A stretch of DNA of 64,000 nucleotides from Hydrogenothermaceae bacterium (GTDB lineage: Bacteria > Aquificota > Aquificia > Aquificales > Hydrogenothermaceae): the NCBI GenBank assembly GCA_026418535.1, contig JAOABC010000002.1, positions 124,001 to 188,000 on the forward strand, written 5' to 3'. Position 1 is the stretch's first letter; the number at the start of each line of letters is the position of its first letter. The position numbers were made by a program, and so were the translations under genes. Under the pieces are notes generated by a model. That model had not been told where the DNA came from. It did no database searches and was given only the letters and a program-made list of their open reading frames with translations. Shown piece by piece: positions 1 to 64,000 of the stretch.

Positions 1-503
1 CAGGAAACTGTACTTACACAACTTACCAAAATATAGATGCTAAAATATATGGGGGAGATCTTTCTCTTTTCTACGGATTTAACGAAAAGCTATCAGCAGA
101 GGCAAGTTTAGCATACCAAAGGGGTAAGAAAGACAGTGGTGTGTACAAAGATAGTGATTTGACAGAGATACCTCCCCTAAAGTCCAGAGTAGCTCTGAAG
201 TATGATGACGGTGCATTCTACGGTCTGATAGAGGGTATATACCAAGCTAGGCAATCAAAGGTGGACTCTGATTTAAAAGAGATTGAAACCTCACCTTACT
301 TCATAATGAACCTGAAGGTTGGGTATACATATGCTAACAGACTCTTCTTTGGGCTTGGTGTGGATAACGTCTTTGATAGACTGTACTACAACTACCTATC
401 TTATGTAAGAGACCCATTTAGAGGTATATCTGTATCCGGAAACCCTGTAAAAATTCCTGAGCCAGGAAGGTTTATCTATGCAAACCTATCGTACAAGTTC
501 TAA
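1..503 (+). CDS. TonB-dependent outer-membrane receptor, C-terminal part (partial)
   Basis: The reading frame is open from the left edge of the window and stops at 501-503, so only the last roughly 167 residues of a larger protein are visible. They show alternating amphipathic strands typical of an outer-membrane beta-barrel, a 'GLGVDNVFDRLYYNYLS' stretch characteristic of TonB-dependent receptors close to their end, and a terminal aromatic residue (YKF-stop), the usual barrel assembly signal. Such receptors import iron complexes, cobalamin or metals using TonB energy. The plug domain and TonB box lie outside the window, so the substrate cannot be told. A strong terminator follows. Family assignment is fairly sure. 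Confidence 0.8.
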   Translation, partial: GNCTYTTYQNIDAKIYGGDLSLFYGFNEKLSAEASLAYQRGKKDSGVYKDSDLTEIPPLKSRVALKYDDGAFYGLIEGIYQARQSKVDSDLKEIETSPYFIMNLKVGYTYANRLFFGLGVDNVFDRLYYNYLSYVRDPFRGISVSGNPVKIPEPGRFIYANLSYKF

Positions 504-546
504 ACCCTGCTGCAGCTAAAGACCTCCTGTCTTTAAAAGGGCAACT

Positions 547-579
547 GCCGGGTATCAAACCCGGCTTTTTCCTTTTTTA
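547..579 (+). terminator. Rho-independent terminator after the TonB-dependent receptor
   Basis: A perfect 7-bp stem (GCCGGGT / ACCCGGC) with a 5-nt loop at 547-565 is followed at once by a T-rich run. It separates the receptor gene from the mdh promoter. Confidence 0.9.
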
Positions 580-605
580 ATATCTAAAAATCAAACACTG
601 TTTTA

Positions 606-634
606 TTGACAAAACTTTAATATTGTTTTATCCT
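606..634 (+). promoter_or_regulatory. Sigma-70-type promoter for mdh
   Basis: A perfect -35 TTGACA (606-611) lies 17 bp from a -10 TATCCT (629-634). The mdh ribosome binding site GGAGG and start codon follow 20-35 bp downstream. It probably drives the mdh-fumarase-sucC series, in which no strong internal terminator is seen. Confidence 0.75.
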
Positions 635-669
635 AATGTTCACATTTTTCAAGTAGGAGGCTTCATAAT

Positions 670-1668
670 ATGGCAGACTATAAGAGACCTACTGTATCAA
701 TTGTTGGAGCGGGAAACGTAGGGGAGCACGTAGCAAACCTAATAGCAATCAAAGAGCTTGCAAATATCAAACTGCTTGATCTACCAAAGAAGGCAGAGGA
801 TAGAGTTTTTGAAGTTGTGAAGGGCAAAGCCCTTGATATGAAGCAGATGGCTTCAGCTATTGGTGTTGATGTAGAGATAGAGGGGTACACAGTGACTGCA
901 GATGGACAAGGATACGAACCCCTAAAGGACTCAGATATCGTTATAATAACCGCAGGTTTTCCAAGGAAACCTGGTATGAGTAGAGATGACCTCCTTTCAG
1001 CAAACGTAAACATAATAAGGACTGTCTCTGAAAGGATAGCCCTCTATGCTCCCAACGCTGTGGTTATTGTTGTTTCCAACCCTGTAGATGTTCTAACGTA
1101 CGCTACTCTAAAAATAACCAAATTCCCAAAGAACAAAGTTATGGGTATGGCTGGGGTGTTAGATACAGCAAGGTTTAAAACTTTTATATCAAAAGAATTA
1201 AAAGTGTCTGTTTCAAACATAAACTGTTTTGTGGTTGGTGGTCATGGAGATGAGATGGTTCCCTTAATCTCAGCCTCTAACGTTGGGGGTATACCTCTTA
1301 CTAAACTGTTCTCTAAAGAAAAACTTGAGGAGATAATCAAGAGAACCAAGTTTGGAGGAGGAGAGATAGTTAACCTCATGGGAACATCTGCCTACCATGC
1401 TCCAGGTGCTTCTGTAGCTGAGATGGTTGAGACTGTCTTAAAAGACAAAAAACAGATAATGCCATGCTCAGTATACGTAGATGGTGAAGATGCAAGGTTC
1501 TATGAAGCTTACGATGTCTGTGTTGGTCTGCCTGTTAAGGTGGGAGCTCACGGTTGGGAAGAGATACTAAAAGTTGAACTATCTGAAGAGGAGAGGGCTA
1601 TGTGGCATTCTTCTGTTAAGTCTGTAAAAGAGGGAATAGAGAGAATAAAAGAGCTTAAACTGATATAA
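670..1668 (+). CDS. mdh: Malate dehydrogenase (LDH-like family)
   Basis: NAD(P)-dependent interconversion of oxaloacetate and malate in the cytoplasm; in an autotroph using the reductive TCA cycle it runs towards malate. The 332-residue protein has the Rossmann GAGNVG motif at residues 13-18, the substrate-loop arginines in PRKPGMSR (R99 and R105; arginine at the first position marks malate rather than lactate specificity) and the catalytic histidine in GGHGDEM (His192). The length is normal for the family. The ATG is preceded by a clear AGGAGG. It is the first gene of the run mdh, fumarase alpha, fumarase beta, sucC, which follows pathway order. Confidence is high. Confidence 0.93.
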   Translation: MADYKRPTVSIVGAGNVGEHVANLIAIKELANIKLLDLPKKAEDRVFEVVKGKALDMKQMASAIGVDVEIEGYTVTADGQGYEPLKDSDIVIITAGFPRKPGMSRDDLLSANVNIIRTVSERIALYAPNAVVIVVSNPVDVLTYATLKITKFPKNKVMGMAGVLDTARFKTFISKELKVSVSNINCFVVGGHGDEMVPLISASNVGGIPLTKLFSKEKLEEIIKRTKFGGGEIVNLMGTSAYHAPGASVAEMVETVLKDKKQIMPCSVYVDGEDARFYEAYDVCVGLPVKVGAHGWEEILKVELSEEERAMWHSSVKSVKEGIERIKELKLI

Positions 1669-1678
1669 AAAGATCGGA

Positions 1679-2533
1679 GTGAGAACTTTGAGAGAGATAG
1701 ATTACACAGAGATAGTTAAAGCTGTTAAAGAGATGGTGATGGATACCGAGTACAGGCTTCCAGAGGACTTTATACAGGCAGTTAGGTCTTCCATAGACGA
1801 GGAAGCTTCCTCTTTAGGAAAGGAGATACTCCAGGAAATCCTCCTAAACGCAGAGGTTGCACAGAGAGAGCAAGTAGCTTACTGTCAAGATACAGGCTAT
1901 CCAGTCTTCTTCGTAGAGATAGGCCAAGATGTTAGGATAGTGGGTGGTAGTATAAAAGAGGCTATAAACCATGCTGTCAGACAGGCAACAAAGGAAGGAT
2001 ATCTGAGGGCCTCCCTCTCCTATGACCCTATATTTGAGAGGAAGAACACCAGAGACAACACGCCAGCCCTTATCTACTTCGACGTGGTAGAAGGGGATAA
2101 GATCAGGATAAAGTTTGCTGCTAAGGGTGGAGGTTCTGAAAACCAGTCAAAACAGGCCATGTTGAAACCTGCAGATGGACTGGAGGGTGTAAAGAGGTTC
2201 ATCCTCCAGTGTATAGCAAACGCAGGACCAAATGCTTGCCCACCTTTTACAGTAGGGGTTGGTATAGGAGGAACTTTTGACTACTCTGCTGTTTTGGCTA
2301 AGAAAGCCCTCTTTAGGCATATAGGAGAGAGACATCCTGACCCAAGAATCGCAGCTCTTGAGGAAGAACTGTTAAACCTTGCTAATCAGCTTGGAGTAGG
2401 CCCTCTTGGTTTTGGAGGAACAACTACCGCCATAGATGTAAAGATAGAGATAGCTCCCTGCCATATAGCATCTCTCCCTGTTGCTGTAAACATTCAGTGT
2501 CATGCAGCAAGACACAAAGAGATAGAGATATGA
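1679..2533 (+). CDS. Class I fumarate hydratase, alpha (N-terminal) subunit
   Basis: Iron-sulfur fumarase subunit; with the next gene it interconverts malate and fumarate. The 284-residue protein carries the conserved class I motifs CQDTG (around residue 70), GGGSENQ, and ANACPPFTVGVGIGG. Cysteines in the first and third motifs, plus one in the C-terminal 'APCHIASLPVAVNIQC' region, are candidate ligands of the labile [4Fe-4S] cluster. The start is a GTG ten bases after the mdh stop, with a weak GGA upstream. The split alpha/beta arrangement is usual in archaea and deep-branching bacteria. L(+)-tartrate dehydratase subunits look similar, but the rTCA context favours fumarase. Confidence 0.9.
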   Translation: MRTLREIDYTEIVKAVKEMVMDTEYRLPEDFIQAVRSSIDEEASSLGKEILQEILLNAEVAQREQVAYCQDTGYPVFFVEIGQDVRIVGGSIKEAINHAVRQATKEGYLRASLSYDPIFERKNTRDNTPALIYFDVVEGDKIRIKFAAKGGGSENQSKQAMLKPADGLEGVKRFILQCIANAGPNACPPFTVGVGIGGTFDYSAVLAKKALFRHIGERHPDPRIAALEEELLNLANQLGVGPLGFGGTTTAIDVKIEIAPCHIASLPVAVNIQCHAARHKEIEI

Positions 2534-2548
2534 TGAGAGGATAGAGTT

Positions 2549-3112
2549 ATGGTTGAAGCCAAGAAGATTATAACACCGTTGACAGATGAGGTTATAGAGA
2601 GTTTAAGAGCAGGAGACAAGGTCCTTCTGTCCGGATGGGTTTATACAGCAAGGGATGCAGCCCACAAAAGGATGTTAGAGGAGCATGAGAAGGCGGGAAA
2701 ACTCCCCTTTGACGTGAAAGGGCAGGTTATCTACTATGTAGGCCCTACCCCAGCTAAACCTGGTCAGGTTATAGGTTCTGCAGGTCCAACTACTGCCTAT
2801 AGGATGGACAAGTACACACCAAAACTCCACGAGCTTGGTTTAAAGGGGACCATAGGCAAAGGTTGGAGAGGTCAAGAAGTTAGAGAATCTCTTAAAAAGT
2901 ACAAGGCTGTTTATTTTGCTGCTTACGGTGGAACAGCTGCTTTACTGTCTAAACATATAACTAAGGTTGAGATGGTTGCCTATGAAGACTTAGGTCCGGA
3001 GGCTATAAGAAAACTGTACTTTGAAAACTTTCCTGTAATCGTTGCTAACGATATATACGGTGGAGACGTGTTTGAAGAAAGTCAGAAAAAATACAGAAAA
3101 CTAGCAATCTAA
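2549..3112 (+). CDS. Class I fumarate hydratase, beta (C-terminal) subunit
   Basis: Partner of the preceding alpha subunit, 15 bp downstream. The 187-residue protein shows the family pattern: [18 protein letters not shown] near residue 30, [23 protein letters not shown] at residues 65-90, and a GTIGKG loop. These belong to the fumarase C-terminal swivelling domain that completes the active site. Translation starts at ATG, behind a gagagga sequence. The two subunits would form the cytoplasmic oxygen-sensitive fumarase of the reductive cycle. L(+)-tartrate dehydratase beta is the only realistic alternative. Confidence 0.9.
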
Positions 3113-3123
3113 GGAGGTTTTTG

Positions 3124-4290
3124 ATGAAAGTCCACGAGCATCAGGCTAAAGAGATTTTTAGAAAATACGGTCTTCCCGTTCCGAGAGGCTATCCTGCTTT
3201 TGATGTAAAAGAGGCTGTAGAGGCAGCTGAGCAACTTGGAACTTGGCCGGTGGTTGTAAAAGCCCAGATACATTCTGGAGGAAGAGGAAAAGCAGGTGGT
3301 GTTAAACTTGCAAAGTCTATCGAAGAAGTCCAGCAGATAGCCTCTGAGCTATTAGGTAAAAAACTGGCTACTTTTCAGACAGGCCCAGAAGGTCTACCTG
3401 TAAGTAGACTTTACATAGAAGAGGGAACTGCTATAGATAAGGAGTACTACGTTGCCATAACCCTTGATAGGAGTAAGTCAAAACCTATCATAATGGTTTC
3501 AGCGGCCGGAGGTATGGAGATAGAAGAAGTGGCTGCTACAAACCCAGAAGCTATCATAACTCATACTGTAGAGCCTTTTATAGGTCTAAGGAGTTACCAT
3601 GCAAGAGAGCTTGCTCTAAAACTAAGTCTACCAAAGAATCTAGTAAACAAAGCTACTTCCTTGTTCACAACACTGTACAAACTTTACATAGAGCTTGACG
3701 CGTCCATGGTTGAGATAAACCCTCTCGTCCTGACCAAGGATGGAAACTTAGTTGTCCTTGACGCTAAGGTTGACTTTGATGATAACGGACTCTTTAGACA
3801 CCCAGACATAATGGATATGGACGATCCTACCCAGATATCTCCATTGGAAGTGGAGGCCAAGAAGTTTAACTTGAACTACATAAAACTAGATGGAAATATA
3901 GCATGTATGGTCAATGGTGCAGGTCTTGCTATGTCAACGATGGACACAATAAAACTAGCCGGTGGAGAACCAGCAAACTTCCTTGATGTTGGTGGTTCAG
4001 CAAATGCTACTCAGATAGCAAATGCTTTTAAAATAATACTGTCTGACCCTAAAGTTAAAGCTATATTTATAAACATCTTCGGTGGAATCTTAAGGTGTGA
4101 TAGACTAGCGGAAGGTATCATAACAGCTGCAAAAGATGTGTCTATAGATGTTCCAGTTATAGTTAGGATGGAAGGAACTAACGTAGAGCTTGGCAAGAAG
4201 ATGCTACAGGAGTCAGGACTTCCTCTCATCACAGCTGACACCATGTGGGAAGGAGCTCTAAAGGCAGTAGAAGCAACTAAGAGGAGATAG
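3124..4290 (+). CDS. sucC: Succinyl-CoA synthetase, beta subunit
   Basis: ATP-grasp subunit of succinate-CoA ligase, which makes succinyl-CoA from succinate, CoA and ATP in the reductive direction. The 388-residue length is that of bacterial SucC. Visible features are the N-terminal '[19 protein letters not shown]', the nucleotide-binding '[20 protein letters not shown]' region near residue 47, 'MVEINPLVL' near 200, and the C-terminal '[10 protein letters not shown]' CoA-ligase motif. The ATG at 3124 is chosen over the in-frame TTG at 3121 because it lies 7 nt after a perfect AGGAGG. Citryl-CoA synthetase subunits are relatives and slightly larger; SucC length and position next to fumarase favour succinyl-CoA synthetase. 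Confidence 0.9.
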
Positions 4291-4365
4291 ATAGTGTACC
4301 CTCTCAGAAAAGAGACTGTTTCTATGATTTTTACTTTCAAAAATATACGGTAATGGAGGCATAGA

Positions 4366-5247
4366 ATGGCTATTTTAGTAAACAGGAATACAAAGGTTGT
4401 AGTTCAGGGAATAACCGGAAGGGAAGGTTCCTTCCACGCTATTCAATGTAAAGCATACGGAACACAGGTAGTGGCAGGTGTCACTCCAGGAAAAAAAGGA
4501 GAGAATGTAGAAGGTATACCTGTTTTTGACAGTGTTAATGAAGCCGTAAAAGAAATGGGAGCAAACTGCTCTCTCATCTTTGTTCCACCACCTTTCGCAG
4601 CTGATGCTATACTAGAAGCTGTAGATGCAGGGATAAAGACGGTTATCTGTATAACAGAAGGTATACCTGTTAATGATATGTTACCGGTTAAGCAGTACAT
4701 AAGGAAGTACTATCCAGAAACTGTTTTGATAGGACCTAACTGTCCAGGGGTCATAACTCCGGAAGAAGCAAAGATAGGTATAATGCCTGGACATATATTC
4801 AGGAAAGGTAAAGTAGGGATAGTCTCAAGAAGTGGAACTCTTACTTACGAAGCAGCCTACCAGCTAACTACTCGAGGAATAGGTCAGTCTACTGCTGTGG
4901 GTATAGGTGGAGACCCTATACCAGGAACAGTCTTTGCTGACGTTTTGAAGTGGTTCCAAGATGACCCGGAAACAGAAGCAGTAGTAATGATAGGGGAGAT
5001 AGGAGGAACAGCAGAGGAAGAAGCAGCAGAGTTTATAAAGTCTTGCGTTAAAAAGCCAGTAGTGGCTTACATTGCCGGTGTTACTGCGCCGCCAGGAAAA
5101 AGGATGGGACACGCTGGAGCTATTATAGCTGGAGGAAAAGGAACGGCTGCAGAGAAGTACAGAGCTTTAGAGTCTGCTGGAGTTATAACTGTTCAAAACC
5201 CATCTATAATAGGAGAGACTGTAGAGAGAATACTTAAAGAAATATGA
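4366..5247 (+). CDS. sucD: Succinyl-CoA synthetase, alpha subunit
   Basis: CoA-binding and phosphohistidine-bearing subunit paired with SucC. The 293-residue protein has the N-terminal '[11 protein letters not shown]' nucleotide/CoA-binding region, '[10 protein letters not shown]' near residue 123, and 'GHAGAII' whose His249 would be the phosphorylated residue. It lies 75 bp after sucC, with its own Shine-Dalgarno (tggagg), so the two are probably co-transcribed. After it comes a good promoter and OFOR cluster 1. Confidence 0.92.
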
Positions 5248-5274
5248 TATAAGTTATAAACACCTGGTGTTTTG

Positions 5275-5303
5275 TTGCTTTAAAAATAAAACAGTGTTAT
5301 ATT
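5275..5303 (+). promoter_or_regulatory. Sigma-70-type promoter for OFOR cluster 1
   Basis: TTGCTT (5275-5280), a 17-bp spacer, then TATATT (5298-5303), with the AGGAGG of the first OFOR gene about 25 bp downstream. It allows the first oxidoreductase cluster to be expressed separately from sucCD. Confidence 0.6.
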
Positions 5304-5337
5304 ATTTTGAAGGTTTAATAAACTTAGGAGGTCTTCT

Positions 5338-6045
5338 ATGAAAGTCATGCCAGGTCCAGAAGGTTATATGCCAAAAGTAGCAGCTTTGGAAGGAGTAAAT
5401 CTCTCTTCTCCAGGGAAAGGTCTACTCTTCGGTGAGGAAGTAGATGAAGAAGTTGCAATGAGAGAAGCTGCTAGAGCTATGCTTACAAGACCTAATCCAA
5501 CTATATTCCCAGGTCCAAAGATCCTATGGGGTTGGAGCCCAAACGCTTTTGAAGAGGCTGATGCTATATTAGAACTAGCAAAAGAGATACCTAACTGTAG
5601 AATAATTCCAATGCCTGACTACAGGCCAAAGTATCCAAAGATAGACCCTGAAGCTGAGATAAACCCTAACCATCCAAACCTAACTATTCTACACAATAGG
5701 ATAGAAGCTTGTATATTCGTAGGAGTTCACTGTCATTACGCTAACCTATCCCTCAGGATGATAAGAGCTGGAACAAACTGTTTCACTATAGCTATCTGTG
5801 GTGAACTTGGACACGAAGATGCGATGGTATCCCTCAGAGATGCACACGGAGAAAAAATCAGGAAGTTCAAGCAAATAGTTATAGAAGAGAGAGAAAAACT
5901 TGGAATCCAGTGGGAGCCAAAACTACCACCACCAAACCCATCTCTACCAAAAGAGAATATGGAGACAATATCCTACGCAGACTATGGAGAATATGCTTTC
6001 TTACTCATGCCTAAGAAGGGTGAGATAGTCACAGATACAGAGTAA
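5338..6045 (+). CDS. 2-Oxoacid:ferredoxin oxidoreductase cluster 1, E (fifth) subunit
   Basis: A 235-residue protein of the type that forms the extra subunit of five-subunit OFORs known from Hydrogenobacter (ForE/PorE). The core (about residues 1-185) matches the E protein of cluster 2 (11734-12303) closely, with shared 'TIFPGP', 'DYRPKYPKI', 'NPNHPNLTI', 'CIFVGVHCHYAN' and 'GHEDAM' stretches. In my judgement the fold resembles the CO dehydrogenase/acetyl-CoA synthase epsilon-subunit family (CdhB-like); this is from memory. The cluster 1 copy has a C-terminal extension of about 45 residues (residues 190-235) absent from cluster 2. No iron-sulfur motif is present. Its role is presumably structural or electron transfer. 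Confidence 0.75.
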   Translation: MKVMPGPEGYMPKVAALEGVNLSSPGKGLLFGEEVDEEVAMREAARAMLTRPNPTIFPGPKILWGWSPNAFEEADAILELAKEIPNCRIIPMPDYRPKYPKIDPEAEINPNHPNLTILHNRIEACIFVGVHCHYANLSLRMIRAGTNCFTIAICGELGHEDAMVSLRDAHGEKIRKFKQIVIEEREKLGIQWEPKLPPPNPSLPKENMETISYADYGEYAFLLMPKKGEIVTDTE

Positions 6046-6076
6046 TAACTTTTAATTTATTAATGGAGGTAAAACC

Positions 6077-7246
6077 ATGCCAGAACAAAAAGTTGTAGAT
6101 ACAGATTACCTTTTACTAGAAGCTCCAAGAGAGCGTAAATTTATAACAGGTGCTCAGGCTATGGCTGAAGCTATAAAGAGAGCTAACGTAGATATGGCTA
6201 TAGCTTACCCTATCACACCTCAGTCTGAGGTTATGCACCTTGTTGGAGACCTTTGGGCTCAAGGTTATCTGAAGGACTATTACAGAGCTGAAGAGGAGTA
6301 TGGAGCTTTCTCTGCCATATCTGGTGCGGCAAGAGGTGGTGTAAGAGTTTTTACGGCTACATCAGGACCTGGTCTATTAAGAGGTCTTGAAGCTATAGCT
6401 TCATGGCCAGGACATAGGATACCAGCAGTTTTAGGTGTTTTAACAAGGGTAGTTAATGCACCTCTCTCTATTCAGCCGGATAACATAGAGATATCTTACC
6501 TGCTAAACTGTGGTGCCGTAGTTCTCCACGCTGAGAACCAACAGGATACGTTTGATTTCACTCTGGCGGCCTTTGCTATAGCAGAACAGGTAGACGTTTA
6601 CGTTCCTGTAGCTGTGGCAACAGAAGGCTTTTTTGTAACCCACGCAAAAGGTTATGTTAACATGACTCCGGAAGATATGAAGCTTCCTCCAAGAAATCCT
6701 TACAAGGCCCCAGTTCCACCAACTGACAACGAAATACCTCCAGCACGGATACAAAGAGATGCTCCGGTTCAGAAGTCTAACTTCATGAGCTATCTAATAC
6801 ACGCTGTATGGCAACAAGAGGTTTGGGCTTCAACAACAAGAGCGATGAAGTATATATACAAATACCTTGGTGGTCCTATAGAGGTTGTTAATCCAGATGC
6901 TGAGGTATTTATCGTTGCTTCTGGTTGTGCTGCGGCTCAGTCAAGGGAAGCTGTTAGATACGCTCAGTTAGAAGGTCTAAACGTAGGACTCGTTAAGGTA
7001 AAAGCTATAAGACCGTTCCCAGAGAAAGAGATAAGAAAAGTTTTAAAGAATGCAAAGGGAATAGTGGTTCCTGAGCATAATATAGTCGGTTGGTTGGCAA
7101 GAGAAGTAAAGGCTGCTATACCAAACAACGACAGAGTAGTTGGAGGTCCAAGAGTTTATGGTGGTATGACACTGCCAACAGAGCTCATCATGGACGAAGT
7201 TTACAAGATACTAGGTGTCAAGAAGGAAAGAAAAGTTTTAGTTTAA
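6077..7246 (+). CDS. 2-Oxoacid:ferredoxin oxidoreductase cluster 1, alpha (A) subunit
   Basis: Pyrimidine-binding and substrate-binding subunit of a thiamine-pyrophosphate 2-oxoacid:ferredoxin oxidoreductase. The 389 residues include YPITPQSE (near residue 45), the TSGPG loop, 'VVNAPLSIQPDN' (the family's substrate/TPP loop) and a C-terminal domain with 'KVKAIRPFPE'. It carries out reductive carboxylation of an acyl-CoA to a 2-oxoacid in the rTCA cycle. The substrate is either 2-oxoglutarate or pyruvate; position next to sucCD suggests 2-oxoglutarate, but no residue I can read settles it. The paralogue is at 12373-13569. Confidence 0.85.
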   Translation: MPEQKVVDTDYLLLEAPRERKFITGAQAMAEAIKRANVDMAIAYPITPQSEVMHLVGDLWAQGYLKDYYRAEEEYGAFSAISGAARGGVRVFTATSGPGLLRGLEAIASWPGHRIPAVLGVLTRVVNAPLSIQPDNIEISYLLNCGAVVLHAENQQDTFDFTLAAFAIAEQVDVYVPVAVATEGFFVTHAKGYVNMTPEDMKLPPRNPYKAPVPPTDNEIPPARIQRDAPVQKSNFMSYLIHAVWQQEVWASTTRAMKYIYKYLGGPIEVVNPDAEVFIVASGCAAAQSREAVRYAQLEGLNVGLVKVKAIRPFPEKEIRKVLKNAKGIVVPEHNIVGWLAREVKAAIPNNDRVVGGPRVYGGMTLPTELIMDEVYKILGVKKERKVLV

Positions 7247-7266
7247 TACATTAGGAGGTAAAAACT

Positions 7267-8139
7267 ATGGGTTTAGAATATGTCAGGATTACAACTGGTT
7301 TTGAAGACTATATGCCAAAAGACTATGTTGACTTAGTTAAGTATGGTCAGTTTGGCAAGGAGTACGATATACAAGATCTCGGAACTTTCAAAGAGCTTGT
7401 AGAAGAGCATCCTATGTGTGCAGGATGTTTTATGGCATATTTTATCAGGGTGTTCTATGCATCCTTACCTAATCCGGAAGATTCTATCGTTATAGGAACT
7501 GCTGGATGTGCAAGACTTCAGCTTTCCCAAGCTGCTGTTCCATTTATCTACGGAAACTATGGGGACACAAACGCGGTAGCCTCTGGTCTAAAGAGGGCTC
7601 TCGAGATAAGATTCCCAGACAAAAACAAGGATGTTATCGTAGTAGCTGGTGACGGTGGTCTTATGGATATAGGTTTTGGTATGACTATGCATTCTTGGTT
7701 TAGAAGAGAGAGATTTACTACTATAATGGTTGATAATGAAGTTTATGGAAACACAGGTGGACAGGAAAGTGGAATGTCTCCTAAAGGTGTCCAGTTAAAG
7801 ATGGCTCCAAAAGGTAAGAAGTTTGATAAGATAAATGCTGTTGAGCTTGCAAAAGCTGCAGGTTGCGTATATGTTGCGAGGATAGCTCCAACAAATCCAA
7901 AAAGATTGGCAAAAACTATAAAGAGAGCTATCTTGGCTGCAAGACATTTTGGACCGACCTTTATCCATGCTTACACATCTTGTAATATAGAGTACTCAAT
8001 ACCTACAGAGAAGGTCCTAGAGGATGCAAGAAACAGAGAAAAGAATGACTTTGCTTTCTATGAGTGGATGAGTGATGAAGTCAAAGGTTTCTTTGAGCAG
8101 GTAGAAACTAAGAAAAAAGAAGCTCAAGAAGTTAAATAG
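7267..8139 (+). CDS. 2-Oxoacid:ferredoxin oxidoreductase cluster 1, beta (B) subunit
   Basis: TPP and proximal [4Fe-4S] cluster subunit. The 290-residue protein has MCAGC near residue 52, a third cysteine in 'GTAGCARL' and a fourth in 'TSCNIEYS', giving the four ligands of the family. The TPP motif is GDGG...DNEVYGNTGGQ (residues 124-165). The gene lies 20 bp after the A subunit with an AGGAGG site. The residue after the CAGC motif differs from cluster 2 (CAGCFMA versus CAGCPEA), which could help in assigning substrates by comparison with characterised enzymes. Confidence 0.87.
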   Translation: MGLEYVRITTGFEDYMPKDYVDLVKYGQFGKEYDIQDLGTFKELVEEHPMCAGCFMAYFIRVFYASLPNPEDSIVIGTAGCARLQLSQAAVPFIYGNYGDTNAVASGLKRALEIRFPDKNKDVIVVAGDGGLMDIGFGMTMHSWFRRERFTTIMVDNEVYGNTGGQESGMSPKGVQLKMAPKGKKFDKINAVELAKAAGCVYVARIAPTNPKRLAKTIKRAILAARHFGPTFIHAYTSCNIEYSIPTEKVLEDARNREKNDFAFYEWMSDEVKGFFEQVETKKKEAQEVK

Positions 8140-8146
8140 TGTTTTC

Positions 8147-8173
8147 AAAGGTGGACTTATAGGGGCCGCCTTT
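8147..8173 (+). other. Intra-operon hairpin between B and G genes of OFOR cluster 1
   Basis: Inverted repeat AAAGGTGG / CCGCCTTT (one G-U pair) at 8147-8154 and 8166-8173, inside the 64-bp gap between two subunit genes and not followed by a T run. It could be an RNA processing or stability element rather than a terminator. Confidence 0.4.
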
Positions 8174-8203
8174 CACAATTAAGAAATCAGGAGGTTTTTA
8201 GAT

Positions 8204-8890
8204 ATGAAAAGGTATAACATCAGACTTGCAGGTGTTGGTGGACAGGGAGTTGTTACATCAGCTCACATCATAGGTAATGCGATGTCTAACTCTGGTAAGT
8301 ATGCTTCTTTAGTTCCTTTCTTTGGTTCTGAGAAGAGGATGGCTCCAGTTGAAGCATACGTCAGAGCATCAGACCAGCCTATCTATGAAGTTGGAGAGGT
8401 TATATTCCCTAACGTTATCATGATATATCACCCTCAAGTTATAACTCACGGAAAGTCTTACACTATGCCATTCTACTCTGGATTGAAAGAGAATGGTATG
8501 GTTATTATCAACACTGATGTAAATATTTTGACAGATGAGGACTGGAAGGTATTGGAAGAACTAAACACTAAGGTTATAGAGTTTCCAGCTACAAAGATAG
8601 CTCTAGAACTTGCAGGAACTGAGCTTGCAACAAACATGGCTATGCTCGGTCTATTTTTTGGAATAACTAAACTTGTATCTCAGGAAGATATAGAGAAAGC
8701 TGTTAGAGAAAGGTTCCTCGGAAATACCTTTGTAGCATCTGGTGGAACTGCAGCTCTTGATAGTGCAATAGAGAAGAAGTTCAAGAAGAAAGTAGAGCTA
8801 CTTGAAAAGAATATGATGGTAATTAAAGAAGCTTTCAAAATGGCTGAAGAGCAAGGTTGGGTAGAAGAAGAACAAACTGCCATAGCATAA
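8204..8890 (+). CDS. 2-Oxoacid:ferredoxin oxidoreductase cluster 1, gamma (G) subunit
   Basis: The 228-residue gamma domain of OFOR, which helps bind coenzyme A and holds the complex together. It begins with the classic 'RLAGVGGQGVVTSAHIIG' motif (residues 7-24), then 'FGSEKRMAPVEAYVR' and 'GTELATNMAMLGLFFG', the last typical of the family. The start has a strong GGAGG. The paralogue in cluster 2 (14444-15163) aligns along its length, with a different C-terminal tail. Confidence 0.87.
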   Translation: MKRYNIRLAGVGGQGVVTSAHIIGNAMSNSGKYASLVPFFGSEKRMAPVEAYVRASDQPIYEVGEVIFPNVIMIYHPQVITHGKSYTMPFYSGLKENGMVIINTDVNILTDEDWKVLEELNTKVIEFPATKIALELAGTELATNMAMLGLFFGITKLVSQEDIEKAVRERFLGNTFVASGGTAALDSAIEKKFKKKVELLEKNMMVIKEAFKMAEEQGWVEEEQTAIA

Positions 8891-8905
8891 AAGGAGGACT
8901 AGGTA

Positions 8906-9130
8906 ATGTACTATGTAGCGGAAGCAAAGGCCGACAAATGCTCTACTTACAAATGTAACCAGTGTGTTTTATTCTGTCCAGAGCCAAACACTCTTATGTT
9001 CTTACAAGCTAAGAATTTTGCTTACGTAAACCAAGCAAGATGTAAAGGTTGTGCAATCTGTGTTTATGTATGTGGTGATCTGTTGAAGAGAAACTGTATT
9101 GAGATGGTTATGACTACAGTTTCTGAATAA
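8906..9130 (+). CDS. 2-Oxoacid:ferredoxin oxidoreductase cluster 1, delta (D) ferredoxin-type subunit
   Basis: A 74-residue 2[4Fe-4S] ferredoxin-like subunit that takes electrons from the beta-subunit cluster. Two cysteine sets are visible: CSTYKCNQCVLFCP and CKGCAICVYVC, eight cysteines in all. The first has a C-x4-C spacing that is slightly unusual and is shared with the paralogue at 11473-11709. It is last in cluster 1 but first in cluster 2. A GC-rich hairpin follows at 9138-9154. Confidence 0.87.
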   Translation: MYYVAEAKADKCSTYKCNQCVLFCPEPNTLMFLQAKNFAYVNQARCKGCAICVYVCGDLLKRNCIEMVMTTVSE

Positions 9131-9137
9131 TTTTCTG

Positions 9138-9154
9138 AGGGGGTGCTGCCCCCT
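9138..9154 (+). other. GC-rich hairpin after OFOR cluster 1
   Basis: AGGGGG / CCCCCT stem of 6 bp with loop TGCTG. No T tract follows; the next gene begins 23 bp later. It could be a weak terminator or a 3'-end stabiliser that lowers expression of the downstream island. Confidence 0.45.
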
Positions 9155-9177
9155 AAATATACTACGGGGAGGAAAAA

Positions 9178-9465
9178 ATGGATAAAAAAGAATTTTTAAC
9201 TCAACTAGCTCAAAGGTTGGAATCTTCCTCAGTATCTGCAGATATAGACCTCGATATAAACTTCTTTGATGAAAGCAAAAATGTACTCCAAAAGCCTCAG
9301 ATCGTGGTTAAATACTTTCCTACTGAGAATAGTGTTAGACAAAAAGTCATAGACATATCTGATAACCTGTATGAGAAGAGCGTTGAAGATGCTTATAACT
9401 TCATCATCTTCCAGATAGAGCAATTTGAAGAAGAGATAGACAGTGTAGAGTTTAGTGGTGAATAA
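9178..9465 (+). CDS. Small acidic protein of unknown function, first gene of the inter-OFOR island
   Basis: I do not recognise this 95-residue acidic protein. It has no cysteines, no signal peptide and no membrane segment; the C-terminal half (residues 55-90) looks helical and strongly acidic. It starts with ATG behind GGGGAGG and overlaps the next gene by 11 bp, so translation of the two is probably coupled. Placement between two OFOR clusters, and coupling to a GTPase, suggest a partner or adaptor of that GTPase; this is inference only. Confidence 0.65.
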   Translation: MDKKEFLTQLAQRLESSSVSADIDLDINFFDESKNVLQKPQIVVKYFPTENSVRQKVIDISDNLYEKSVEDAYNFIIFQIEQFEEEIDSVEFSGE

Positions 9466-10378
9466 GAAGTCTTACATATTCACTGGATACCTAGGTAGCG
9501 GAAAAACAACCTCTATGATTAAAGTCATAGAGGACTTTTTTAAAAATAAAAAAGTTACCTTTATAGTCAACGAGTTTGGGGAAGTTAGTATAGATGGTAA
9601 AGTTATCTCCGGAAGCATAGCAAATGCTAATATAGTAGAGATAAATGAAGGGTGTGTATGCTGTGTCCTTTACGATGAGTTGAACAAGGTTCTGTCTGAC
9701 CTGCAGTCCAAATATGACTTTGAGTATCTCTTTATAGAAACTTCTGGGCTTTCTGAACCTTTCCCAATATATTCCACTTTGATCTCTCTAGGCTTTGAGG
9801 TTGAGAGTATTATCTGTCTAGTAGATAGTTTAAACTATAAGAAGTATGCTGATGATGATCTGTTTAGATACCAGATAGGAGCCTCTAACGTCATCGTTCT
9901 AAACAAGATTGACCTGATAGGAGTTAAAAGAGCTCAAGAGGTTAAAGAGGAGATAGTATCCATAAAAGAAAAGTATAACCTAAAAAACTTTTTAACCGGA
10001 GAGTACCTCATTCCTAAGTATGAGATAGTTGAGACATCTTATGGAGAGCTTCCTGAATATATCTTTAAAGATCTAAAGATTCCTCTTTTATCTAAAGAAC
10101 AGCTTGACCATTTCCAAGACAAACACTCTCACCAAAGCTATATTCAGGAAGTTTTCAATTATCCAGTGAACGCTCTCTATTGTCAACAGTTTGAGAAACT
10201 TGTGGGAAGTTTTCCAAAGAACTTGGTGAGGGCAAAAGGAATCCTTAAGTTTAAGGATGTTGATATTCCTCTGCTTTTCAACTACTCCTATGGAAATTAC
10301 ACCTTCCAGGAGTATCCCGAAGATATTGAGCAGAGTGTTGTTGTGGCTATATACAAGAATGAACTGAAGGTGGTCTAA
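9455..10378 (+). CDS. COG0523/CobW-type P-loop GTPase (putative metallochaperone)
   Basis: G3E-family GTPase of 307 residues. Walker A is GYLGSGKTT (residues 11-19), the hallmark metal-binding GCVCC is at 66-70, 'ETSGLSEP' follows near residue 95, and the guanine-specificity NKID is at 150-153. A histidine-containing stretch (DKHSHQS, near residue 225) precedes a short C-terminal CobW-like domain. Relatives (CobW, YjiA, ZNG1, nitrile hydratase activators) insert or deliver metals. The start is GTG at 9455 or 9458, overlapping the previous gene. Wedged between two iron-sulfur/TPP oxidoreductase operons, it may serve their maturation or metal supply; that role is unproven. Confidence 0.82.
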   Translation: MVNKKSYIFTGYLGSGKTTSMIKVIEDFFKNKKVTFIVNEFGEVSIDGKVISGSIANANIVEINEGCVCCVLYDELNKVLSDLQSKYDFEYLFIETSGLSEPFPIYSTLISLGFEVESIICLVDSLNYKKYADDDLFRYQIGASNVIVLNKIDLIGVKRAQEVKEEIVSIKEKYNLKNFLTGEYLIPKYEIVETSYGELPEYIFKDLKIPLLSKEQLDHFQDKHSHQSYIQEVFNYPVNALYCQQFEKLVGSFPKNLVRAKGILKFKDVDIPLLFNYSYGNYTFQEYPEDIEQSVVVAIYKNELKVV

Positions 10379-10445
10379 TACTTTTTATCATAGAAAATCT
10401 TTTTAAGATTTATATTTTTTCCTGTTAAAAAAGATGAGGTGAGAT

Positions 10446-11276
10446 ATGGGAAAATATTACTATCCGGATTTAGAAACGGTTAAAGCTCAAAAGGAGCTCA
10501 TACGGTCAAAGGTAGCTTTAGAAGAAGATAAGCTGCTTCCTTCTTTGGATGGAAGGTTTAGTCCTTACAGATACTTCAAACATAACGTAAGTATACAACC
10601 CTCACATGGTCCTCAAAATCGTGGAGTTATTAATGAAACAACCTTCAGCAAGATAAGAGAAGAAGGTAAGCTCGTTCCTTACACCGTTCCGACTGAAAGA
10701 AGTTATGCAATAGTAGAACTTCAAGACCTGACAAGTGAGAGGAGGATAACGAATTTACTCTATGATGCTATATACGAGGGAATACCAATCTCTGACTTAA
10801 AGATAGGTCTTGAGATAGTTGCTCTTAGAGTTATTGAAGCTATTAAAGAAGGCTATAAGACTATTATACTCTCTGATCTGGAAGTTCTTCCAAATAGAAT
10901 CTCTCTGCCACTTCCTTTTGTTCTTGCATTTCTAGAGTCATTACTATCCGAAAACTCTATAGACCATTCTGAACTATCTATGTATATAGAGACTCAAGAG
11001 GTTTCGAATCCATTCGAGATTGCTACACTGCTATCCCTTGGTGCTAAGGGAGTATACAATAGATCATTTGAGGAAGATATAGTAGATCTTATCAACTCAT
11101 ACATTCAGGATTTATTAGAGAAGAAGGGAGTCTCTAGTTTAAGAGAGTTTATAGGCTCCAAGAATGTGACTATCGTTGGTTTAAAGAACGATTTTCTAGC
11201 TTTGTTAAATCCAACTTTAAAGTCTTCCTTTGAAGTGGAGGGTTTAGTTGAGATAGAAAGCTATCTGTTCCATTAG
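10446..11276 (+). CDS. Stand-alone glutamate synthase central-domain homologue
   Basis: A 276-residue protein whose residues about 110-260 follow the central domain of glutamate synthase: an 'ILSDLEVL' strand, 'LPLPFVLAFLESLL' (compare LPVPAPMAVGAI of GltB), 'IETQEVSNPFEIATLLSLGAKGVYN' (compare VETASARDPHHFAVLLGFGATAIYP) and 'GVSSLREFIGSKNVTIVGL' (compare GISTIASYRCSKLFEAVGL). The glutaminase domain, the FMN domain and the [3Fe-4S] cysteines are absent. The N-terminus (residues 38-70, with SIQPSHGPQNRG) is unrelated to anything I recognise. It cannot make glutamate alone. It lies between the two OFOR operons behind the GTPase. Confidence 0.7.
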   Translation: MGKYYYPDLETVKAQKELIRSKVALEEDKLLPSLDGRFSPYRYFKHNVSIQPSHGPQNRGVINETTFSKIREEGKLVPYTVPTERSYAIVELQDLTSERRITNLLYDAIYEGIPISDLKIGLEIVALRVIEAIKEGYKTIILSDLEVLPNRISLPLPFVLAFLESLLSENSIDHSELSMYIETQEVSNPFEIATLLSLGAKGVYNRSFEEDIVDLINSYIQDLLEKKGVSSLREFIGSKNVTIVGLKNDFLALLNPTLKSSFEVEGLVEIESYLFH

Positions 11277-11388
11277 ACTAGTTATAGCTATTATTATTCA
11301 TCGACTTCTAATAGCTCAGTGGATAGATGTTAAACACTACACCAGACTGTGTACTGAGTGGGTAAGACTGGTAGAGGTAGACAGAAGG

Positions 11389-11410
11389 AAAAACAGCTTG
11401 TTTTTGCTTG
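11389..11410 (+). terminator. Possible terminator before OFOR cluster 2
   Basis: AAAAACA / TGTTTTT stem (11389-11395 and 11399-11405) with a 3-nt loop, the 3' arm ending in T residues. AT-only pairing makes it weak. Confidence 0.4.
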
Positions 11411-11432
11411 ACGATGGGAATTTTGTTCAATT

Positions 11433-11442
11433 GTGATATAAT
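11433..11442 (+). promoter_or_regulatory. Extended -10 promoter element for OFOR cluster 2
   Basis: A perfect TATAAT (11437-11442) with an upstream TG (TGATATAAT) lies 30 bp before the cluster 2 ferredoxin gene. The nearest TTGACG (11408-11413) is 23 bp away, too far for a usual -35, so the extended -10 may do most of the work. Confidence 0.55.
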
Positions 11443-11472
11443 TTTAACAAACCTTAAAAGGAGGTCTATATT

Positions 11473-11709
11473 ATGTATTACGTTGCTGAAGTTATAAACG
11501 ATGAATGCACCAAGTATAAGTGTAACCAATGTACACTTTTCTGTCCGGAGCCAAACACTCTGATGTATGTCAATAAACCGGAAGAAAGACATGCTTACGT
11601 AGTTCCAGAGAGATGTAAAGGATGTGCTCTTTGTGTATATGTATGTGGTAACCTGTTGAAGAGGAATGCTGTACATATGATCATGCCAGAGCTCCATGCG
11701 GCGACATAA
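11473..11709 (+). CDS. 2-Oxoacid:ferredoxin oxidoreductase cluster 2, delta (D) ferredoxin-type subunit
   Basis: A 78-residue paralogue of 8906-9130, with the same CTKYKCNQCTLFCP and CKGCALCVYVC cysteine sets for two [4Fe-4S] clusters. It has a 4-residue insertion between the two sets (NKPEERHAY). Here the gene opens the cluster instead of closing it. It has an AGGAGG ribosome site. Confidence 0.87.
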   Translation: MYYVAEVINDECTKYKCNQCTLFCPEPNTLMYVNKPEERHAYVVPERCKGCALCVYVCGNLLKRNAVHMIMPELHAAT

Positions 11710-11733
11710 ATCTAAAGTTTAGGAGGTTTAAAT

Positions 11734-12303
11734 ATGGCTAAGTTAGGACCGATGGGATTTTCACCATACCCAGCAGCAGTAAAAGAAGGAGTTCTTAATC
11801 CTCCGGAAGGAAAAGCTCTACTTTTTGATGAGATGGTTGATGAAGAGATAGCTATGAAGAAAGCAGCAAGAGCGATGTTAACGAGGGAGAACCCGACTAT
11901 ATTCCCTGGACCACAAGTCCTCTACGCTTGGAGTGAGGATGCAAAGAAGAAAGCAAAGTTAATCAAAGAATTAGCAGATGTTTTTGGTGCTAAGATAATA
12001 CCTATGTATGACTACAGACCAAAGTATCCAAAGATAAATCCGGAGGTTGAAATAAACCCGAACCATCCTAACCTTACTATATGGCATAATAACATAAAGG
12101 CGTGTATATTCGTAGGTGTTCATTGTCATTATGCAAACGTTGCTCTTAAGATCATTAGAGCGGAAACAGACTGTTTTACTATAGCTCTTTGTAGTATGGA
12201 AGGTCATGAAGATGCTATGATAACTCTGAGAGACCAGCACCCTAGTGAACTTGAGAAGTTTATAGAGATAGCTAAAGAGGTTAAAAGAGAATTAGATAAA
12301 TAA
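11734..12303 (+). CDS. 2-Oxoacid:ferredoxin oxidoreductase cluster 2, E (fifth) subunit
   Basis: A 189-residue counterpart of 5338-6045, sharing 'MLTRENPTIFPGP', 'MYDYRPKYPKINPE', 'NPNHPNLTIWHN' and 'CIFVGVHCHYANVALKIIRA'. It lacks the C-terminal extension of cluster 1. It lies 24 bp after the D gene. As in cluster 1 there are no cofactor motifs. Its resemblance to the CdhB-type epsilon fold is my impression only. Confidence 0.75.
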   Translation: MAKLGPMGFSPYPAAVKEGVLNPPEGKALLFDEMVDEEIAMKKAARAMLTRENPTIFPGPQVLYAWSEDAKKKAKLIKELADVFGAKIIPMYDYRPKYPKINPEVEINPNHPNLTIWHNNIKACIFVGVHCHYANVALKIIRAETDCFTIALCSMEGHEDAMITLRDQHPSELEKFIEIAKEVKRELDK

Positions 12304-12317
12304 TGATAAATATCATT
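12302..12317. promoter_or_regulatory. Perfect palindrome after OFOR cluster 2 E gene
   Basis: AATGATA / TATCATT with a 2-bp centre, overlapping the E-gene stop. It precedes the possible promoter at 12326-12354. The sequence recalls half of a Fur-type operator (GATAATGATAATCATTATC), but similarity to one AT-rich consensus is weak evidence. Confidence 0.35.
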
Positions 12318-12325
12318 GAAGTAGT

Positions 12326-12354
12326 TTGTATATATAAGGATGTTTTTCTATAAA
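12326..12354 (+). promoter_or_regulatory. Possible internal promoter before OFOR cluster 2 A gene
   Basis: TTGTAT (12326-12331), 17-bp spacer, TATAAA (12349-12354), 18 bp before the A-subunit start. The 69-bp gap between E and A is long for this operon, which fits an internal promoter. Confidence 0.4.
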
Positions 12355-12372
12355 ATCTAGGAGGTATAGATC

Positions 12373-13569
12373 ATGTCTAACATCTCAGCTCAAGAAGTCC
12401 AATATAATAAATCCGGTCAGAAGATAGTATCTCCCGACTATCTTCTTTTTGAAGCCCCAAGGGAAAAATTTTTTATGACAGGTTCAGAGGCTGTTAAGGA
12501 AGCTGTTAAAAGAGCTAGTGTTGACGCCTCCGTCTCTTACCCAATCACACCTCAATCTGAGGCTGCACACCTTATAGGGGAGCTGTGGGTAGAAGGTTAT
12601 GTAGGTGTTTACTTCAGAGGTGAGTCTGAATTTGGTGTTATGTCTGAGGTTGCTGGTTGTGCTTTAGCTGGAGCAAGAACTATCACAACAACATCAGGTC
12701 CGGGAACTTTGAGAGCTTTCGAAAACTTCCCGATGTGGGCAGGAACAAGGATACCAGTTCAGTTAGTTCTGATGGCAAGGGGTGTTAACGCTCCTCTATC
12801 TATTCAGCCAGACAACTTAGAGGTAGGGTTTCTCTTAGATACAGGTTGTATGATATGGTATGCAGAGAATGCTCAAGACCTGTTTGATATGATTCTTGCT
12901 GGATTTGCTGTTGCAGAGCATCCATCTGTTCACGTTCCTGTCATTACTGTAGTCGATGGTTTCTTTGTATCTCATACAAGGGAAGCTATAATGTTACCTC
13001 CGGAAGACATAGCACTGCCACCTTACAATCCATACAAGGCTCCAATGCCTGTTATAGACCTTGAAGCACCTCCAGGAAGGTTCTTAAGAGATCCATTCGT
13101 TATGAAATCTAACTATATATCTTATGCTACTCATGCAAGCTGGCAGTTTGAAGTTAGAGCTGCAATAGAAAGGTCAAGACCTTATGCTAAACACTACCTA
13201 AGAGGCCTTATTGAAGAGTTTGGAAATCCGGATGCAGAAATAGTGTTCGTGGCTACAGGAACAGCTGCATCTCAAGCTAAAGAGGCTGTCAGACTTCTAA
13301 AAGATGAAGAAGGTGTAGACGCTAAGGTTGTTAAACTGAAGACTATAAGGCCGTTCCCTGAAGAAGAACTAAAAGTTGCTACAAAGAATGCTAAGTATAT
13401 ATTTGTTCCAGAGTTTAACGTAGTAGGATGGTTGGAAAGAGAAGTGAGAAAGGTTCTCTATAAGCATTCTGACGCAGAGATTATAGGAACTCCAAGGGTT
13501 GCAGGTGGTATGACAATGCCTGCGGAAGTTATAGTGTCTGAAGTTATGAACAACTTAAGAGTTAAGTAA
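12373..13569 (+). CDS. 2-Oxoacid:ferredoxin oxidoreductase cluster 2, alpha (A) subunit
   Basis: A 398-residue paralogue of 6077-7246 with YPITPQSE, TSGPG, 'GVNAPLSIQPDN' and the C-terminal 'KLKTIRPFPEEEL' transketolase-C-like domain. It binds substrate and shares TPP with the beta subunit. It begins with about 10 residues more than the cluster 1 protein. It differs in the substrate-facing segment (e.g. 'ESEFGVMSEVAG' versus 'EEEYGAFSAISG'), consistent with a different 2-oxoacid. By elimination cluster 2 might be pyruvate synthase, but the reverse assignment is possible. Confidence 0.85.
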   Translation: MSNISAQEVQYNKSGQKIVSPDYLLFEAPREKFFMTGSEAVKEAVKRASVDASVSYPITPQSEAAHLIGELWVEGYVGVYFRGESEFGVMSEVAGCALAGARTITTTSGPGTLRAFENFPMWAGTRIPVQLVLMARGVNAPLSIQPDNLEVGFLLDTGCMIWYAENAQDLFDMILAGFAVAEHPSVHVPVITVVDGFFVSHTREAIMLPPEDIALPPYNPYKAPMPVIDLEAPPGRFLRDPFVMKSNYISYATHASWQFEVRAAIERSRPYAKHYLRGLIEEFGNPDAEIVFVATGTAASQAKEAVRLLKDEEGVDAKVVKLKTIRPFPEEELKVATKNAKYIFVPEFNVVGWLEREVRKVLYKHSDAEIIGTPRVAGGMTMPAEVIVSEVMNNLRVK

Positions 13570-13586
13570 TATAGGAGGTTTTAGGT

Positions 13587-14447
13587 ATGTCTTTCAAAAT
13601 TTTTCAGATAAACGAAGAGTTTGTAGATGTAATGCCAAAGGAGATAGTTGAGCTTCAAGAGAATGCAACTTGGGGAAATCCAAAAAGAGGAGTGATAGAC
13701 CTTCCCTTCCACAAGGAACTGATAGAGGAACACTCTCTCTGTGCTGGTTGTCCTGAAGCGGCAGCGTTAAGGTATATAATGGCTTCCATACCTGCCCCGG
13801 AAGATACAGTTATCGTAAACTCAACAGGTTGTACATCCCTTGTGTTCCCTCATATAGCTATGCATACTATCCACTCTCTCTTTGGAAACCAGAATGCGGT
13901 AGCTTCAGGAATAAAGAGAGTACTAGAGTATAGGTATCCGGATAGGACAAAGGATGTTATAGTTCTTGCTGGGGACGGTGCTACAGTTGATATAGGTTTG
14001 GACTGCACTCTACAATCTTTCTTCAGACAGGAGAGAATTACTACCATATGTTTTGATAATGAGGTTTATGCAAACACAGGTGGTCAAGAGAGTGGTATGA
14101 CACCAAAGGGACACGTATTTAAAATGGCACCAAAAGGTAAACAGTTTGAGAAAGTTCCAATGTGGCAAATTGCCATAGACTCAGGTTGTCATTATGTTGC
14201 AAGACTAACAGTCTCCTCTCCAAAAAGAGTTGAGTCTGTTATAAAGAAAGCTGTATATGTTGCAAGGGAAGTGGGTCCTACTTACATTCACCTTTATACA
14301 CCTTGCATACTTGAGATAGGCCTAAACTCCGACCAAGGTTTAGAGGAGATGAGAAGTAAAGATAAAGAAAGATTTGAGTTTTTTGAATACGTATCACCTG
14401 CTGCTGCAGAGATTATCGAAAAACGTAAAGCGGAGGGTTTACTATGA
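13587..14447 (+). CDS. 2-Oxoacid:ferredoxin oxidoreductase cluster 2, beta (B) subunit
   Basis: TPP/[4Fe-4S] subunit of 286 residues. The CAGC motif near residue 51, 'NSTGCTS' and 'TPCILEIG' supply the cluster cysteines; GDGA...DNEVYANTGGQ is the TPP motif. It lies 17 bp after the A gene, and its stop overlaps the G-gene start (ATGA), showing tight translational coupling. The paralogue is at 7267-8139. Confidence 0.87.
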   Translation: MSFKIFQINEEFVDVMPKEIVELQENATWGNPKRGVIDLPFHKELIEEHSLCAGCPEAAALRYIMASIPAPEDTVIVNSTGCTSLVFPHIAMHTIHSLFGNQNAVASGIKRVLEYRYPDRTKDVIVLAGDGATVDIGLDCTLQSFFRQERITTICFDNEVYANTGGQESGMTPKGHVFKMAPKGKQFEKVPMWQIAIDSGCHYVARLTVSSPKRVESVIKKAVYVAREVGPTYIHLYTPCILEIGLNSDQGLEEMRSKDKERFEFFEYVSPAAAEIIEKRKAEGLL

Positions 14448-15163
14448 AAAGAAAGAGAGTAAACATCAGGATGCCGGGTCTTGGTGGACAGGGAGCTGTT
14501 ACAGCTGCTCACATAATAGCAACTGCTGCTGATTATGAAGGGTATTATGCTGTATCTAACCCTTTTTTCGGTGCTGAAAAGAGGATGGCGCCTGCTGAAA
14601 GTTATGCACGGATTGGTATAGAGCCTATATTTGATAGAGGAGAGGTAGTATATCCGGATGTTATAATGGTTTTTCACAACCATGTTATAACTATGGGTAA
14701 ATCCTATACTATGCCGTTCTACTCTGGGATAAAGAAAAATGGTCTTATAATAATAAATACAGAAGAAGATCTACTCAACCAGTCTGACAAAGCTTTCTTG
14801 AACTCTTTAAATGTTAAAGTTTACAACTTTCCTGCTACAAAGTTTGCTGTTGAGCAAGCAGGAACAGAGCTTGCTACAAATATGGCTATGGTAGGAGCTT
14901 TGTTTGGATGTATAGGCTCTGTGGGTCTGGAAGCTATAGAAGAAGGTATAAAAGCAAGGTTCTTGAAGAAGTTCGTCGCATCTGGTGGAACCGCTTCTCT
15001 TGACTCTGCTTTAGAGAGAAAGTTTAAGAAAAAGTTAGAGCTAATAGAGAAAAACCTAAACACTGCAAGATCTGCATATGAGCTTGCTTCTTCATGGGCA
15101 AAATCCCAAGGCTTAGAAGACTTCTTACCACCACCTCCTAAAAAAAAGTTAGAAGTGGCATAA
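14444..15163 (+). CDS. 2-Oxoacid:ferredoxin oxidoreductase cluster 2, gamma (G) subunit
   Basis: A 239-residue gamma subunit, with 'RMPGLGGQGAVTAAHIIA' near the N-terminus, 'FGAEKRMAPAESYAR' and 'GTELATNMAMVGALFG'. It ends in a proline- and lysine-rich tail (PPPPKKK) absent from cluster 1. It overlaps the B gene by 4 bp and is the last gene of the cluster. A GC-rich hairpin follows at 15175. Confidence 0.87.
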   Translation: MKRKRVNIRMPGLGGQGAVTAAHIIATAADYEGYYAVSNPFFGAEKRMAPAESYARIGIEPIFDRGEVVYPDVIMVFHNHVITMGKSYTMPFYSGIKKNGLIIINTEEDLLNQSDKAFLNSLNVKVYNFPATKFAVEQAGTELATNMAMVGALFGCIGSVGLEAIEEGIKARFLKKFVASGGTASLDSALERKFKKKLELIEKNLNTARSAYELASSWAKSQGLEDFLPPPPKKKLEVA

Positions 15164-15174
15164 AACTGTTTTTA

Positions 15175-15196
15175 CCCCTGCCGTCAGAGGCAGGGG
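15175..15196. terminator. Strong hairpin ending OFOR cluster 2
   Basis: Perfect 8-bp stem CCCCTGCC / GGCAGGGG with a 6-nt loop, 12 bp after the last OFOR gene. There is no clean T tract on either side, so termination efficiency is uncertain; an RNA 3'-end stabiliser is also possible. Confidence 0.6.
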
Positions 15197-15550
15197 AACC
15201 ATTTTCTGTATGGACACTCTGAGCTCTGTTTAAGCTATGACCTTGTTAACTGAATAGGAAGGTAAAAACTATAGAAAGTGAACAACGGTGAACCGTTGAT
15301 ACTTATTGTATCGAGAGATAAAACCTGTAGCCTGTAAATTTAGGCTTTTCTCAACGGTTTCCGGACACATAACAGAAAATATATTCCTGTTGTGTGAGGT
15401 TTACTGCAAAAACATCAATTTGCGGTTATTCATTTTAAAATGTACTTCGTTTTAAACTACGTGGGGTAGAAAGTTTTTTAAATCTTCAAAATATACGCTT
15501 TAATAAACGTTCCATCTGAATCATGTGTGGTAGAAAGTTATTTCACAAGA
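15197..15550. other. Structured non-coding gap between OFOR cluster 2 and rel
   Basis: About 350 bp with no credible ORF. It contains a palindrome CAACGGT-GA-ACCGTTG at 15283-15298, a third CAACGGT copy at 15353, a 10-bp hairpin (CACATAACAG / CTGTTGTGTG, one G-U pair) at 15366-15396, and two similar GTGKGGTAGAAAGTT stretches 64 bp apart at 15461 and 15525. It may hold a small RNA or the decayed edge of a repeat array; nothing can be identified firmly. Confidence 0.4.
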
Positions 15551-17698
15551 TTAAAAAACTCTCTGGACTTTTAGGACTTCTTTTAGGGTTCTGATTGAGT
15601 TTATTACGTCGTTTAGATGTGTTGTATCCTTTACTTCTATGGAAAAGAGTAAGTTTGCTTTTCCGTCTTTTATAGTATTTATCTTTACATTTTTTATGTT
15701 TGAGTTTTTTGATGCTATTGCGTTTGAGACTGAAGCAAGAACTCCGGGTTTATCTTCAGAGAGAACTTTAATTTTTGCTAGGTGTAGTTTTTTGTAGGAA
15801 TCTGTGTTCCATTCTATGTTTATAGCTTTCTCCGGCTCACTAACTAGAACTTTTTTAACATTCACACAGCTTTTGTTGTGTATTGCTATCCCTTTTCCCT
15901 TTGTAATTATACCTACGATTGAGTCTCCTGGAATAGGATTACAACAGTTGGCTATGTAAGACATAATATTGCTCTGACCGTCTACTTCTATAACTATATC
16001 CTTAGACTCTTTTGTTTTCACCTTGTCTGTAATGTTTTCCTGAGAAGAAGTCTCATCTCCCCGGAGAAACTTTATAACCTTTAATGAAGAGACTTTACCA
16101 TCTCCTAAAGCAACAAGGAAGTCTTCAAAGTTCTTATAGTGAAATCTACTGAGTATTCTCTCCCTGTCTTCTGTAGTTAAACTACTCAACTTTAAGTTTA
16201 TCTTTTTAAGGAACTTCTCTAGAAGCTTCTCCCCAAACTTTATGGACTGTTCTCTCTCTATCTTTGCTATAAAGTGTTTTATATTTGTTTTTGCTTTTGA
16301 AGAAACTACAAATTTAAGCCAATCTCTACTTGGATTATGATTCTCTTGGGTGATTATCTCTACTTTATCTCCACTCTTTAGTTTTGTATCTAACGGAATG
16401 AGTTTACCGTTTACCTTTGCTCCAACTGTTTTGTGTCCTACTTGAGTGTGTATAGCATAAGCAAAGTCTACCGGAGTTGAGCCAGCTGGTAGTTTTATCA
16501 GATCTCCTTTTGGTGTGAACACATATATCTCATCTGAGATCAGCTCATTGCTTATGTCTTGTAGGATATCTGAAGACTTGTCTTCTTTGAGAGTTTCTAG
16601 TAAATTCCGGAGCCATACAAAAGACTGTAAATCTCTTTCTGTAAGAGACTCCCCTCCTTTATACCTCCAATGAGCTGCTATACCTTCCTCGGCGATTTTG
16701 TGCATCTGATGGGTTTTTATCTGTATCTCTACGAACCTACCGTTGGGTGCTACTATGGTTGTGTGTAGAGCTTGATACATATTGGACTTTGGCAAAGAGA
16801 TGTAATCCTTAAATTTCCCTGGGACAGGTGTCCAGAGAGAGTGGACTATCCCTAAGGTAAGATAACAGTCTTTTACTGTATCTACAAGTACCCTTACACC
16901 TATAACATCATAAATATCACTCAGTTTGAGATTTTTCCTCAGTGTTTTTTCGTATATGCTATAAAGATGTTTGGCTCGATACTGTATAGTGGTAGTCAGA
17001 CCGTTTTTCTCAAGCTCTATCTTTAATACAGGAACTATATTATCCTTGAGGTAGTTTTCTATAGCATCCTTTGAATGAGCAAAATAAGTCTCTACTTTCT
17101 TATACTCTTCCGGATACAAGTAGTAGAAAGATAGGTCATCTAATTCTCTCTTTATACTCCAAAGCCCTAATCTTCCTGCTAAAGGAGAGTATATATCCAG
17201 AGTTTCCTTTGAAATCCTCTTCTGTTTGTCTTCTCTAAGGTGTTGAAGTGTCCGGAGATTATGTAACCTGTCAGCTAACTTTACTATTATGACTCTTATA
17301 TCTTTTGCGGTAGATACTATCAGTTTTCTGAAGTTCTCAACTTTTGCATCCTGTTCTGAGTTGAACTGATACTTACCTATTTTGGTAACTCCGTCTACTA
17401 TAAGGGCTATTCTATCACCAAATAGGTTTGAAATCTCCTCTATAGTTGTGTCTGTATCTTCTACTACATCATGAAGTAGGGCAGAGATTATGGTAATTCT
17501 ATCTAATTTTAGGTCTGAGAGTATTTTGGCAACCTCTATCGGATGTATATAGTAAGGTTCTCCGGATTTTCTGTACTGGTCTCTATGTTTTTCTATTATA
17601 AAAGATACTGCACTCTCTATATCTCTTAAATCCTCTTCTTTTATATAATCTAGCTTATCTAGCAGAGCTTTAACAGTATTACCCTCTAAGGTTCTCAT
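15551..17698 (-). CDS. rel: Bifunctional (p)ppGpp synthetase/hydrolase, Rel/SpoT family
   Basis: Stringent-response enzyme of 715 residues, the full family length. In order: HD hydrolase domain with 'YYIHPIEVAKIL', 'LLHDVVEDT' and 'KLADRLHNLRTL' (residues 40-155); RelA synthetase domain with 'YDVIGVRVLV', 'KPKDY'-like 'GKFKDYISLPKSN' and 'EIQIKTHQMH' (240-345); TGS domain starting near 'DEIYVFTPKGDLIKLP' (390-450); a C-terminal 'ANCCNPIPGDSIVG' zinc-finger-like region; and an ACT domain at the end. Both catalytic domains look intact. It is transcribed alone, divergent from the aminotransferase gene. Confidence 0.93.
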   Translation of the reverse strand: MRTLEGNTVKALLDKLDYIKEEDLRDIESAVSFIIEKHRDQYRKSGEPYYIHPIEVAKILSDLKLDRITIISALLHDVVEDTDTTIEEISNLFGDRIALIVDGVTKIGKYQFNSEQDAKVENFRKLIVSTAKDIRVIIVKLADRLHNLRTLQHLREDKQKRISKETLDIYSPLAGRLGLWSIKRELDDLSFYYLYPEEYKKVETYFAHSKDAIENYLKDNIVPVLKIELEKNGLTTTIQYRAKHLYSIYEKTLRKNLKLSDIYDVIGVRVLVDTVKDCYLTLGIVHSLWTPVPGKFKDYISLPKSNMYQALHTTIVAPNGRFVEIQIKTHQMHKIAEEGIAAHWRYKGGESLTERDLQSFVWLRNLLETLKEDKSSDILQDISNELISDEIYVFTPKGDLIKLPAGSTPVDFAYAIHTQVGHKTVGAKVNGKLIPLDTKLKSGDKVEIITQENHNPSRDWLKFVVSSKAKTNIKHFIAKIEREQSIKFGEKLLEKFLKKINLKLSSLTTEDRERILSRFHYKNFEDFLVALGDGKVSSLKVIKFLRGDETSSQENITDKVKTKESKDIVIEVDGQSNIMSYIANCCNPIPGDSIVGIITKGKGIAIHNKSCVNVKKVLVSEPEKAINIEWNTDSYKKLHLAKIKVLSEDKPGVLASVSNAIASKNSNIKNVKINTIKDGKANLLFSIEVKDTTHLNDVINSIRTLKEVLKVQRVF

Positions 17699-17791
17699 AA
17701 TATTTCCTTTTTTAGTTTGCCGATAAATAATATAAACCTTAATTCTATAATTTGCTATGATATATGAATAAACAACTTCCGGAGTATAATA

Positions 17792-18529
17792 ATGGAGAAG
17801 TACTTTATTAACTCAGAAGAGGTTACTGATCTAAGAGACTTAAGGGCTATAATGTATGGTGAGGGAGTTTTTGAGACATTAAGGTATAAGGGCAGAATGC
17901 CAAAGCGAATAGACCTGCACTACCGTAGACTAGCAAAAGGTTTAGAATTCCTGAAGATTCCAAGACCTACATACGAGGATTTTCTACACTCTATAGATGA
18001 AACTGCTGCAAGCTGTCAGGAGAAAGACCTATACGTTAAGGTCGTAGTATTTGGGGAAGGCAGGGGATTCTTTCCATTGCAATCTTCTAAATACAACATT
18101 CTCGTCGTTGTTAAACCTTATAGACCACTGAATGAAGATATAAAACTAACAGTATCACCATATAGAGTTCACAGTTCTGACCCTCTTCTGAGAATAAAAT
18201 CTACCAACTACTTAAGGAGTATAGTTGTTAAAAGAGATGCAAGGGAGAAGGGATGCTTCGATGGGATAATCCTAAATGAAAATGAAGAAATAACAGAGAC
18301 ATCTTCGGCAAACATCTACTGGGTAAAGGGTAAGTATCTCTACACTCCTTCCTTAGACTGTGGAGTTTTAGAGGGAATATCAAGGATAGCCGTGATTGAG
18401 AATGCTAAGAAAGAGGGTTTTGTAGTGGTGGAGGGAAGGTTTGGTATCTCAGACCTGAAAAAGGCAGATTTTGTGTTCATAAGCAACTCTTTACACGGAA
18501 TAGTGAGGGTAAGTGGTGTGGATCTATAG
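17792..18529 (+). CDS. Class IV PLP aminotransferase (aminodeoxychorismate lyase or branched-chain/D-amino-acid type)
   Basis: Fold-type IV PLP enzyme of 245 residues. The N-terminal 'YGEGVFETLRYKG' is typical of the class. The PLP lysine is in 'IKSTNYL' (K136), and 'ITETSSANIYWV' plus 'LEGISRIAV' form the cofactor-phosphate cup. The short length fits 4-amino-4-deoxychorismate lyase (PabC, folate synthesis) better than IlvE, but motif reading alone cannot separate them. The ATG follows a GGAG at 9 nt. The last 17 bp overlap dacB, suggesting an operon of convenience. Confidence 0.75.
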   Translation: MEKYFINSEEVTDLRDLRAIMYGEGVFETLRYKGRMPKRIDLHYRRLAKGLEFLKIPRPTYEDFLHSIDETAASCQEKDLYVKVVVFGEGRGFFPLQSSKYNILVVVKPYRPLNEDIKLTVSPYRVHSSDPLLRIKSTNYLRSIVVKRDAREKGCFDGIILNENEEITETSSANIYWVKGKYLYTPSLDCGVLEGISRIAVIENAKKEGFVVVEGRFGISDLKKADFVFISNSLHGIVRVSGVDL

Positions 18530-19886
18530 TTATGTGGTGGCAGTTTTACTTTTTCTCCACTCTGGTTTACTGGCTCTTACCAAAGATCATGCAATTCAAA
18601 GTGCTATAGAAACTCAACTAAGGGATATAATCTCCTCTTATGAGATATCTGAAGAGGATGTTGGAATATACATAAAGTCTTTATCCACTGGAAGAGTTAT
18701 ATACGAAAAGAATAGTAATAGACTCTTCATACCAGCCTCTAACCAGAAAATTATAACTACAGTTTCCGCTCTCCTAATACTTGGACCTGATTTCAGGTTT
18801 GAGACAAAATTCCTAACAGATGGTAGTATAGATAGGTCTATTTTAAAAGGCAATGTATACATAGTTGGGAACTTCAATCCAGAGATAGACCAAAGCTACT
18901 ATGAAGATTTTGTAAGGTTTTTAAAGTATAAGAGTATTCGGAAGATAGATGGAGATATAGTTGCGTTCTCAAGCTTCTTCAGTTCTCCTAAAGGCTGGCC
19001 AGAGAGAGACTCTCAGTACTGCTTTACATCTCATCCATCAGATTTACCTATATCTGAAAACTGTTTGAAAGTCAGAATTTTGTCTAATAACGGTGTAAAG
19101 ATAGAGACAATTCCGAACATGTATTTAGATGTTGTGTCTGATTTAAAACTATCCAAAGCCAACTCAGATGTGAGTTTAAAATTAGAAAGAACAAAACTTT
19201 TCATAACAGGCTACATAAAGAGTAGACACTCTCAGGAGCTCTCAGTCCCTATAAAAGAGCCGGCTATGTATAATCTTCTAACTTTATCAAAACTTCTCCA
19301 TCTGAATGGTATAGAGTTTAGTAATCTCTACATATCAAATACTTTACCTCCTAACCTACACACACTTTACTCTAAAAGTTCTTCTCCATTAAGAGATATC
19401 ATAAAAAAAGCTAACAAGGACAGTAATAACTTCATCGCAGAGCAGCTATTTTCTTATATAGGAAAAGAAGGTATACTTAGATTTTTAGAAAGGAATAGGT
19501 TAAACTTTTCACAGCTTACTATATATGATGGTAGTGGTCTTTCCCGCTACAATACAGTCTCTCCAAAGTTTCTAGGAGAGATCCTTGAATTTGTATACAA
19601 GACCCCTTATTTTGAAGACTTCTTCAAATCTTTGGCTATATCCGGAAAAGACGGAACTTTAAAGTATAGGTTCTCAGAGCCAGAGATGTTTGGAAAGATT
19701 TACGCTAAAACAGGTTACATAAAAGGAGTGAAGAACCTCTCCGGATACGCTATCTCTGTAGACGGAGATGTGTACATATTCTCAATACTGGTGAACAACC
19801 TTGGATTCACAAAACCAGCTAATGATATACAGGAAAAAGTCTGTAAGATACTTGTAAACTCTGCTCAGTTTAGTAAAAAATATTGA
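18513..19886 (+). CDS. dacB: D-alanyl-D-alanine carboxypeptidase/endopeptidase, peptidase S13 (PBP4/DacB) family
   Basis: Periplasmic low-molecular-weight penicillin-binding protein of 457 residues. It has an N-terminal signal peptide with a hydrophobic 'VVAVLLFLHSGLLAL' core, the SxxK nucleophile motif SNQK (Ser76, Lys79), the SxN motif in 'KDSNNFIAE' and a KTG triad in 'YAKTGYIKG'. It trims or cleaves peptidoglycan cross-links. Start codons available are GTG at 18513, 18516 or 18534; the first is listed. It overlaps the upstream aminotransferase gene. Confidence 0.85.
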   Translation: MVWIYSYVVAVLLFLHSGLLALTKDHAIQSAIETQLRDIISSYEISEEDVGIYIKSLSTGRVIYEKNSNRLFIPASNQKIITTVSALLILGPDFRFETKFLTDGSIDRSILKGNVYIVGNFNPEIDQSYYEDFVRFLKYKSIRKIDGDIVAFSSFFSSPKGWPERDSQYCFTSHPSDLPISENCLKVRILSNNGVKIETIPNMYLDVVSDLKLSKANSDVSLKLERTKLFITGYIKSRHSQELSVPIKEPAMYNLLTLSKLLHLNGIEFSNLYISNTLPPNLHTLYSKSSSPLRDIIKKANKDSNNFIAEQLFSYIGKEGILRFLERNRLNFSQLTIYDGSGLSRYNTVSPKFLGEILEFVYKTPYFEDFFKSLAISGKDGTLKYRFSEPEMFGKIYAKTGYIKGVKNLSGYAISVDGDVYIFSILVNNLGFTKPANDIQEKVCKILVNSAQFSKKY

Positions 19887-19960
19887 TTTTGAGAAAATGT
19901 TTAAAAATTCTATAGTGCATTCTAAATCCTTGTCAGTTGTAGTTTTTTTGAAAATTTTTA

Positions 19961-20043
19961 AACAGGTTCAAAACCTCTTGAAAATATTTATTTTTTTTAA
20001 TATTATTTATTATAATTTTAATTATTATAATAATTTTAATCAT
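19961..20043. other. Extremely AT-rich stretch upstream of the orphan lipoprotein gene
   Basis: A run of about 60 bp at 19980-20040 is nearly all A and T with tandem ATTAT/TTTAAT patterns. It probably contains the promoter of the next gene and may be intrinsically curved DNA; no single -35/-10 pair stands out. Confidence 0.5.
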
Positions 20044-20059
20044 AAAGAGGTTAGTGAAA

Positions 20060-21358
20060 ATGAAAAAATACTTAGCACTAATTGGAATAGTGTCCGTTTT
20101 GTCTTCCTGTGGAGGAAGCGGGGGAAGTAACCAAAATAATATAAATATTCCAGGTAGTATAAATATTCCAGAAAATCAAATATTAATAAAAGGAAGGCTG
20201 AGTGGTTTGGTAGGTTCAAGAAATGAGAGTGGTGGTATACATGCTATGTTAATGAAGATTTTCCCAAATGCTTTTGCTTCTACTTCAACTATAGCAAAAG
20301 TGCTTGTATTTACTCAAAGTGGAAATTTTTGGGTTACTAACGTCAATAATGGAATTTTTTCTGTTGGTGTAGAAAAAGGAACCGTTGTAGGTTTGGTTTT
20401 TTTGGATGCAAACAATAAATTTATAGGATATTTAAATTTAAAAAAGGATTTAGATTCTCTACCTTTAACAAAATTAAAAAGTGGAGTAAAAGAGATTGAC
20501 TTAAAAGAAATAAAGTTAAATGGAAATACATTTACTCCATCTTACATTCCATTAGATCAAGAACTAGAATTTTCGGAAGATGAAAAAAATAGTCTAGAAT
20601 TTATGGATGACTTTTTCTCTTCTGTTGTTAAAAATCCGGATGTAGATGGGAATGGGGTAGTAGATTTAATGGAAAATAAATTCTACAGGTTGGGAATCCT
20701 TTATTTTGTTAAAGCAGGAGAATTTGGAAATAAGCTAACACCAACGTTGAATCAGAGCGTGTATATAAATGGATTTAGACTTAGTTTTGATGCATTTGAT
20801 GAAAACAGGCCACAATATGTGGAATTTACCGGTCCAATTAACTCCGATTTAAATAATGCACCTTCATCACAGGCTAATACCTACCCAAACAGTACTACTT
20901 ACTTTTCTCCTTACATTGGATATAGTCCAGGGTCTACGGGAAATAAAATTCCACCCAGTGGAAGTTATACTGTTTCTTACAAAGGACGTAGTTTTGTGTT
21001 TAATATCCCAGATCAGTCTTCTGCACCTAGCAGAATTGTGATAGCAGTTCCTACCGTAACTTTAAACCAAAATGGAACTATCAATAAGCTAAATTGGGTC
21101 TATAAAATGCCGGCTGGAAATTCTACACTCTCACCAACAGCGGTTATTAGGGAAATAGAAGTTCAAATAGATGGAACAGGAACTAGTTGTAGTTCATATC
21201 CTCAACCAAATAGAATATACAATTCCGGGATGTTAAAACCAGGTGTTGTTGAACACACTCTAAGTTGTCAGAACATAAACTGGCAATCTGTTAGTAGAAT
21301 TCATATGAGTTATAACGATGTTTACGGAAACCATTATGTTATAACTTGGAATAAGTAG
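20060..21358 (+). CDS. Orphan lipoprotein of unknown function
   Basis: A 432-residue predicted lipoprotein. The signal sequence KKYLALIGIVSVLSSC ends in a lipobox cysteine, followed by a Gly/Ser/Asn linker. Around residues 190-205 there is 'NPDVDGNGVVDLMEN', a dockerin/EF-hand-like calcium loop (D-x-D-x-N-G-x-x-D). The rest is beta-rich with many Asn, Pro and Ser. The ATG at 20060 is preferred to the GTG at 20054 because it sits 10 nt after AGAGG. Codons are more A/T-rich (AAA, TTT, AAT) than in neighbouring genes, a possible sign of transfer. I do not recognise the family; a secreted or surface-anchored protein is all that can be said. Confidence 0.75.
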   Translation: MKKYLALIGIVSVLSSCGGSGGSNQNNINIPGSINIPENQILIKGRLSGLVGSRNESGGIHAMLMKIFPNAFASTSTIAKVLVFTQSGNFWVTNVNNGIFSVGVEKGTVVGLVFLDANNKFIGYLNLKKDLDSLPLTKLKSGVKEIDLKEIKLNGNTFTPSYIPLDQELEFSEDEKNSLEFMDDFFSSVVKNPDVDGNGVVDLMENKFYRLGILYFVKAGEFGNKLTPTLNQSVYINGFRLSFDAFDENRPQYVEFTGPINSDLNNAPSSQANTYPNSTTYFSPYIGYSPGSTGNKIPPSGSYTVSYKGRSFVFNIPDQSSAPSRIVIAVPTVTLNQNGTINKLNWVYKMPAGNSTLSPTAVIREIEVQIDGTGTSCSSYPQPNRIYNSGMLKPGVVEHTLSCQNINWQSVSRIHMSYNDVYGNHYVITWNK

Positions 21359-21373
21359 AGAAAAACAATATCT

Positions 21374-21397
21374 AGCAGGTTTTTTAGAATCTGCTTT
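21374..21397 (+). terminator. Weak terminator after the orphan lipoprotein
   Basis: AGCAG / CTGCT stem with a T-rich loop, followed by TTTTTG. The stem is only 5 bp, but the position 15 bp after the stop codon is right. Confidence 0.5.
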
Positions 21398-21400
21398 TTG

Positions 21401-22114
21401 TTAATTTATATCTATCTTTCCCTCGTAGATAGCCTTTCCAACTATAACTCCGGCTACTCCACTATCCCTTATACTAAAGAGTCTCTTTACATCCTCTATA
21501 GAGCCCACTCCTCCTGAGGCTATCACAGGTTTTGATAGATTTTCTGCTAAGTATCTTGTTCCTTTTACGTTTGGACCCTCTAAAGTCCCATCTCTGTTTA
21601 CATCTGTATATAAGTAACCCCAGATATCTAAACTATCGAAACCCTTCGCAAACTCTAGAGGAGTTATATCAGCTTTCTCTACCCATCCTCTTATAGCCAA
21701 TTTTCCATCTTTTGCATCTACCCCCAAAACAACCTTCCTAGGGAAACTCTCAACTATTCTTAGAAATTCTTCTCTATTCTCGTAAGCCAAGCTACCTATT
21801 ATAACCCTCTCAATACCAATATCCAGCATAGATCTAACGGCGTTGAAATTCCTAAGACCTCCGCCAAACTCAGTCTTTATCCCTACAGACCTCACTATAT
21901 CCTCCACAGTCCGGATATTTTTTGGAACTCCTTGGTAAGCACCATCCAAGTCTACTATATGTATGTACTTGAACCCTCTGTCTTCAAAACTCTTTGCAAT
22001 ATCTACAGGATTTTCAGAGTATACCTTTGCACTACTAAACTCACCTTTGTACAGCCTTACAGCTTTCCCTTCTTTTATATCTATAGCTGGAATGATAAAC
22101 TCCTTTAAACTCAA
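21401..22114 (-). CDS. hisA: Phosphoribosylformimino-5-aminoimidazole carboxamide ribotide isomerase
   Basis: Fourth step of histidine biosynthesis: a TIM-barrel Amadori isomerase converting ProFAR to PRFAR. The N-terminal 'IIPAIDIKEGKAVRLYKG' carries the catalytic aspartate of the first strand, and 'VDAKDGKLAIRGW' carries the second (near residue 130). Phosphate-binding glycines occur in 'FGGGLR' and 'ASGGVGSIED'. A TTG at 22114 is chosen because it lies 6 nt after GGAGG and gives the usual 237-residue length; an ATG at 22171 would add 19 atypical residues. The gene is divergent from ilvB. Confidence 0.92.
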   Translation of the reverse strand: MSLKEFIIPAIDIKEGKAVRLYKGEFSSAKVYSENPVDIAKSFEDRGFKYIHIVDLDGAYQGVPKNIRTVEDIVRSVGIKTEFGGGLRNFNAVRSMLDIGIERVIIGSLAYENREEFLRIVESFPRKVVLGVDAKDGKLAIRGWVEKADITPLEFAKGFDSLDIWGYLYTDVNRDGTLEGPNVKGTRYLAENLSKPVIASGGVGSIEDVKRLFSIRDSGVAGVIVGKAIYEGKIDIN

Positions 22115-22164
22115 AATACACCTCCACAACAAACTTTCAAACTCTACATTAGTCTGATTTTTAT

Positions 22165-22193
22165 TATACAAATTAACATTTTAGGCTTATAAT
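22165..22193 (+). promoter_or_regulatory. Promoter for ilvB
   Basis: Perfect -10 TATAAT (22188-22193), with TATACA (22165-22170) 17 bp upstream as a moderate -35. On the opposite strand TATAAT (complement of 22163-22168) would serve hisA, so the two promoters overlap. Confidence 0.55.
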
Positions 22194-22226
22194 ATTGTCT
22201 ATTATTTTACATTACCGGAGAAAGCT

Positions 22227-23978
22227 ATGCAAACACAGAAAAAAAGAGGAGCAGATATAGTTGTAGATGTCTTAGTGGCAGAGGGTGTGGATACCATATT
22301 TGGACTTCCAGGTGGAGCCATAATGGAAGTCTACGACGCTCTGTTTGACGCACCCTTTAGGAATGTTCTCACGAGACATGAGCAAGCTGCTTGTCACATG
22401 GCAGATGGATATGCAAGAGCTACCGGAAAGGTAGGAGTGGTTATAGCCACATCTGGACCGGGGGCAACCAACCTGGTCACAGGTCTAGCAACAGCGTATA
22501 TGGACTCTATCCCTCTAGTTGCTATAACAGGTCAGGTACCACGCCACTATATAGGAACTGATGCGTTCCAAGAAGCGGACGTAATAGGTATAACCAGACC
22601 AATTACAAAACATAACTTCTTGGTCACAGATATAAAAGATCTACCTCTAATCCTCAGGCAAGCTTTTTACATAGCAAGGACAGGAAGACCAGGACCTGTT
22701 TTAGTAGATATTCCAAAGGACATAACCCAGCAAGTATCAGAGTTTAGGATACCAACAGACGATGAGCTTAGAGAGTCTCTACCTGGATACAACCCTCATA
22801 CAGAAGGAAATCCAGTCCAGATTAAAAAAGCTGCAGATTTGATCAGAAAGGCAACAAAACCGGTTATATACGTAGGAGGTGGAGTCATCCTCTCTGAAGC
22901 AGCTGAGGAAGTATATAAACTGACAAAGCTTACAAATATACCTGTAACTACAACAAATATGGGTAAAGGATCTTTTCCTGAAACTGACCCCTTATCACTA
23001 CACATGTTAGGTATGCACGGAACATACTACGCAAATATGGCTGTGTATAACTGTGATCTACTGATAGCCATAGGGGCTAGGTTTGATGACAGAGTTACAG
23101 GAAAGATAACAGAGTTTGCTCCGGAAGCAAAGATAATTCATATAGACATAGATCCTGCCTCTATAAGCAAAACTATAACTGTGGATGTCCCAATAGTAGG
23201 AGATGTTAAAACAGTCCTTAGAAAACTTATAAAAGAACTGGAAAACAAGCCAATAGAGTGGTTGCAGGCAAGAGAAAATTGGCTTAGGCAGATTCAAGAA
23301 TGGAGAGAGAAACATCCTCTATCCTACAGAAAGTCCGATAAGATCATAAAACCCCAAGCAGTTATAGAAGAGATATACAATATTACAAGCGGAGATGCAA
23401 TCATTTCTGCAGGTGTTGGGCAACATCAGATGTGGGCTGCAATGTTCTACAAATACAGTTATCCAAGACAGTTTCTAAACTCCGGAGGTCTTGGAACTAT
23501 GGGTTTTGGTTTTCCTGCAGCTGTAGGAGCAAAGATGGGAAGACCAGATAAAACTGTTTTTGCAATAGAGGGTGATGGTTCTTTCATCATGAACATTCAA
23601 GATCTTGCTACTGCAGTTCAGTATAGAGTTCCGGTAAAGATCGCTATTATTAACAATGGATTCCTTGGTATGGTCAGACAGTGGCAACAGTTCTTCTATG
23701 ATAGTAGGTATGCAAGTGTGTGTATATCAGTCCAACCGGACTTTGTAAAACTGGCAGAAGCTTTTGGGGCTATTGGTCTTAGAGCTACAAAGCCATCAGA
23801 AGTCAGAGAAGTACTTCAAAAAGCTATGGAAATAAACGACAGGCCAGTTCTTATAGATTTTGTAGTGGATAGAGAAGAGAACGTACTACCTATGGTTCCT
23901 GCAGGAAAGAGTTATAGAGAGATGATAGTTTCACCTAAACAAAAGTCAGAAGCAGAGACTATGTATTTAGTGGGGTAG
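22227..23978 (+). CDS. ilvB: Acetolactate synthase, large (catalytic) subunit
   Basis: TPP- and FAD-dependent first common enzyme of valine, leucine and isoleucine synthesis. The 583-residue protein has the N-terminal '[14 protein letters not shown]' and '[19 protein letters not shown]' (the catalytic glutamate at the TPP ring), 'TSGPGATN', the FAD-region '[10 protein letters not shown]', and the TPP motif GDGSF...NNGFLGM. The length is normal. The ATG has a GGAG 8 nt upstream. It is followed after 4 bp by its regulatory subunit. Confidence 0.94.
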
Positions 23979-23982
23979 GTAT

Positions 23983-24540
23983 ATGCAAGAGTTTAAAGTA
24001 GTCAAGACAAGACCAGAACCAGAAAAAAAAGTAGGAAAGCATATAATCACTGTAAAAGTCCAACATAACTTTGGAGTTTTAGCCAGAATAACAGGTCTCT
24101 TTGCAGGAAGAGGTTACAATATAGAAAGCTTAACTGTAGGAAGAACCCATGAGCCCAACATAGCAAGGATAACTATAGTAGTAGATGGAGAGGAAAGAGT
24201 AGTAGAACAGATAATAAAACAACTGCGAAAACTTATAGAAACCCTTAAAGTGAGAGATATAACAGAGCTACCCCACATAGAAAGAGAGCTTGCGCTTATA
24301 AAAATACATACAGAGAACGATAGGGCAAGAGATGAGATAATGAGGTTAGTGAACATCTTCAGAGGAAAAGTGGTGGATGTGTCTCAGGACAGTTATACAG
24401 TAGAGATTACCGGCGATGATGAAAAAATAGAAGCTTTTATAGACTTGATAAAACCTTTCGGTGTTAAGGAGATGGCGAGGACTGGAACACTTGCTATGGT
24501 CAGGGAATCTGCAGTTGCAAAGGAAGGAGTTTTAGACTAA
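23983..24540 (+). CDS. ilvN: Acetolactate synthase, small (regulatory) subunit
   Basis: A 185-residue regulatory subunit that gives valine feedback inhibition and raises activity. It has an N-terminal ACT domain, 'HNFGVLARITGLFAGRGYNIESLTVG' at residues 30-55, and the longer second domain ('FRGKVVDVSQDSYTVEITGD') of the full-length bacterial form. Start ATG at 23983 lies 4 bp after ilvB. Also called ilvH in other genomes. Confidence 0.92.
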   Translation: MQEFKVVKTRPEPEKKVGKHIITVKVQHNFGVLARITGLFAGRGYNIESLTVGRTHEPNIARITIVVDGEERVVEQIIKQLRKLIETLKVRDITELPHIERELALIKIHTENDRARDEIMRLVNIFRGKVVDVSQDSYTVEITGDDEKIEAFIDLIKPFGVKEMARTGTLAMVRESAVAKEGVLD

Positions 24541-24547
24541 AAATTTT

Positions 24548-24576
24548 TTGATAAATTTTAATTATTAGGTTATTAT
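24548..24576 (+). promoter_or_regulatory. Sigma-70-type promoter for ilvC
   Basis: TTGATA (24548-24553), 17-bp spacer, TATTAT (24571-24576). AGGAGG and the ilvC start codon follow within 30 bp. It gives ilvC its own expression apart from ilvBN. Confidence 0.65.
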
Positions 24577-24603
24577 AGTTAAGAAAAATTAAAGGAGGTA
24601 AAA

Positions 24604-25605
24604 ATGGCAAACACTTACTACGACGAGGATGCTTCTTTAGACTATCTAAAGGATAAAACAGTAGCAATCATAGGTTATGGAAGTCAAGGACATGCCCATG
24701 CATTGAACCTAAGAGATAGTGGAGTAAAAGTTATAATAGGTCTCCTTGCAGGAAGTAAGTCAATCCAGAAGGCAAAGACAGAAGGTTTTGAGGTTTACTC
24801 TCCAGACGAGGCTGCAGCAAGAGCGGATTTAGTGATGATTTTAACTCCAGACACAGTTCAACCAGCTCTCTTCCAATCTGCTATACTTCCAAATCTGAAA
24901 GATGGAGATACGTTGGCATTTGCCCACGGTTTTAACATACACTTTGGGCAGATAATTCCACCACCTTTCGTAGATGTCTTCTTGGTTGCACCAAAAGGGC
25001 CAGGACACTTAGTTAGATGGATGTACGAGGAAGGAAAAGGTGTTCCGGGTCTTTTCGCCATACATCAAGACTTTACTGGGAAGGCAAGAGATATAGCTCT
25101 TGCATACGCTAAAGGAATAGGCTGTACCAGAGCAGGACTTATAGAGACCACCTTCAAGGAAGAGACAGAAACGGACCTGTTTGGTGAGCAGGCTGTCTTG
25201 TGTGGTGGAGCTACAGCACTTATAAAGGCAGGTTTTGAGACATTGGTAGAGGCTGGATATCAGCCGGAAGTGGCATACTTTGAGTGTCTCCATGAGTTAA
25301 AGTTGATAGTAGACTTGATATACGAGCATGGTATATCCGGAATGAGGTACTCTATATCAGACACAGCAAGATACGGTGACGTTACCAGAGGAAAGAGAGT
25401 ATACGAGGCTGTTAAACCAATATACAAAAAGATACTGGAAGAGATACAAGAAGGTGAGTTTGCAAAAGAGTGGATACTGGAGAACGTAGCTAATAGGCCA
25501 CACTTCAACGCCCTTGTCAAGAAAGATGAAGAGCATCCAGTTGAGAAAGTAGGAAAAGACTTAAGAAAGATGATGTCTTGGCTTGGTTCTAGAGGTTTAA
25601 AGTAA
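24604..25605 (+). CDS. ilvC: Ketol-acid reductoisomerase (class I)
   Basis: Mg- and NADPH-dependent second step of branched-chain amino-acid synthesis. The 333-residue length is that of the short class I enzymes. The Rossmann motif is [17 protein letters not shown] (residues 23-39); the metal-binding knotted domain has '[19 protein letters not shown]' and '[16 protein letters not shown]'-like residues near 195-245. It follows ilvBN after 63 bp, with its own promoter and a perfect AGGAGG. Confidence 0.94.
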
Positions 25606-25615
25606 GGTTAAAGTT

Positions 25616-26239
25616 ATGAACCTAACTTCTAGAAGGAAGAGAATTAAAAGAGTTTATAAACCAGTGGGGGTCATGCTTGCCAGGACCCCTATAACTCCAA
25701 ACTTTATCACTGTTTTGTCTATGATGTTTGGAGTTTCAGCAGCTGTTCTTTTCTTTAGAGAAAAGCCTTTACTTGGGGCTATGCTTGTCTTTATGAGTGG
25801 TTTTTTTGATCTCCTTGATGGAATAGTCGCAAGAGAGAAGGAGAGAGCCTCCAAATTTGGTGCAGTCTTTGACTGGCTTGCAGATAAGTTTGTCGACGGT
25901 TTTCTACTATTCTTTATAGGAATAACCTATTCTACTCCTTACCTCACTGCTATAGCTGTAACAGTAAACATGCTCCACACATTCATAAAGCCAGTTGCCT
26001 ATGCGGAGATAGGATTCTCATCTCGGGAAAAAGGAAAGATAGATGACCCTCTTGAAGGGGTAGGTTTCTTTGGAAGACCGGAGACGTTACTCATGATAAT
26101 GATTTTCTCTGTATTTGAACACTTTAAAGTCTTTGGAGGGTTAGAGACAGGGTTTATATTTATAACGGCTCTTTCTACGCTCTCTTTACTCCAGAGAATA
26201 GTTTATCTTTATGTTAAGTACAATAAAGATTATGACTAA
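25616..26239 (+). CDS. CDP-alcohol phosphatidyltransferase family membrane protein
   Basis: Phospholipid-synthesis enzyme of 207 residues with several membrane helices. It has the complete signature D-x2-D-G-x2-A-R-x8-G-x3-D-x3-D in 'DLLDGIVAREKERASKFG' followed by 'AVFDWLAD' (near residues 65-92). The family moves a phosphatidyl group from CDP-diacylglycerol to an alcohol. Substrate may be glycerol 3-phosphate (PgsA) or inositol phosphate; it is longer and more divergent than standard PgsA, so I leave it open. It lies 10 bp after ilvC. Confidence 0.82.
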   Translation: MNLTSRRKRIKRVYKPVGVMLARTPITPNFITVLSMMFGVSAAVLFFREKPLLGAMLVFMSGFFDLLDGIVAREKERASKFGAVFDWLADKFVDGFLLFFIGITYSTPYLTAIAVTVNMLHTFIKPVAYAEIGFSSREKGKIDDPLEGVGFFGRPETLLMIMIFSVFEHFKVFGGLETGFIFITALSTLSLLQRIVYLYVKYNKDYD

Positions 26240-26250
26240 AAGGGGATGCT

Positions 26251-26916
26251 ATGAAAAGACCCTACACAGTTATTGTCTCTGAGGTTACTGTTGATGGAAA
26301 ACTGACACTTGCAAGAGGTAAGTCTTCAAAGGAGATTATGCAGTTTATGGATGAAGAGGCAAATAGGTATCTTCATGAAACCAGAGCAAAGATGGATGGA
26401 ATAATGGTAGGGGCAGAAACTGTAAGAACGGACAATCCTTATCTGACTGTCAGATATGTAAAAGGCAATAACCCAACGAGGATAATACCCACAAAATCTG
26501 CAAACATACCTCTAACCGCCAACATCTTAGGTAAAGATGCACCTACTATAATAGTTACAACCAGATTTGCTCCAAGGGAAAAGGTAAACACCTTGAAGGA
26601 GTTTGTTGAGGTAGTTGAGATAGGCAAAGAAGAGGTAGACCTGATAGAGATGATGGAGTTTCTATACAACAGAGGTATACGCAAATTTATGGTAGAGGGT
26701 GGCTCTACTCTTAACTGGCAACTTCTCAGACTTGGTCTTGTGGATGAAGTCCGGATAATACATATGCCTTTTATAGTAGGTGGAGAGAATACTCCCACTC
26801 TTGTAGGTGGAGATGGATTTGGCTCTCTCTCTGAAGTCTTGAGGTTAAAGCTTAGAGCTCACTTTTTAAGGGGAAGTCATCTTATAACTGAATGGGAAGT
26901 AAAGTATGAAGGTTAA
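26251..26916 (+). CDS. Stand-alone RibD-C-type pyrimidine reductase (riboflavin pathway)
   Basis: A 221-residue protein matching the reductase half of RibD with no deaminase domain: 'SEVTVDGKLTLARG' near residue 9, 'DGIMVGAETVRTDNPYLTVR' (residues 49-68), 'FMVEGGSTLNWQLL' (near 148) and 'DEVRIIHMPFIVGGENTPTLVGG'. It resembles the archaeal/fungal 2,5-diamino-6-ribosylamino-pyrimidinone phosphate reductase. It would reduce the ribosyl side chain with NAD(P)H. A broader role as a DHFR-like reductase cannot be excluded. It overlaps moaD by 11 bp. Confidence 0.82.
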   Translation: MKRPYTVIVSEVTVDGKLTLARGKSSKEIMQFMDEEANRYLHETRAKMDGIMVGAETVRTDNPYLTVRYVKGNNPTRIIPTKSANIPLTANILGKDAPTIIVTTRFAPREKVNTLKEFVEVVEIGKEEVDLIEMMEFLYNRGIRKFMVEGGSTLNWQLLRLGLVDEVRIIHMPFIVGGENTPTLVGGDGFGSLSEVLRLKLRAHFLRGSHLITEWEVKYEG

Positions 26917-27148
26917 CGTTCTGTACTTTTCCTCCATAAGGGATAAGCTCGGAAAACAACAGGAAGAGATAGAGTTTGAAGGTGGTAGCATAAAAGATTT
27001 TAAGGAAAAGATAGCTCAACTCTATCCGGATATTAAAGACAATCTGGATAAAGTTATGTTTGCGGTTAATGAAGAGTATGTGGATTTAGATTTTGTAGTG
27101 AAGGAAGGAGATACTATAGGAATTATTCCCCCAGTTAGTGGTGGATAG
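26906..27148 (+). CDS. moaD: MoaD-type molybdopterin synthase small subunit
   Basis: A beta-grasp ubiquitin-like sulfur carrier of 80 residues ending in the required C-terminal Gly-Gly (PPVSGG). 'VLYFSSIRDKLGK' at the N-terminus and 'FAVNEEYVDLDFVVKEGDTIGIIPP' near the C-terminus are typical of MoaD. It carries the thiocarboxylate used to make the molybdopterin dithiolene. No moaE is adjacent. It overlaps its neighbours on both sides, indicating translational coupling in a mixed operon. Confidence 0.88.
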   Translation: MKVNVLYFSSIRDKLGKQQEEIEFEGGSIKDFKEKIAQLYPDIKDNLDKVMFAVNEEYVDLDFVVKEGDTIGIIPPVSGG

Positions 27149-27503
27149 GTCATACATACTACTCTACGAGTTCACTGTTGTCCTTCATTTTCTTTGGATT
27201 TTGTTTTTAATGTTTGGTTCTTTATTAGGTATAAAGCTCAAGTATGTAAAATATCTACACATATCTGGGCTTGTGTTTGCTGTATCTATACAGGTCCTCG
27301 GTTATCCATGTCCTCTTACCTATGTAGAGAACTTCTTACGGAAAAAGGCTAACTTACCTACCTATGAAGGTGGTTTTATATCTTACTACCTGGAGAAACT
27401 TATATACATAGAGATAGAGCAGTATATAATATTTCTAGCTACACTGATCTTGGTCTTAGTACACACTTTTATCTATATTAAGTTTGGAAAGGAGAAGAGA
27501 TGA
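27138..27503 (+). CDS. DUF2784 family small membrane protein
   Basis: A 121-residue protein with three to four hydrophobic segments: 'VVLHFLWILFLMFGSLLG' (residues 14-31), 'HISGLVFAVSIQVLG', and a C-terminal helix near 97-117. The diagnostic 'GYPCPLTYVENFLRKKANLPTYEGGFISYYL' block is that of DUF2784. Function is unknown. The start at 27138 is a GTG or ATG-overlapping position inside moaD; the stop overlaps gmhB. Confidence 0.78.
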   Translation: MVDRSYILLYEFTVVLHFLWILFLMFGSLLGIKLKYVKYLHISGLVFAVSIQVLGYPCPLTYVENFLRKKANLPTYEGGFISYYLEKLIYIEIEQYIIFLATLILVLVHTFIYIKFGKEKR

Positions 27504-28051
27504 AGGCTGTTTTTTTAGACAGAGACGGTGTTATAAACGTAGACAAGGGTTATGTACACAGGATAGAGGACTTTGAGTTCTATCAGAATGTATTTGAAGC
27601 TTTAAGGAAGCTACAGGAAGCAGGTTTTAAACTCTTTGTAGTTACAAACCAGTCTGGAATAGCAGTTGGATACTACACTGAGGATGACTTCTTAAAACTT
27701 ACAGATTATATGCTGCAACAGCTAAATAGAGAAGGTATACGGATAGAGAAGGTCTACTACTGTCCTCACCATGAGAACGGGACTGTAGATAGATACTCCT
27801 TTAAATGTGATTGTAGGAAACCGGAGAGTGGGATGATAAGACAGGCTATATCTGAGTTTGGTGTAGATCCTTCCAAATCTTTCCTCGTAGGAGATAAGGA
27901 AAACGATATACTGGCGGCTCACAAAGAGGGGGTAAGAGCTATATTAGTAAAGACAGGTCATGGACTGAAGTACAAAGACAACACTGCAGCCGACTTTGTA
28001 GCAGAAAACATATTGGACGCAGTAGAAAACTTTATATTGAAAAATCCCTAA
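27500..28051 (+). CDS. gmhB: D-glycero-beta-D-manno-heptose-1,7-bisphosphate 7-phosphatase
   Basis: HAD-superfamily phosphatase of 183 residues that makes heptose 1-phosphate for the ADP-heptose of lipopolysaccharide core. The nucleophile motif is FLDRDGVIN (residues 5-13), 'VVTNQSGIAVGYY' is motif 2, and a zinc site is formed by 'CPHH' with 'KCDCRKP'. 'LVGDKENDILAA' is the metal-binding motif 4. All residues expected for GmhB are present. It overlaps the DUF2784 gene by 4 bp. Confidence 0.9.
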   Translation: MKAVFLDRDGVINVDKGYVHRIEDFEFYQNVFEALRKLQEAGFKLFVVTNQSGIAVGYYTEDDFLKLTDYMLQQLNREGIRIEKVYYCPHHENGTVDRYSFKCDCRKPESGMIRQAISEFGVDPSKSFLVGDKENDILAAHKEGVRAILVKTGHGLKYKDNTAADFVAENILDAVENFILKNP

Positions 28052-28319
28052 TATTCCTGTTTTCCCTGTAATGCGAGATAATATCACACAACCCGCACTC
28101 TTTTTCTTTGGCACTTGCCTGGTTGTGAAAGAGTTTTTCGGCTATAGAAGATAGTTTCTGGTTTTTTCTAGCGTACTCTAGAGCAAGGGATAACTCGAAT
28201 GGTGTTGTTCCATCATACCTTTTTAGACTATAGTAAAGTCTACACACTCTCATGGCTTTTATTTTTCCATACTTTTTATTTTCAATAAGAAACGATAAAT
28301 TTTTATCAAAGATTTTCAA
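28032..28319 (-). CDS. Small hypothetical protein convergent with gmhB
   Basis: A 95-residue basic protein that I do not recognise. It has a CGLC motif near the C-terminus and a predicted mainly helical structure. The start would be a TTG at 28319 with only a weak AGAGA site, and the last 20 bp overlap gmhB tail to tail. The frame is open and the composition is protein-like, but without a clear ribosome site it remains a modest call. Confidence 0.42.
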   Translation of the reverse strand: MKIFDKNLSFLIENKKYGKIKAMRVCRLYYSLKRYDGTTPFELSLALEYARKNQKLSSIAEKLFHNQASAKEKECGLCDIISHYRENRNIRDFSI

Positions 28320-28442
28320 TACTTTTCTCTTATAAAAAGGAAAAATTCTTTGTCAAGTTACAAAAAAGCTACGTTGTTTAAGTGAGCTTTTTTGGATCTA
28401 TGTTTTGTGGTATTATTTTTTATCAATGGTTTTGGAGAAGCT

Positions 28443-29231
28443 ATGTCTGTAAAGATTAAGGTAGAAAACCTCTATAAGAGGTTTGACAAAAGAGAGGTGT
28501 TGCACGACGTTAGCTTTGAGGTTAAGAACAGGGAAATTTTTGTTATCATAGGTGGTAGTGGTAGTGGTAAGAGTACTGTTATAAAACATATAATTGGTCT
28601 GTTGAAACCTACCTCCGGAAAGGTCTTTATAGACAGTACGGACATAGCAACGCTGAGAGATAGAGATCTTATAGATTTCAGAAAAAAGATCGGCTATCTG
28701 TTCCAAGAAGGAGCTCTCTTTGACAGTCTAAGAGTGTGGGAGAATGTAGGATTTTTTTACCTTGAAAATACAAGGATGCCAATATCGGAGATAAGAAAAC
28801 TTGTCACGAAAAAATTAGCTCTTGTAGGACTAAAAGATGTGGAAGATCTATACCCATCTCAACTCTCCGGAGGTATGAGAAAGAGGGTAGCTTTAGCAAG
28901 AGCTATATCCTACAATCCTGAAATAGTCTTATACGATGAGCCCACTTCCGGCTTAGACCCTGTAACCTCAGCGATGATAGATAACTTGATACTCAAACTT
29001 AGAGATGAGATAGGTGTTACATCTATAGTAGTAACCCATGACCTTGAAAGTGCTTTCTCTATAGCTGATAGGATTATGTACATACATAAAGGTAAGGTTG
29101 TAGCCATAGGAACTCCAGAGGAGATAAAAAACAGTCAAGATATGTTCGTCCGGCAGTTTATAAACAGACTTCCGGAAGGACCGATCACTCAAGAGTTCTT
29201 TGAGGAACTAAAAATGAAAGGAGGCAGATAA
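28443..29231 (+). CDS. mlaF: MlaF-type ABC transporter ATP-binding protein
   Basis: A 262-residue ATPase of the MCE/Mla lipid-transport type. Walker A is GGSGSGKST, signature LSGGMRKRVALARA, Walker B 'EIVLYDEPTSGLDP', and the H-loop VVTHDLESA. The C-terminal 'NRLPEGPITQEF' is the MlaF tail. It would power phospholipid traffic between the membranes. ATG at 28443 is preferred to the upstream GTG/TTG options because GGAG lies just before it and it starts with a normal MlaF N-terminus. No permease (mlaE) or MCE (mlaD) gene is adjacent; thrC follows after 2 bp. Confidence 0.85.
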   Translation: MSVKIKVENLYKRFDKREVLHDVSFEVKNREIFVIIGGSGSGKSTVIKHIIGLLKPTSGKVFIDSTDIATLRDRDLIDFRKKIGYLFQEGALFDSLRVWENVGFFYLENTRMPISEIRKLVTKKLALVGLKDVEDLYPSQLSGGMRKRVALARAISYNPEIVLYDEPTSGLDPVTSAMIDNLILKLRDEIGVTSIVVTHDLESAFSIADRIMYIHKGKVVAIGTPEEIKNSQDMFVRQFINRLPEGPITQEFFEELKMKGGR

Positions 29232-29233
29232 GT

Positions 29234-30304
29234 TTGGACTGTCGATGGAAAGGTATAATAGAAGCCTACAGAGATTATCTACCTGTGAGTGAGATTACAC
29301 CAGTAATCTCTCTCCATGAAGGGAACACGCCTCTTATAAAGGCTAACAACCTATCTAGAGTAATATCTCCAGATAAAAACCTACAGATATATCTTAAGTA
29401 CGAAGGTTTAAACCCTACAGGCTCTTTTAAAGACCGTGGAATGACCATGGCCATATCAAAAGCTAAAGAGGCAGGTAAAGAGGCTGTTATTTGTGCCTCC
29501 ACTGGGAATACATCTGCCTCAGCTGCTGCCTATGCAGCAAGAGCTGGCATGAAGGCTTATGTAATCTTACCAAAAGGAGCGGTTGCTCTAGGTAAACTCT
29601 CTCAGGCTATGGTTTACGGGGCAAAAATAATAGCTCTTATGGGAAACTTTGATGACGCTCTTACAGTCGTGAGAGATATAGGAGAGAACTATCCAGTTGA
29701 GGTTGTCAATTCAGTCAACCCTTACAGGATAGAGGGACAGAAGACTGCTGCTTTTGAGATATGTGACTTCTTTGGATTTGCTCCAGATTTTCACTTCCTA
29801 CCTGTCGGTAATGCTGGAAACATAACAGCTTACTGGAAAGGCTATAAAGAGTACTACACCATAGGAAAGGTGAAGAGTACTCCCAGAATGGTAGGTTTTC
29901 AGGCTGAAGGAGCTGCTCCAATAGTCAAAGGCTTTCCTATAAAGAATCCACAGACAATAGCTACAGCTATAAAGATAGGAAATCCTTACAGCTGGCAATC
30001 AGCTCTTCAAGCTGCGAAGGAGAGTGATGGTTTGATCGATGCTGTCTCTGACGAAGAGATTTTAAACGCTTATAAGTTAGTTGCATCAACGGAAGGTATC
30101 TTCTGTGAACCGGCTTCTGCTGCCTCTATAGCTGGGGTTATAAAGTTGAGTAAAAGGGGTGTGTTTAAGGGAGATGAGGTTATAGTATGTACTCTCACAG
30201 GAAATGGACTAAAAGACCCTGACACCGTCATAAAGGCAAGTGAGAAACCTGTAGAGCTTCCTCCAGATACTGTAGAGATAGCAAAGTTTCTTGGGCTAGA
30301 ATGA
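29234..30304 (+). CDS. thrC: Threonine synthase
   Basis: PLP enzyme converting O-phosphohomoserine to threonine, 356 residues. The PLP lysine lies in 'NPTGSFKDRGM' (near residue 60), the phosphate cup in 'STGNTSASAAAYAA' and 'GNAGN'. The compact N-terminus beginning with 'RWKGIIEAYRDYLP' is that of the class found in archaea and many thermophiles. The start is a TTG 9 nt after AGGAGG, which is inside the end of mlaF. It overlaps panE by 4 bp. Confidence 0.92.
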   Translation: MDCRWKGIIEAYRDYLPVSEITPVISLHEGNTPLIKANNLSRVISPDKNLQIYLKYEGLNPTGSFKDRGMTMAISKAKEAGKEAVICASTGNTSASAAAYAARAGMKAYVILPKGAVALGKLSQAMVYGAKIIALMGNFDDALTVVRDIGENYPVEVVNSVNPYRIEGQKTAAFEICDFFGFAPDFHFLPVGNAGNITAYWKGYKEYYTIGKVKSTPRMVGFQAEGAAPIVKGFPIKNPQTIATAIKIGNPYSWQSALQAAKESDGLIDAVSDEEILNAYKLVASTEGIFCEPASAASIAGVIKLSKRGVFKGDEVIVCTLTGNGLKDPDTVIKASEKPVELPPDTVEIAKFLGLE

Positions 30305-31242
30305 AGAGAGTATTAGTTATAGGTCTTGGTGCTGTTGGAACTGTATTTGCAACCTTTTTGAAAGGGGCTGGAAACACAGTATATGCCTTAGTTAAAGATA
30401 GCCAGACCAAACATTTTTCTGATGGAAAAGTTAGAGTTGATGGTATATGGGGAGAGTACGTTACCCAACTGGATGGTATTTTTTCTAAAGTAGAGTCTCT
30501 GTCTAATATAAACTTTGACCTAATCATATTATCTGTTAAGTCTTACGATACAGAAGATGCTGTAAAGTTTGTAAAAGAGCTTGTAAAGGAAGGTACCCTA
30601 CTGCTTCTTACACAAAACGGATACGGCAACTATGAGAGGGCTGTTGAGTATGTGCCGAAGGAGAGGGTTCTACTGGGAAGAGTTATATTTGGTGCAAAGG
30701 TGAACCATCCTGGTTATGTAACTGTAACGGTGAACGCTGATGATGTTAGGATTGGGCAGCCAGAGTGCCTAGGGGAAGAGAAAGATATTCTGGAGACGGT
30801 GTGTACGATAAAACACGCAGGGATCCCTGCGTCATACAGTAGGAATGTTTATAAGATTTTATGGGACAAAATACTCTACAACTGTGCTCTTAACCCTCTT
30901 GGAGCTATTCTGGAGAAAACCTACGGAGAGCTTGCAGACAACCAAGACACAGTTGCCATAATGAACAGTATTATCAGGGAGATATTCCAAGTGTGTAGGC
31001 TAAAGGGTATAGAGCTAAACTTCAAGACTCCGGAAGATTACATAGATCACTTCTACACTAAACTAATACCACCTACAAGACAGCATTACCCCTCTATGTA
31101 CTATGACCTCAAATCCGGAAGGAAGACAGAGATAGAGGCCTTAAACGGTGCAGTTGTTGAGCTTGGTAGAAGTGTAGGCTACATTCCTATCGTGAATCTA
31201 ACTATATCGACAATCATCAGAGGTAAGTCTATTAAAGTATAG
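30301..31242 (+). CDS. panE: 2-Dehydropantoate 2-reductase
   Basis: NADPH-dependent ketopantoate reductase of pantothenate (CoA) synthesis, 313 residues. It has the Rossmann motif GLGAVGTVFA at residues 7-16, 'LSVKSYDTEDAV' near 80, the catalytic lysine in 'ILWDKILYNCALNPLGA' (around 190) and 'PSMYYDLKSGRKTEIEALNGAVV' at the substrate site. All expected motifs are present. The ATG overlaps the thrC stop (ATGA). Confidence 0.92.
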   Translation: MKRVLVIGLGAVGTVFATFLKGAGNTVYALVKDSQTKHFSDGKVRVDGIWGEYVTQLDGIFSKVESLSNINFDLIILSVKSYDTEDAVKFVKELVKEGTLLLLTQNGYGNYERAVEYVPKERVLLGRVIFGAKVNHPGYVTVTVNADDVRIGQPECLGEEKDILETVCTIKHAGIPASYSRNVYKILWDKILYNCALNPLGAILEKTYGELADNQDTVAIMNSIIREIFQVCRLKGIELNFKTPEDYIDHFYTKLIPPTRQHYPSMYYDLKSGRKTEIEALNGAVVELGRSVGYIPIVNLTISTIIRGKSIKV

Positions 31243-31897
31243 ACTGGATTATCCTTGTCTGGAGCATACCTAATATACCACTTATTATAAGGTTGAATAT
31301 CACCACTACTATAATGAACTGGAAGCTCTTTGAGTTCTCTGATAGTATTCCAAGGAGTTTCTCCGCTCCTATGAATATCATATAGTAAGTGTAGAAACTT
31401 GACAAGAATAGTATGAAGGTAGTTATGGGGGAGTTTACCATATTGAATATCCCGGATATCCATAGAGGGATAAGAGAGAAGCTTACCAGAGTAAACGTCT
31501 TCCTTTGGTCAGTAATTTGACTTCCGAAAGACCTACCGAAAAAGAAAACGATACCGTTTAGGATTACTGGCCTTAATAGCTCAAAGACCCATATTATACC
31601 TATAAACATAAAGATTCTGTTATAATCGTCAGAAGAGAGCATATTTAAGACTTTGTTCATATACTCCACTGTTCCTTTATCTGCCTTTTGGTCTTCCTTT
31701 AAGTAATCTAAAAATTGGGTTATTCCGGAGATGTAGTTAGACTTTAGGATCGTAAAGCCTATCAGGTATCCTAGGGGGGCAAACAGAGAGAACGGTAAGA
31801 CTATCCGGAGTATTAAGTCCTTTACGGACCAGTTTAATCTCTCTAACTCTTTTAGATTCTCTTTCGGGTTTAAGTATATCTTTAAGAACTTCTCCAC
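31232..31897 (-). CDS. Yip1-family integral membrane protein
   Basis: A 221-residue protein with about five membrane helices (near residues 30-52, 90-110, 120-140, 155-180, 195-215). An N-terminal cytoplasmic helix (KIYLNPKENLKELERLNWS) precedes the first. The pattern fits the bacterial Yip1/DUF1282 domain, function unknown. It overlaps the end of panE by 11 bp on the other strand and is divergent from dapD, with AGGAGAG before the ATG. Confidence 0.65.
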   Translation of the reverse strand: MEKFLKIYLNPKENLKELERLNWSVKDLILRIVLPFSLFAPLGYLIGFTILKSNYISGITQFLDYLKEDQKADKGTVEYMNKVLNMLSSDDYNRIFMFIGIIWVFELLRPVILNGIVFFFGRSFGSQITDQRKTFTLVSFSLIPLWISGIFNMVNSPITTFILFLSSFYTYYMIFIGAEKLLGILSENSKSFQFIIVVVIFNLIISGILGMLQTRIIQSIL

Positions 31898-31980
31898 ATT
31901 TCTCTCCTTTTTGAGCTTTTGATTTTATTATACTACAGCCAAAGTGGTATAATTTTATAAAAAAAGTGAGGAGTTAAAGA

Positions 31981-32796
31981 ATGCAAGAGCTTAAAGAGCT
32001 GATACTACAGGCATGGGAAGATAGAAACTTACTAAAGGATAGAAGATACCAAGAAGGAGTCAAGGAAGTTATAGACCTGTTAGATAAAGGAAGGCTGAGA
32101 GTTGCTGAGAAAGTTAACGGTGAGTGGATAGTCAATGAGTGGGTAAAGCAGGCCATCCTTCTATACTTTCCAATACAGGATATGCAGGTTATGGAAGTTG
32201 GTCCATTTGAGTATTACGATAAGATACCTCTCAAGAAGAACTGGAAAGAGAGAGGTGTTAGGGTAGTTCCCCCTGCTACAGCTAGGTACGGTAGCTACAT
32301 AGAGCCAGGTGCTATACTTATGCCATCTTATGTGAATATAGGTGCTTATGTGGGTAGTGGAACTATGGTTGATACATGGGCTACGGTTGGCTCTTGTGCT
32401 CAGGTTGGTAAGAACGTTCACCTTTCTGGTGGTGTTGGACTTGGAGGTGTATTAGAACCTCCTTCTGCTAGGCCTGTGATAGTTGAGGATAACTGTTTCA
32501 TCGGGTCGAGGTGTATCATAGTTGAAGGAGTGGTGATAGAGGAGGAGGCTGTTTTAGGAGCTAACGTGGTTATAACTGCATCTACAAGGATCATAGATGT
32601 TTCCGGAGATGGACCAATAGAGTACAGGGGTAGAGTTCCTGCAAGAAGTGTAGTAGTCCCAGGAACAATAACCAAGAAGTTTCCTGCAGGGGAGTACGGT
32701 GTTCAATGTGCCTTGATCATAGGAAAGAGAAAGGAGTCTACGGACAAGAAAACCTCTCTAAATGAGGCTTTAAGAGAGTTTAACGTTTCTGTTTAG
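31981..32796 (+). CDS. dapD: 2,3,4,5-Tetrahydropyridine-2,6-dicarboxylate N-succinyltransferase
   Basis: Lysine/diaminopimelate pathway enzyme using succinyl-CoA, 271 residues, the length of the E. coli type. The left-handed beta-helix hexapeptide repeats run from about residue 100 to 215, with 'GAYVGSGTMVDTWATVGSCAQVG' and 'SGGVGLGGVLEPP' being strongly conserved. ATG behind GAGGAG. A -10 TATAAT lies about 35 bp upstream. The last 17 bp overlap an flhX-type remnant on the other strand. Confidence 0.94.
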   Translation: MQELKELILQAWEDRNLLKDRRYQEGVKEVIDLLDKGRLRVAEKVNGEWIVNEWVKQAILLYFPIQDMQVMEVGPFEYYDKIPLKKNWKERGVRVVPPATARYGSYIEPGAILMPSYVNIGAYVGSGTMVDTWATVGSCAQVGKNVHLSGGVGLGGVLEPPSARPVIVEDNCFIGSRCIIVEGVVIEEEAVLGANVVITASTRIIDVSGDGPIEYRGRVPARSVVVPGTITKKFPAGEYGVQCALIIGKRKESTDKKTSLNEALREFNVSV

Positions 32797-32925
32797 TTTT
32801 GTAGATAAAGGCTAGTATCTCCGCCACGGCTTTGTACAGTTGTGGTGGAATCTCTTCATCTATTTCCAGAGAAGACAAAACCTCTTTTAAATCTTTCTGC
32901 AATTTAAACAGTCTTCTCTATATCT
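32780..32925 (-). pseudogene. Truncated FlhX/YlqH (FlhB C-terminal-like) remnant
   Basis: Read on the minus strand, residues 'SLEIDEEIPPQLYKAVAEIL' followed by 'AFIYKTKQKR' and a stop at 32780 match the C-terminal end of the cytoplasmic FlhB-like protein FlhX (YlqH), whose signature is IPPELYxAVAEVLAFIY. The in-frame sequence is closed by a stop about 45 codons upstream, and the N-terminal half, including the usual YDPxxxxAPxVVAKG region, is missing. It directly follows a broken fliK-like gene, the normal gene order for this pair. Confidence 0.7.
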
Positions 32926-34088
32926 CTTTCAGTGTAAGGTATTACTTCTATATATTCTACATCTAATCCTGTCTTCTCAAGCTATCAAAAAGCTCATATC
33001 TTTTACTGAGTATCTCTCTCTGGAGCTCTTGGTTCTCTATGAAGAATGTTATATACAGTTTTTCCTGTTTGTAGGTGTTATGAAGGATAGTTTTCCATCT
33101 TCAAAATCAAGGTTCACAATAAAGTTATAACTCTTTCCGGATGGACTTACATTCTTCTTATACTTAAAATCTGAAAACCTCAAACCTTCCCACCTTATAG
33201 GTAAAAAACCGTATAGGCTTTCTGTTAAGATAGATAGCTCTTGAAAGGTTTTTATAGCACTTTAGAGCTTTTCCTCTAACTTCAAGTCAGAAGATATTGA
33301 GTCGTAGGTTCTTAACAGGTCTGACACTTTTTTGTCAAGTTGGGTCTCTGTTATCAGCTCCGCTATTTTCTTTAACTGTCTCTCCTGAGTATCTATAAGG
33401 CTGTTTGAAATGTTCTGCTGGAAGTTTTTCAAGTTTAAAATCATCTGAAATGTTTGTGTAAGTTTCTGTTGGAAGTTATCTATATTGGTTTCTTGTAGTG
33501 TCTGCTGGAGGATGGTTTTTAAAGGTTCGGGAAATGTTTTTATATTCTCCAAAATCTCTTGAGACAATCTTAGTAGGTTAAGTAGCTTGTTTTCGAAGAA
33601 TATTCCGGAGTTCTCTATTGTTTTTTTCAATGTTTCAGGACTTAAACTTTCAGGAGTCGTAGCGTTAGGAATATGTCTAGCTGAAAAGTTCTTAGTTGGC
33701 CTTGTAAAAAGTTTATCACTTCTTTTTGAGTTTGTGGAGGTAGTCTGTCAAAATTCTGAACTAGAAGCTCTGGATTTGTTCCTAAAATCTGTCTTACCTT
33801 CTCAGCCTGTTGGTTTTCTCTAGATTTTATGTCTACTATCTGTAACTTTAGTATGTTCTCTTTTAGCTCTAAAACCTTCAAAAGAAGTTGGTTTTCCTTT
33901 GTTAAGGGTATCTCTGTTTTAACAGTTACGTAACTATCCTTTATCCTTAATACTACAGCTCCAGAAGGAAGGACATCCACAATATCAGCTTTTACACTCT
34001 CTCCAGAAGATAAGGGAATGGAAGCCCCCAAGAGCTTCACTATATTGAAAAACTCAAAGTTCTGCTGAACTGGTTTAAAGTTTATCAT
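32904..34088 (-). pseudogene. fliK: fliK/ylqG-like flagellar hook-length control pseudogene
   Basis: The minus strand carries a complete but broken FliK-type protein. The N-terminal part (34088-33642) runs to 'LRTFQLDIF', then one base appears missing near 33667 and the frame changes to 'NATTPESLSPETLKKTIENS' and continues to 33262. There an in-frame TAA interrupts it, with the same frame resuming at 'SAIKTFQELSILTESLYGFL'. A second frame change after 'DGKLSFIT' leads to 'YKQEKLYITFFIENQELQRE', and a third to 'KTGLDVEYIEVIPYTERDIE' and the stop at 32904. These C-terminal pieces are the Flg_hook domain. One stop and three frameshifts make function unlikely. Confidence 0.8.
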
Positions 34089-35421
34089 AGAATCAACAGA
34101 TCAACAACAAACCTGTTCGTTTACAAACACTCCTTTATTACGATCTTGTAAGTATCCAATAAACTGCAAAAGTCTTTTCTCTTTAATGAGGGGTTTCACT
34201 TCTGCACTGGTTAATAAACTCTTATCACTAAAGTCTGACCTTAATGCTTTTTCTAAGGATTGTATTGTATAATAATGATATTTTCTTTAAGTATAAATTA
34301 TTTTTTAGTTGTTTCTGTAGAGATACAGTAAATATCTTAACCCATCCTCTCTGCTTTTGCCAACTCTTGTAGTTCTACCTTTGCCAGTTTTTGAACCTTT
34401 ATCTTACATTCTGAAGCATAAGATATACCTACTGTCAATAATTTTTCACTTCTTTCCCTTTTTTCTACTTTATTTTCTTACAGTTTTTCCATCTCTTCTA
34501 TCTGCTCTTTACAGCTTTCTTCAATCCCAGATAAATAAACAGGTAGATTTTCACAGTGTCTCTTTGTTGCAAATTTTAACAACTCATATCCCCGGTATAT
34601 GAGGATATCTTTCTTCTTTACAGTATTTTCTCTCAATCCTTCCAATTAAGTATTATACCTCGTAGTTTTGCTTTAGGTCAAAAGTGTTTTTTGGTAGAGA
34701 TTTATAGTAGTAACCTGCTTTTAATCTTTTTTAAATACTCTTCCACTGTAGTATACGTCTAAAGACAGGAGAAACCTTATCTTCTTTCCGGAAGCATTTA
34801 ACCCTAGGATTATCTCTTCCGTAACTACCAGCGAATTTTTAAGAACATTGCACATCTTCTGTTCAGAGATTGTTTTATCTAAGGCTGAACATCCTGGAGA
34901 GGATTTGTAGATTCTATAAAAGACAGTTCCGAAATCTTAAAATATGGAGGCTTGTTTGAAGTCAAGGAGTATTAGACTGATTACCAGTAAGATTAGGCAG
35001 AGATTTAGTAGCGTTCTCAATAATCTTGAAAGAATCTCATAGCTACTAACACTTTTGTAGTTTCTCTTCTCCTTTCTTGTCAGTGAACGTAAATTCTCAT
35101 TCAGAAGGTAGCCTTACACCTCTAAAAACTGGAACGAGCTCTACTTAACTCAAACTCCACAAATCTTTTATTATTTCATCCCTGAATACAGACACGAAGA
35201 CTTTATCTCTAAGGTTTTCTGAAGTCCTGTCTCTTTAAGTTCCTCAAGGAAATTTTACCATCATCAACTTCCAGTTGAGTGGTTCTTAAAGTACTTTCTA
35301 TAGGCGAATTTATATATATCTTAGCCTTTTTTCTCTTTATCCGTTATTACGAAAGCATTATCTACATCCTTCCAAGAGTGTACTCTAAGTAAGAGCTCTT
35401 TCCTACGGGGATTATTATCTA
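34089..35421 (-). pseudogene. Decayed coding fragments downstream of the lytic transglycosylase
   Basis: No intact gene is present in these 1.3 kb, but protein-like fragments can be read on the minus strand in shifting frames. Near 34260-34110: 'LEKALRSDFSDKSLLTSAEV'. Near 34620-34330: 'YELLKFATKRHCENLPVYLS', then 'EEMEKL' and a stop. Near 34870-34660: 'CNVLKNSLVVTEEIILGLNA', ending 'TFDLKQNYEV' and a stop. Near 35040-34950: a membrane helix 'LLRTLLNLCLILLVISLILL'. Near 35380-35180: 'DNAFVITDKEKKAKIYINSP'. Families are not recognised. Together with the fliK and flhX remnants this looks like one eroding operon. Confidence 0.55.
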
Positions 35422-36336
35422 TCAGGATTTATTTAAAATAGCTTCTACAAATCTTTCGTATCCCTTAGGTACATAGAGGTTGTACTCATTACCGTCATCC
35501 GGAATAACACCTTTTAGAAAGTGTTTGTTAAGCTCTCTCAGTTTTTTTTCTGGAATATAGCTGATCTTGGCTAGTGTTTTTATATCATAACCTCCTCTTA
35601 GTGGAACAACCTCCATCTCACTCTCCTTTGGAAGACCTTCCTTTAAGAGAATTTTCTTACCCTCTTGAGATAAGGCTGTGAACTTAACTATGTAGTTCTG
35701 TGTTTGTTTGGGTAAATGTTTATCTATACTGTTAAAACTAGAACCATGATAACTAATTTTACTTATAACCTTATTATGACCTGCATTATAACTAGCCAGA
35801 ACCAGTTTCCAGTCTCCAAATATGGAGTATAGATATTTTATATAATTAGCAGCTGCTATAGTTGACTTTATAGGGTCTAACCTCTCATCCACCTGTTTGT
35901 TTACTACTAAACCAAACGTCCTGGCTGTCTGTGGAACAAACTGCCAGATACCAGCAGCTCCCTTAGAAGACGTAATACCGTTTATGTATCCACTTTCTAT
36001 GGCCGGAATAAAGACTAACTCTAGAGGAAGATTATGTTTCACAAGAACTGAAAGTACCATTGGAATGTATTTTTTACCATTCTCTAAAGACTTCTCAATG
36101 AACTTCCTGTTCTTCGATATGAAGTTTTCCTTCTCTTTTTCTGAATCTAACTTCTCTTCATTCTTACTAATCTGAGAAATGTACATTTCCAATCTCTCTA
36201 TATCCGGAGAGTTGGCAAGCTTCATCTCAAGCCCTATAAAAAGCTCTCTCTCGCTTATAAACTCCTTACCAAAGGAGACAGCATTGAGTAGCAACGTTGT
36301 GACAAAAATTACATTTATAATCAATAACTTAGTCAT
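35422..36336 (-). CDS. Membrane-bound lytic murein transglycosylase (SLT domain, MltD-like)
   Basis: A 304-residue exported enzyme that cleaves peptidoglycan glycan strands to 1,6-anhydro ends. Signal peptide 'LLIINVIFVTTLLLNAVS' at the N-terminus. The SLT domain includes the catalytic glutamate in 'PAIESGY' (near residue 110), 'SSKGAAGIWQFVPQTARTFG', 'DPIKSTIAAANYIKYLYSIFGDW' and 'LASYNAGHNKV'. A C-terminal LysM-like segment (residues 240-295) is present once, where MltD usually has more. It sits at the head of the decayed minus-strand block. Confidence 0.87.
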   Translation of the reverse strand: MTKLLIINVIFVTTLLLNAVSFGKEFISERELFIGLEMKLANSPDIERLEMYISQISKNEEKLDSEKEKENFISKNRKFIEKSLENGKKYIPMVLSVLVKHNLPLELVFIPAIESGYINGITSSKGAAGIWQFVPQTARTFGLVVNKQVDERLDPIKSTIAAANYIKYLYSIFGDWKLVLASYNAGHNKVISKISYHGSSFNSIDKHLPKQTQNYIVKFTALSQEGKKILLKEGLPKESEMEVVPLRGGYDIKTLAKISYIPEKKLRELNKHFLKGVIPDDGNEYNLYVPKGYERFVEAILNKS

Positions 36337-36362
36337 GATAAAACTCCATTAAGTTTTTGTTA

Positions 36363-36391
36363 ATTATAAAATATTTTTTCTAAAAAGACAA
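36363..36391 (-). promoter_or_regulatory. Sigma-70-type promoter for the lytic transglycosylase
   Basis: On the minus strand, TTGTCT (complement of 36386-36391), 17-bp spacer, TATAAT (complement of 36363-36368), about 27 bp before the start codon. Confidence 0.6.
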
Positions 36392-36432
36392 CCTAAAATA
36401 AGAGACTGTTAAAATCCAAGAAACAAAGGCTA

Positions 36433-36461
36433 TTTAAAAAATAGAAACTATTGATACATAA
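36433..36461 (+). repeat. Dispersed 29-bp repeat, copy 1
   Basis: TTTAAAAAATAGAAACTATT followed by GATACATAA. The copy at 40571-40599 differs at one base. Both are preceded by a GAGACTGTT / GAGGCTGTTTT sequence resembling an insertion-sequence end. Confidence 0.65.
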
Positions 36462-36705
36462 AAATGATACAGTAATCCCAAAATACTAAAAATATTAAAT
36501 ATTATTTCCACTATCGTCATAGTATTCCATAAACAAAATTTACCTAATACATATAAATAAAAATGTTTAGCTTTACTTCTGTACTAGGAGTGTGATTTAG
36601 TTACTGTAAACAGGTGGTCTACCTCTCTTTTTAGTAGGTTTATTATGTTATGTTGGGATCTGTACTAATGGAGCTTCTTCCTTTTGGATGTATGTTATAA
36701 CACTC

Positions 36706-36736
36706 TTATTTGATGGTTGTTTTCTGGATTATTATG
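36706..36736 (+). repeat. Dispersed 31-bp repeat, copy 1
   Basis: TTATTTGATGGTTGTTTTCT followed by GGATTATTATG. The copy at 59526-59556 has three A/G differences. Both copies are in intergenic DNA. Confidence 0.65.
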
Positions 36737-36760
36737 AACTTTAACAGCTTCTTACTTTTC

Positions 36761-36789
36761 TTGATTTTTCTTATAAATATTATTATAAT
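36761..36789 (+). promoter_or_regulatory. Promoter of the tRNA operon
   Basis: TTGATT (36761-36766), 17-bp spacer, perfect TATAAT (36784-36789), 15 bp before the 5' end of tRNA-Lys. A good match for a stable-RNA promoter. Confidence 0.75.
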
Positions 36790-36804
36790 GTTTATCTGCT
36801 TTAT

Positions 36805-36877
36805 GAGTCGCTAGCTCAGTCGGTAGAGCACCGGTCTTTTAAACCGGTGGTCCTGGGTTCGATTCCCAGGCGACTCA
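36805..36877 (+). tRNA. tRNA-Lys(TTT)
   Basis: Full cloverleaf of 73 nt: acceptor GAGTCGC / GCGACTC, D-arm with GCTCAGTCGGTAGAGC, anticodon loop CTTTTAA (anticodon TTT), T-arm CTGGG-TTCGATT-CCCAG, discriminator A. CCA is not encoded. First of three tRNAs in a row. Confidence 0.97.
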
Positions 36878-36892
36878 TCTACAGTCGAATAT

Positions 36893-36967
<75 letters not shown>

Positions 36968-36981
36968 TTCTATAAACATGT

Positions 36982-37054
36982 GGTCGGTTAGCTCAGTTGG
37001 CAGAGCACCTGCTCGACACGCAGGGGGTCATAGGTTCAAGTCCTATACCGACCA
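36982..37054 (+). tRNA. tRNA-Val(GAC)
   Basis: 73-nt cloverleaf: acceptor GGTCGGT / ACCGACC, anticodon loop TCGACAC (anticodon GAC), T-arm ATAGG-TTCAAGT-CCTAT, discriminator A. It ends only 10 bp before the stop codon of the convergent ycbK-like gene, and no terminator hairpin is visible between them. Confidence 0.97.
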
Positions 37055-37064
37055 CCTCAATGTA

Positions 37065-37589
37065 TCACCAAACCCTAAACTTACCTGTATCTATATGAAC
37101 GAAGTTGGAAGATGGATAAAATCCCACCCCACCGGCCTTTAGGTTTATTGCGGTATCTCTGAGTCTCTCTAGAGGAATACCAGGTATATGTATATCTATA
37201 GCTTTACCTTGGGTATGTAGACTTCTACTGGCAACCCCTGTGCTAACCTTTCTCAAAAATTCATTAGTCCTAGTGGACCTATATCCAGATATGACGTGTA
37301 TTGGGTTCTGAGCGTCAAGGATAGACTTTATAATGTATAACAGATCTATCAAATCCAAATCTATCTGTTTTACCTCATTAACCCTAAAATCTCTGAGTAT
37401 ATAGTTTATTCTGTTAAGTGCCTCTTGGTTATAACTTCCCTTTTCCCAGTATGTTTCTTTGAGATACTCTCCAGTGTGGATATTGTATAGGTAAACTGTC
37501 TTGCTTGAATCCTGAGCCAAAGCTCCATAGTTTATACCAAAAATAACAGTTACCATACAATACTTGAAGAACTTTCTCCTATTTATCAC
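37065..37589 (-). CDS. YcbK-type murein endopeptidase (DUF882, peptidase M15 family), Tat substrate
   Basis: A 174-residue zinc peptidase likely to cut peptidoglycan cross-links in the periplasm. The N-terminus NRRKFFKYCMVTVIFG is a twin-arginine signal peptide. The catalytic domain shows 'HVISGYRSTRTNEFLR' (residues 98-113), 'SLHTQGKAIDIHIPG' (with zinc-ligand His and Asp) and 'VHIDTGKFRVW' at the C-terminus with the last zinc histidine. It follows the L,D-transpeptidase gene by 2 bp, and tatA lies just upstream of both. E. coli YcbK is likewise Tat-exported and next to ycbB. Confidence 0.87.
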   Translation of the reverse strand: MINRRKFFKYCMVTVIFGINYGALAQDSSKTVYLYNIHTGEYLKETYWEKGSYNQEALNRINYILRDFRVNEVKQIDLDLIDLLYIIKSILDAQNPIHVISGYRSTRTNEFLRKVSTGVASRSLHTQGKAIDIHIPGIPLERLRDTAINLKAGGVGFYPSSNFVHIDTGKFRVW

Positions 37590-37591
37590 TG

Positions 37592-39112
37592 TTATCCTTT
37601 CAGTAGCTTACTTTTTAATATTTTATCATATCCGTATATGTCTTTATAGAAATAAATTATTCTATCCTTAATTAACACAGTGTTATAGAAAGTGTACACT
37701 GTAAAATTTGACTTTAACTTTATCTTTCTGTTTTCTTTACTACTAAACAGAGAGTCCACCCTACTCTGGTCATATCCTTCTTCCTCTAAGAGAGCCTCTG
37801 TGAGAAGCTGTGCATTTTCAAGTCGGATACATCCTGAGCTTGAGGCTCTATTTTCTTTTTCAAACAGCTCTTTATAGGGAGTATCGTGTAGGTATATATC
37901 GAATGGGTTCTCAAACACTATCTTTACCTTACCTAAGGAGTTTTTTTCTCCTGGAAGCTGAATGAGTTTTAAGTTCTGAGGATCTACTGTATACCAGTTT
38001 AAGCTATAAGGACTTATGTGCTTTCCTCCATATATCACTATAAAGTTGTTTTTTTCTAAGTAGGATGCATTTTTCCTTATCTTGGGTAGAAGGTCTTTTA
38101 CCTTTATCTTATCCGGAACATACCAAAATGGGTAGAACTCCACCTCTTTAACCCTCCCAGAGTAGATAAAAGTGGCTCTAAAATCATCTCCCTCTTTCTT
38201 CCCTACTATAGTTCTCATCCTAAATTGGAGCTTGTCTTCTTTATAGAACTCCAAACTGAAAGAAGGTATATTAATTTCTATCCTGTTTGGGTTTAAAGAC
38301 TCTGGAAGCCAACGGAACTTCTCCATATTTATGGCTATATCTATCAGTCTCTCCACTAAAGGATAGTTCAACTCTAGGACTGTTTCCTTTCCCAAAATAC
38401 CATCAGTTTTTAAGCCATGTCTTCTTTGAAAATTCTTTATACCAGCTTCTAACTCTGTATCAAATTCTGCCTTTTCTAAGCTGTCTATACTCTCTAAATC
38501 CCCTAATAGGTACAGTAACTCCCTTATGTAGGGTATATCCGGATGCCTATCTCCAATCCTCAGAGGTTTTCTTATCTTTATGGCTCTTTGGTTAAAGTTT
38601 CTAATTAAGTTATAATAGCCCCTAAACTTTTCTGAGAGTGCATGGAACTGAGGATAAGATGGAGAAAACTTACTATAAAAATTATTCTTATCTAGATCTC
38701 TGGAGAACTGGATAAGGTCTTCTACTATAAAGTCTTTCTTCTTTGGATAGTTCCATGTTTCATATACATCTTTCGGGTTAACTCTTCCAAAGAAGCTATC
38801 ATAAGCAAGCTGGAGTAAACGGTCTGTAAGCAGAATTTCGTTCAGAATTACATCTTCAGTAAGGCTTATCCTATACTTTTCTGGATTCAAACCATAGAAG
38901 AAAGACTCTTCTACAATATCTCTATACTTATCATATATAGAAGAGTCTTTATTCCAGATTAACTCTCCGTTAACCTTAGAGTATAACTTTAACACTCTTT
39001 TATAGTCGTATAAAAATCCCTTCTTGGATATCACTTTCTCTTCATAGAGAGATTTAGAAAAGGAGGAAGTACAGAGTAGAAACAATATAAGGAAAAACTT
39101 AATACTATACAG
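37592..39112 (-). CDS. L,D-transpeptidase (YcbB/LdtD-like) with peptidoglycan-binding domain
   Basis: A cross-linking enzyme of about 506 residues. A PG_binding_1 domain ('GIKNFQRRHGLKTDGILGKETVLEL') precedes the catalytic YkuD domain with 'IYLHDTPYKELFE' and the nucleophile motif SSSGCIRLE. It makes 3-3 cross-links. Start selection is difficult: the nearest standard start is TTG at 39085, with no ribosome site and a truncated signal peptide. An in-frame CTG at 39112 lies 5 nt after AAGG and would give a proper signal peptide (YSIKFFLILFLLC...); I have used it, tentatively. The gene follows tatA closely and precedes the ycbK-like gene. Confidence 0.82.
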   Translation of the reverse strand: MYSIKFFLILFLLCTSSFSKSLYEEKVISKKGFLYDYKRVLKLYSKVNGELIWNKDSSIYDKYRDIVEESFFYGLNPEKYRISLTEDVILNEILLTDRLLQLAYDSFFGRVNPKDVYETWNYPKKKDFIVEDLIQFSRDLDKNNFYSKFSPSYPQFHALSEKFRGYYNLIRNFNQRAIKIRKPLRIGDRHPDIPYIRELLYLLGDLESIDSLEKAEFDTELEAGIKNFQRRHGLKTDGILGKETVLELNYPLVERLIDIAINMEKFRWLPESLNPNRIEINIPSFSLEFYKEDKLQFRMRTIVGKKEGDDFRATFIYSGRVKEVEFYPFWYVPDKIKVKDLLPKIRKNASYLEKNNFIVIYGGKHISPYSLNWYTVDPQNLKLIQLPGEKNSLGKVKIVFENPFDIYLHDTPYKELFEKENRASSSGCIRLENAQLLTEALLEEEGYDQSRVDSLFSSKENRKIKLKSNFTVYTFYNTVLIKDRIIYFYKDIYGYDKILKSKLLKG

Positions 39113-39119
39113 TTTTACC

Positions 39120-39344
39120 TTATGTTTTATCTTTTATTTCCTCTTTCTTAACTACTTCCGCTTCTATTTCTTTTGCCTTCACAACCTTCTCTTCCTCTTT
39201 CTTATCATCTCCACTAAAGGCAGTTTTAAAACTCCTTATGCCTTCTCCTAATCCTCTTCCTATCTCTGGAAGTTTCTTTGCCCCAAAGAGGAGAACTAAA
39301 ATTCCAAATATAAGCAACAGCTCAGGTATTCCAAGTGATGGCAT
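39120..39344 (-). CDS. tatA: Sec-independent (Tat) protein translocase subunit TatA
   Basis: A 74-residue Tat pore component. It has an N-terminal membrane helix 'GIPELLLIFGILVLLFG' with the FG-hinge, then 'AKKLPEIGRGLGEGIRSFK' (amphipathic helix) and a charged Lys/Glu tail. It exports folded proteins. AGGAGG-like site upstream. The gene is immediately upstream of two envelope enzymes, one of which has a twin-arginine signal. tatC is not in the window. Confidence 0.92.
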   Translation of the reverse strand: MPSLGIPELLLIFGILVLLFGAKKLPEIGRGLGEGIRSFKTAFSGDDKKEEEKVVKAKEIEAEVVKKEEIKDKT

Positions 39345-39407
39345 ATCTATATTCCTCCTTAAATTTTAATCACCCTATAGAATTTTACCATACGAACATC
39401 CATAAAA

Positions 39408-39836
39408 CTATATCTTTCTAAACATCTCTACTATCTTTGAACTGGATAGAAGTTTCTCAGCCAGTGGACTCTCATTCTCAAACCTGAGCAAGAAAACCAA
39501 AAGGAGTATGAAAACCAAAACTCCAAGAATACCACCCAAAACCCTATCAGCAATAGCGATCATCCTTTTTTTATACAACCTACCCTTTAAGAGTCTTTCT
39601 ACCACTAAAAATGTAGATAGAACAAACAAAAATATAAGAAAAAAAGAAAAAAAGTCCATTAAGAAAAAACTTCCGGAAAATATCTTTGACAATTGGGTTG
39701 AAACGAATCTATACAGAGGTAAAGATAGATATACCCCTACCACAAAACCAAGGCTCTTTAGTACTAAGCCACTGAATCCTTTGTATAAGCCATTAAAAAC
39801 AAGATAGAGAAGAACAAAGAACAGAAATAAATCCAT
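39408..39836 (-). CDS. CvpA family inner-membrane protein
   Basis: A 142-residue protein with four hydrophobic helices (residues 1-18, 25-45, 58-80, 100-125), matching the CvpA/colicin V production family pattern 'FNGLYKGFSGLVLKSLGFVVGVYLSLPLYRF' and 'LLKGRLYKKRMIAIADRVLGGILG'. Exact function is not settled in any organism. It lies 5 bp after the yqeY gene in the rpsU operon. Confidence 0.8.
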   Translation of the reverse strand: MDLFLFFVLLYLVFNGLYKGFSGLVLKSLGFVVGVYLSLPLYRFVSTQLSKIFSGSFFLMDFFSFFLIFLFVLSTFLVVERLLKGRLYKKRMIAIADRVLGGILGVLVFILLLVFLLRFENESPLAEKLLSSSKIVEMFRKI

Positions 39837-39841
39837 AACAT

Positions 39842-40288
39842 CTATGATAATTTCTCTTTTACTATTTTACTAACCAAAGAACCCTCAGCCCTTCCCTTAA
39901 CTCTCTCAAGAACAGCCTTTACAACCTTACCCATATCCTTTAATGAAGTTACACCTAACTCTTTTATAACTTCGTCTACTACAGAGCTTATCTCTTCTTC
40001 AGACATAGGTTGAGGTAAAAACTTTTGGACTACTTCTATCTCAAATAACTCTTTCTGAGCCAAGTTTTCCCTTCCTGCAGAAATATATTGAGAGTAGGCC
40101 TCTTTTCTCTGTTTTAGATACTTCTGCAGGATAGACATCATCTCTTCATCTGTTAAATCTCTCTTTGAGTCTATCTGAACCTTCTTTATTTCAGAGATCA
40201 ACATCCTTATAGTAGAGAGCTTATCTTTTTCCCCACCCTTAAGAGCATTTTTCATCTCTTCTTGCAGTTTACTAAACAATTCAGACAT
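39842..40288 (-). CDS. yqeY: GatB/YqeY domain protein
   Basis: A 148-residue helical protein related to the tail domain of the GatB amidotransferase subunit. Visible motifs are 'MKNALKGGEKDKLSTIRMLISEIKKVQID' (residues 11-39), 'YLKQRKEAYSQYISAGRENLAQKELFEIEVVQKFLPQPMSEEEI', and 'KDMGKVVKAVLERVKGRAEGSLVSKIVKE' at the end. It may act on tRNA, but no reaction is known. The start codon overlaps the rpsU stop by 1 bp, the common rpsU-yqeY arrangement. Confidence 0.9.
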   Translation of the reverse strand: MSELFSKLQEEMKNALKGGEKDKLSTIRMLISEIKKVQIDSKRDLTDEEMMSILQKYLKQRKEAYSQYISAGRENLAQKELFEIEVVQKFLPQPMSEEEISSVVDEVIKELGVTSLKDMGKVVKAVLERVKGRAEGSLVSKIVKEKLS

Positions 40289-40482
40289 CAGAGCAACCCT
40301 TTCTTTTTAAGAGCTTTTATGAGTCTCTTCCTTGCAGCCCTCTGCTTTCTCTTCTTCTTTACAGATGGTTTTTCGTAGAACTCTCTTCTCTTTACTTCTG
40401 TTAGTATTCCTTCTTTCTCAACTATCTTCTTAAACTTTTTAAACGCTTTCTCAAAGTCTCCTTCTACCTGTACTAAAGCCAT
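40288..40482 (-). CDS. rpsU: 30S ribosomal protein S21
   Basis: A 64-residue basic ribosomal protein with the family signature '[37 protein letters not shown]'. Of two ATGs (40491 and 40482) the second gives the usual MALVQV start with 11 nt from AGGAGG; the first would be only 2 nt from it. It heads the minus-strand operon rpsU-yqeY-cvpA-tatA-ldt-ycbK. Confidence 0.93.
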
Positions 40483-40522
40483 TAAACTCATAACCTCCTA
40501 AAAAATTAGATTTAGGTTATCT

Positions 40523-40551
40523 ATTTTAAATCTTTTGATTATAAAATGCAA
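40523..40551 (-). promoter_or_regulatory. Promoter of the rpsU operon
   Basis: On the minus strand TTGCAT (complement of 40546-40551), 17-bp spacer, TAAAAT (complement of 40523-40528), about 35 bp before the rpsU start. Confidence 0.55.
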
Positions 40552-40570
40552 CCAAATTAAGAGAGGCTGT

Positions 40571-40599
40571 TTTAAAAAATAGAAACCATTGATACATAA
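40571..40599 (+). repeat. Dispersed 29-bp repeat, copy 2
   Basis: One base different from the copy at 36433-36461 (CCATT in place of CTATT). Preceded by GAGAGGCTGTT, an insertion-sequence-like end. It lies between the divergent rpsU and pelC promoters. Confidence 0.65.
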
Positions 40600-40698
40600 T
40601 CACATTCTATAAAAAAATCTACCTCTTTTACTCTCTTCCTGTACTCATTCTTCACCCCTCTCCCTATTGTCGTTATCTGTATTGTATGAAGAGTTAGA

Positions 40699-40734
40699 AA
40701 GTGTTATATTAAAGTGTTATATTAGTGTTTATTA
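40699..40734 (+). promoter_or_regulatory. Tandem 13-bp repeats in the pel promoter region
   Basis: Two perfect copies of AAGTGTTATATTA (40699-40711 and 40712-40724) are followed by a partial GTGTTTATTA. They lie 30-55 bp before the pelC start, where promoter and operator sites are expected. The TATATT inside each copy could serve as a -10. A repeated regulator-binding site is plausible. Confidence 0.5.
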
Positions 40735-40753
40735 ATTTTATAGGAGTCAAGTT

Positions 40754-41254
40754 ATGAGGAAAGTATACTTATTGGTTATCATGCTTTCTATGGGTTTTAT
40801 ACTATCATCTTCTTGCTCAACGGTAGTAAATAAGATAGATTCTAAGTTGGAAAAAAGGAGAGTCTTTGTGATCCTTCCTTTTGAGAACAATACAGAGACA
40901 CCTTTAGCTGGGATAAGAGTCTCTTCAATGGTTGAAGGGGTAGCAATGTCTAAGGGATACAATGTGAAGAGTGATCTATACTTTAAGGAGTCTAAGGATT
41001 ACACTTCCACAGAAATAGATAACCTTTTACGGGAACTTAGAGAAAAAGAGGTAGACTACGTCATAACTGGCTCTGTAAATGAGTTTAGGTATAAAACCGG
41101 CATAGATGGAGAGCCTGCTGTAAATATTGTCATAAAGGTGATTGATATAAAAAGCTCAAAAATAGTGCTTGTAGGTACCGGTTCCAAAACCGGGTGGTCT
41201 CACGAATCTATAACCACTGTGGCTCAGAAGGTTATAAACAGGCTTCTACCTTAG
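40754..41254 (+). CDS. pelC: Pel exopolysaccharide outer-membrane lipoprotein PelC
   Basis: A 166-residue lipoprotein: signal peptide 'VYLLVIMLSMGFILSSSC' with the lipid cysteine near residue 22, then a TolB-N/CsgG-like domain with 'RRVFVILPFENNTETPLAG' and 'VDYVITGSVNEFRYKTG'. In Pseudomonas PelC forms a ring under the PelB pore. First gene of the Pel operon, 3 bp before pelD. Assignment rests on domain type and, above all, the gene order that follows. Confidence 0.82.
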   Translation: MRKVYLLVIMLSMGFILSSSCSTVVNKIDSKLEKRRVFVILPFENNTETPLAGIRVSSMVEGVAMSKGYNVKSDLYFKESKDYTSTEIDNLLRELREKEVDYVITGSVNEFRYKTGIDGEPAVNIVIKVIDIKSSKIVLVGTGSKTGWSHESITTVAQKVINRLLP

Positions 41255-41257
41255 AAT

Positions 41258-42541
41258 ATGAACATAGACCTAAAGAGCGTATACAAAGAGGTAAATATAA
41301 AGTTCCTTATTATAGAGATCATGATTTTTATCTTGATAATATACGTAATAGGGTCTTTTATAAACAAAGAAGACCCCTTATTTTTAAACTCGGAGCTTAA
41401 CTTCTTATTCCATCTTTTACCTCTGAGCATAATGACCCTTTTTTACGGGATGTTTGCAGGTCTTGTATACTTTTCTCTGTTTTCTGGCGTATCTTTGCTC
41501 ATTTATGGCTCGTTAAACCACACATACTATCTTTCTCTTTTGTTATTTCTACTTATCTTTTCTGAGTTCTGGTTTTACTGGGACAAAAGATTGAAAGAGT
41601 ACAGAGAGAGGTATATATATGCGGATGAAAAGCTAAGAGATATGGCAAGGAACTTACTACTGGTAAAACTCTCCCATGACCAGTTAGAGAGATTTTACGT
41701 CACCAAACCTATAAGTATAAGAAAACTAATCTTTGATATAAGAAAAGATATACTGTCAAATAAGGATAAGGATGAAGTATTGAAAAGGGTATTTGATTTG
41801 GTTGTTGCTAACTTCAATTTGGAAAAAGCGGGTCTCTTTGAATTAGATGAAAAGAATAATCTAATCCATAGGTTAAACACCGGTGGATTGACAGAAGCGG
41901 ATAAAGATGACTCGTTAGTTAAATATGCCATTGAGGATCAAAACATAACATATATAACTGAGATCGTAAAGGAAGAATTTACTAAATATATCTGTGTAAT
42001 ACCATTCTCTGAAAATTCAGAGGTAAAGTACCTCTTGGTTATAGAAAAGATGCCTTTTTTGAACTTAAACTTAGATACTCTGTTATCTATAAACCTAATT
42101 GTAGAGTACGTTTTAAAGGAATTTTCTGACTTAAAAATGATTGAAAGAATATACAAGCGGTTTAGAGAGTTTGGAGTAGAGTTCCTGAAAGAGGTTGAAA
42201 GAATGAACTATATGTATAATAAGTTTAGGATAGAGTCTACAGTGGTATACATGTACGTAAATGATGTAGAGGAGACTGTTCCAGATATGGTGATAGGTAA
42301 CACGAGAGGCTTGGATGTATCTACCAAGCTTGAGTTTACTTCCCAAAACTTCCAAGGTATAGCTATACTTCTACCTTTTACGGACCTTTATGGTGCCAAT
42401 ATGTTTATAAAAAGAGTGTTCGATATATTGAGTGAGAGATTCTCTAGGGAGTATGTAGAAAAGAATATAAAGTATAAAGTTTTTAAAATCAGCAAGCCGG
42501 AGAAACTTCTCCTAGAGTTCTATAGTTTTGAAGGGTTCTAA
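41258..42541 (+). CDS. pelD: Pel c-di-GMP receptor PelD
   Basis: A 427-residue inner-membrane regulator of the Pel synthase. Four N-terminal hydrophobic helices (residues 14-105), a coiled linker (110-150), a GAF domain (about 165-290) and a degenerate GGDEF domain without a GGDEF catalytic motif (300-420). Arg350-Gly-Leu-Asp353 matches the RxxD inhibitory-site motif by which Pseudomonas PelD binds c-di-GMP. This predicts post-translational control of Pel synthesis by c-di-GMP. It ends in TAATG, overlapping pelE by one base. Confidence 0.88.
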   Translation: MNIDLKSVYKEVNIKFLIIEIMIFILIIYVIGSFINKEDPLFLNSELNFLFHLLPLSIMTLFYGMFAGLVYFSLFSGVSLLIYGSLNHTYYLSLLLFLLIFSEFWFYWDKRLKEYRERYIYADEKLRDMARNLLLVKLSHDQLERFYVTKPISIRKLIFDIRKDILSNKDKDEVLKRVFDLVVANFNLEKAGLFELDEKNNLIHRLNTGGLTEADKDDSLVKYAIEDQNITYITEIVKEEFTKYICVIPFSENSEVKYLLVIEKMPFLNLNLDTLLSINLIVEYVLKEFSDLKMIERIYKRFREFGVEFLKEVERMNYMYNKFRIESTVVYMYVNDVEETVPDMVIGNTRGLDVSTKLEFTSQNFQGIAILLPFTDLYGANMFIKRVFDILSERFSREYVEKNIKYKVFKISKPEKLLLEFYSFEGF

Positions 42542-43560
42542 TGACGGTTAAGTATATATACACTTCTATGCTTGTGGAAACAGCTTCTTTTTTTTTCTTT
42601 CTGAATACCCATTCTCTTGCAGGTATTACCTCTATACTGACCTTACATAGTATAGGATTGGTCTTACTACTTATACCGCTTTTAAGCCTTGTTCCAAAAA
42701 GATTTAAAAAGGATCTAAAGAAGACGTCGTTAGCTTTGTTCATGCTGTGTTTTTTTACTCTATATCTTGGTTACATATCCCTATTGGTCTTAACCGTATA
42801 CCTCCTTAGGAAACAAAGGAATTTAGAGTTTAAGCCTTTTAAGTTTTTTTCGATAGGAGATCTTCTTGATGAAGATATTCAGTTTTCCGGAAGGAGATTT
42901 GGAGAAGGATCTATATTTGCTGTTTCTAAAGCAGAAGACGGAAGCAAGATCTTAAAAGAGAGAGCTATCTTATTTGCCTCTGATATAAAGAGTTCTCTAA
43001 CGATAAATATCCTAAAGGAAAGTTTAAGTAGCAAGTACGACGATATAAGGCTGTATGCTTTTAGTGTTGTATCGAAGATAGAAAAAGAGTTCAACGAAAA
43101 TCTGCATAGACTAAAAGAGGAAATAAAGAAAAAAAACTTAACCGACCAAGAGAGGTCAGAACTTCTGTATAATATAGCCAGTCAGTATTACGATTTTGTA
43201 TACTTTAACATAGTAGATGAGGAATTTAGAGAGTTTTTTATAGAGGAATCTTTTTACTATGCAAAAAAATCTTTAGAGTCTTATGAAACTCCTGAGGCTC
43301 TGATACTGTTAGGGAAGATATATTTAAAGCGTAATATGCCTGAGATGGCTCTCCCATACTTTATAAGCGCTTCCAAGTATGAAAACCTAAACCCTCTAAA
43401 ATACGTACCTTACATAGCTGAGATTTACTACAGGTCTGGTCTTTATAGAGATATAGTAGAGATAGTAAATAAGTATCCTCAACTTAAGAGTATAGCAAAC
43501 CCTGATTTAAGGTTTATGGTGGATTTCTGGGCAGGTAGTTATGGAAGTACTGATAGATAA
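42541..43560 (+). CDS. pelE: Pel synthase complex membrane protein PelE
   Basis: A 339-residue protein with two to three N-terminal membrane helices (residues 8-25, 32-52, 64-90) and a cytoplasmic helical region with TPR-like repeats (residues 205-320). This is the layout of PelE, which links PelD and PelG to the glycosyltransferase PelF. Sequence signatures for PelE are weak, so the name depends on its place between pelD and pelF. It overlaps pelF by 20 bp. Confidence 0.82.
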   Translation: MTVKYIYTSMLVETASFFFFLNTHSLAGITSILTLHSIGLVLLLIPLLSLVPKRFKKDLKKTSLALFMLCFFTLYLGYISLLVLTVYLLRKQRNLEFKPFKFFSIGDLLDEDIQFSGRRFGEGSIFAVSKAEDGSKILKERAILFASDIKSSLTINILKESLSSKYDDIRLYAFSVVSKIEKEFNENLHRLKEEIKKKNLTDQERSELLYNIASQYYDFVYFNIVDEEFREFFIEESFYYAKKSLESYETPEALILLGKIYLKRNMPEMALPYFISASKYENLNPLKYVPYIAEIYYRSGLYRDIVEIVNKYPQLKSIANPDLRFMVDFWAGSYGSTDR

Positions 43561-45058
43561 AAGTAAACATATAGATGTTCTTATAATAGCGGAAGGAACT
43601 TACCCATACATAAGAGGGGGTGTTTCTACATGGATCCATGACCTTGTAAATGGGCTACCAGATATAAACTTTGGCATCATCTTCTTAGGTAGTAGAGTGG
43701 AAGACTATGGGGAGATAAAGTATAAGCTTCCGGATAACCTGGTCTACTTGCTTACGGCCTATATTTTTGACCAAATAGAGAGACCCAAACCAAAAGAAAT
43801 AGAAGGCAGTAAAGAGGCTTTTGAATATATAGATAGACTTATAAAGTGGTTTAAATCTACAGGTAACATAGAGTTTCCGGAAGAGTTAAAAAGGTTAGAG
43901 TTCTACACGGAGTTTGTAAAGTATGAGGACTTCCTCTACAGTAAAAGAGCATGGGAGTTCATAGCCCGTATGTATGCAGAGTATGCACCTGAGACATCCT
44001 TCATAGACTACTTTTGGACAGTTAGAAATATCCATGCACCTATATGGGTAGTTACTAACGTTGCTAAGAAAGTTAAAGATTTTAGCATTGTTCACAGTCC
44101 ATCTACCGGATATGCTGGATTTCTGGCCTCTTTACTAAAAAACCACTATAAAAAACCCTTTATACTCACAGAGCATGGTATATACACCAAAGAGAGAAAG
44201 ATAGACCTCTTAGCAGCAGATTGGTTTTTAGACAAAAGACTTTTCTTCCAAAAAGACCTAGGAGAGATAGGCCATCTTAGAAGATTATGGATAAATTTCT
44301 TCTTCAGTATAGGTAAGTTCATATACTACAGTGCAGATAGAATCATATCTCTCTTTCAGGATGCAAAAGAGGTTCAGATTTCTTACGGGGCTGATGAGAG
44401 GAAATGTGTTGTGATACCAAACGGTGTGGATGTTGAAAGTTTGTCAAAGCTTGTGGAAAAGAGGGAGAAAAAGGATTTTAAAGTAGTAGGACTTCTAGGT
44501 AGGGTTGTACCTATAAAGGATATAAAAACATTTATTAAAGCTATGAAGATAACTATAGAAAAAGTTCCAAAGGTGCAAGGTTGGATAATAGGGCCTACTG
44601 ATGAAGACCCAAACTACTTCCAAGAGTGTAAAAATCTTGTAGAATCTCTTGAGATACAGGATAAGGTTCTCTTTCTTGGCTTTCAAAACATAAAGGAAAT
44701 CCTTCCAAAGATAGATATACTTACACTTACTTCCATAAGTGAGGGAATGCCGCTGGTAGTCCTTGAAGGTTTTGCTGCGGGCATACCTTCTGTCTCTACG
44801 GATGTAGGTTCGTGTAGACAGCTTATCTACGGAGGTTTAGACGAAGAAGATATCCAGCTAGGAAAGGCTGGAGAGGTAGTTCCTATCTCTAACCCTCAAA
44901 AGCTCTCAGAGAGTTACATAAAACTACTGACCGATGATAACCTTTGGTTGAAGTGCCAAAAGGTCGCTCTCCAGAGGGTAAACAGATACTATACCAAAGA
45001 GAGTTTTTTAAACGCCTACCGAAACCTTTATTCAGAGGCAAAGAGATGGCCGGTATAA
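43541..45058 (+). CDS. pelF: Pel polysaccharide glycosyltransferase PelF (GT4)
   Basis: A 505-residue cytosolic GT-B glycosyltransferase that polymerises the Pel chain from UDP-sugars. N-terminal 'IIAEGTYPYIRGGVSTWIHDLV' (residues 14-35) is the PelF signature; the donor-site domain has 'LGRVVPIKDIKTFIKAM' and the E-x7-E motif in 'SEGMPLVVLEGF' (near 415). Length fits PelF (about 500). The ATG at 43541 lies inside pelE; the last 13 bp overlap pelG. Confidence 0.93.
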   Translation: MEVLIDKSKHIDVLIIAEGTYPYIRGGVSTWIHDLVNGLPDINFGIIFLGSRVEDYGEIKYKLPDNLVYLLTAYIFDQIERPKPKEIEGSKEAFEYIDRLIKWFKSTGNIEFPEELKRLEFYTEFVKYEDFLYSKRAWEFIARMYAEYAPETSFIDYFWTVRNIHAPIWVVTNVAKKVKDFSIVHSPSTGYAGFLASLLKNHYKKPFILTEHGIYTKERKIDLLAADWFLDKRLFFQKDLGEIGHLRRLWINFFFSIGKFIYYSADRIISLFQDAKEVQISYGADERKCVVIPNGVDVESLSKLVEKREKKDFKVVGLLGRVVPIKDIKTFIKAMKITIEKVPKVQGWIIGPTDEDPNYFQECKNLVESLEIQDKVLFLGFQNIKEILPKIDILTLTSISEGMPLVVLEGFAAGIPSVSTDVGSCRQLIYGGLDEEDIQLGKAGEVVPISNPQKLSESYIKLLTDDNLWLKCQKVALQRVNRYYTKESFLNAYRNLYSEAKRWPV

Positions 45059-46419
45059 GTTTTGAACTTAGAAAAGTTCTAAGAGAAAATACCTTAACAT
45101 CCATTTTTAAGGCTTTTGGTTACTCTGTAGCCTTAAGTTCTGGTCCATATATTATAAGTATACTTTCTCTGATCGGACTTCATTTTCTATCTTATGAAGT
45201 CATAAAAGACAAAACGGTCTTAATCAAATTCCAAGTATCAGTTACTTACCTTATAGCCTTCAGTCTAATATACACCGGTTTTAGCCAGTTGTTTTTTACA
45301 AGATACGTGGCTGATAGAATTTTTGAGATGGATTACGGTAGAGTACTACCTAATTTTATAGGCATAACCATCCTGAACATGGTTCCTGCCTTCTTTTTAT
45401 CAATACTGTTTAGTGTGGTATTCTTAAGTAAAGAAGCGGGATACTTTTTTTCCTTACTTTTTTCCTTTACATTTACAATCTTAACTGGAATATGGATGGT
45501 AAACATAGTTCTAACCAGTTTAAAAAGTTATAAGTTTATACTTTTTTCCTTCTTTACTGGATATGCTACCTTTCTACTTTTTGCTTACTTACTATCCGAA
45601 TTTGGTTTAAACGGTCTAATATTCTCCTTCTTCTGTGGCCAATCGATTCTGTTTACCCTACTACTATTTTACTTTATATACCAACACTACTCTGACACTT
45701 TTATGGAGTTCGATTTCTTCAGCAGAAAAAAAATACACATCTCATTGATTTTTACTGGGTTTTTCTATAACTTAGCTCTGTGGGTAGATAAATTCGTATT
45801 CTGGTTCAATGATCTAACTGGAACTATAGTCTTAGGACCTATGAGATACTCTATAGTCTACGATATTCCCATATTCTTAGCTTATCTAGCAATAGCTCCT
45901 GGAATGGCAATATTTTTCCTTAAGTTAGAAGGGGAGTTTACCCTTTACTACGATAGATACTACTATGCAGTAAGGAACGGCCTAACTCTTGAAAAGATAT
46001 ACACGTATGGGGACCAAATGATCTCATCAGCTAGGGCTGTAATACTAGATACTATAAGACTACAAGGTGTGTTCGATATAATAGTGATTATGTTCGATGA
46101 GTTCTTATTCAATGTGTTTAAAATACCACTGATATATCTTCCACTCTTTCACATACTCTTATTTGGAGCCTACCTTCAGCTGATTCTACTGGCCATTTTT
46201 GCCTTATTCTTCTACTTTGATAGGAGAAGAGAGTCTTTGATACTGGCTTTCTCCTTCTTTATATTAAACCTCTCACTCAGTGGTATGACTGTTCTTTTAG
46301 GGCCGTACTTCTACGGCTATGGTTTTACAGTATCCATCTTTATAACTGTTGTAGTATCTCTTTTGCTCTTAAGGAAATTTTTACACCAGATTCACTACTA
46401 TACCTTTATGTTAAGATAG
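45046..46419 (+). CDS. pelG: Pel synthase membrane transporter PelG
   Basis: A 457-residue polytopic protein with about 12 hydrophobic helices of the MATE/Wzx-like type. N-terminal 'GISFELRKVLRENTLTSIFKAFGYSVALSSGP' is characteristic of PelG. It moves or conducts the Pel chain across the inner membrane with PelD and PelE. The ATG at 45046 is preferred; an upstream in-frame ATG at 44944 would add 34 residues from the pelF coding region. Confidence 0.9.
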   Translation: MAGISFELRKVLRENTLTSIFKAFGYSVALSSGPYIISILSLIGLHFLSYEVIKDKTVLIKFQVSVTYLIAFSLIYTGFSQLFFTRYVADRIFEMDYGRVLPNFIGITILNMVPAFFLSILFSVVFLSKEAGYFFSLLFSFTFTILTGIWMVNIVLTSLKSYKFILFSFFTGYATFLLFAYLLSEFGLNGLIFSFFCGQSILFTLLLFYFIYQHYSDTFMEFDFFSRKKIHISLIFTGFFYNLALWVDKFVFWFNDLTGTIVLGPMRYSIVYDIPIFLAYLAIAPGMAIFFLKLEGEFTLYYDRYYYAVRNGLTLEKIYTYGDQMISSARAVILDTIRLQGVFDIIVIMFDEFLFNVFKIPLIYLPLFHILLFGAYLQLILLAIFALFFYFDRRRESLILAFSFFILNLSLSGMTVLLGPYFYGYGFTVSIFITVVVSLLLLRKFLHQIHYYTFMLR

Positions 46420-46439
46420 TTTCAGTGGAGGTGAGAGAT

Positions 46440-49199
46440 ATGGTTAGATTTTTTATAGTTATGATCTTGGCGATTTTTACAGTATATGCAGGTGAAGGAA
46501 GAGGAGAGGATTTATCTGTTGGTTTTATTTACAAGAAGGATATTCCGGAGGAGGCTTTTTACCTCTTTGACTGGCTGGTAGTAGAGCCGGACAACTTCGG
46601 TCCGGAGTATCTGAAAGAGAGGTTCTATATAAAGAACAAAAAGTCTAAACTTATCGCCTATGTAAGTTTAGGAGAAGTAGAGAAAAGTAGGACTTACTAT
46701 AGTAGGCTAAAAAAAGAGTGGATTTTGGGAGAGAACAGAGGTTGGGACTCTAAAATCGTAGACCTAAGACTAAAGGAGTATGTGGATTTTATCTTTGAGA
46801 ATGTATTCCAAAAGCTTAAAGAATACGATGGGTTCTTCCTTGACACACTAGATAGCTACCAGCTTGTCCTTAAAAGTGAAGAAGACAAGAAAATGTACGA
46901 AAAAGCCATGGTAGGTGTGATAAAGAAACTCAAAAAGATGTACCCAGACAAAATAATTATAACGAACAGAGGTTTTGAAATAGTAGATGAAGTTAATGGA
47001 GATATAAACGCTCTAGTTGCAGAAAGTCTCTTCTATGGTCTTGAGGTAGGAAAAGAGATAAGGTATAAGAAGATGAAGGAAGAAGACACAAAGTGGTTGC
47101 TAGACAAGCTGAACTATGTAAAGTCAAAAGGTATAAAGGTTATAGTGATAGACTATGTAGAGCCAAAGAACAGAAAACTTCAAAAGGAAGTGGCCAGAAA
47201 GATCTACCAGCTTGGTTTTATACCATACGTCACTGATAGGTTTTTAAACACCATAGGGACGGGTATATATCAGTTAAAACCGAGGAAAGTCCTACTTATT
47301 TACGATGGATCTGAGCAGAGTGACCCTGCATACTCTGACATCCACAGGCTTATACAACCTTGGATCGAGTATTTTGGATACATTCCAGTCCTTGTAGAGT
47401 TAAACCAAGTACTAGAGGGTGGAAAGTTCAATGGGGATATGGCAGATGAGTATAGGGCTGTGTTTATAAAGGCTTCTTCTGTGAAAAATCCTTCTAGATT
47501 ATTAAAATGGCTAACAGACAGAAAAAATGAAGGTATAATGATATTTTTTGTGGGATACTTACCTTTTCCATTGGAGGAAAGCTATCTAAAACCGTTTAAC
47601 ATAAGGAAGGTAGGTCAACTTAACCTTCTTGATAAGTATGAGATAACAAGATCGACTTTTAAATTCTTTGAAAGTGAACCAAGGTTAGAATCAGTTCCTA
47701 TGCTCCAAGTAGATAACCCTATACATTACATTGAAGTGAAATCCAACAGTAAATTGTTTTATTCTCTAGCGATCACAGACTGGGGAGGATATGCTCTAGA
47801 TGGGACTCTACTTATCTTTTCTGGAAAAGATGCTCTCTTTGGAGTCAATCCTATAGACTTTTTTAATAAACTGATGCCCTCGGATTTTCCTATCCCTGAC
47901 GTAACAACAGAAAACGGAAGAAAGATACTTACAGCTCATATAGACGGAGATGCAGGGTTCGGAGTTGCAGATTTTGACACATCAAGGAATCTTATGGAGA
48001 TAACCAGGGATGAGATAATAAAGAGATACAACATTCCACATACTGTATCTATCATAGAAGGAGAGGTAGCCCCTTACGGTCTTTATCCGGATAAGTCTGA
48101 AAAGCTAGAAAAAATTGCAAAGTCCATCTTCCAACTTGAGAATGTAGAGCCTGCAAGTCACTCCTTCTCCCATCCTTATCGGTGGCAGAAACTGGAAAAA
48201 CTACCAGAAGAAGCAAATGAATCGTATGAATCGTACAATCTAAACATAAAAGGATATAAGTTTGACCTAGAGAGAGAGATATCCGGTTCTGTTGAGTATA
48301 TAAACAGAAAGTTACTTACAACAGGTAAGAGAGTTGAGATGTTCCTTTGGACAGGTGACTGTGTTCCATCAACAAACGCACTTAGAATGGCTTATAGAAG
48401 TGGATTGTATAACGTTAACGGTGGATACACATGGATTAGCAAAAAGCAACCTTTTTTCAGTTATATAAGTCCTATGGGTCTGGATAGAGATGGCTACTTT
48501 CAGATATATCCACCTGTACAGAACGAAAACATATATACGAACTTATGGATAGACTACTATGGTTATAGAAGAGTTATAGAGACTTTTGAGATGACAGAAA
48601 GACCTCACAGGTTAAAGTCTATATCTATATACTACCATTTTTACTCTGCACAGAAGATTGCTTCTCTAAAGGCTTTAAAAGAAGTGTACGAGTATGCTCT
48701 TTCTCAGAGAGTAAATCCTATGTTTTTATCTGAGTACGCTCAGAGAGTCTTAGAGTTTCGCAGTACTGCTATAGGAGAGGACATAAGGGATGGAACTACA
48801 GTTGTAAGGTCAGGAGGAAACCTAAAAACTTTGAGAGTTAGTAGAGATATTGGTTATCCTGATGTTTTCAGGAGTACCGGTGTTGTTGGTTTTGAAGACC
48901 ACAACGGATACAGGTATATACACTTAGACAACTCTGGAAGTTATAGGCTCATACTGAGCGATACAGAACCATGCTTTTACTTGAAGGACTCCAACGGTCA
49001 AATAATCGAAAGTAAGAAATCAAAGATGTTGGCTTTCAAGATAAAGTCTACGATACCCTTAGATTATAATTTTTACTGTGATAACTGTCTTTTTAACCTG
49101 AGTCCAAAACCAGAACACTTAGAGAAACAAGAAAAAATCATAAAAGTAAGATACAAGAGTGGTAAAGAAAGTTATGTGGAAGCCTACTGTAAGGAGTAA
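46440..49199 (+). CDS. pelA: Pel periplasmic hydrolase/deacetylase PelA
   Basis: A 919-residue exported protein. Signal peptide 'VRFFIVMILAIFTVYA'. The N-terminal glycoside hydrolase domain (GH166-like, residues 25-270) has 'YVSLGEVE', 'FFLDTLDSYQ' and 'VIDYVEP'; a middle Rossmann-like region follows (280-470); the deacetylase domain (CE18-like) has 'TAHIDGDAGFGVADFD' near 500, 'ASHSFSHPYRW' near 575, and 'TGDCVPS'. These are metal-binding Asp/His and catalytic residues. It modifies Pel during export. ATG at 46440 is 8 nt after GGAGG. Confidence 0.9.
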   Translation: MVRFFIVMILAIFTVYAGEGRGEDLSVGFIYKKDIPEEAFYLFDWLVVEPDNFGPEYLKERFYIKNKKSKLIAYVSLGEVEKSRTYYSRLKKEWILGENRGWDSKIVDLRLKEYVDFIFENVFQKLKEYDGFFLDTLDSYQLVLKSEEDKKMYEKAMVGVIKKLKKMYPDKIIITNRGFEIVDEVNGDINALVAESLFYGLEVGKEIRYKKMKEEDTKWLLDKLNYVKSKGIKVIVIDYVEPKNRKLQKEVARKIYQLGFIPYVTDRFLNTIGTGIYQLKPRKVLLIYDGSEQSDPAYSDIHRLIQPWIEYFGYIPVLVELNQVLEGGKFNGDMADEYRAVFIKASSVKNPSRLLKWLTDRKNEGIMIFFVGYLPFPLEESYLKPFNIRKVGQLNLLDKYEITRSTFKFFESEPRLESVPMLQVDNPIHYIEVKSNSKLFYSLAITDWGGYALDGTLLIFSGKDALFGVNPIDFFNKLMPSDFPIPDVTTENGRKILTAHIDGDAGFGVADFDTSRNLMEITRDEIIKRYNIPHTVSIIEGEVAPYGLYPDKSEKLEKIAKSIFQLENVEPASHSFSHPYRWQKLEKLPEEANESYESYNLNIKGYKFDLEREISGSVEYINRKLLTTGKRVEMFLWTGDCVPSTNALRMAYRSGLYNVNGGYTWISKKQPFFSYISPMGLDRDGYFQIYPPVQNENIYTNLWIDYYGYRRVIETFEMTERPHRLKSISIYYHFYSAQKIASLKALKEVYEYALSQRVNPMFLSEYAQRVLEFRSTAIGEDIRDGTTVVRSGGNLKTLRVSRDIGYPDVFRSTGVVGFEDHNGYRYIHLDNSGSYRLILSDTEPCFYLKDSNGQIIESKKSKMLAFKIKSTIPLDYNFYCDNCLFNLSPKPEHLEKQEKIIKVRYKSGKESYVEAYCKE

Positions 49200-50310
49200 A
49201 TTCACAGACAATAGAGAGTTAACAGTATTTATAATTCTTGTAGTAAGTGTAATGATACTTCTTTATCCAAAAGGAAAGATAGAGAACCTTATTTTGAATT
49301 ACAAAGACTATAACATCGATTTGGGAAACATATACTTAGAGAACCTTACAAGGATAAATAGAGACCCTAACTTAAGATTGCTATTAGCTCAGAGGTATGC
49401 TCAGATTGGAGACATAAAGAGGTCGGAGGAAATTTTAAGAGAGTTAGAGAATACAGAACTAAGAGATAAAGTCTTAATGGTTAGATATGAGAGATTAAAA
49501 TTCATGTACTTCTCAACAGAAGATTCAGAAAGCAAGAAAATGTATAAACAGAGTATGAGAGAGATGCTAGAGCATCTCTACAGAATAAGTTATGATCTGA
49601 GAGTGCTAGAAAAGATACATACTGAATCTATAAGTATGGGATTAGTAGATGTAGCATTGAAGACAAGTATAAAAATCAGTAAACTTAAGGATGATGAAAA
49701 TGTACACTGGCTAAAGGTAGTATACAAAAACGCCTTAGCTACTGAAAACTACCAAGTAGCATTAAAGTACTGTGATTTACTAAAAGTAAAAGATAGGGAG
49801 AACTATCTTTTTTGGTTAAAAGAGGAGTATAGAATAGCTTCTGGATTAAAAGAGTACATAACAGCATTAGAAGACGCTCTTAAACTTCTGATCTTAGAAA
49901 GCGGAGAAAAGTATAAAAAGGACATAGTTTATTTACTCTCAAAATCCCAGTCTACTGAGGTTATATTTCAGTATATAGATAAATATCCTAATAGGAAGTA
50001 CACTCTTTTTGAGATACTGGCAGACTTTTATATCCTAAACAAAGACTACAAGAATGCTTTCTCTTTATATGTAAGTATATATGTAGCCGAAAAAAATAAG
50101 ATAAACAGAAGGAATCTCTTTAAAAAGATTGTGACTCTACTTTTGGGTTCCCGTCGTTATGAGGAAGTAAAGATGTTTATAGGAGAAAATTACAGAGAGC
50201 ATATTCAAGACATAGAGATGGCAAAGTTTATACTCTCTTCTTCCCTTGCCACAGGGGACCCGGATTTTTCCTATAAAATAGCTAAGGATATCCATAGGTT
50301 GATAAGATGA
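49174..50310 (+). CDS. PelB N-terminal part: inner-membrane-anchored TPR protein (PelB1)
   Basis: A 378-residue protein with one membrane helix, 'LTVFIILVVSVMILLYP' near residues 16-34, and helical TPR-like repeats after it (residues 45-370). In Pseudomonas this part is fused to a TPR/outer-membrane barrel as PelB; here the two parts are separate genes. ATG at 49174 starts inside the end of pelA; a GTG at 49159 is an alternative. The stop overlaps the next gene by 4 bp. Confidence 0.75.
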   Translation: MWKPTVRSKFTDNRELTVFIILVVSVMILLYPKGKIENLILNYKDYNIDLGNIYLENLTRINRDPNLRLLLAQRYAQIGDIKRSEEILRELENTELRDKVLMVRYERLKFMYFSTEDSESKKMYKQSMREMLEHLYRISYDLRVLEKIHTESISMGLVDVALKTSIKISKLKDDENVHWLKVVYKNALATENYQVALKYCDLLKVKDRENYLFWLKEEYRIASGLKEYITALEDALKLLILESGEKYKKDIVYLLSKSQSTEVIFQYIDKYPNRKYTLFEILADFYILNKDYKNAFSLYVSIYVAEKNKINRRNLFKKIVTLLLGSRRYEEVKMFIGENYREHIQDIEMAKFILSSSLATGDPDFSYKIAKDIHRLIR

Positions 50311-53264
50311 AGAAGGCCAGCTTAACCGTCTCTGGACTCTTGATTCTTTCAGGATACTCTTTCGGGGAATACACTCTTAATAGAAAAGAATCGACTAAAA
50401 ACTACACAATAGAAACAAAAGATTTTATTCTTAATATCCTTAATAAAAGAGAATCGACTAAAAACTACACAATAGAAACAAAAGATTTTATTCTTAATAT
50501 CCTTAATAAAAGAGAATCGACTAAAAACTACATGAACAAAGGTCAACCACATGATGAAGTAGAACACAAAAAAACGGTAAGAGTAGTAGATGAGGAGCTT
50601 CTTAAATTACTCCTGATAGCTCTCTTAGGAAAAAACGACATAGAAAGTGCCTATGATGTTGCAAAAAAAGGTATAGAACTCTTCCCAGATAAGGAGTACT
50701 GGTGGGAACAGTACGGTAAAATAGCCGTTTGGTCCGGGAGAACAGTAGAATCATTTACAGCCTACCAGAAGATATTCGAAATAAACCCATCAAGAGAAAA
50801 TGTATTAAAACTGTTTAGAATTTCTCTATTAGTGAACCGGTTTGACATTACTTCAAACCTGCTTGAGAGGTACGATTTTCTGTTTTCAGAGCTGAAAGAC
50901 ATAAAGGATATGGTTTACATATTCAAAAAAAGTGGCAAGATAGAGGAATTTATAAAACTTTTATCGGAGAGGTATAAAAAAGAGAAAAATCCGGAGTATC
51001 TTTATCATATAGCTTCTCTCTTCTATGATGTAGGTAATATCCAAGAGTCTTTAAAATTTATCAGAGAGTTAGAAGAGAAAAGATCTTTAAAGATAAACGA
51101 GATTATTTTTTACTCTAGCATACTGTATATTTTAAAGAGACCTGTAGATTCTTTCAATGTTTTAAGTCGTTATGAGAAGTTTGTTCTTTCAGAGCTATCT
51201 AAAGGAAATAAAGATAATTTAAAAGATGTGCTAGAGTACTATCAAACTTTCTCAGACTTAGCCTGGTTTTTAAAAGAGTATGAAAAAGCTATTTATACCA
51301 GTAAAATATTGGATGAGGTAGAAAATGGTAGGTTAATTGACTATATAAGACTATGCTCGTTTTTTAGTTCAAAGAAAGACTATAAAACTGTATTAGAGTA
51401 TGCAAGAAAAGGTTATAAGAAGTATAAGAACAGCTATTTACTCTCAGCATATGTAGAATCTCTATATAGACTTAAAGACTGGAACAGTATAGTAACTCTA
51501 TCATCAGAAGAAGACATAAAAGAACAACTCCTTAAAGATATATACCTTTTTTCTCTATACAACAGAGCTCTTGTAAAGAGTTGGAAAAGATCTGAAGCAT
51601 TAAAGAATATAAAAACTATACTGAAACAGAACCCTTCAGAAGAGTTTATTTCTGAATCTATATTTCTTGCCATAGAGAGTTCTGACAAGGACATTGCTAA
51701 CTACATCTTGTCTAATTTAAAAAAATATGAAAACAGTTTACCTAAACAGTTTGCTATCCTTTACTTATTTCTACAGAACACAAAAGACGCGCTTAACCTC
51801 CTTTCAAAGGTAGATAAAAACAATCTGGAGGACTTATTACTTTTTGCGGACATATTACAGAATTACGGTAGGGTGGAAGAGGCTCAGCGTATTAAGTATC
51901 AGATTTTTAGGGAGTTATCAAAAGAGGATATATTCAACCTTGACTCTTCTAAGATCGAGTTTTACCTGAAAGTAGGCATAGATTTTCTTAGTGGTTCCTC
52001 TCTGGATAAACTATTCAAAATAGCTAAAGAGAGGTTAGAGCCGGAGGTTTACGAAGATATATACTTCTCTTATATACTCAAACTGATCAAACAAGAAAAA
52101 CTTCTGTATATATTAGAAAAACATAAAAAAACTCTAAGACCATGGATGTACCTTAACCTCTCCTTATGGATGGATGATAGGTACTGGCAGGGAGAGCTGT
52201 TAGAGAAGTTTGGGGATATACTCCCTATAAGGGATAGAGTGGAAGCCCTAAGAAGAACTGGCCAGATAAAGAAAGCCGGATACTATGCCTTTAAGGGTTT
52301 AGAGGAGAACAGAGAAGACTTTTCACTCTACAAACAGTTTAGAGATCTAATATACAGTAACTACTCAAAAATAGAGAACTCTCTATCTTACACAAGCTGG
52401 GACAGAGTAGAAAACTTTAGAGAAAATCTTTTTATAAGATACTACTTTGAAAAAGGTCTATATTTTAACTATGATTTCTTAGATGTCTTCAAAATAAAGA
52501 ACAGCAATCCTAACTACACTAACATCGGTTTAAAATTCCACAGTTTCAGAGTTGCAAAGCAGACGGATAAAAGAAAAATAGAAACTGGGGCTTCTTACAT
52601 TGACGGTGTGGAAGAAAGTACTGGTTTTGTATTTAGATATACTGAATATCTAGGAAACAGAACTTCCTTAGATTTATTTACTGGATTTAATCAACTCTCT
52701 TACGAAAGTTTGTACATGTTTTTTGGTGGAATGAAAGATAGTTATTCCTTATCTTTAACCCATAACCTAAACAATAGAGCATCTTTCTATTTGTCTAGTA
52801 TTTATGATGTATACAAATCTCAGGATGAGAAAAAGATTGGATATGGGAATACATCTTATGGAGAAACATCTTACAAGGTAAGGATTGGCTATCCTGACTA
52901 TACTTTTAGACTATACTTGCAGAATAGTAACTTTAACGAGAAAAACACAGATAAGGGAAGTATAAACAAGGTATCATCCAAACAGAATCCGGACGTTTTA
53001 CCACCAAGCTATGGCTCTGTAGGTATAGGATTTCTCTTTGGGCTTGATAACAGAGACAACTACGTTAGGGTTTGGAGACCTTTTTTCTCTGCGGATATAG
53101 TTCTAAACAGTAGGACCGGATTAGGATACGGACTGTCTGCAGGTATAGGTGGAACATTCTTTAGACAGGATAACCTTTCAACTGGACTTAAATATATACA
53201 AGACTTCAAAGGAACTACAGCATCCTTCTGGGAGTATTACTTTAAGTATCTACTACTCTTTTAA
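50307..53264 (+). CDS. pelB: PelB C-terminal part: TPR scaffold and outer-membrane beta-barrel (PelB2)
   Basis: A 985-residue exported protein. Signal peptide 'KKASLTVSGLLILSGYSFG'; then a 21-residue tandem repeat (residues 28-69), TPR-like helices (90-690), and a C-terminal porin-like barrel (about 700-985) with alternating aromatic strands ending in 'YYFKYLLLF' with terminal Phe. This is the Pel export pore with its periplasmic scaffold. It overlaps PelB1 by 4 bp. It is the last gene of the operon; lepA begins 41 bp later with no visible terminator. Confidence 0.85.
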   Translation: MKKASLTVSGLLILSGYSFGEYTLNRKESTKNYTIETKDFILNILNKRESTKNYTIETKDFILNILNKRESTKNYMNKGQPHDEVEHKKTVRVVDEELLKLLLIALLGKNDIESAYDVAKKGIELFPDKEYWWEQYGKIAVWSGRTVESFTAYQKIFEINPSRENVLKLFRISLLVNRFDITSNLLERYDFLFSELKDIKDMVYIFKKSGKIEEFIKLLSERYKKEKNPEYLYHIASLFYDVGNIQESLKFIRELEEKRSLKINEIIFYSSILYILKRPVDSFNVLSRYEKFVLSELSKGNKDNLKDVLEYYQTFSDLAWFLKEYEKAIYTSKILDEVENGRLIDYIRLCSFFSSKKDYKTVLEYARKGYKKYKNSYLLSAYVESLYRLKDWNSIVTLSSEEDIKEQLLKDIYLFSLYNRALVKSWKRSEALKNIKTILKQNPSEEFISESIFLAIESSDKDIANYILSNLKKYENSLPKQFAILYLFLQNTKDALNLLSKVDKNNLEDLLLFADILQNYGRVEEAQRIKYQIFRELSKEDIFNLDSSKIEFYLKVGIDFLSGSSLDKLFKIAKERLEPEVYEDIYFSYILKLIKQEKLLYILEKHKKTLRPWMYLNLSLWMDDRYWQGELLEKFGDILPIRDRVEALRRTGQIKKAGYYAFKGLEENREDFSLYKQFRDLIYSNYSKIENSLSYTSWDRVENFRENLFIRYYFEKGLYFNYDFLDVFKIKNSNPNYTNIGLKFHSFRVAKQTDKRKIETGASYIDGVEESTGFVFRYTEYLGNRTSLDLFTGFNQLSYESLYMFFGGMKDSYSLSLTHNLNNRASFYLSSIYDVYKSQDEKKIGYGNTSYGETSYKVRIGYPDYTFRLYLQNSNFNEKNTDKGSINKVSSKQNPDVLPPSYGSVGIGFLFGLDNRDNYVRVWRPFFSADIVLNSRTGLGYGLSAGIGGTFFRQDNLSTGLKYIQDFKGTTASFWEYYFKYLLLF
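50388..50531 (+). repeat. 63-bp tandem duplication in pelB2
   Basis: Two full identical 63-bp units (50388-50450 and 50451-50513) and 18 bp of a third (50514-50531). Each unit encodes 21 residues (ESTKNYTIETKDFILNILNK plus R). They keep the reading frame and lie just after the signal peptide. The exact identity points to a recent slippage or duplication. Confidence 0.97.
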
Positions 53265-53305
53265 GATGTTAAAATATTCTCTCTAAATACCTCAAGAGGT
53301 AAAGG

Positions 53306-55093
53306 ATGAAAGACAGGCTATCATATATTAGAAACTTCTCTATAATAGCACACGTAGACCATGGAAAGTCAACCCTTGCAGATAGGCTTATAGAGTTTAC
53401 TGGAGCCCTTGAAAAGAGAGAGATGAAAGAACAACTCCTTGACACACTTGATATAGAAAGAGAAAGGGGCATCACCATAAAGTTACAGGCTGTCCGGTTA
53501 AAGTATAGAGACTATACTTTACATCTGATAGACACTCCAGGGCACGTAGACTTTGGTTACGAAGTCTCCAGGTCTCTAGCTGCCTGTGAAGGTGCTTTAC
53601 TACTTGTTGATGCTACTCAAGGTATAGAGGCCCAAACTATAGCAACTTTCTGGCAAGCTCTTAATCTAAACCTTGAGATTATTCCTGTTATAAACAAGAT
53701 AGACCTACCTTCTGCTGAGGTGGACAGGATAAAGAAGCAGATAGAGGATGTATTAGGGTTAGACCCAGAGGGAGCTATACTGGCTTCCGGGAAGGCTGGA
53801 ATAGGTATTGAGAATATACTTGAAGCTATAGTTAGCAGAATACCACCACCAAAAGGTGATGAAAACGCACCACTAAAAGCCCTGATATTCGACTCTTACT
53901 ACGACCCTTACAGAGGAGCCGTTGCCTTTGTGAGAATAGTTGACGGAGAGATAAAAGTAGGAACTAGAATAAGACTTATGTCTACAGGGAAAGAGTTTGA
54001 AGTTACAGAGGTTGGGGCCCAGACTCCGAAGATGGAGAGACTAGACTCTCTAAAAGCCGGAGATGTAGGTTATATAGCGGCAGCTATAAAGGATGTAAGA
54101 GATATAAGGGTTGGAGATACAATAACAGATGTCAAAAAACCTGCAAAAGAGCCGATAGAAGGCTTCAGACCTGCAAAACCCATGGTCTATGCCGGACTTT
54201 ATCCTACAAGTTCAACTACCTTTGAAGATATGAGAGATGCTTTAGAGAGATACTCTATAAACGACGCAGCACTAACTTATGAAGTAGAGTCCTCTCCAGC
54301 TCTTGGTATGGGTTTCAGATGTGGATTTTTGGGACTTTTACACCTTGAGATAGTCCAAGAAAGACTAGAGAGAGAGTACAATATAGAGCTTATAACTACT
54401 GCTCCAAACGTCATCTATAGAGTCATAACTACAAAAAAAGAAGATTTAGAAGTAAGAAACCCTTCTCAACTGCCACCCCAGAATTACATAGATAAGATAT
54501 TAGAGCCTTACATAGAGGCAAGCATAATAACACCAAATGAATACGTTGGAGCTATTATACAGCTTGTTCAAGATAAAAGAGGAATACAGAAAGGGTTCGA
54601 ATATCTAGACCAGAAAACTGTTTTGCTAAGGTATGACATACCTCTTGGGGAAGTCCTCTTTGACTTCCATGATAAGTTAAAGACAGCTACGAAGGGTTAT
54701 GCTTCGTTTGACTATGAGTTTATAGGATACAAAGAGGGAGATCTTGTAAGGATGGATATTCTGATAAACGATGAGCCTGTTGATGCTCTCTCTTTTATAG
54801 TCCATAAGGATAAAGCTTACAGAGTAGGGAGAACACTTGTAGATAAGATGAAAGAGGTTATCCCAAGACAGCTCTTTGAAGTGAAGATACAGGCTGCTAT
54901 AGGTTCTAAAGTTATAGCATCCTCAAGGGTAGCACCTCTACGGAGAGATGTTCTGGCTAAGTGTTACGGGGGAGACATAACGAGAAAAAAGAAGCTACTT
55001 GAGAAACAGAAAGAAGGTAAGAAGAGGATGAAGCAGTTTGGTAAAGTAGAACTGCCTCAAGAAGCATTCTTGAGTATACTCAAGGCAGACTAA
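53306..55093 (+). CDS. lepA: Elongation factor 4 (LepA)
   Basis: A 595-residue translational GTPase of the ribosome (back-translocase/biogenesis factor). G1 is AHVDHGKST (residues 15-23), G2 in 'ERERGITIK', G3 'DTPGHVDF', G4 'NKIDLP'. The C-terminal domain has the LepA-specific '[16 protein letters not shown]' and '[27 protein letters not shown]'. Length is typical. ATG follows GAGGTAAAGG. It lies 2 bp before birA. Confidence 0.96.
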
Positions 55094-55094
55094 G

Positions 55095-56048
55095 ATGATA
55101 GACAGTGTAGAACTTGTTAAACTCCTAAAAGAGAGAAAACACTCCGGACAGGAGCTTGCAGATGTATTTAAAGTATCAAGATCTGGAGTGTGGAAAAAAG
55201 TGAAGAAACTTCAGGAAAAAGGGTACGTTATAGAGGTAGACAAGGAAGGTTACAGAATAGTATCCTCTCCAGATAAAGTTCTACCGGAAGAAGTAATACC
55301 CTTTCTAAACACTAAGTTCATAGGTCGTAACTACATACACTTTGAAGAGATTCATTCTACTAATGAGTACATAAAATCTAAGGAATTTCCAGATGGGGCG
55401 ATTGTAGTTGCAGAGACCCAGACAGCCGGAAAAGGTAGAAAGGGCAGGAAGTGGGTCTCCATATATTCGAAGGGTCTATACTTCTCCGTTTTACTAAAAC
55501 CAAGGGTGGAAGTTTACTACACTTCAAAGCTCAGTCTACTATTCCTGTACAGTGTGTTTAAGGTTTTAAAGACTTATGTTAATGAAGGTCTAAAGATAAA
55601 GTGGCCTAATGATATATACCTAAATGGCAAGAAACTAGCAGGATTTCTTATAGACAGCTCTATTGAAAACAACGAAGTTATAAAGATAGTACTTGGAGTA
55701 GGTATAAACGTAAGCAATGATCTTGAAGACTTGATGGATGTGGAGATAGCAACATCTCTAAAGATAGAAACTGGAAAAGAGTTCAACAGAAAAACACTGC
55801 TAGCAAATCTACTTCAAGAGATAGAGATAGATTACTATAGATTTTTAGAAACTAAGTTCTTTGATGTAATTAATATTGAGAGAGACTTGCTTTGGCTTGG
55901 TGAGAATGTTAAGATCTATGAAGATGGTAAAGTTATACACGAGGGAACGATAGAAGGACTAAACGATGATGGTGCTCTAAAACTCCGGACAAAGGAAAAT
56001 GTAGAGCTTATATACATTGGAGAGTTGTCTGTGAGAGGTCAGTTATGA
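55095..56048 (+). CDS. birA: Bifunctional biotin operon repressor/biotin-protein ligase
   Basis: A 317-residue protein. N-terminal winged helix-turn-helix 'SGQELADVFKVSRSGVWKKVKKLQEKGY' (residues 17-44), ligase domain with 'STNEYIKS', the biotinoyl-AMP loop 'ETQTAGKGRKGRKWVS' (residues 112-127), 'KWPNDIYLNGKKLAGFLID' and a C-terminal SH3-like domain. It attaches biotin to carboxylases and may repress biotin genes. The last 10 bp overlap trpE tail to tail. Confidence 0.92.
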   Translation: MIDSVELVKLLKERKHSGQELADVFKVSRSGVWKKVKKLQEKGYVIEVDKEGYRIVSSPDKVLPEEVIPFLNTKFIGRNYIHFEEIHSTNEYIKSKEFPDGAIVVAETQTAGKGRKGRKWVSIYSKGLYFSVLLKPRVEVYYTSKLSLLFLYSVFKVLKTYVNEGLKIKWPNDIYLNGKKLAGFLIDSSIENNEVIKIVLGVGINVSNDLEDLMDVEIATSLKIETGKEFNRKTLLANLLQEIEIDYYRFLETKFFDVINIERDLLWLGENVKIYEDGKVIHEGTIEGLNDDGALKLRTKENVELIYIGELSVRGQL

Positions 56049-57517
56049 GCTACTATCTCTATTGCTTTCATCATAGCTTTTGCCTTGTTTAGAGTCTCCT
56101 CGTACTCTCTCTCTGGAATAGAGTCTGCTACTATACCTGCTCCTGCTTGGACGTAAACAGTTCCATTTACTATAACCGCCGTTCTTATAGCTATAGCCGT
56201 GTCCAAGTTCCCGTTAAAACTAAGGTAGCCTATAGCACCTGCGTATATGTTTCTTCTCTCTGGCTCAAGTTCAGATATTATCTGCATAGCTCTGACTTTT
56301 GGTGCACCACTTACAGTTCCAACAGGAAAAACAGACTTTAAAACATCCACAGAATGGAGACCTTCTCTAAGCTCTCCAGATACATCTGATACTATATGCA
56401 TAACATGAGAGTAGTTCTCTATGTACATAAACCTATCTACTCGTACAGTTCCTGCCTTCGCAACTTTTCCTACATCGTTCCGTGCAAGATCTACGAGCAT
56501 CAGATGCTCTGCTCGCTCTTTCTCATCTTTCAGAAGTTCTTCTTTAAGCCTACTGTCCTCCTCTTCATCTTTACCTCGTGGTCTTGTCCCTGCTATTGGT
56601 TTTGTGAGGATTTTTCCATTCTTCACTGTGACAAGCATCTCCGGGGAAGAACCAACTACCTGGATATCCTTGAAATCCAGGTAAAACAGATAAGGAGAAG
56701 GGTTTATATACCTTATAGTCCTATATATATCAACAGGATTTATATTTATCTCTTTATAAAACCTTTGAGAAAGGACAACCTGTATTATATCTCCCTCTTC
56801 TATATACTTCTTCGATTTTAAAACGGCTTCACAGAAAGACTCTTTAGTAAAGTTGGACTTCCAACCGTTGAGTTTTATCTCATATGGAGATATCTCAATC
56901 CTTGGAGTCTCCAAGGGTTTAGAGAGCATGGTCTCTATATTTTTTATTTTATCTAAAGCTTTGATGTAGACTATCTCTGGTTTATCTTCCCTATCTAAGA
57001 ATGTGGAGATTATTATCTTTATACTGTTTTTAAGGTTATCAAAGGCTACAACTTCGTCGCTTAAGAAAAAGTACAAATCAGGAATACCTAACCTATCTGG
57101 ATTTATATCTCCTACAGGTTCGTAGAAGTTCACCGTATCGTATCCCACATAGCCAACATATCCTCCCCAGAAAGGAGGTAAATCCACATCCCTGTATGGT
57201 TTCAGTGTCAAGACTAACCTCTTTAACTCTCCTATAGGGTCATTACTGCTTTTGTACTCAATCTTTCCCCTGTTGTATATCTCTACTGTGTTTCCCTTAG
57301 TTCGTATGTAGAAGTTTTCAGAGGAGCCTATAAAGGAGTATCTTCCTTTCTGATCTCCTTTCTCTACACTCTCTAAGATGTAGTTAAACCTGTCTGGTCT
57401 GTGAAGTTTTAGGAATACAGAGAGAGGTGTATCTATATCAAGCAGGATTTCTTTGTATACAGGAATGACATTATATCTTTCCGACAACTCTACAAACTTC
57501 TCTAAAGTCAGGTTCAT
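56039..57517 (-). CDS. trpE: Anthranilate synthase component I
   Basis: A 492-residue chorismate-utilising enzyme of tryptophan synthesis. The N-terminal region has 'TPLSVFLKL' and 'FNYILESVEKG', the latter being the LLES-type tryptophan feedback site that marks TrpE over PabB. The catalytic domain shows 'VLSQRFYKEI', 'VGSSPEMLV', 'KPIAGTRPRG', 'LVDLARNDVGKVAKAG' and 'SGAPKVRAM'. It starts 1 bp after the surE stop; trpG is not adjacent. Confidence 0.93.
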   Translation of the reverse strand: MNLTLEKFVELSERYNVIPVYKEILLDIDTPLSVFLKLHRPDRFNYILESVEKGDQKGRYSFIGSSENFYIRTKGNTVEIYNRGKIEYKSSNDPIGELKRLVLTLKPYRDVDLPPFWGGYVGYVGYDTVNFYEPVGDINPDRLGIPDLYFFLSDEVVAFDNLKNSIKIIISTFLDREDKPEIVYIKALDKIKNIETMLSKPLETPRIEISPYEIKLNGWKSNFTKESFCEAVLKSKKYIEEGDIIQVVLSQRFYKEININPVDIYRTIRYINPSPYLFYLDFKDIQVVGSSPEMLVTVKNGKILTKPIAGTRPRGKDEEEDSRLKEELLKDEKERAEHLMLVDLARNDVGKVAKAGTVRVDRFMYIENYSHVMHIVSDVSGELREGLHSVDVLKSVFPVGTVSGAPKVRAMQIISELEPERRNIYAGAIGYLSFNGNLDTAIAIRTAVIVNGTVYVQAGAGIVADSIPEREYEETLNKAKAMMKAIEIVAHN

Positions 57518-58300
57518 CTAAAACCTCTCTATCTTAGCGAGGAAGTTCTGTTTTTCCAAGAGCTCGAGAGCGCCATAGTCTGTAAGGTCTAACCTTATAG
57601 GTGTGATTGAGATGTACCTTTCCTTTATAGCTGTGTAGTCAGTTCCAGGTTGACACCCCCCCATAAGCTCCTCTTCTCCACCAATCCAGAAGAACTCTTC
57701 CTTTGATGGAGACAGATATTTTACTATCTCCTCCTTGTAAGCGCTTCTTCCTTGTCTTGTTAGCAGATAGCCTTTTATCTGGTCTTTTGGAATGACAGGA
57801 ATGTTTACATTCAGGAAGGTTCCTTTAGGAAGTCCAAAATCCTCTACAACCTTTATAATAGGAATTACCATCTCAGCCGCTGATCTGTAGTCCGGATTTT
57901 TTGAAGAGGAAACAGAAAGAGCTACAGATGGTATTCCAAAGAGACAGCCTTCCCTTGCAGCTCCTACAGTCCCAGAGTAGAATACATCGTTACCTATGTT
58001 CGGTCCAGTGTTTATCCCAGAAACTAAAAGGTCTGGTTTTTTTCCACCAAGTATGACATTTATTCCTAGGTGAACACAGTCAGCAGGTGTTCCATCTACT
58101 ATACAGTAGAAGTCCTCTGATATCTTCTGGATTTTTAGAGGTTTTGTAAATGTCAGAGAGTGACTAGTTCCGGACATGTTCCTATCGGGAGTTATCGTTA
58201 TCGTACTAAAACCCTCTTGTATGAGTCTCTCTTTTATTGCGTGGACACCTGGTGACTGGTATCCATCATCGTTGGTTATAAGGACTTTAGGCTTCATCAT
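57518..58300 (-). CDS. surE: 5'/3'-Nucleotidase SurE
   Basis: A 260-residue metal-dependent nucleoside monophosphatase linked to stationary-phase survival. The metal site is ITNDDGY (residues 9-15), with '[13 protein letters not shown]' (the conserved SxxS loop), '[12 protein letters not shown]' and '[25 protein letters not shown]'. All SurE signatures are present. The second Met may be the true start (MKPKVL). It lies between tRNA-Pro and trpE on the minus strand. Confidence 0.95.
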
Positions 58301-58318
58301 TCTCCTCGTTTAGTATAG

Positions 58319-58391
58319 TCGGAGCGACCCGATTCGAACGGGCGACCTCTGGCCCCCCATGCCAGTGCGCTACCACCTGCGCCACGCTCCG
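58319..58391 (-). tRNA. tRNA-Pro(GGG)
   Basis: 73-nt cloverleaf on the minus strand: acceptor CGGAGCG / CGCTCCG, D-arm GCGC...GCGC, anticodon stem CTGGC/GCCAG with loop ATGGGGG (anticodon GGG), T-arm GCCCG-TTCGAAT-CGGGT, discriminator A. It lies 2 bp after the HU gene stop and 18 bp before surE, so it is embedded in a protein operon and needs processing from the mRNA. Confidence 0.95.
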
Positions 58392-58393
58392 GT

Positions 58394-58690
58394 TCATTTT
58401 CCGTTTATCTTTCTTTTTAAGATCTTTCCGGTTTTAAAAGATATACCAAACCTCTCCGGTATTAACTTCTCTTCCCTTGTCTTTGGGTTCCTACCAAGTT
58501 TGGGCTTCCTCTTTTTTATGATGAAACTACCAAATCCAGATATCATAACCTTCTTTCCCTCTACGATCTCTGTAGAGAGATAAGAGGATATTATATCAAA
58601 GGTGCTATCTACTATATTACTTATCTCTTTCCTGTTCAAATTTACTTTGCCACTCTTCACTATTCTGTCAACTATGTCCGCTCTTTTCAT
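58394..58690 (-). CDS. HU/IHF family DNA-binding protein
   Basis: A 98-residue nucleoid protein. 'KRADIVDRIVKSGKVNLNRKEISNIVD' forms the dimerisation helices and 'KVMISGFGSFIIKKRKPKLGRNPKTRE' the DNA-bending arm, with the FGSF signature and the RNPKT arm tip. The sequence is closer to the IHF/HU-like subgroup with a longer C-terminus; which one cannot be told. It overlaps the small membrane protein gene by 23 bp. Confidence 0.9.
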   Translation of the reverse strand: MKRADIVDRIVKSGKVNLNRKEISNIVDSTFDIISSYLSTEIVEGKKVMISGFGSFIIKKRKPKLGRNPKTREEKLIPERFGISFKTGKILKRKINGK

Positions 58691-58832
58691 CCTTTACCTC
58701 TTGATAATATTTCTTATCCCTCTCATCGACAACAGTCTTGTTTTTACTCCAGTACACCATCAGCCCAACAATGATCAAGGCAGCTAAACCGAATATCAGT
58801 ATAGTCAGTAAAAGCTCGAAGGTTTCGTTCAT
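58668..58832 (-). CDS. Small single-pass membrane protein (54 aa)
   Basis: An ORF of 54 residues not usually predicted by length cut-offs: M-N-E-T-F-E, then one hydrophobic helix 'LLLTILIFGLAALIIVGLMV' (residues 7-26), and a charged cytoplasmic tail rich in Lys, Asp and Glu. ATG at 58832 is 3 bp after the gamma-carbonic-anhydrase gene stop, and its end overlaps the HU gene by 23 bp, which supports translation in an operon. Topology resembles small cytochrome-oxidase accessory subunits (CcoQ-like), but no real similarity can be claimed. Confidence 0.6.
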   Translation of the reverse strand: MNETFELLLTILIFGLAALIIVGLMVYWSKNKTVVDERDKKYYQEVKDEKSGHS

Positions 58833-58834
58833 TT

Positions 58835-59350
58835 TTATTCCTCTAAATAACTGTTCTTATATTTTACATAATTTTCCGCAGATTTTTCTATCCAAGACAG
58901 TTCTTCTTCGGTTAGCTTCCTTACAAACCTTGCTGGAACACCTGCCCATAGAGACTGGGGTTCTATAGTCTTGTTCGGGGTTACTAAAGCTCCTGCTCCT
59001 ACAATAGACTGTTTACCAACTACTACTCCATCCATAATGGTAGAAGACATACCTATCAAACAGCTATCCTCTATGGTGCAAGCATGAACCATAATCTTGT
59101 GTCCAATAGTGACATTACTACCTATGATGGTGGGGTATTTTTTATGGTCTACATGGATTATAGTGCCATCTTGAATGTTCGTCCTATCTCCTATTCTTAT
59201 AAAGTTAACATCTCCTCTTATCACTACGTTATACCACACACTACAGTCTCTACCAATCTCAACATCTCCAATTATAACTGCGTTCTCTGCAATAAAGGAA
59301 GATGGATGAATCTTAGGATACTTCCCCTTGTATGGTTTTATTATAGCCAT
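58835..59350 (-). CDS. Gamma-carbonic-anhydrase-like hexapeptide-repeat protein
   Basis: A 171-residue left-handed beta-helix protein of the YrdA/PaaY/gamma-CA family. Hexapeptide repeats run from residue 15 to 140. The zinc ligands are the histidines in 'DGTIIHVDHKK' and 'TIGHKIMVHACTIED', which match the three-histidine site; 'WAGVPARFVRKLTEEE' is the usual C-terminal helix. It may hydrate CO2 or be an acyltransferase-like relative without known substrate. First gene of the minus-strand run with HU and surE. Confidence 0.87.
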   Translation of the reverse strand: MAIIKPYKGKYPKIHPSSFIAENAVIIGDVEIGRDCSVWYNVVIRGDVNFIRIGDRTNIQDGTIIHVDHKKYPTIIGSNVTIGHKIMVHACTIEDSCLIGMSSTIMDGVVVGKQSIVGAGALVTPNKTIEPQSLWAGVPARFVRKLTEEELSWIEKSAENYVKYKNSYLEE

Positions 59351-59640
59351 CTACTGGTTCCGGTCATCTAAACCTTACAAGTTTAGACGGCTGGGGTATT
59401 TCTTTTTCCGCCTTTCAAGTTGTCCCACCCCCAGCTGGCGGTATTTAGGACAACCACAGCCCCTGTCCAAAAAGTGGGAACCCGTGTATACTAACACTAC
59501 ACTGGCTGGTAATACTATTTTACCTTTATTTGATGGTTATTTTCTAGATTATTGTGTTTCTTGAACTTCTAAACTTTTTCTTGTAGTCTGATTAAAATGA
59601 TATTGCAGTGTAGCTCTGTGTGATAAAATTAACCTGAAAT
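59351..59640. other. Intergenic region with a GC-richer core and a dispersed repeat
   Basis: A 310-bp gap with no convincing gene. The part at 59385-59500 is clearly richer in G and C than its surroundings and includes runs such as CCCACCCCCAGCTGG, resembling an insertion-sequence end. The second copy of the 31-bp repeat is at 59526-59556. Confidence 0.45.
59526..59556 (+). repeat. Dispersed 31-bp repeat, copy 2
   Basis: Same sequence as 36706-36736 with three A/G differences, in the same orientation. Located between a GC-richer segment and the ferredoxin promoter region. Confidence 0.65.
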
Positions 59641-59661
59641 ACAGTTTTGGAGGCATTAAAT

Positions 59662-59952
59662 ATGGGAAAGCTAAAGGTCGTGATAGATAGGTCTCTGTGT
59701 GAAGGTATAGGTGTATGCGTTCCGGAAGCTCCAAAGTATATAGTCTTAGATAAAAAGCATAAAGCTGTTATACTACCTCCTGGAAAAGATAAGGAGGAGA
59801 TTTTTAGGGAAGTTTCTGAAAGAAGAAAACAAGAAGAGATACTAGAGCTTACAATAGATGAAGAGGAGGACATTTTCAGAGCTGCTGAAGCTTGCCCGGT
59901 AAAAGCTATATTCATCTATGACACTGAAACAGGAGAACAGTTGTATCCATAG
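59662..59952 (+). CDS. Ferredoxin with a three-cysteine cluster motif
   Basis: A 96-residue electron carrier. The N-terminal motif is C13-E-G-I16-G-V-C19, where the second cysteine of the usual C-x2-C-x2-C is isoleucine; the last ligand is Cys78 in 'EACPVKAI'. Three cysteines suggest a [3Fe-4S] cluster or a [4Fe-4S] cluster with an outside ligand. An acidic insertion of about 45 residues separates the halves. ATG at 59662 lies 8 nt after GGAGG; an upstream ATG at 59647 is less likely. The redox partner is unknown; OFORs are candidates. Confidence 0.82.
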   Translation: MGKLKVVIDRSLCEGIGVCVPEAPKYIVLDKKHKAVILPPGKDKEEIFREVSERRKQEEILELTIDEEEDIFRAAEACPVKAIFIYDTETGEQLYP

Positions 59953-59961
59953 GAGGATATC

Positions 59962-60072
59962 ATGATAGACAAGTTGTATCAATTCTACATTAAAAATGTC
60001 AAGTATGTTCTCATGGTTTTACCAACTTTACTATTTTTAGTTATGACTTATCTCTATTTAAAATCATCATAA
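59962..60072 (+). CDS. 36-residue single-pass membrane peptide
   Basis: A short ORF with a perfect AGGAGG 6 nt before its ATG, 9 bp after the ferredoxin stop. It encodes M-I-D-K-L-Y-Q-F, a short positive segment, and a hydrophobic helix '[19 protein letters not shown]' ending in KSS. The last 19 bp overlap the end of lipA on the other strand. The ribosome site and clean helix support a real gene. Function unknown; a membrane partner of the ferredoxin is possible. Confidence 0.6.
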   Translation: MIDKLYQFYIKNVKYVLMVLPTLLFLVMTYLYLKSS

Positions 60073-60905
60073 CTTTTCTTGTATACCTCTCCGGCATGGT
60101 AAGAACTCCTTACCAACTTACCGGAGAACACCTCCCTAAACCCTATATCTTTTCCCATCTTCCTTATAATTTCGAATCCTTCGTCTGTGTAGTATTTAGA
60201 CACTGGTAAGTTTTCCTTAGAAGGTTGTAAATACTGCCCTACGGTTATTATATCCACTTCCTGCTCCTTTAGGTCCATAAAAAGTTTTTCTATCTCCTGA
60301 AAACTTTCTCCTAATCCTACCATAAAACCTGACTTTGTGGTTATTTCTGGGTCTAATTTTTTCACGTATTTAAGGAGAGAGAGGCTTCTGTAGTAGTTAC
60401 CTCCAGGTCTTACTCTCTTGTATAATCTTTCTACAGTTTCTATGTTGTGGTTTATAACATCTGGCTTAGATTCAACCACCAGTTTGATAGACTCCACGTT
60501 ACCTCTGAAGTCTGGAACTAAGAGCTCTATCTGAACATTCCCACACAGTTCTCTTATGCTCTCTACAACTTTGATAAAGTGGGAAGCTCCTCCATCAGGA
60601 ATGTCATCTCTATCTACAGATGTTATGACTACATACTTCAACCCTAGATCTTTGACGGCCTGGGCTATTTTCATAGGCTCTAATGGGTCTAAGGGTCTTG
60701 GTTTTCCATTACTAACACTGCAGTAATGGCAATTTCTGGTACATATGTCTCCCATGATCATAAAGGTTGCTGTCTTGTTGGAAAAACACTCACCTATGTT
60801 TGGACAGTTAGCCTCCTCACAGACTGTGTGGAGGTTGAGTCTGCGAAGGAGTTTTTTTATCTTAAGGACTTGTGGAAAGAGTGGTGATATTACTTTAGGT
60901 TTCAT
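60054..60905 (-). CDS. lipA: Lipoyl synthase
   Basis: Radical SAM enzyme that inserts two sulfurs into octanoyl groups, 283 residues. The auxiliary cluster motif is '[12 protein letters not shown]', the radical SAM motif 'CTRNCHYC' (C-x3-C-x2-C), and the C-terminal 'RSSYHAGE' carries the conserved serine. '[16 protein letters not shown]' is also typical. ATG at 60905 is used, as an upstream start at 60965 adds unrelated residues. It overlaps glyA by 11 bp. Lipoate serves the glycine cleavage system, which fits with glyA. Confidence 0.93.
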
Positions 60906-62160
60906 AGCTGTAGTCTTTAAACCAATCCGGATAGAGAGGATACTTTCTACATAGAGACAACACATCCTCTTTGACTTCCTGGATTACTTTCTCGTTGCCT
61001 ATGTTTTTTAGGACTCTTACAATGTTCTTGGCTATCCTTCTCATGTCACTCTCTTTTATCCCTCTGGTTGTAAGTGCAGCTGTTCCAAGTCTTATTCCGG
61101 ATGTTATGGCAGGTTTTTCAGGGTCATAAGGTATGGCGTTTTTATTTACAGTTATATTTGCTTTACCTAAAGCCTCTTCAGCTATGTTACCTTTAACCCC
61201 AAGAGGTCTAAGATCTACCAACATAAGATGTGAGTCTGTTCCTCCAGAAACTATCCTCAAGCCTTCAGCCTTTAGTTCTTCCACTAAAGCTTGAGCGTTC
61301 CTTACAACAGACCTAGCATAACCTTTAAACTCATCAGTGAGAGCCTCCCTAAAGGCTATAGCTTTAGCAGCTATAACATGCATCAAGGGGCCACCTTGTA
61401 GTCTTGGGAAAACCCACTTATCTATATCCTTAGCAAACTCCTCTTTACATAGTATAAAACCTCCTCTCGGACCTCTGAGGGTTTTATGGGTGGTAGATGT
61501 TACAAAATGAGCGTAAGGAACAGGGTTTGGATACACTCCTCCAGCTATTAATCCGGAGTAGTGAGCCATATCCACCATAAGTAGAGCTCCAACCTCATCA
61601 GCTATCTCTCTGAACTTGGCAAAGTCTATCACCCTTGAGTATGCGGAGGCCCCAGCTACTATAAGCTTTGGTTTGTGTTCTTTTGCCAACCTATAGACTT
61701 CGTCGTAGTCTATAAGCTCTGTCTCTGGATTTAGTCCATACTGAACAGTGTTAAAGACTACACCTGATATGTTTACTTTTGCACCGTGGGTTAGGTGCCC
61801 TCCATGGTCTAACCTCATTCCTAGTATAGTATCTCCAGGTTGAAGCTGAGAGAAGAAGACAGCTTGATTAGCCTGGGAACCGGAGTGGGGCTGGACGTTA
61901 GCATAGTCTGCACCGTATAGTTTCTTTAACCTCTCTATAGCTAAGTCCTCCACTATATCAACAAATTCACAGCCTCCGTAGTATCTCTTGTGTGGTAATC
62001 CCTCTGCGTACTTGTTTGTAAGGACACTCCCTTGTGCCTCCATGACAGCTTGAGATGTGTAATTTTCAGAGGCTATCATCTCAAGGCGATCCTGCTGTCT
62101 TCTAAATTCTTTAACAAAGGCGTCGTAAATTTCCTTATCAGCTTTTAGATGGTTTAGCAT
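60895..62160 (-). CDS. glyA: Serine hydroxymethyltransferase
   Basis: PLP enzyme linking serine, glycine and tetrahydrofolate one-carbon units, 421 residues. '[39 protein letters not shown]' is the conserved N-terminal region, the PLP lysine is in '[13 protein letters not shown]' (near residue 225), and '[15 protein letters not shown]' is near the end. A perfect AGGAGG precedes the ATG. It heads the rpiB-glyA-lipA minus-strand run, 12 bp from rpiB. Confidence 0.96.
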
Positions 62161-62172
62161 AAAAAACCTCCT

Positions 62173-62628
62173 TTATATCTTTCCTTTCTCTATATCGTGT
62201 ATGAGCCTGACCCTTCTCTCGTGCCTTCCTCCTTCAAACTCTGTCTCCAAAAAGACATCTATAACAGTCAGAGCATGGTCTAAACCTATGACCCTTTGGC
62301 CAAGGGCTAGGACGTTAGCGTCGTTGTGAGACCTTGCCATACGAGCCATGAATTCGTTCGTACAGAGGGCAGCTCTTACACCAGGGACTTTATTAGCGGC
62401 TATGGATATTCCTATTCCTGTTCCACAGATGATTATTCCAAAATTTACCTCTCCAGAAGCAACAGATTTAGCAACCTCTTCTCCAAAGTATGGATAGTCT
62501 ACAGGCTCCGGCGAGTAGGTTCCCTTGTCTACCACCTCATACTTTTTACTCTTTAGGTACTCCTTTATCTTCTCCTTGTAGAAAAAGCCTCCGTGGTCAC
62601 TTCCAACAGCTATCTTCAAAAGATTCAC
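62173..62628 (-). CDS. rpiB: Ribose-5-phosphate isomerase B
   Basis: Pentose phosphate isomerase of the RpiB/LacAB type, 151 residues. 'GSDHGGFFYKEKIKEYL' (residues 8-24), 'CGTGIGISIAANKVPGVRAALC' (catalytic cysteine near residue 69) and 'HNDANVLALGQRVIG' are all characteristic. Interconverts ribose 5-phosphate and ribulose 5-phosphate. It begins the minus-strand operon rpiB-glyA-lipA. Confidence 0.94.
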   Translation of the reverse strand: MNLLKIAVGSDHGGFFYKEKIKEYLKSKKYEVVDKGTYSPEPVDYPYFGEEVAKSVASGEVNFGIIICGTGIGISIAANKVPGVRAALCTNEFMARMARSHNDANVLALGQRVIGLDHALTVIDVFLETEFEGGRHERRVRLIHDIEKGKI

Positions 62629-62709
62629 CTCTGAAGGTTTTAAACTTGGATTATTTTATCACACCACCTAATCTGATAAAATATAACTAATCACAACTCA
62701 GAGGTAGTT

Positions 62710-64000
62710 ATGGTTAAAAACATCCTCATTTTAGCTTTGTTTTTTAACTCTTTGAGTTTTGGGTCCGATTTGATAAAGTTTGAGGAAGACCCTTTCAACT
62801 TGGCAATCAGAGAGATCTCCACAAAGAAGTTTCAGTCCTCTATACTAAAAGCTGTTAAGTTCTATGAAGACGGGGTATACTCAAAATCTATAGACACACT
62901 AAAAGAGCTCCTGTCAAAAGGTGATATATCTGACAACGATAAACAGATCGTGTACCTAATACTCTCTTCAAGCTTCTACAAACTGAAGGATGAAGACAGT
63001 ATGATAGGTCTTATAAAGACATTAGACCCAACGAAAATATCGGACAGATACATCCTCTACAGAATATACCAGCTTGCTTCTTTACTCTTTACAGAGAGGA
63101 AAAATCAGGAAGGGATATCGCTGGTTTTAAACTCAGTACTCCCCAGAAAAAACATCGCTTTTAATCAAATCCAGAAAGAGAGTATATTCAAGGTTTACTC
63201 AGGGAACCAATACATAAACTACAGAGGTGTTAACTTTGAGTTGAACAAAAATATCTTTGTTTTTTCTCCTGCTAGTCGAGTCTTTGGTGAGTTGTTCATG
63301 TACGTAGTAGATAGGGACACAACTCTACTTGAGATATCTAAGGCCCTTGGGTTTGGATACTATGAGTTAAAAAACGCAAACCCTCTGCTAGACCCTTTTG
63401 ATGTCAGAAAAGACCAATTAGTTATACTCCCATTCAGAAGGATCTTTCCATACGAGAGGTTTGAATATGGGAGCGTATACATAAACATAGTTGAGAAGAG
63501 ATTGTACTATCCGGTTATTATAGATGGAAAAGAGTACATTATAACTTTCCCCATCGGGATAGGGACAGATGATGCCCAATCTCCAGTTGGAGAATTTAGG
63601 ATAACAGAGAAGAGGAAGGATCCAGCTTGGTATCCTCCGGAGAGTATAAGGAAGGAACAGCCAGACTTACCTAAAGTCTTCCCTCCAGGCCCTGATAATC
63701 CTCTTGGGACAAGAGCCATGAGACTTGGTAATACAGCCTATCTGATGCACGGTACAAATAAAGAGTACGGTATAGGTATGAGAGTAAGTCATGGGTGTAT
63801 AAGGATGTACAACCACGATGTAGAAAAACTGTTTGAGGTGATAGAAATAGGGACTAAGGTTATAAGTAACGAGATCTACTTGAAGAAGGCAAACGGAGAG
63901 GTAGAGATATTTGATGATGAGAGTGTAAAGTATCTGACAAATGGCTACTCTAAAGTATTTTTAACCTTATTTAAAACAGATATGTTAGGTAAGAGTTTCT
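62710..64000 (+). CDS. L,D-transpeptidase (ErfK/YbiS/YkuD family) with LysM-like domain, partial
   Basis: The frame is open from an ATG at 62710 (GAGGT site upstream) to the right edge of the window, 430 residues so far. Signal peptide 'VKNILILALFFNSLSFG'. Residues 40-150 are helical, TPR-like. Then a LysM-like segment 'DTTLLEISKALGFGYYELKNANPLLDP' (near 205-232), and the YkuD catalytic domain with 'AYLMHGTNKEYGIG' and the nucleophile motif 'SHGCIRM' (near 345-360). The enzyme attaches or cross-links peptidoglycan peptides. The C-terminus is outside the window. Confidence 0.88.
   Translation, partial: MVKNILILALFFNSLSFGSDLIKFEEDPFNLAIREISTKKFQSSILKAVKFYEDGVYSKSIDTLKELLSKGDISDNDKQIVYLILSSSFYKLKDEDSMIGLIKTLDPTKISDRYILYRIYQLASLLFTERKNQEGISLVLNSVLPRKNIAFNQIQKESIFKVYSGNQYINYRGVNFELNKNIFVFSPASRVFGELFMYVVDRDTTLLEISKALGFGYYELKNANPLLDPFDVRKDQLVILPFRRIFPYERFEYGSVYINIVEKRLYYPVIIDGKEYIITFPIGIGTDDAQSPVGEFRITEKRKDPAWYPPESIRKEQPDLPKVFPPGPDNPLGTRAMRLGNTAYLMHGTNKEYGIGMRVSHGCIRMYNHDVEKLFEVIEIGTKVISNEIYLKKANGEVEIFDDESVKYLTNGYSKVFLTLFKTDMLGKSF

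Follow-up and report, generated by a model that had tools for sequence, protein, structure and literature searches.

The window analysed here, a stretch of 64,000 nucleotides from a Hydrogenothermaceae genome (G000), carries two operons for 2-oxoacid:ferredoxin oxidoreductases (OFORs) and, between them, an island of three genes. The features of this region all lie on the forward (+) strand and are as follows.

5338-9130, +: OFOR1, the OGOR/For genes in the order D-A-B-G-E (from ORFs, NCBIfam, PF02552 and gene order)
9178-9465, +: ORF95, 95 aa, acidic (21 D+E, 9 K+R), companion of the OGOR operon
9455-10378, +: COG0523/CobW-type GTPase, 307 aa, GTG start, PF02492
10446-11276, +: stand-alone GltS central-domain protein (GltS-central), 276 aa, PF04898
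11306-11340, +: dabA scar, internal piece (from blastn to dabA of genome G078)
11355-11436, +: dabA scar, 3' end including the stop codon (from blastn and tblastn)
11473-15163, +: OFOR2, the pyruvate:ferredoxin oxidoreductase (Por) genes in the order E-D-A-B-G (from ORFs, locus-tag order and PF02552)

A first-pass annotation of this DNA had described three same-strand genes, the first two overlapping, between two five-subunit OFOR clusters. The coordinates confirm this arrangement, with an overlap of 11 nt between the ORF95 and GTPase frames.

On sequence criteria OFOR1 is assigned as the five-subunit 2-oxoglutarate:ferredoxin oxidoreductase (OGOR) and OFOR2 as the pyruvate enzyme (PFOR). OGOR and PFOR are the carboxylases of the reductive TCA (rTCA) cycle. 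Subunits A, B, G and E of OFOR1 have NCBIfam matches, mostly below the equivalog cut-offs, and none of the NCBIfam matches is to the D subunit; profile searches place the D subunits of both operons in PF02552, the CODH/ACS epsilon family. The D-A-B-G-E order and the PF02552 D subunit of a five-subunit OGOR operon are both found in OFOR1, the substrate being a prediction. According to the available part of PMC10052474, the OGOR locus tags aq_1166-1171 of A. aeolicus run in the same delta-alpha-beta-gamma-epsilon order and the PFOR locus tags are consistent with the order of OFOR2. The Aquificaceae enzymes (A. aeolicus, H. thermophilus) share subunits and gene orders with those described here, including the CODH/ACS-epsilon-like D subunit, whose role has been called intriguing (PMC10052474). 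Aquificaceae OGOR as published has at least five subunits, and the available part of that source describes no ORF directly 3' of epsilon. At the OGOR locus of genome G001 (L087), a topoisomerase gene and a 125-aa ORF lie upstream of forD, matching the description of reverse gyrase 2 and Aq_1163 in the same part of PMC10052474.

The annotation had also taken the island to be inserted exactly between the two OFOR operons. Comparison with related genomes points the other way. The corresponding gap in G078, which belongs to the same genus, holds ORF95, the GTPase and GltS-central, followed by genes for a NuoL-like DabB, a 187-aa protein without a Pfam match (x) and DabA (PF10070, 3.2e-196), and then OFOR2; G097 has the same gap, likewise with both dabB and dabA, plus SbtA (PF05982) and a P-II-like gene. 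The 196-bp gap 5' of OFOR2 in the window contains two pieces of a former dabA. Positions 11306-11340 align with G078 dabA (L048:16095-16129; blastn, 80% over 35 bp, 32.8 bits, E=0.003), and positions 11355-11480 align with L048:16375-16500 (103 of 128 columns, E=1e-27), the second alignment extending past the stop codon of dabA into the leader of porE; tblastn with DabA gives 68% from position 11347. No match to DabB was found in the window, and none to DabA in the whole of G000 (99.94% complete), where an SbtA gene lies elsewhere. Since the gap aligns with two separate parts of G078 dabA, the pump was lost from the window lineage, and because the scar can still be read the deletion looks recent. 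On these alignments the island is what a deletion left of a larger block containing dabB-x-dabA.

A recent deletion raises the question of whether the remaining genes are relics drifting after the loss of the pump. The scar is still recognisable, and for ORF95 the dN of the window copy somewhat exceeds that of the G078 copy (0.459 against 0.398 to G097, 0.496 against 0.375 to G098). Evolution is much faster in all three island genes than in the OGOR subunits: between the window and G078, dN is 0.205 for ORF95 and 0.247 for the GTPase, against 0.021 for forA. Synonymous sites are saturated in these comparisons, which limits how finely selection can be measured, and together with the apparent recency of the pump loss this makes dN weak evidence either way. 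Against drift, all three frames are intact, and there is no acceleration in the window lineage for either GltS-central (dN to G097 of 0.371 for the window and 0.382 for G078) or the GTPase (0.331 and 0.317). Furthermore G098, which has neither pump nor visible scar at this locus, keeps ORF95 and GltS-central. We consider decay of the island to be quite improbable.

ORF95 itself resembles little that has been described. At a threshold of E=1 the window protein matched nothing in Pfam, and the single match among 19 members of its family, of one member to DUF2110_N at 0.0085, was taken as chance. The family profile gave no matches to PDB sequences. A single-sequence model predicts an alpha-beta-beta-beta-alpha arrangement (pLDDT 76.7), for which Foldseek returned 293 PDB matches at E<=10 and none at E<=0.001. 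Across 63 aligned OGOR-type rows acidic residues outnumber basic ones by 11 to 18, and the protein has the C-terminus QFmEEIDSVEYgGE (capitals, conserved in at least 90%), such that EEIDSVEYGGE forms a near-invariant tail in most members. Paralogues of 20-30% identity adjoin ATP-synthase, rpsO-pnp and RNase R genes (neighbours named by eye), so the family as a whole is not specific to OGOR.

The position of ORF95 was followed in 100 stretches fetched from Aquificota genomes, in which the families were mapped by tblastn. An OGOR-type forE was read in 62 of these genomes, and in all 62 the recognised gene that comes next, 3' of forE and on the same strand, is ORF95. 'Next' means next among the families searched for, so that an unrelated small ORF lying between the two would be overlooked. 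The spacing is 0-144 bp between match ends, too short for a gene of ordinary size, and the adjacency spans 14 genera (counted from the census tables). The count covers forE matches of >55% identity in stretches around OGOR, ORF95, GTPase or DabA matches, and an OGOR-type forE isolated elsewhere in a genome would escape it. This unbroken adjacency of OGOR and ORF95 is the strongest result of the analysis, and the literature searched (titles and abstracts) held no description of the link.

Co-occurrence gives a similar picture. In a census of 136 genomes OGOR and ORF95 occur together in 61, OGOR only in seven, ORF95 only in one and neither in 67, from presence sets compiled by hand from the search tables. 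'Present' here means an OGOR-type copy of ORF95, eight genomes with only weak matches, some of them paralogues, being scored absent; three genomes (G011, G048, G075) were scored for OGOR from other subunits and one (G041) from a partial D. In all seven OGOR genomes without ORF95 (G007, G014, G017, G020, G045, G067, G103) the contigs end before forE. One genome, G065 (99% complete), keeps the forE-ORF95 pair although A, B and G are not beside it and no OGOR D gene was found; this counts against the reading that we favour below, in which ORF95 serves OGOR.

Outside the Aquificota, three stretches read from the Nitrospira genome G136 carry OGOR homologues but neither ORF95 nor the GTPase, and ORF95 was absent from a search of 198 genomes of that phylum, which was run without a positive control. 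This pattern indicates that OGOR as such can do without either protein, and ORF95 would, as far as searched (G136 and the 198 genomes of its phylum), be an Aquificota addition.

We next consider the GTPase. The protein matches PF02492 (cobW) with E=1.5e-39 (135.9 bits, cut-off 20.7), scores 21.5 bits for the CobW_C domain (cut-off 22) and stays under the cut-offs of all listed NCBIfam models. Residues G11, G14, G16 and K17 of the Walker A motif and C67, C69 and C70 of the CxCC motif show no variation in any of the 45 rows of the alignment, nor do K151 and D153; one of these rows comes from another COG0523 protein. The window protein has the same Walker A, CxCC and cobW domain as COG0523/CobW G3E GTPases such as CobW, ZigA and Nha3, but differs from them in its OGOR operon neighbourhood and in falling below every listed NCBIfam cut-off. 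By analogy with Nha3, the nitrile hydratase activator, it may be dedicated to a single enzyme. COG0523 comprises at least fifteen subgroups, one of them zinc-linked (PMC2770081); Aquifex is not named in the main text of that source, and an OFOR-linked subgroup was not seen in the part available.

The gene follows ORF95 in 37 of the 62 genomes. OGOR and the GTPase are both present in 58 of the 136 genomes, with OGOR only in ten, the GTPase only in three and neither in 65, a scoring that excludes three genomes with weak GTPase matches only and includes one (G016) with a partial match. Among the 10 of 68 OGOR genomes in which the GTPase was not found are all four of genus g20 (G059-G062, one of them 69% complete), which keep OGOR and ORF95. 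It is unlinked to the OGOR locus in several further genomes, and in the GTPase tree, whose root is meaningless since the intended outgroup row is a neighbouring protein of another kind, unlinked rows are interspersed with linked ones and the linked label needs four changes. The g20 genomes and the unlinked copies both count against a role for the GTPase in OGOR maturation.

Such unlinked copies fit a different explanation, namely that ORF95 and the GTPase use a strong OGOR promoter and act elsewhere in the cell, as might also be suspected from the ORF95 paralogues beside several housekeeping operons. Adjacency in 62 of 62 genomes over 14 genera is nevertheless more than promoter sharing usually preserves, and in f2, the largest family (64 genomes), all eight genomes without OGOR are also without ORF95. 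We regard simple hitchhiking on the operon as rather unlikely.

The genes that follow ORF95 and the GTPase suggest a further possibility. After ORF95 come the GTPase (37 genomes), DabB directly (10) or GltS-central (1), and in the remaining 14 of the 62 there is no searched family within 2.5 kb, or the stretch ends. After the GTPase come SbtA (15 genomes), same-strand dab (12), opposite-strand dab (6), GltS-central (3) or the contig end (1). Dab or Sbt genes thus follow in most loci that extend far enough, and co-location of dissolved inorganic carbon (DIC) transporters with rTCA genes is not new: it has been published, the connections being described as still to be studied (PMC10880623). The available part of that source mentions neither the ORF95-GTPase tail nor the pump deletion, and its main text has no occurrence of CobW or GTPase. 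ORF95 and the GTPase might accordingly serve inorganic-carbon uptake, for example by loading zinc into the carbonic-anhydrase-like DabA, and stand behind OGOR through co-regulation of uptake and fixation; the existence of a zinc-linked COG0523 subgroup (PMC2770081) would fit. Indeed, a role for the GTPase as a DabA chaperone was favoured at first, and was demoted to a rival by the 62-genome neighbourhood and the 136-genome co-occurrence census.

In the neighbourhood data, SbtA replaces Dab after the GTPase in 15 genomes, 14 of which have no DabA match and keep both ORF95 and the GTPase, so DabA is not the common client. In the six genomes with opposite-strand dab (groups g2 and g4), ORF95 and the GTPase stay co-oriented with OGOR, and the window genome keeps both genes without a DabA match, though the pump loss looks recent. 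In the co-occurrence data, ORF95 within f2 is associated with OGOR (Fisher, p=2.9e-7) but not with DabA (p=0.21), and the GTPase likewise (p=1.4e-3 with OGOR, p=0.54 with DabA), these p values being descriptive since the genomes are related and kinship is ignored. In family f1 (41 genomes), by contrast, the p values with ORF95 and the GTPase are identical for OGOR and DabA, so that the two are indistinguishable, a point in favour of a carbon-uptake role and against the OGOR-directed one. On balance a function in carbon uptake is possible but doubtful. We conclude that the data connect ORF95 and, more loosely, the GTPase with an OFOR, and that of the two OFORs the conserved partner is OGOR.

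The third gene follows a different pattern. Its product matches PF04898 (E=3.2e-11, residues 92-218, 43.6 bits, cut-off 22.8) and no other GltS domain, the glutaminase, PF01645 and GXGXG domains being unmatched by profile search, in agreement with the earlier description of a GltS central domain only. In glutamate synthase, FMN and 2-oxoglutarate are held by a domain (PF01645) other than the central one. The window protein has the central domain in common with the glutamate synthase large subunit, from which it differs in standing alone, and it cannot be a GltS catalyst; we think an adaptor or scaffold role likeliest. Searched against PDB sequences it gave no matches by itself, and its profile found a glutamate synthase as best match (E=0.17). 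The single-sequence model had a pLDDT of 40.7 and was left unused.

Stand-alone GltS-central was found in only 4 of the 136 genomes (G000, G078, G097 and G098), always at the OGOR island locus; G098 keeps it there although pump and GTPase are both missing from the locus, DabA and a GTPase of this family being located elsewhere in that genome. In all, 80 genomes gave matches, and the remainder lie in longer GltS frames. A 232-aa frame at G029:C1:820835 was set aside, as by eye it reads like a MerR/IS607-type recombinase, and the Nitrospira match is an ordinary GltS of 1505 aa. Alignment with the central region of four GltS proteins from Aquificaceae gives 34-36% identity over 220-240 columns, as against 23% over 170 with the full-length GltS encoded in the same genome, the catalytic domain of which lies at C25:78850. 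At its N-terminus the window protein has 55-75 residues without a match in Aquificaceae GltS, though the G097 and G098 copies align over a longer but weaker stretch. GltS-central is identified from these comparisons as a lineage-specific addition without the FMN/2-oxoglutarate domain, and the literature searched (titles and abstracts) contained no description of a stand-alone protein of this kind.

These results bear on the proposal, made in the first-pass annotation, that the three genes sense nitrogen or 2-oxoglutarate status for the OFORs. The island does adjoin a 2-oxoglutarate-producing enzyme, and P-II-like genes occur in many homologous loci. However, GltS-central matches no FMN/2-oxoglutarate domain and is confined to four genomes, G000 has a full-length GltS elsewhere, and the P-II-like genes come after SbtA or DabA, with or without GltS-central. 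We consider a sensor very unlikely. The annotation had further proposed, as a check, to see whether GltS-central and the GTPase co-occur beside OFOR genes across Aquificota; the GTPase often does lie beside OGOR, but stand-alone GltS-central is too rare for the island to be a single module of three. Its functional guess of a dedicated OFOR module pointed the right way for ORF95, the GTPase and one OFOR, but failed where it took the island as a single unit; the GTPase, too, was not found in some OGOR genomes.

If the GTPase delivers metal to OGOR, a candidate client is the D subunit, in which H131, C132, H133, C148, C154 and H159 are invariant in 64 of 64 OGOR-D rows. This Cys/His set may bind metal. 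It recurs in Por-D (25 or 26 of 26 rows) and in two of two Nitrospira D proteins, and its presence in Por-D, and in Nitrospira without a linked GTPase, weakens the argument for the D subunit as the client.

Taken together, the island is the conserved downstream tail of the Aquificota OGOR operon (ORF95, then the GTPase) plus a lineage-specific GltS-central gene, left after deletion of dabB-x-dabA. In the mechanism that we favour, ORF95 would be a small acidic, OGOR-dedicated protein, either an assembly or stability factor or a sixth, loosely bound component, which may dock through its near-invariant C-terminal tail. The GTPase would be the OGOR metal insertase, with GTP hydrolysis controlling insertion of the metal. 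The nearby carbon-uptake genes (SbtA with a P-II-like protein, or DabB with DabA) would raise inorganic carbon for the carboxylating enzymes, and GltS-central may be a further accessory that this lineage drew from a GltS of the Aquificaceae type. We put the probability of this reading as a whole at about one half. Consistent with an extra component, A. aeolicus OGOR is slightly larger than PFOR on native gels; the authors considered that an additional protein was possibly present, naming Aq_1163 (PMC10052474, part available). In the pull-downs described in the same part of that source, the companions named for OGOR were Aq_1163 and reverse gyrase 2 and not a gene downstream of epsilon, which counts against ORF95 as a partner, as does the faster evolution of ORF95 and the GTPase relative to the OGOR subunits.

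A more far-reaching version, which we think unlikely, is that OGOR has a six-gene core operon, that ORF95 founds an Aquificota family of complex-dedicated assembly factors, its paralogues beside ATP synthase, rpsO-pnp and RNase R being others, and that the GTPase loads metal into the Cys/His site of the D subunit. We know of no 2-oxoacid:ferredoxin oxidoreductase for which a metal site in the D subunit and such a maturation step have been described. With OGOR as the enzyme served, ORF95 and the GTPase would provide two concrete handles on the assembly of oxygen-sensitive OGOR and PFOR in micro-aerobic bacteria, and they may matter for the transfer of OGOR into other hosts.

Gene order around the small acidic protein gene ORF95 was followed in stretches from other Aquificota genomes (L numbers). 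In genera g2 and g4 (L053, L054, L142, L143 and L144), the genes for 2-oxoglutarate:ferredoxin oxidoreductase (OGOR), ORF95 and the COG0523/CobW-type GTPase are followed by the inorganic-carbon pump (dab) genes on the opposite strand, and these precede por, the genes of the pyruvate enzyme (POR), in the stretches that are long enough to reach it. A small gene adjoins dabA in both L053 and L054, and Pfam identifies that of L053 as hemerythrin-like.

In genome G065 (stretches L056 and L055), a search for the OGOR D gene found none. Its forE and ORF95 are still present, adjoining a two-subunit OFOR, and its GTPase gene lies on a different contig with dab and por as neighbours. Genome G100 (89% complete) gave no matches to OGOR D, ORF95 or the GTPase. 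An ORF ahead of its dab genes (L081, 1921-3546), judged transposase-like by eye, occupies the place held in genome G097 by OGOR, ORF95, the GTPase and GltS-central.

ORF95 of the A. aeolicus-like genome G001 is followed by an ORF (L087, 7160-8773) that encodes part of the large subunit of carbamoyl-phosphate synthase, an enzyme for which bicarbonate is a substrate. ORF95 paralogues were found on L070, L071, L072, L073, L076, L085 and L086; several of them, in Aquificaceae, adjoin genes identified by eye as ATP-synthase, rpsO-pnp or RNase R genes.

The window carries two OFOR D subunit genes:
5338-6045, CODH/ACS-epsilon-like D subunit
11734-12303, CODH/ACS-epsilon-like D subunit
An HCH...C...C...H set is conserved in such D subunits of OGOR, POR and Nitrospira homologues, and this sequence pattern is a candidate metal site.

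Follow-up and report, generated by a model that had tools for sequence, protein, structure and literature searches.

We found that the window, by which we mean the whole 64,000-nucleotide stretch of Hydrogenothermaceae DNA analysed, almost certainly encodes, to judge from its sequence and predicted folds, a functional-looking Gram-negative Pel exopolysaccharide system whose PelB is made as two subunits. Eight intact, densely packed open reading frames, none of them broken, occupy 40754-53264 on the forward strand in the order pelC-D-E-F-G-A-B1-B2, in agreement with the original prediction, which had placed pelC first and pelA, pelB1 and pelB2 last. The features are as follows.

pelC, 40754..41254, forward strand: outer-membrane lipoprotein of 166 aa with lipobox SSSC and Cys21; its Trp148 corresponds to Trp149 of P. 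aeruginosa PelC (PaPelC).
pelD, 41258..42541, forward strand: predicted inner-membrane c-di-GMP receptor with N-terminal TM helices, a GAF domain and a degenerate GGDEF domain.
pelE, 42541..43560, forward strand: putative PelE, an inner-membrane TPR protein of 339 aa with two hydrophobic segments.
pelF, 43541..45058, forward strand: GT4 glycosyltransferase, the Pel polymerase (NCBIfam equivalog NF038011).
pelG, 45046..46419, forward strand: polytopic inner-membrane exporter with 12 hydrophobic segments by hydropathy.
pelA, 46440..49199, forward strand, with a longer frame from GTG 46425: periplasmic GH114/GH166-like hydrolase plus CE21 de-N-acetylase.
pelB1, 49174..50310, forward strand: inner-membrane-anchored TPR rail of 378 aa, the N-terminal part of PelB.
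pelB2, 50307..53264, forward strand: protein of 985 aa with a signal peptide, a TPR scaffold (96-685) and a 16-stranded outer-membrane barrel (688-984).
Tandem repeat, 50376..50532, forward strand: 2.5 copies of a 63-bp unit, in frame, in the pelB2 linker directly after the signal peptide.

The intervals between successive genes, calculated with the likelier starts of pelA (46440) and pelB1 (49174), are +3 (C/D), -1 (D/E), -20 (E/F), -13 (F/G), +20 (G/A), -26 (A/B1) and -4 bp (B1/B2), and the predicted overlaps of 1-26 bp were thus recovered by measurement. The ATG at 46440 is the likely start of pelA in preference to the GTG at 46425, because a ribosome site, GGAGGTGAGAG, lies just upstream of it, leaving a 20-bp gap after pelG; for pelB1, the ATG at 49174 is most likely the start. 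Such tight spacing makes the predicted single transcript plausible. However, scans for promoter and terminator consensus sequences gave counts equal to those in shuffled sequences, and this line of proof was dropped. No c-di-GMP riboswitch and no leader RNA of another kind was found in a search upstream of pelC. The upstream neighbour of pelC is a divergent yqeY, and lepA starts about 40 bp downstream of pelB2. Beside yqeY, a short divergent frame resembles rpsU when read by eye.

PelC matched solved PelC structures in phmmer searches (5t0z, E 6e-21; 9h80_C, E 5e-19); across Aquificota its lipid-bearing Cys is present in 22/22 sequences and its Trp, a residue required for PelBC assembly (PMC12141448), in 19/22. 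PelD scored 33.4 bits against the PelD_GGDEF profile PF16963 (cut-off 27), and a match of only 30 bits to the solved PelD structures 4etx/4dmz (E 3e-6) aligned its RGLD motif. Residues R350 and D353 of this I-site, together with R386, align with R367, D370 and R402 of P. aeruginosa PelD (PaPelD) and occur in 19/22, 22/22 and 21/22 Aquificota sequences, respectively; c-di-GMP binding depends on the equivalent residues in P. aeruginosa (PMC2170427), and the corresponding residues are needed for it in B. cereus (PMC7112168). PelF matched NF038011 with 635.7 bits (E 6e-191, cut-off 100), and PelG matched PF16933 over residues 1-454 with 415.5 bits. The weakest assignment is that of the putative PelE, which was recognised mainly by its position between pelD and pelF, its topology, weak TPR matches and a profile built on its sequence, which reached the PelE-position gene of a Pseudomonas-like pel locus with 206 bits; a search against PHROGs gave no match.

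In PelA, a profile search detected the GH114-like domain with 69.1 bits, and residues 31-883 aligned with the crystal structure of Pseudomonas thermotolerans PelA (PtPelA; 9cgy, E 3e-137). By alignment to PaPelA, with the catalytic residue numbering of PMC12022489, the hydrolase glutamate E200 and the deacetylase residues H505, D507, D509, H579, H583, E701 and H738 (all numbered from GTG 46425) were found to be kept. Each of these eight residues is present in 20-21 of 21 Aquificota PelA sequences, the sole exception being one E to D change. Because the deacetylase site is intact, the Pel polymer would be partly deacetylated and hence cationic. Taken together, the position of the reading frames and the profile and PDB matches bear out the claim of a full eight-gene Pel system, and the three profiles on which it had been staked, those for PelD, PelF and PelA, all found their proteins.

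The host genome (Aquificota, 1.47 Mb, 99.9% complete) carries GGDEF domains at ten places above cut-off, some of them broken by stops, as well as two PilZ domains and, elsewhere in the genome, a GalE (TIGR01179, 478.7 bits) with putative GlcNAc/GalNAc specificity. The c-di-GMP signal and the precursor may therefore plausibly be supplied by the host itself. We consider a c-di-GMP-gated Pel machine with a predicted Pel product to be the best reading, because the seven Pel functions lie in one contiguous block and the catalytic and ligand residues have been kept both in the window proteins and elsewhere in Aquificota. It is rather unlikely that this is a pel-like locus making another polymer, with PelF and PelG handling another sugar or with different processing of the chain. 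Such a reading would fit the fact that chemistry is not readable from sequence, the roughly 44% identity between PelF and proteobacterial PelF, and the caution in PMC7112194 that divergent pel loci may differ in composition. However, PelF exceeds the equivalog cut-off six-fold, the GalNAc hydrolase glutamate and full CE21 site of PelA recur in 21/21 Aquificota bar the one E to D change, and GalE is encoded in the genome.

We then compared the locus with pel loci taken from 20 Aquificota genomes, with 80 from a named genome collection and with five from Pseudomonadales; the 80 are the best 80 of at least 581 and are biased to relatives of the window PelF. Several of the compared loci lie on MAG contigs that are truncated at the ends. 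PelG was found in 49/136 Aquificota genomes, the other 87 lacking it. Two gene orders, C-D-E-F-G-A-B and A-B-C-D-E-F-G, were seen among the compared loci. The gene-order comparison that had been suggested for Aquificota showed the same eight-gene block in most of the other loci taken from this phylum, spread over three families, and the order was also present in Campylobacterota, Elusimicrobia and some 'Deltaproteobacteria' MAGs. Given this recurrence, the block is far beyond chance, and its order is normal for Aquificota and most Campylobacterota examined and not peculiar to the host. The window PelF is 75% identical to that of the same-genus Hydrogenothermaceae bacterium SKW173, and the next match among named records is Sulfurihydrogenibium yellowstonense; with such a relative in Hydrogenothermaceae, describing this Aquificota genome as that of a thermophile was a fair reading.

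In this sample, 80 of whose loci are the best of at least 581, two-gene PelB occurred in 36 C-first loci (two of them, L063 and L065, being repeats of the contigs included as L041 and L052) and in 8 A-first loci, namely three Geobacteraceae, Alloalcanivorax, Curvibacter, a Rhodanobacteraceae MAG, a gammaproteobacterial MAG and one further relative. One-chain PelB was encoded in 26 A-first and 3 C-first loci, and these three, with one truncated C-first locus, share a single clade that is otherwise Campylobacterota. The barrel gene has been relocated upstream of pelC in three Thermocrinis-like loci. Some relatives have broken pel genes (pelG and pelA in L056; also G117), indicating that Pel is dispensable within Aquificota.

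PelB1 begins with an uncleaved-looking TM helix (13-30) that ends in LLYPKG, where one-chain PelB has LLFPR or LLFPK, and it matched a one-chain PelB profile at positions 8-313 (E 2e-26). Its AlphaFold model (pLDDT 90.7) has the TM helix followed by a helical solenoid, with TPR folds as PDB matches. Because an iterated PelB1 profile also picked up the PelB2 TPRs, a single-pass search and the one-chain PelB profile were used in its place. PelB2 matched the same one-chain profile from position 289 onward (E 8e-84), and its barrel matched PF24604 with 126.8 bits. In the PelB2 model (pLDDT 85.9), the linker at 14-94 has a pLDDT below 50 and is predicted to be disordered, and the best PDB match was P. 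aeruginosa PelB 9h80_M (TMt 0.79 over the solved part). Jointly, the two proteins span the one-chain profile with no major part missing, and each half carries its own targeting signal, a TM helix in PelB1 and a signal peptide in PelB2.

When 27 split PelBs were aligned whole, the join lay in all of them at one site relative to the one-chain reference; scored separately, PelB1 mostly ended at about profile positions 273-283, with a few reaching as far as 318, and PelB2 started at 271-297. Mapped through the PelB of L165, which aligns with PaPelB 9h80_M along the whole length, the join corresponds to about residues 282-288 of PaPelB. It has been reported that PelA requires PelB TPRs 9-14 and that the crystallised PelB piece 332-436 comprises TPRs 8-11 (PMC12022489). 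Because the join directly precedes the TPRs needed by PelA, the split would leave the PelA-binding repeats on PelB2 and would place on PelB1 the first repeats, for which a role in guiding the polymer from the inner membrane has been proposed. The break likely marks a hinge or hand-over point; the kink that AlphaFold3 gives PaPelB 'after the eighth TPR' (PMC12022489) is near the join and not at it. It is very improbable that this is an operon in decay or seldom used, acquired recently and showing damage in the form of the PelB split and the tandem repeat. Pel is indeed patchy across Aquificota, two pel genes are broken in L056, and the repeat is private to the host genome; yet all frames are open with catalytic residues intact, the repeat is in frame within a linker predicted to be disordered, and the identical join in 27 systems of several phyla, with a separate membrane-targeting start on each half, argues that the split is a stable design. 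That PelB1 is an independent TPR protein adjoining PelB by chance is equally hard to credit, since its sequence corresponds to the first quarter of one-chain PelB, with the same TM and LLFPK/LLYPK start, and PelB2 starts on the profile where PelB1 stops, even though a Pfam search found no TPR in the window PelB1 and its sequence conservation is low (15-49% identity).

On the preferred reading of a c-di-GMP-gated Pel machine, GalE encoded elsewhere in the genome would supply UDP-GalNAc, and, as in Pseudomonas, c-di-GMP from GGDEF enzymes would bind the PelD RGLD motif and switch on the PelDEFG synthase, with PelF polymerising the chain and PelG exporting it across the inner membrane. The two-part architecture suggests that the chain may travel along the inner-membrane TPR rail of PelB1 to PelB2. 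PelA, which from the position of the split would dock on the N-terminal PelB2 TPRs, may trim and partly deacetylate the chain with its conserved catalytic residues, making it cationic, and the polymer would exit by way of the PelB2 barrel, around which PelC forms a ring, consistent with the solved and modelled folds. Such a machine would yield a matrix of galactosamine/GalNAc with positive charge, in which cells could grow attached or as streamers. Hot-spring and vent Aquificota would gain a concrete matrix-polymer candidate that is predicted to be cationic and under c-di-GMP control, and a thermostable Pel complex could aid structural work.

A single PelB chain has been proposed to form a physical bridge between the two membranes (PMC12141448). 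About half of the Pel systems examined here have no single PelB chain able to do so, and the fixed split is a natural experiment on this proposal. On PelG and PelF+PelG trees, the gene orders need only one change. The thermophile form has been termed 'pelB fission' (PMC7112194). With the tree rooted on Fusobacteria/Azospirillum PelFG, a weak root given outgroup branches of about 3 changes per column, a two-gene root required four changes and a one-gene root five by our own count, the computed minimum being four; moreover, the one-chain Campylobacterota clade is nested within two-gene loci. The tree thus weakly favours an ancestral two-gene PelB, a point on which we judge the case about evenly balanced. 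If one pair of genes had fused repeatedly, a shared join would be expected; fission, too, could recur at a single site if that site is a natural domain boundary.

SPOR domains bind denuded peptidoglycan (PMC6895207). Between the signal peptide and the first TPR of PelB2, SPOR matches above the Pfam cut-off were found in L049, L058, L080 and L042 (two stretches in the last), and 5/25 PelB2 examined had a match at E <= 0.01. L042 has a PelB divided into three pieces (314, 529 and 673 aa), of which the third has a signal peptide of its own and carries the SPOR domains. No SPOR was found in the window PelB2, which has its private 63-bp repeat in the same stretch; the repeat was rejected as a mobile or repeated element because it occurs at a single place in the host genome and is absent from the same-genus relative. 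Among open-access full-text papers, judged by title and abstract, we found no earlier report of a SPOR-bearing PelB in a Pel-exporter context. We tentatively propose, as something a little short of an even bet, that two-chain PelB, an inner-membrane rail handing over to a PelA-binding outer-membrane exporter, is ancestral and most widespread, that the single chain of Pseudomonas and Burkholderia is a derived fusion, and that PelB2 is SPOR-tethered to peptidoglycan in several lineages. If this is true, the single-chain PelB on which the membrane-bridging model is based would be derived.

Earlier papers already describe Pel in Aquificota, the rearranged gene order and the splitting of PelB (PMC7112194 Fig 5(iii), PMC12022489, PMC12141448), and PelB homologues have been named for Sulfurihydrogenibium azorense and Persephonella marina (PMC12141448). 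By its legend, Fig 5(iii) of PMC7112194 describes a thermophile clade with pelB in two pieces and a rearranged order, which is very likely identical to that of the window; the species of the clade are unnamed in the main text. The fixed join, two-gene PelB in both gene orders and the SPOR domains are modest additions, for which a narrow search of the open-access literature found no prior report.

The window shares with P. aeruginosa pelABCDEFG all seven functions, the PelA active sites, the PelD RxxD site, the PelC lipoprotein and a PelB of 16-stranded barrel and TPR scaffold. It differs in its C-D-E-F-G-A-B1-B2 order, order not being defining for Pel, and in having two PelB chains, of which the first has an inner-membrane helix that is not cleaved and the second a signal peptide of its own. 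Campylobacterota loci (Sulfurimonas, Sulfurovum and Arcobacter MAGs, L070-L106) have the window's order and mostly a split PelB; unlike the window, many have SPOR-like N-termini on PelB2, and one subclade (L075, L083, L089, L084) has a one-chain PelB. Bacillus cereus pelDEA_DA FG (PMC7112168) resembles the window in its PelD/E/F/G core and PelA deacetylase, whereas it lacks PelB and PelC and encodes the PelA hydrolase as a separate gene. The cellulose and PNAG systems of BcsC and PgaA have other synthases and modifying enzymes and no PelC ring, but these exporters are like PelB2 in their TPR scaffold and 16-stranded barrel, and BcsC structures were the next-best folds for PelB2 after PelB.

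The N-terminal part of PelB2, the half of the two-gene PelB with the TPR scaffold and outer-membrane barrel, differs among the loci compared. We recorded the following features in the window:

50376-50532, + strand: in-frame 63-bp tandem repeat (2.5 copies, 97% alike), directly after the PelB2 signal peptide
37592-39085, - strand: L,D-transpeptidase (YkuD, scaffold and peptidoglycan-binding domains), immediately upstream of the pel block
36805-37054, + strand: three clustered tRNA genes, on the upstream side of the L,D-transpeptidase and YqeY genes adjoining pel
20054-21358, + strand: 434-aa open frame with no match in a Pfam search at E 1e-4

The 63-bp repeat occurs at only one place in the genome, is absent from the same-genus relative (L041), and occupies the position held in relatives by SPOR domains, which bind peptidoglycan. 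These domains were found fused to the outer-membrane Pel exporter at the PelB2 N-termini of L049, L058, L080 and other loci, and weaker SPOR-like 'CYTVQL' stretches were present in the Sulfurimonas-type PelB2. At L042 (13000-17555), PelB is split over three genes of 314, 529 and 673 aa, and the barrel gene encodes a separate signal peptide as well as two stretches of SPOR domain.

Among the relatives, stops interrupt pelG in L056 (genome G114) and in genome G117, and also pelA in L056, indicating that these pel operons are decaying. At L052 (the same contig as L065), C-D-E-F and G-A-B1-B2 lie convergently on opposite strands. The pelB2 barrel gene was relocated 5′ of pelC in the Thermocrinis-like loci L053, L086 and L090. 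All three carry KxxD instead of RxxD at the PelD I-site, the predicted c-di-GMP site, and therefore c-di-GMP control may differ in these loci.
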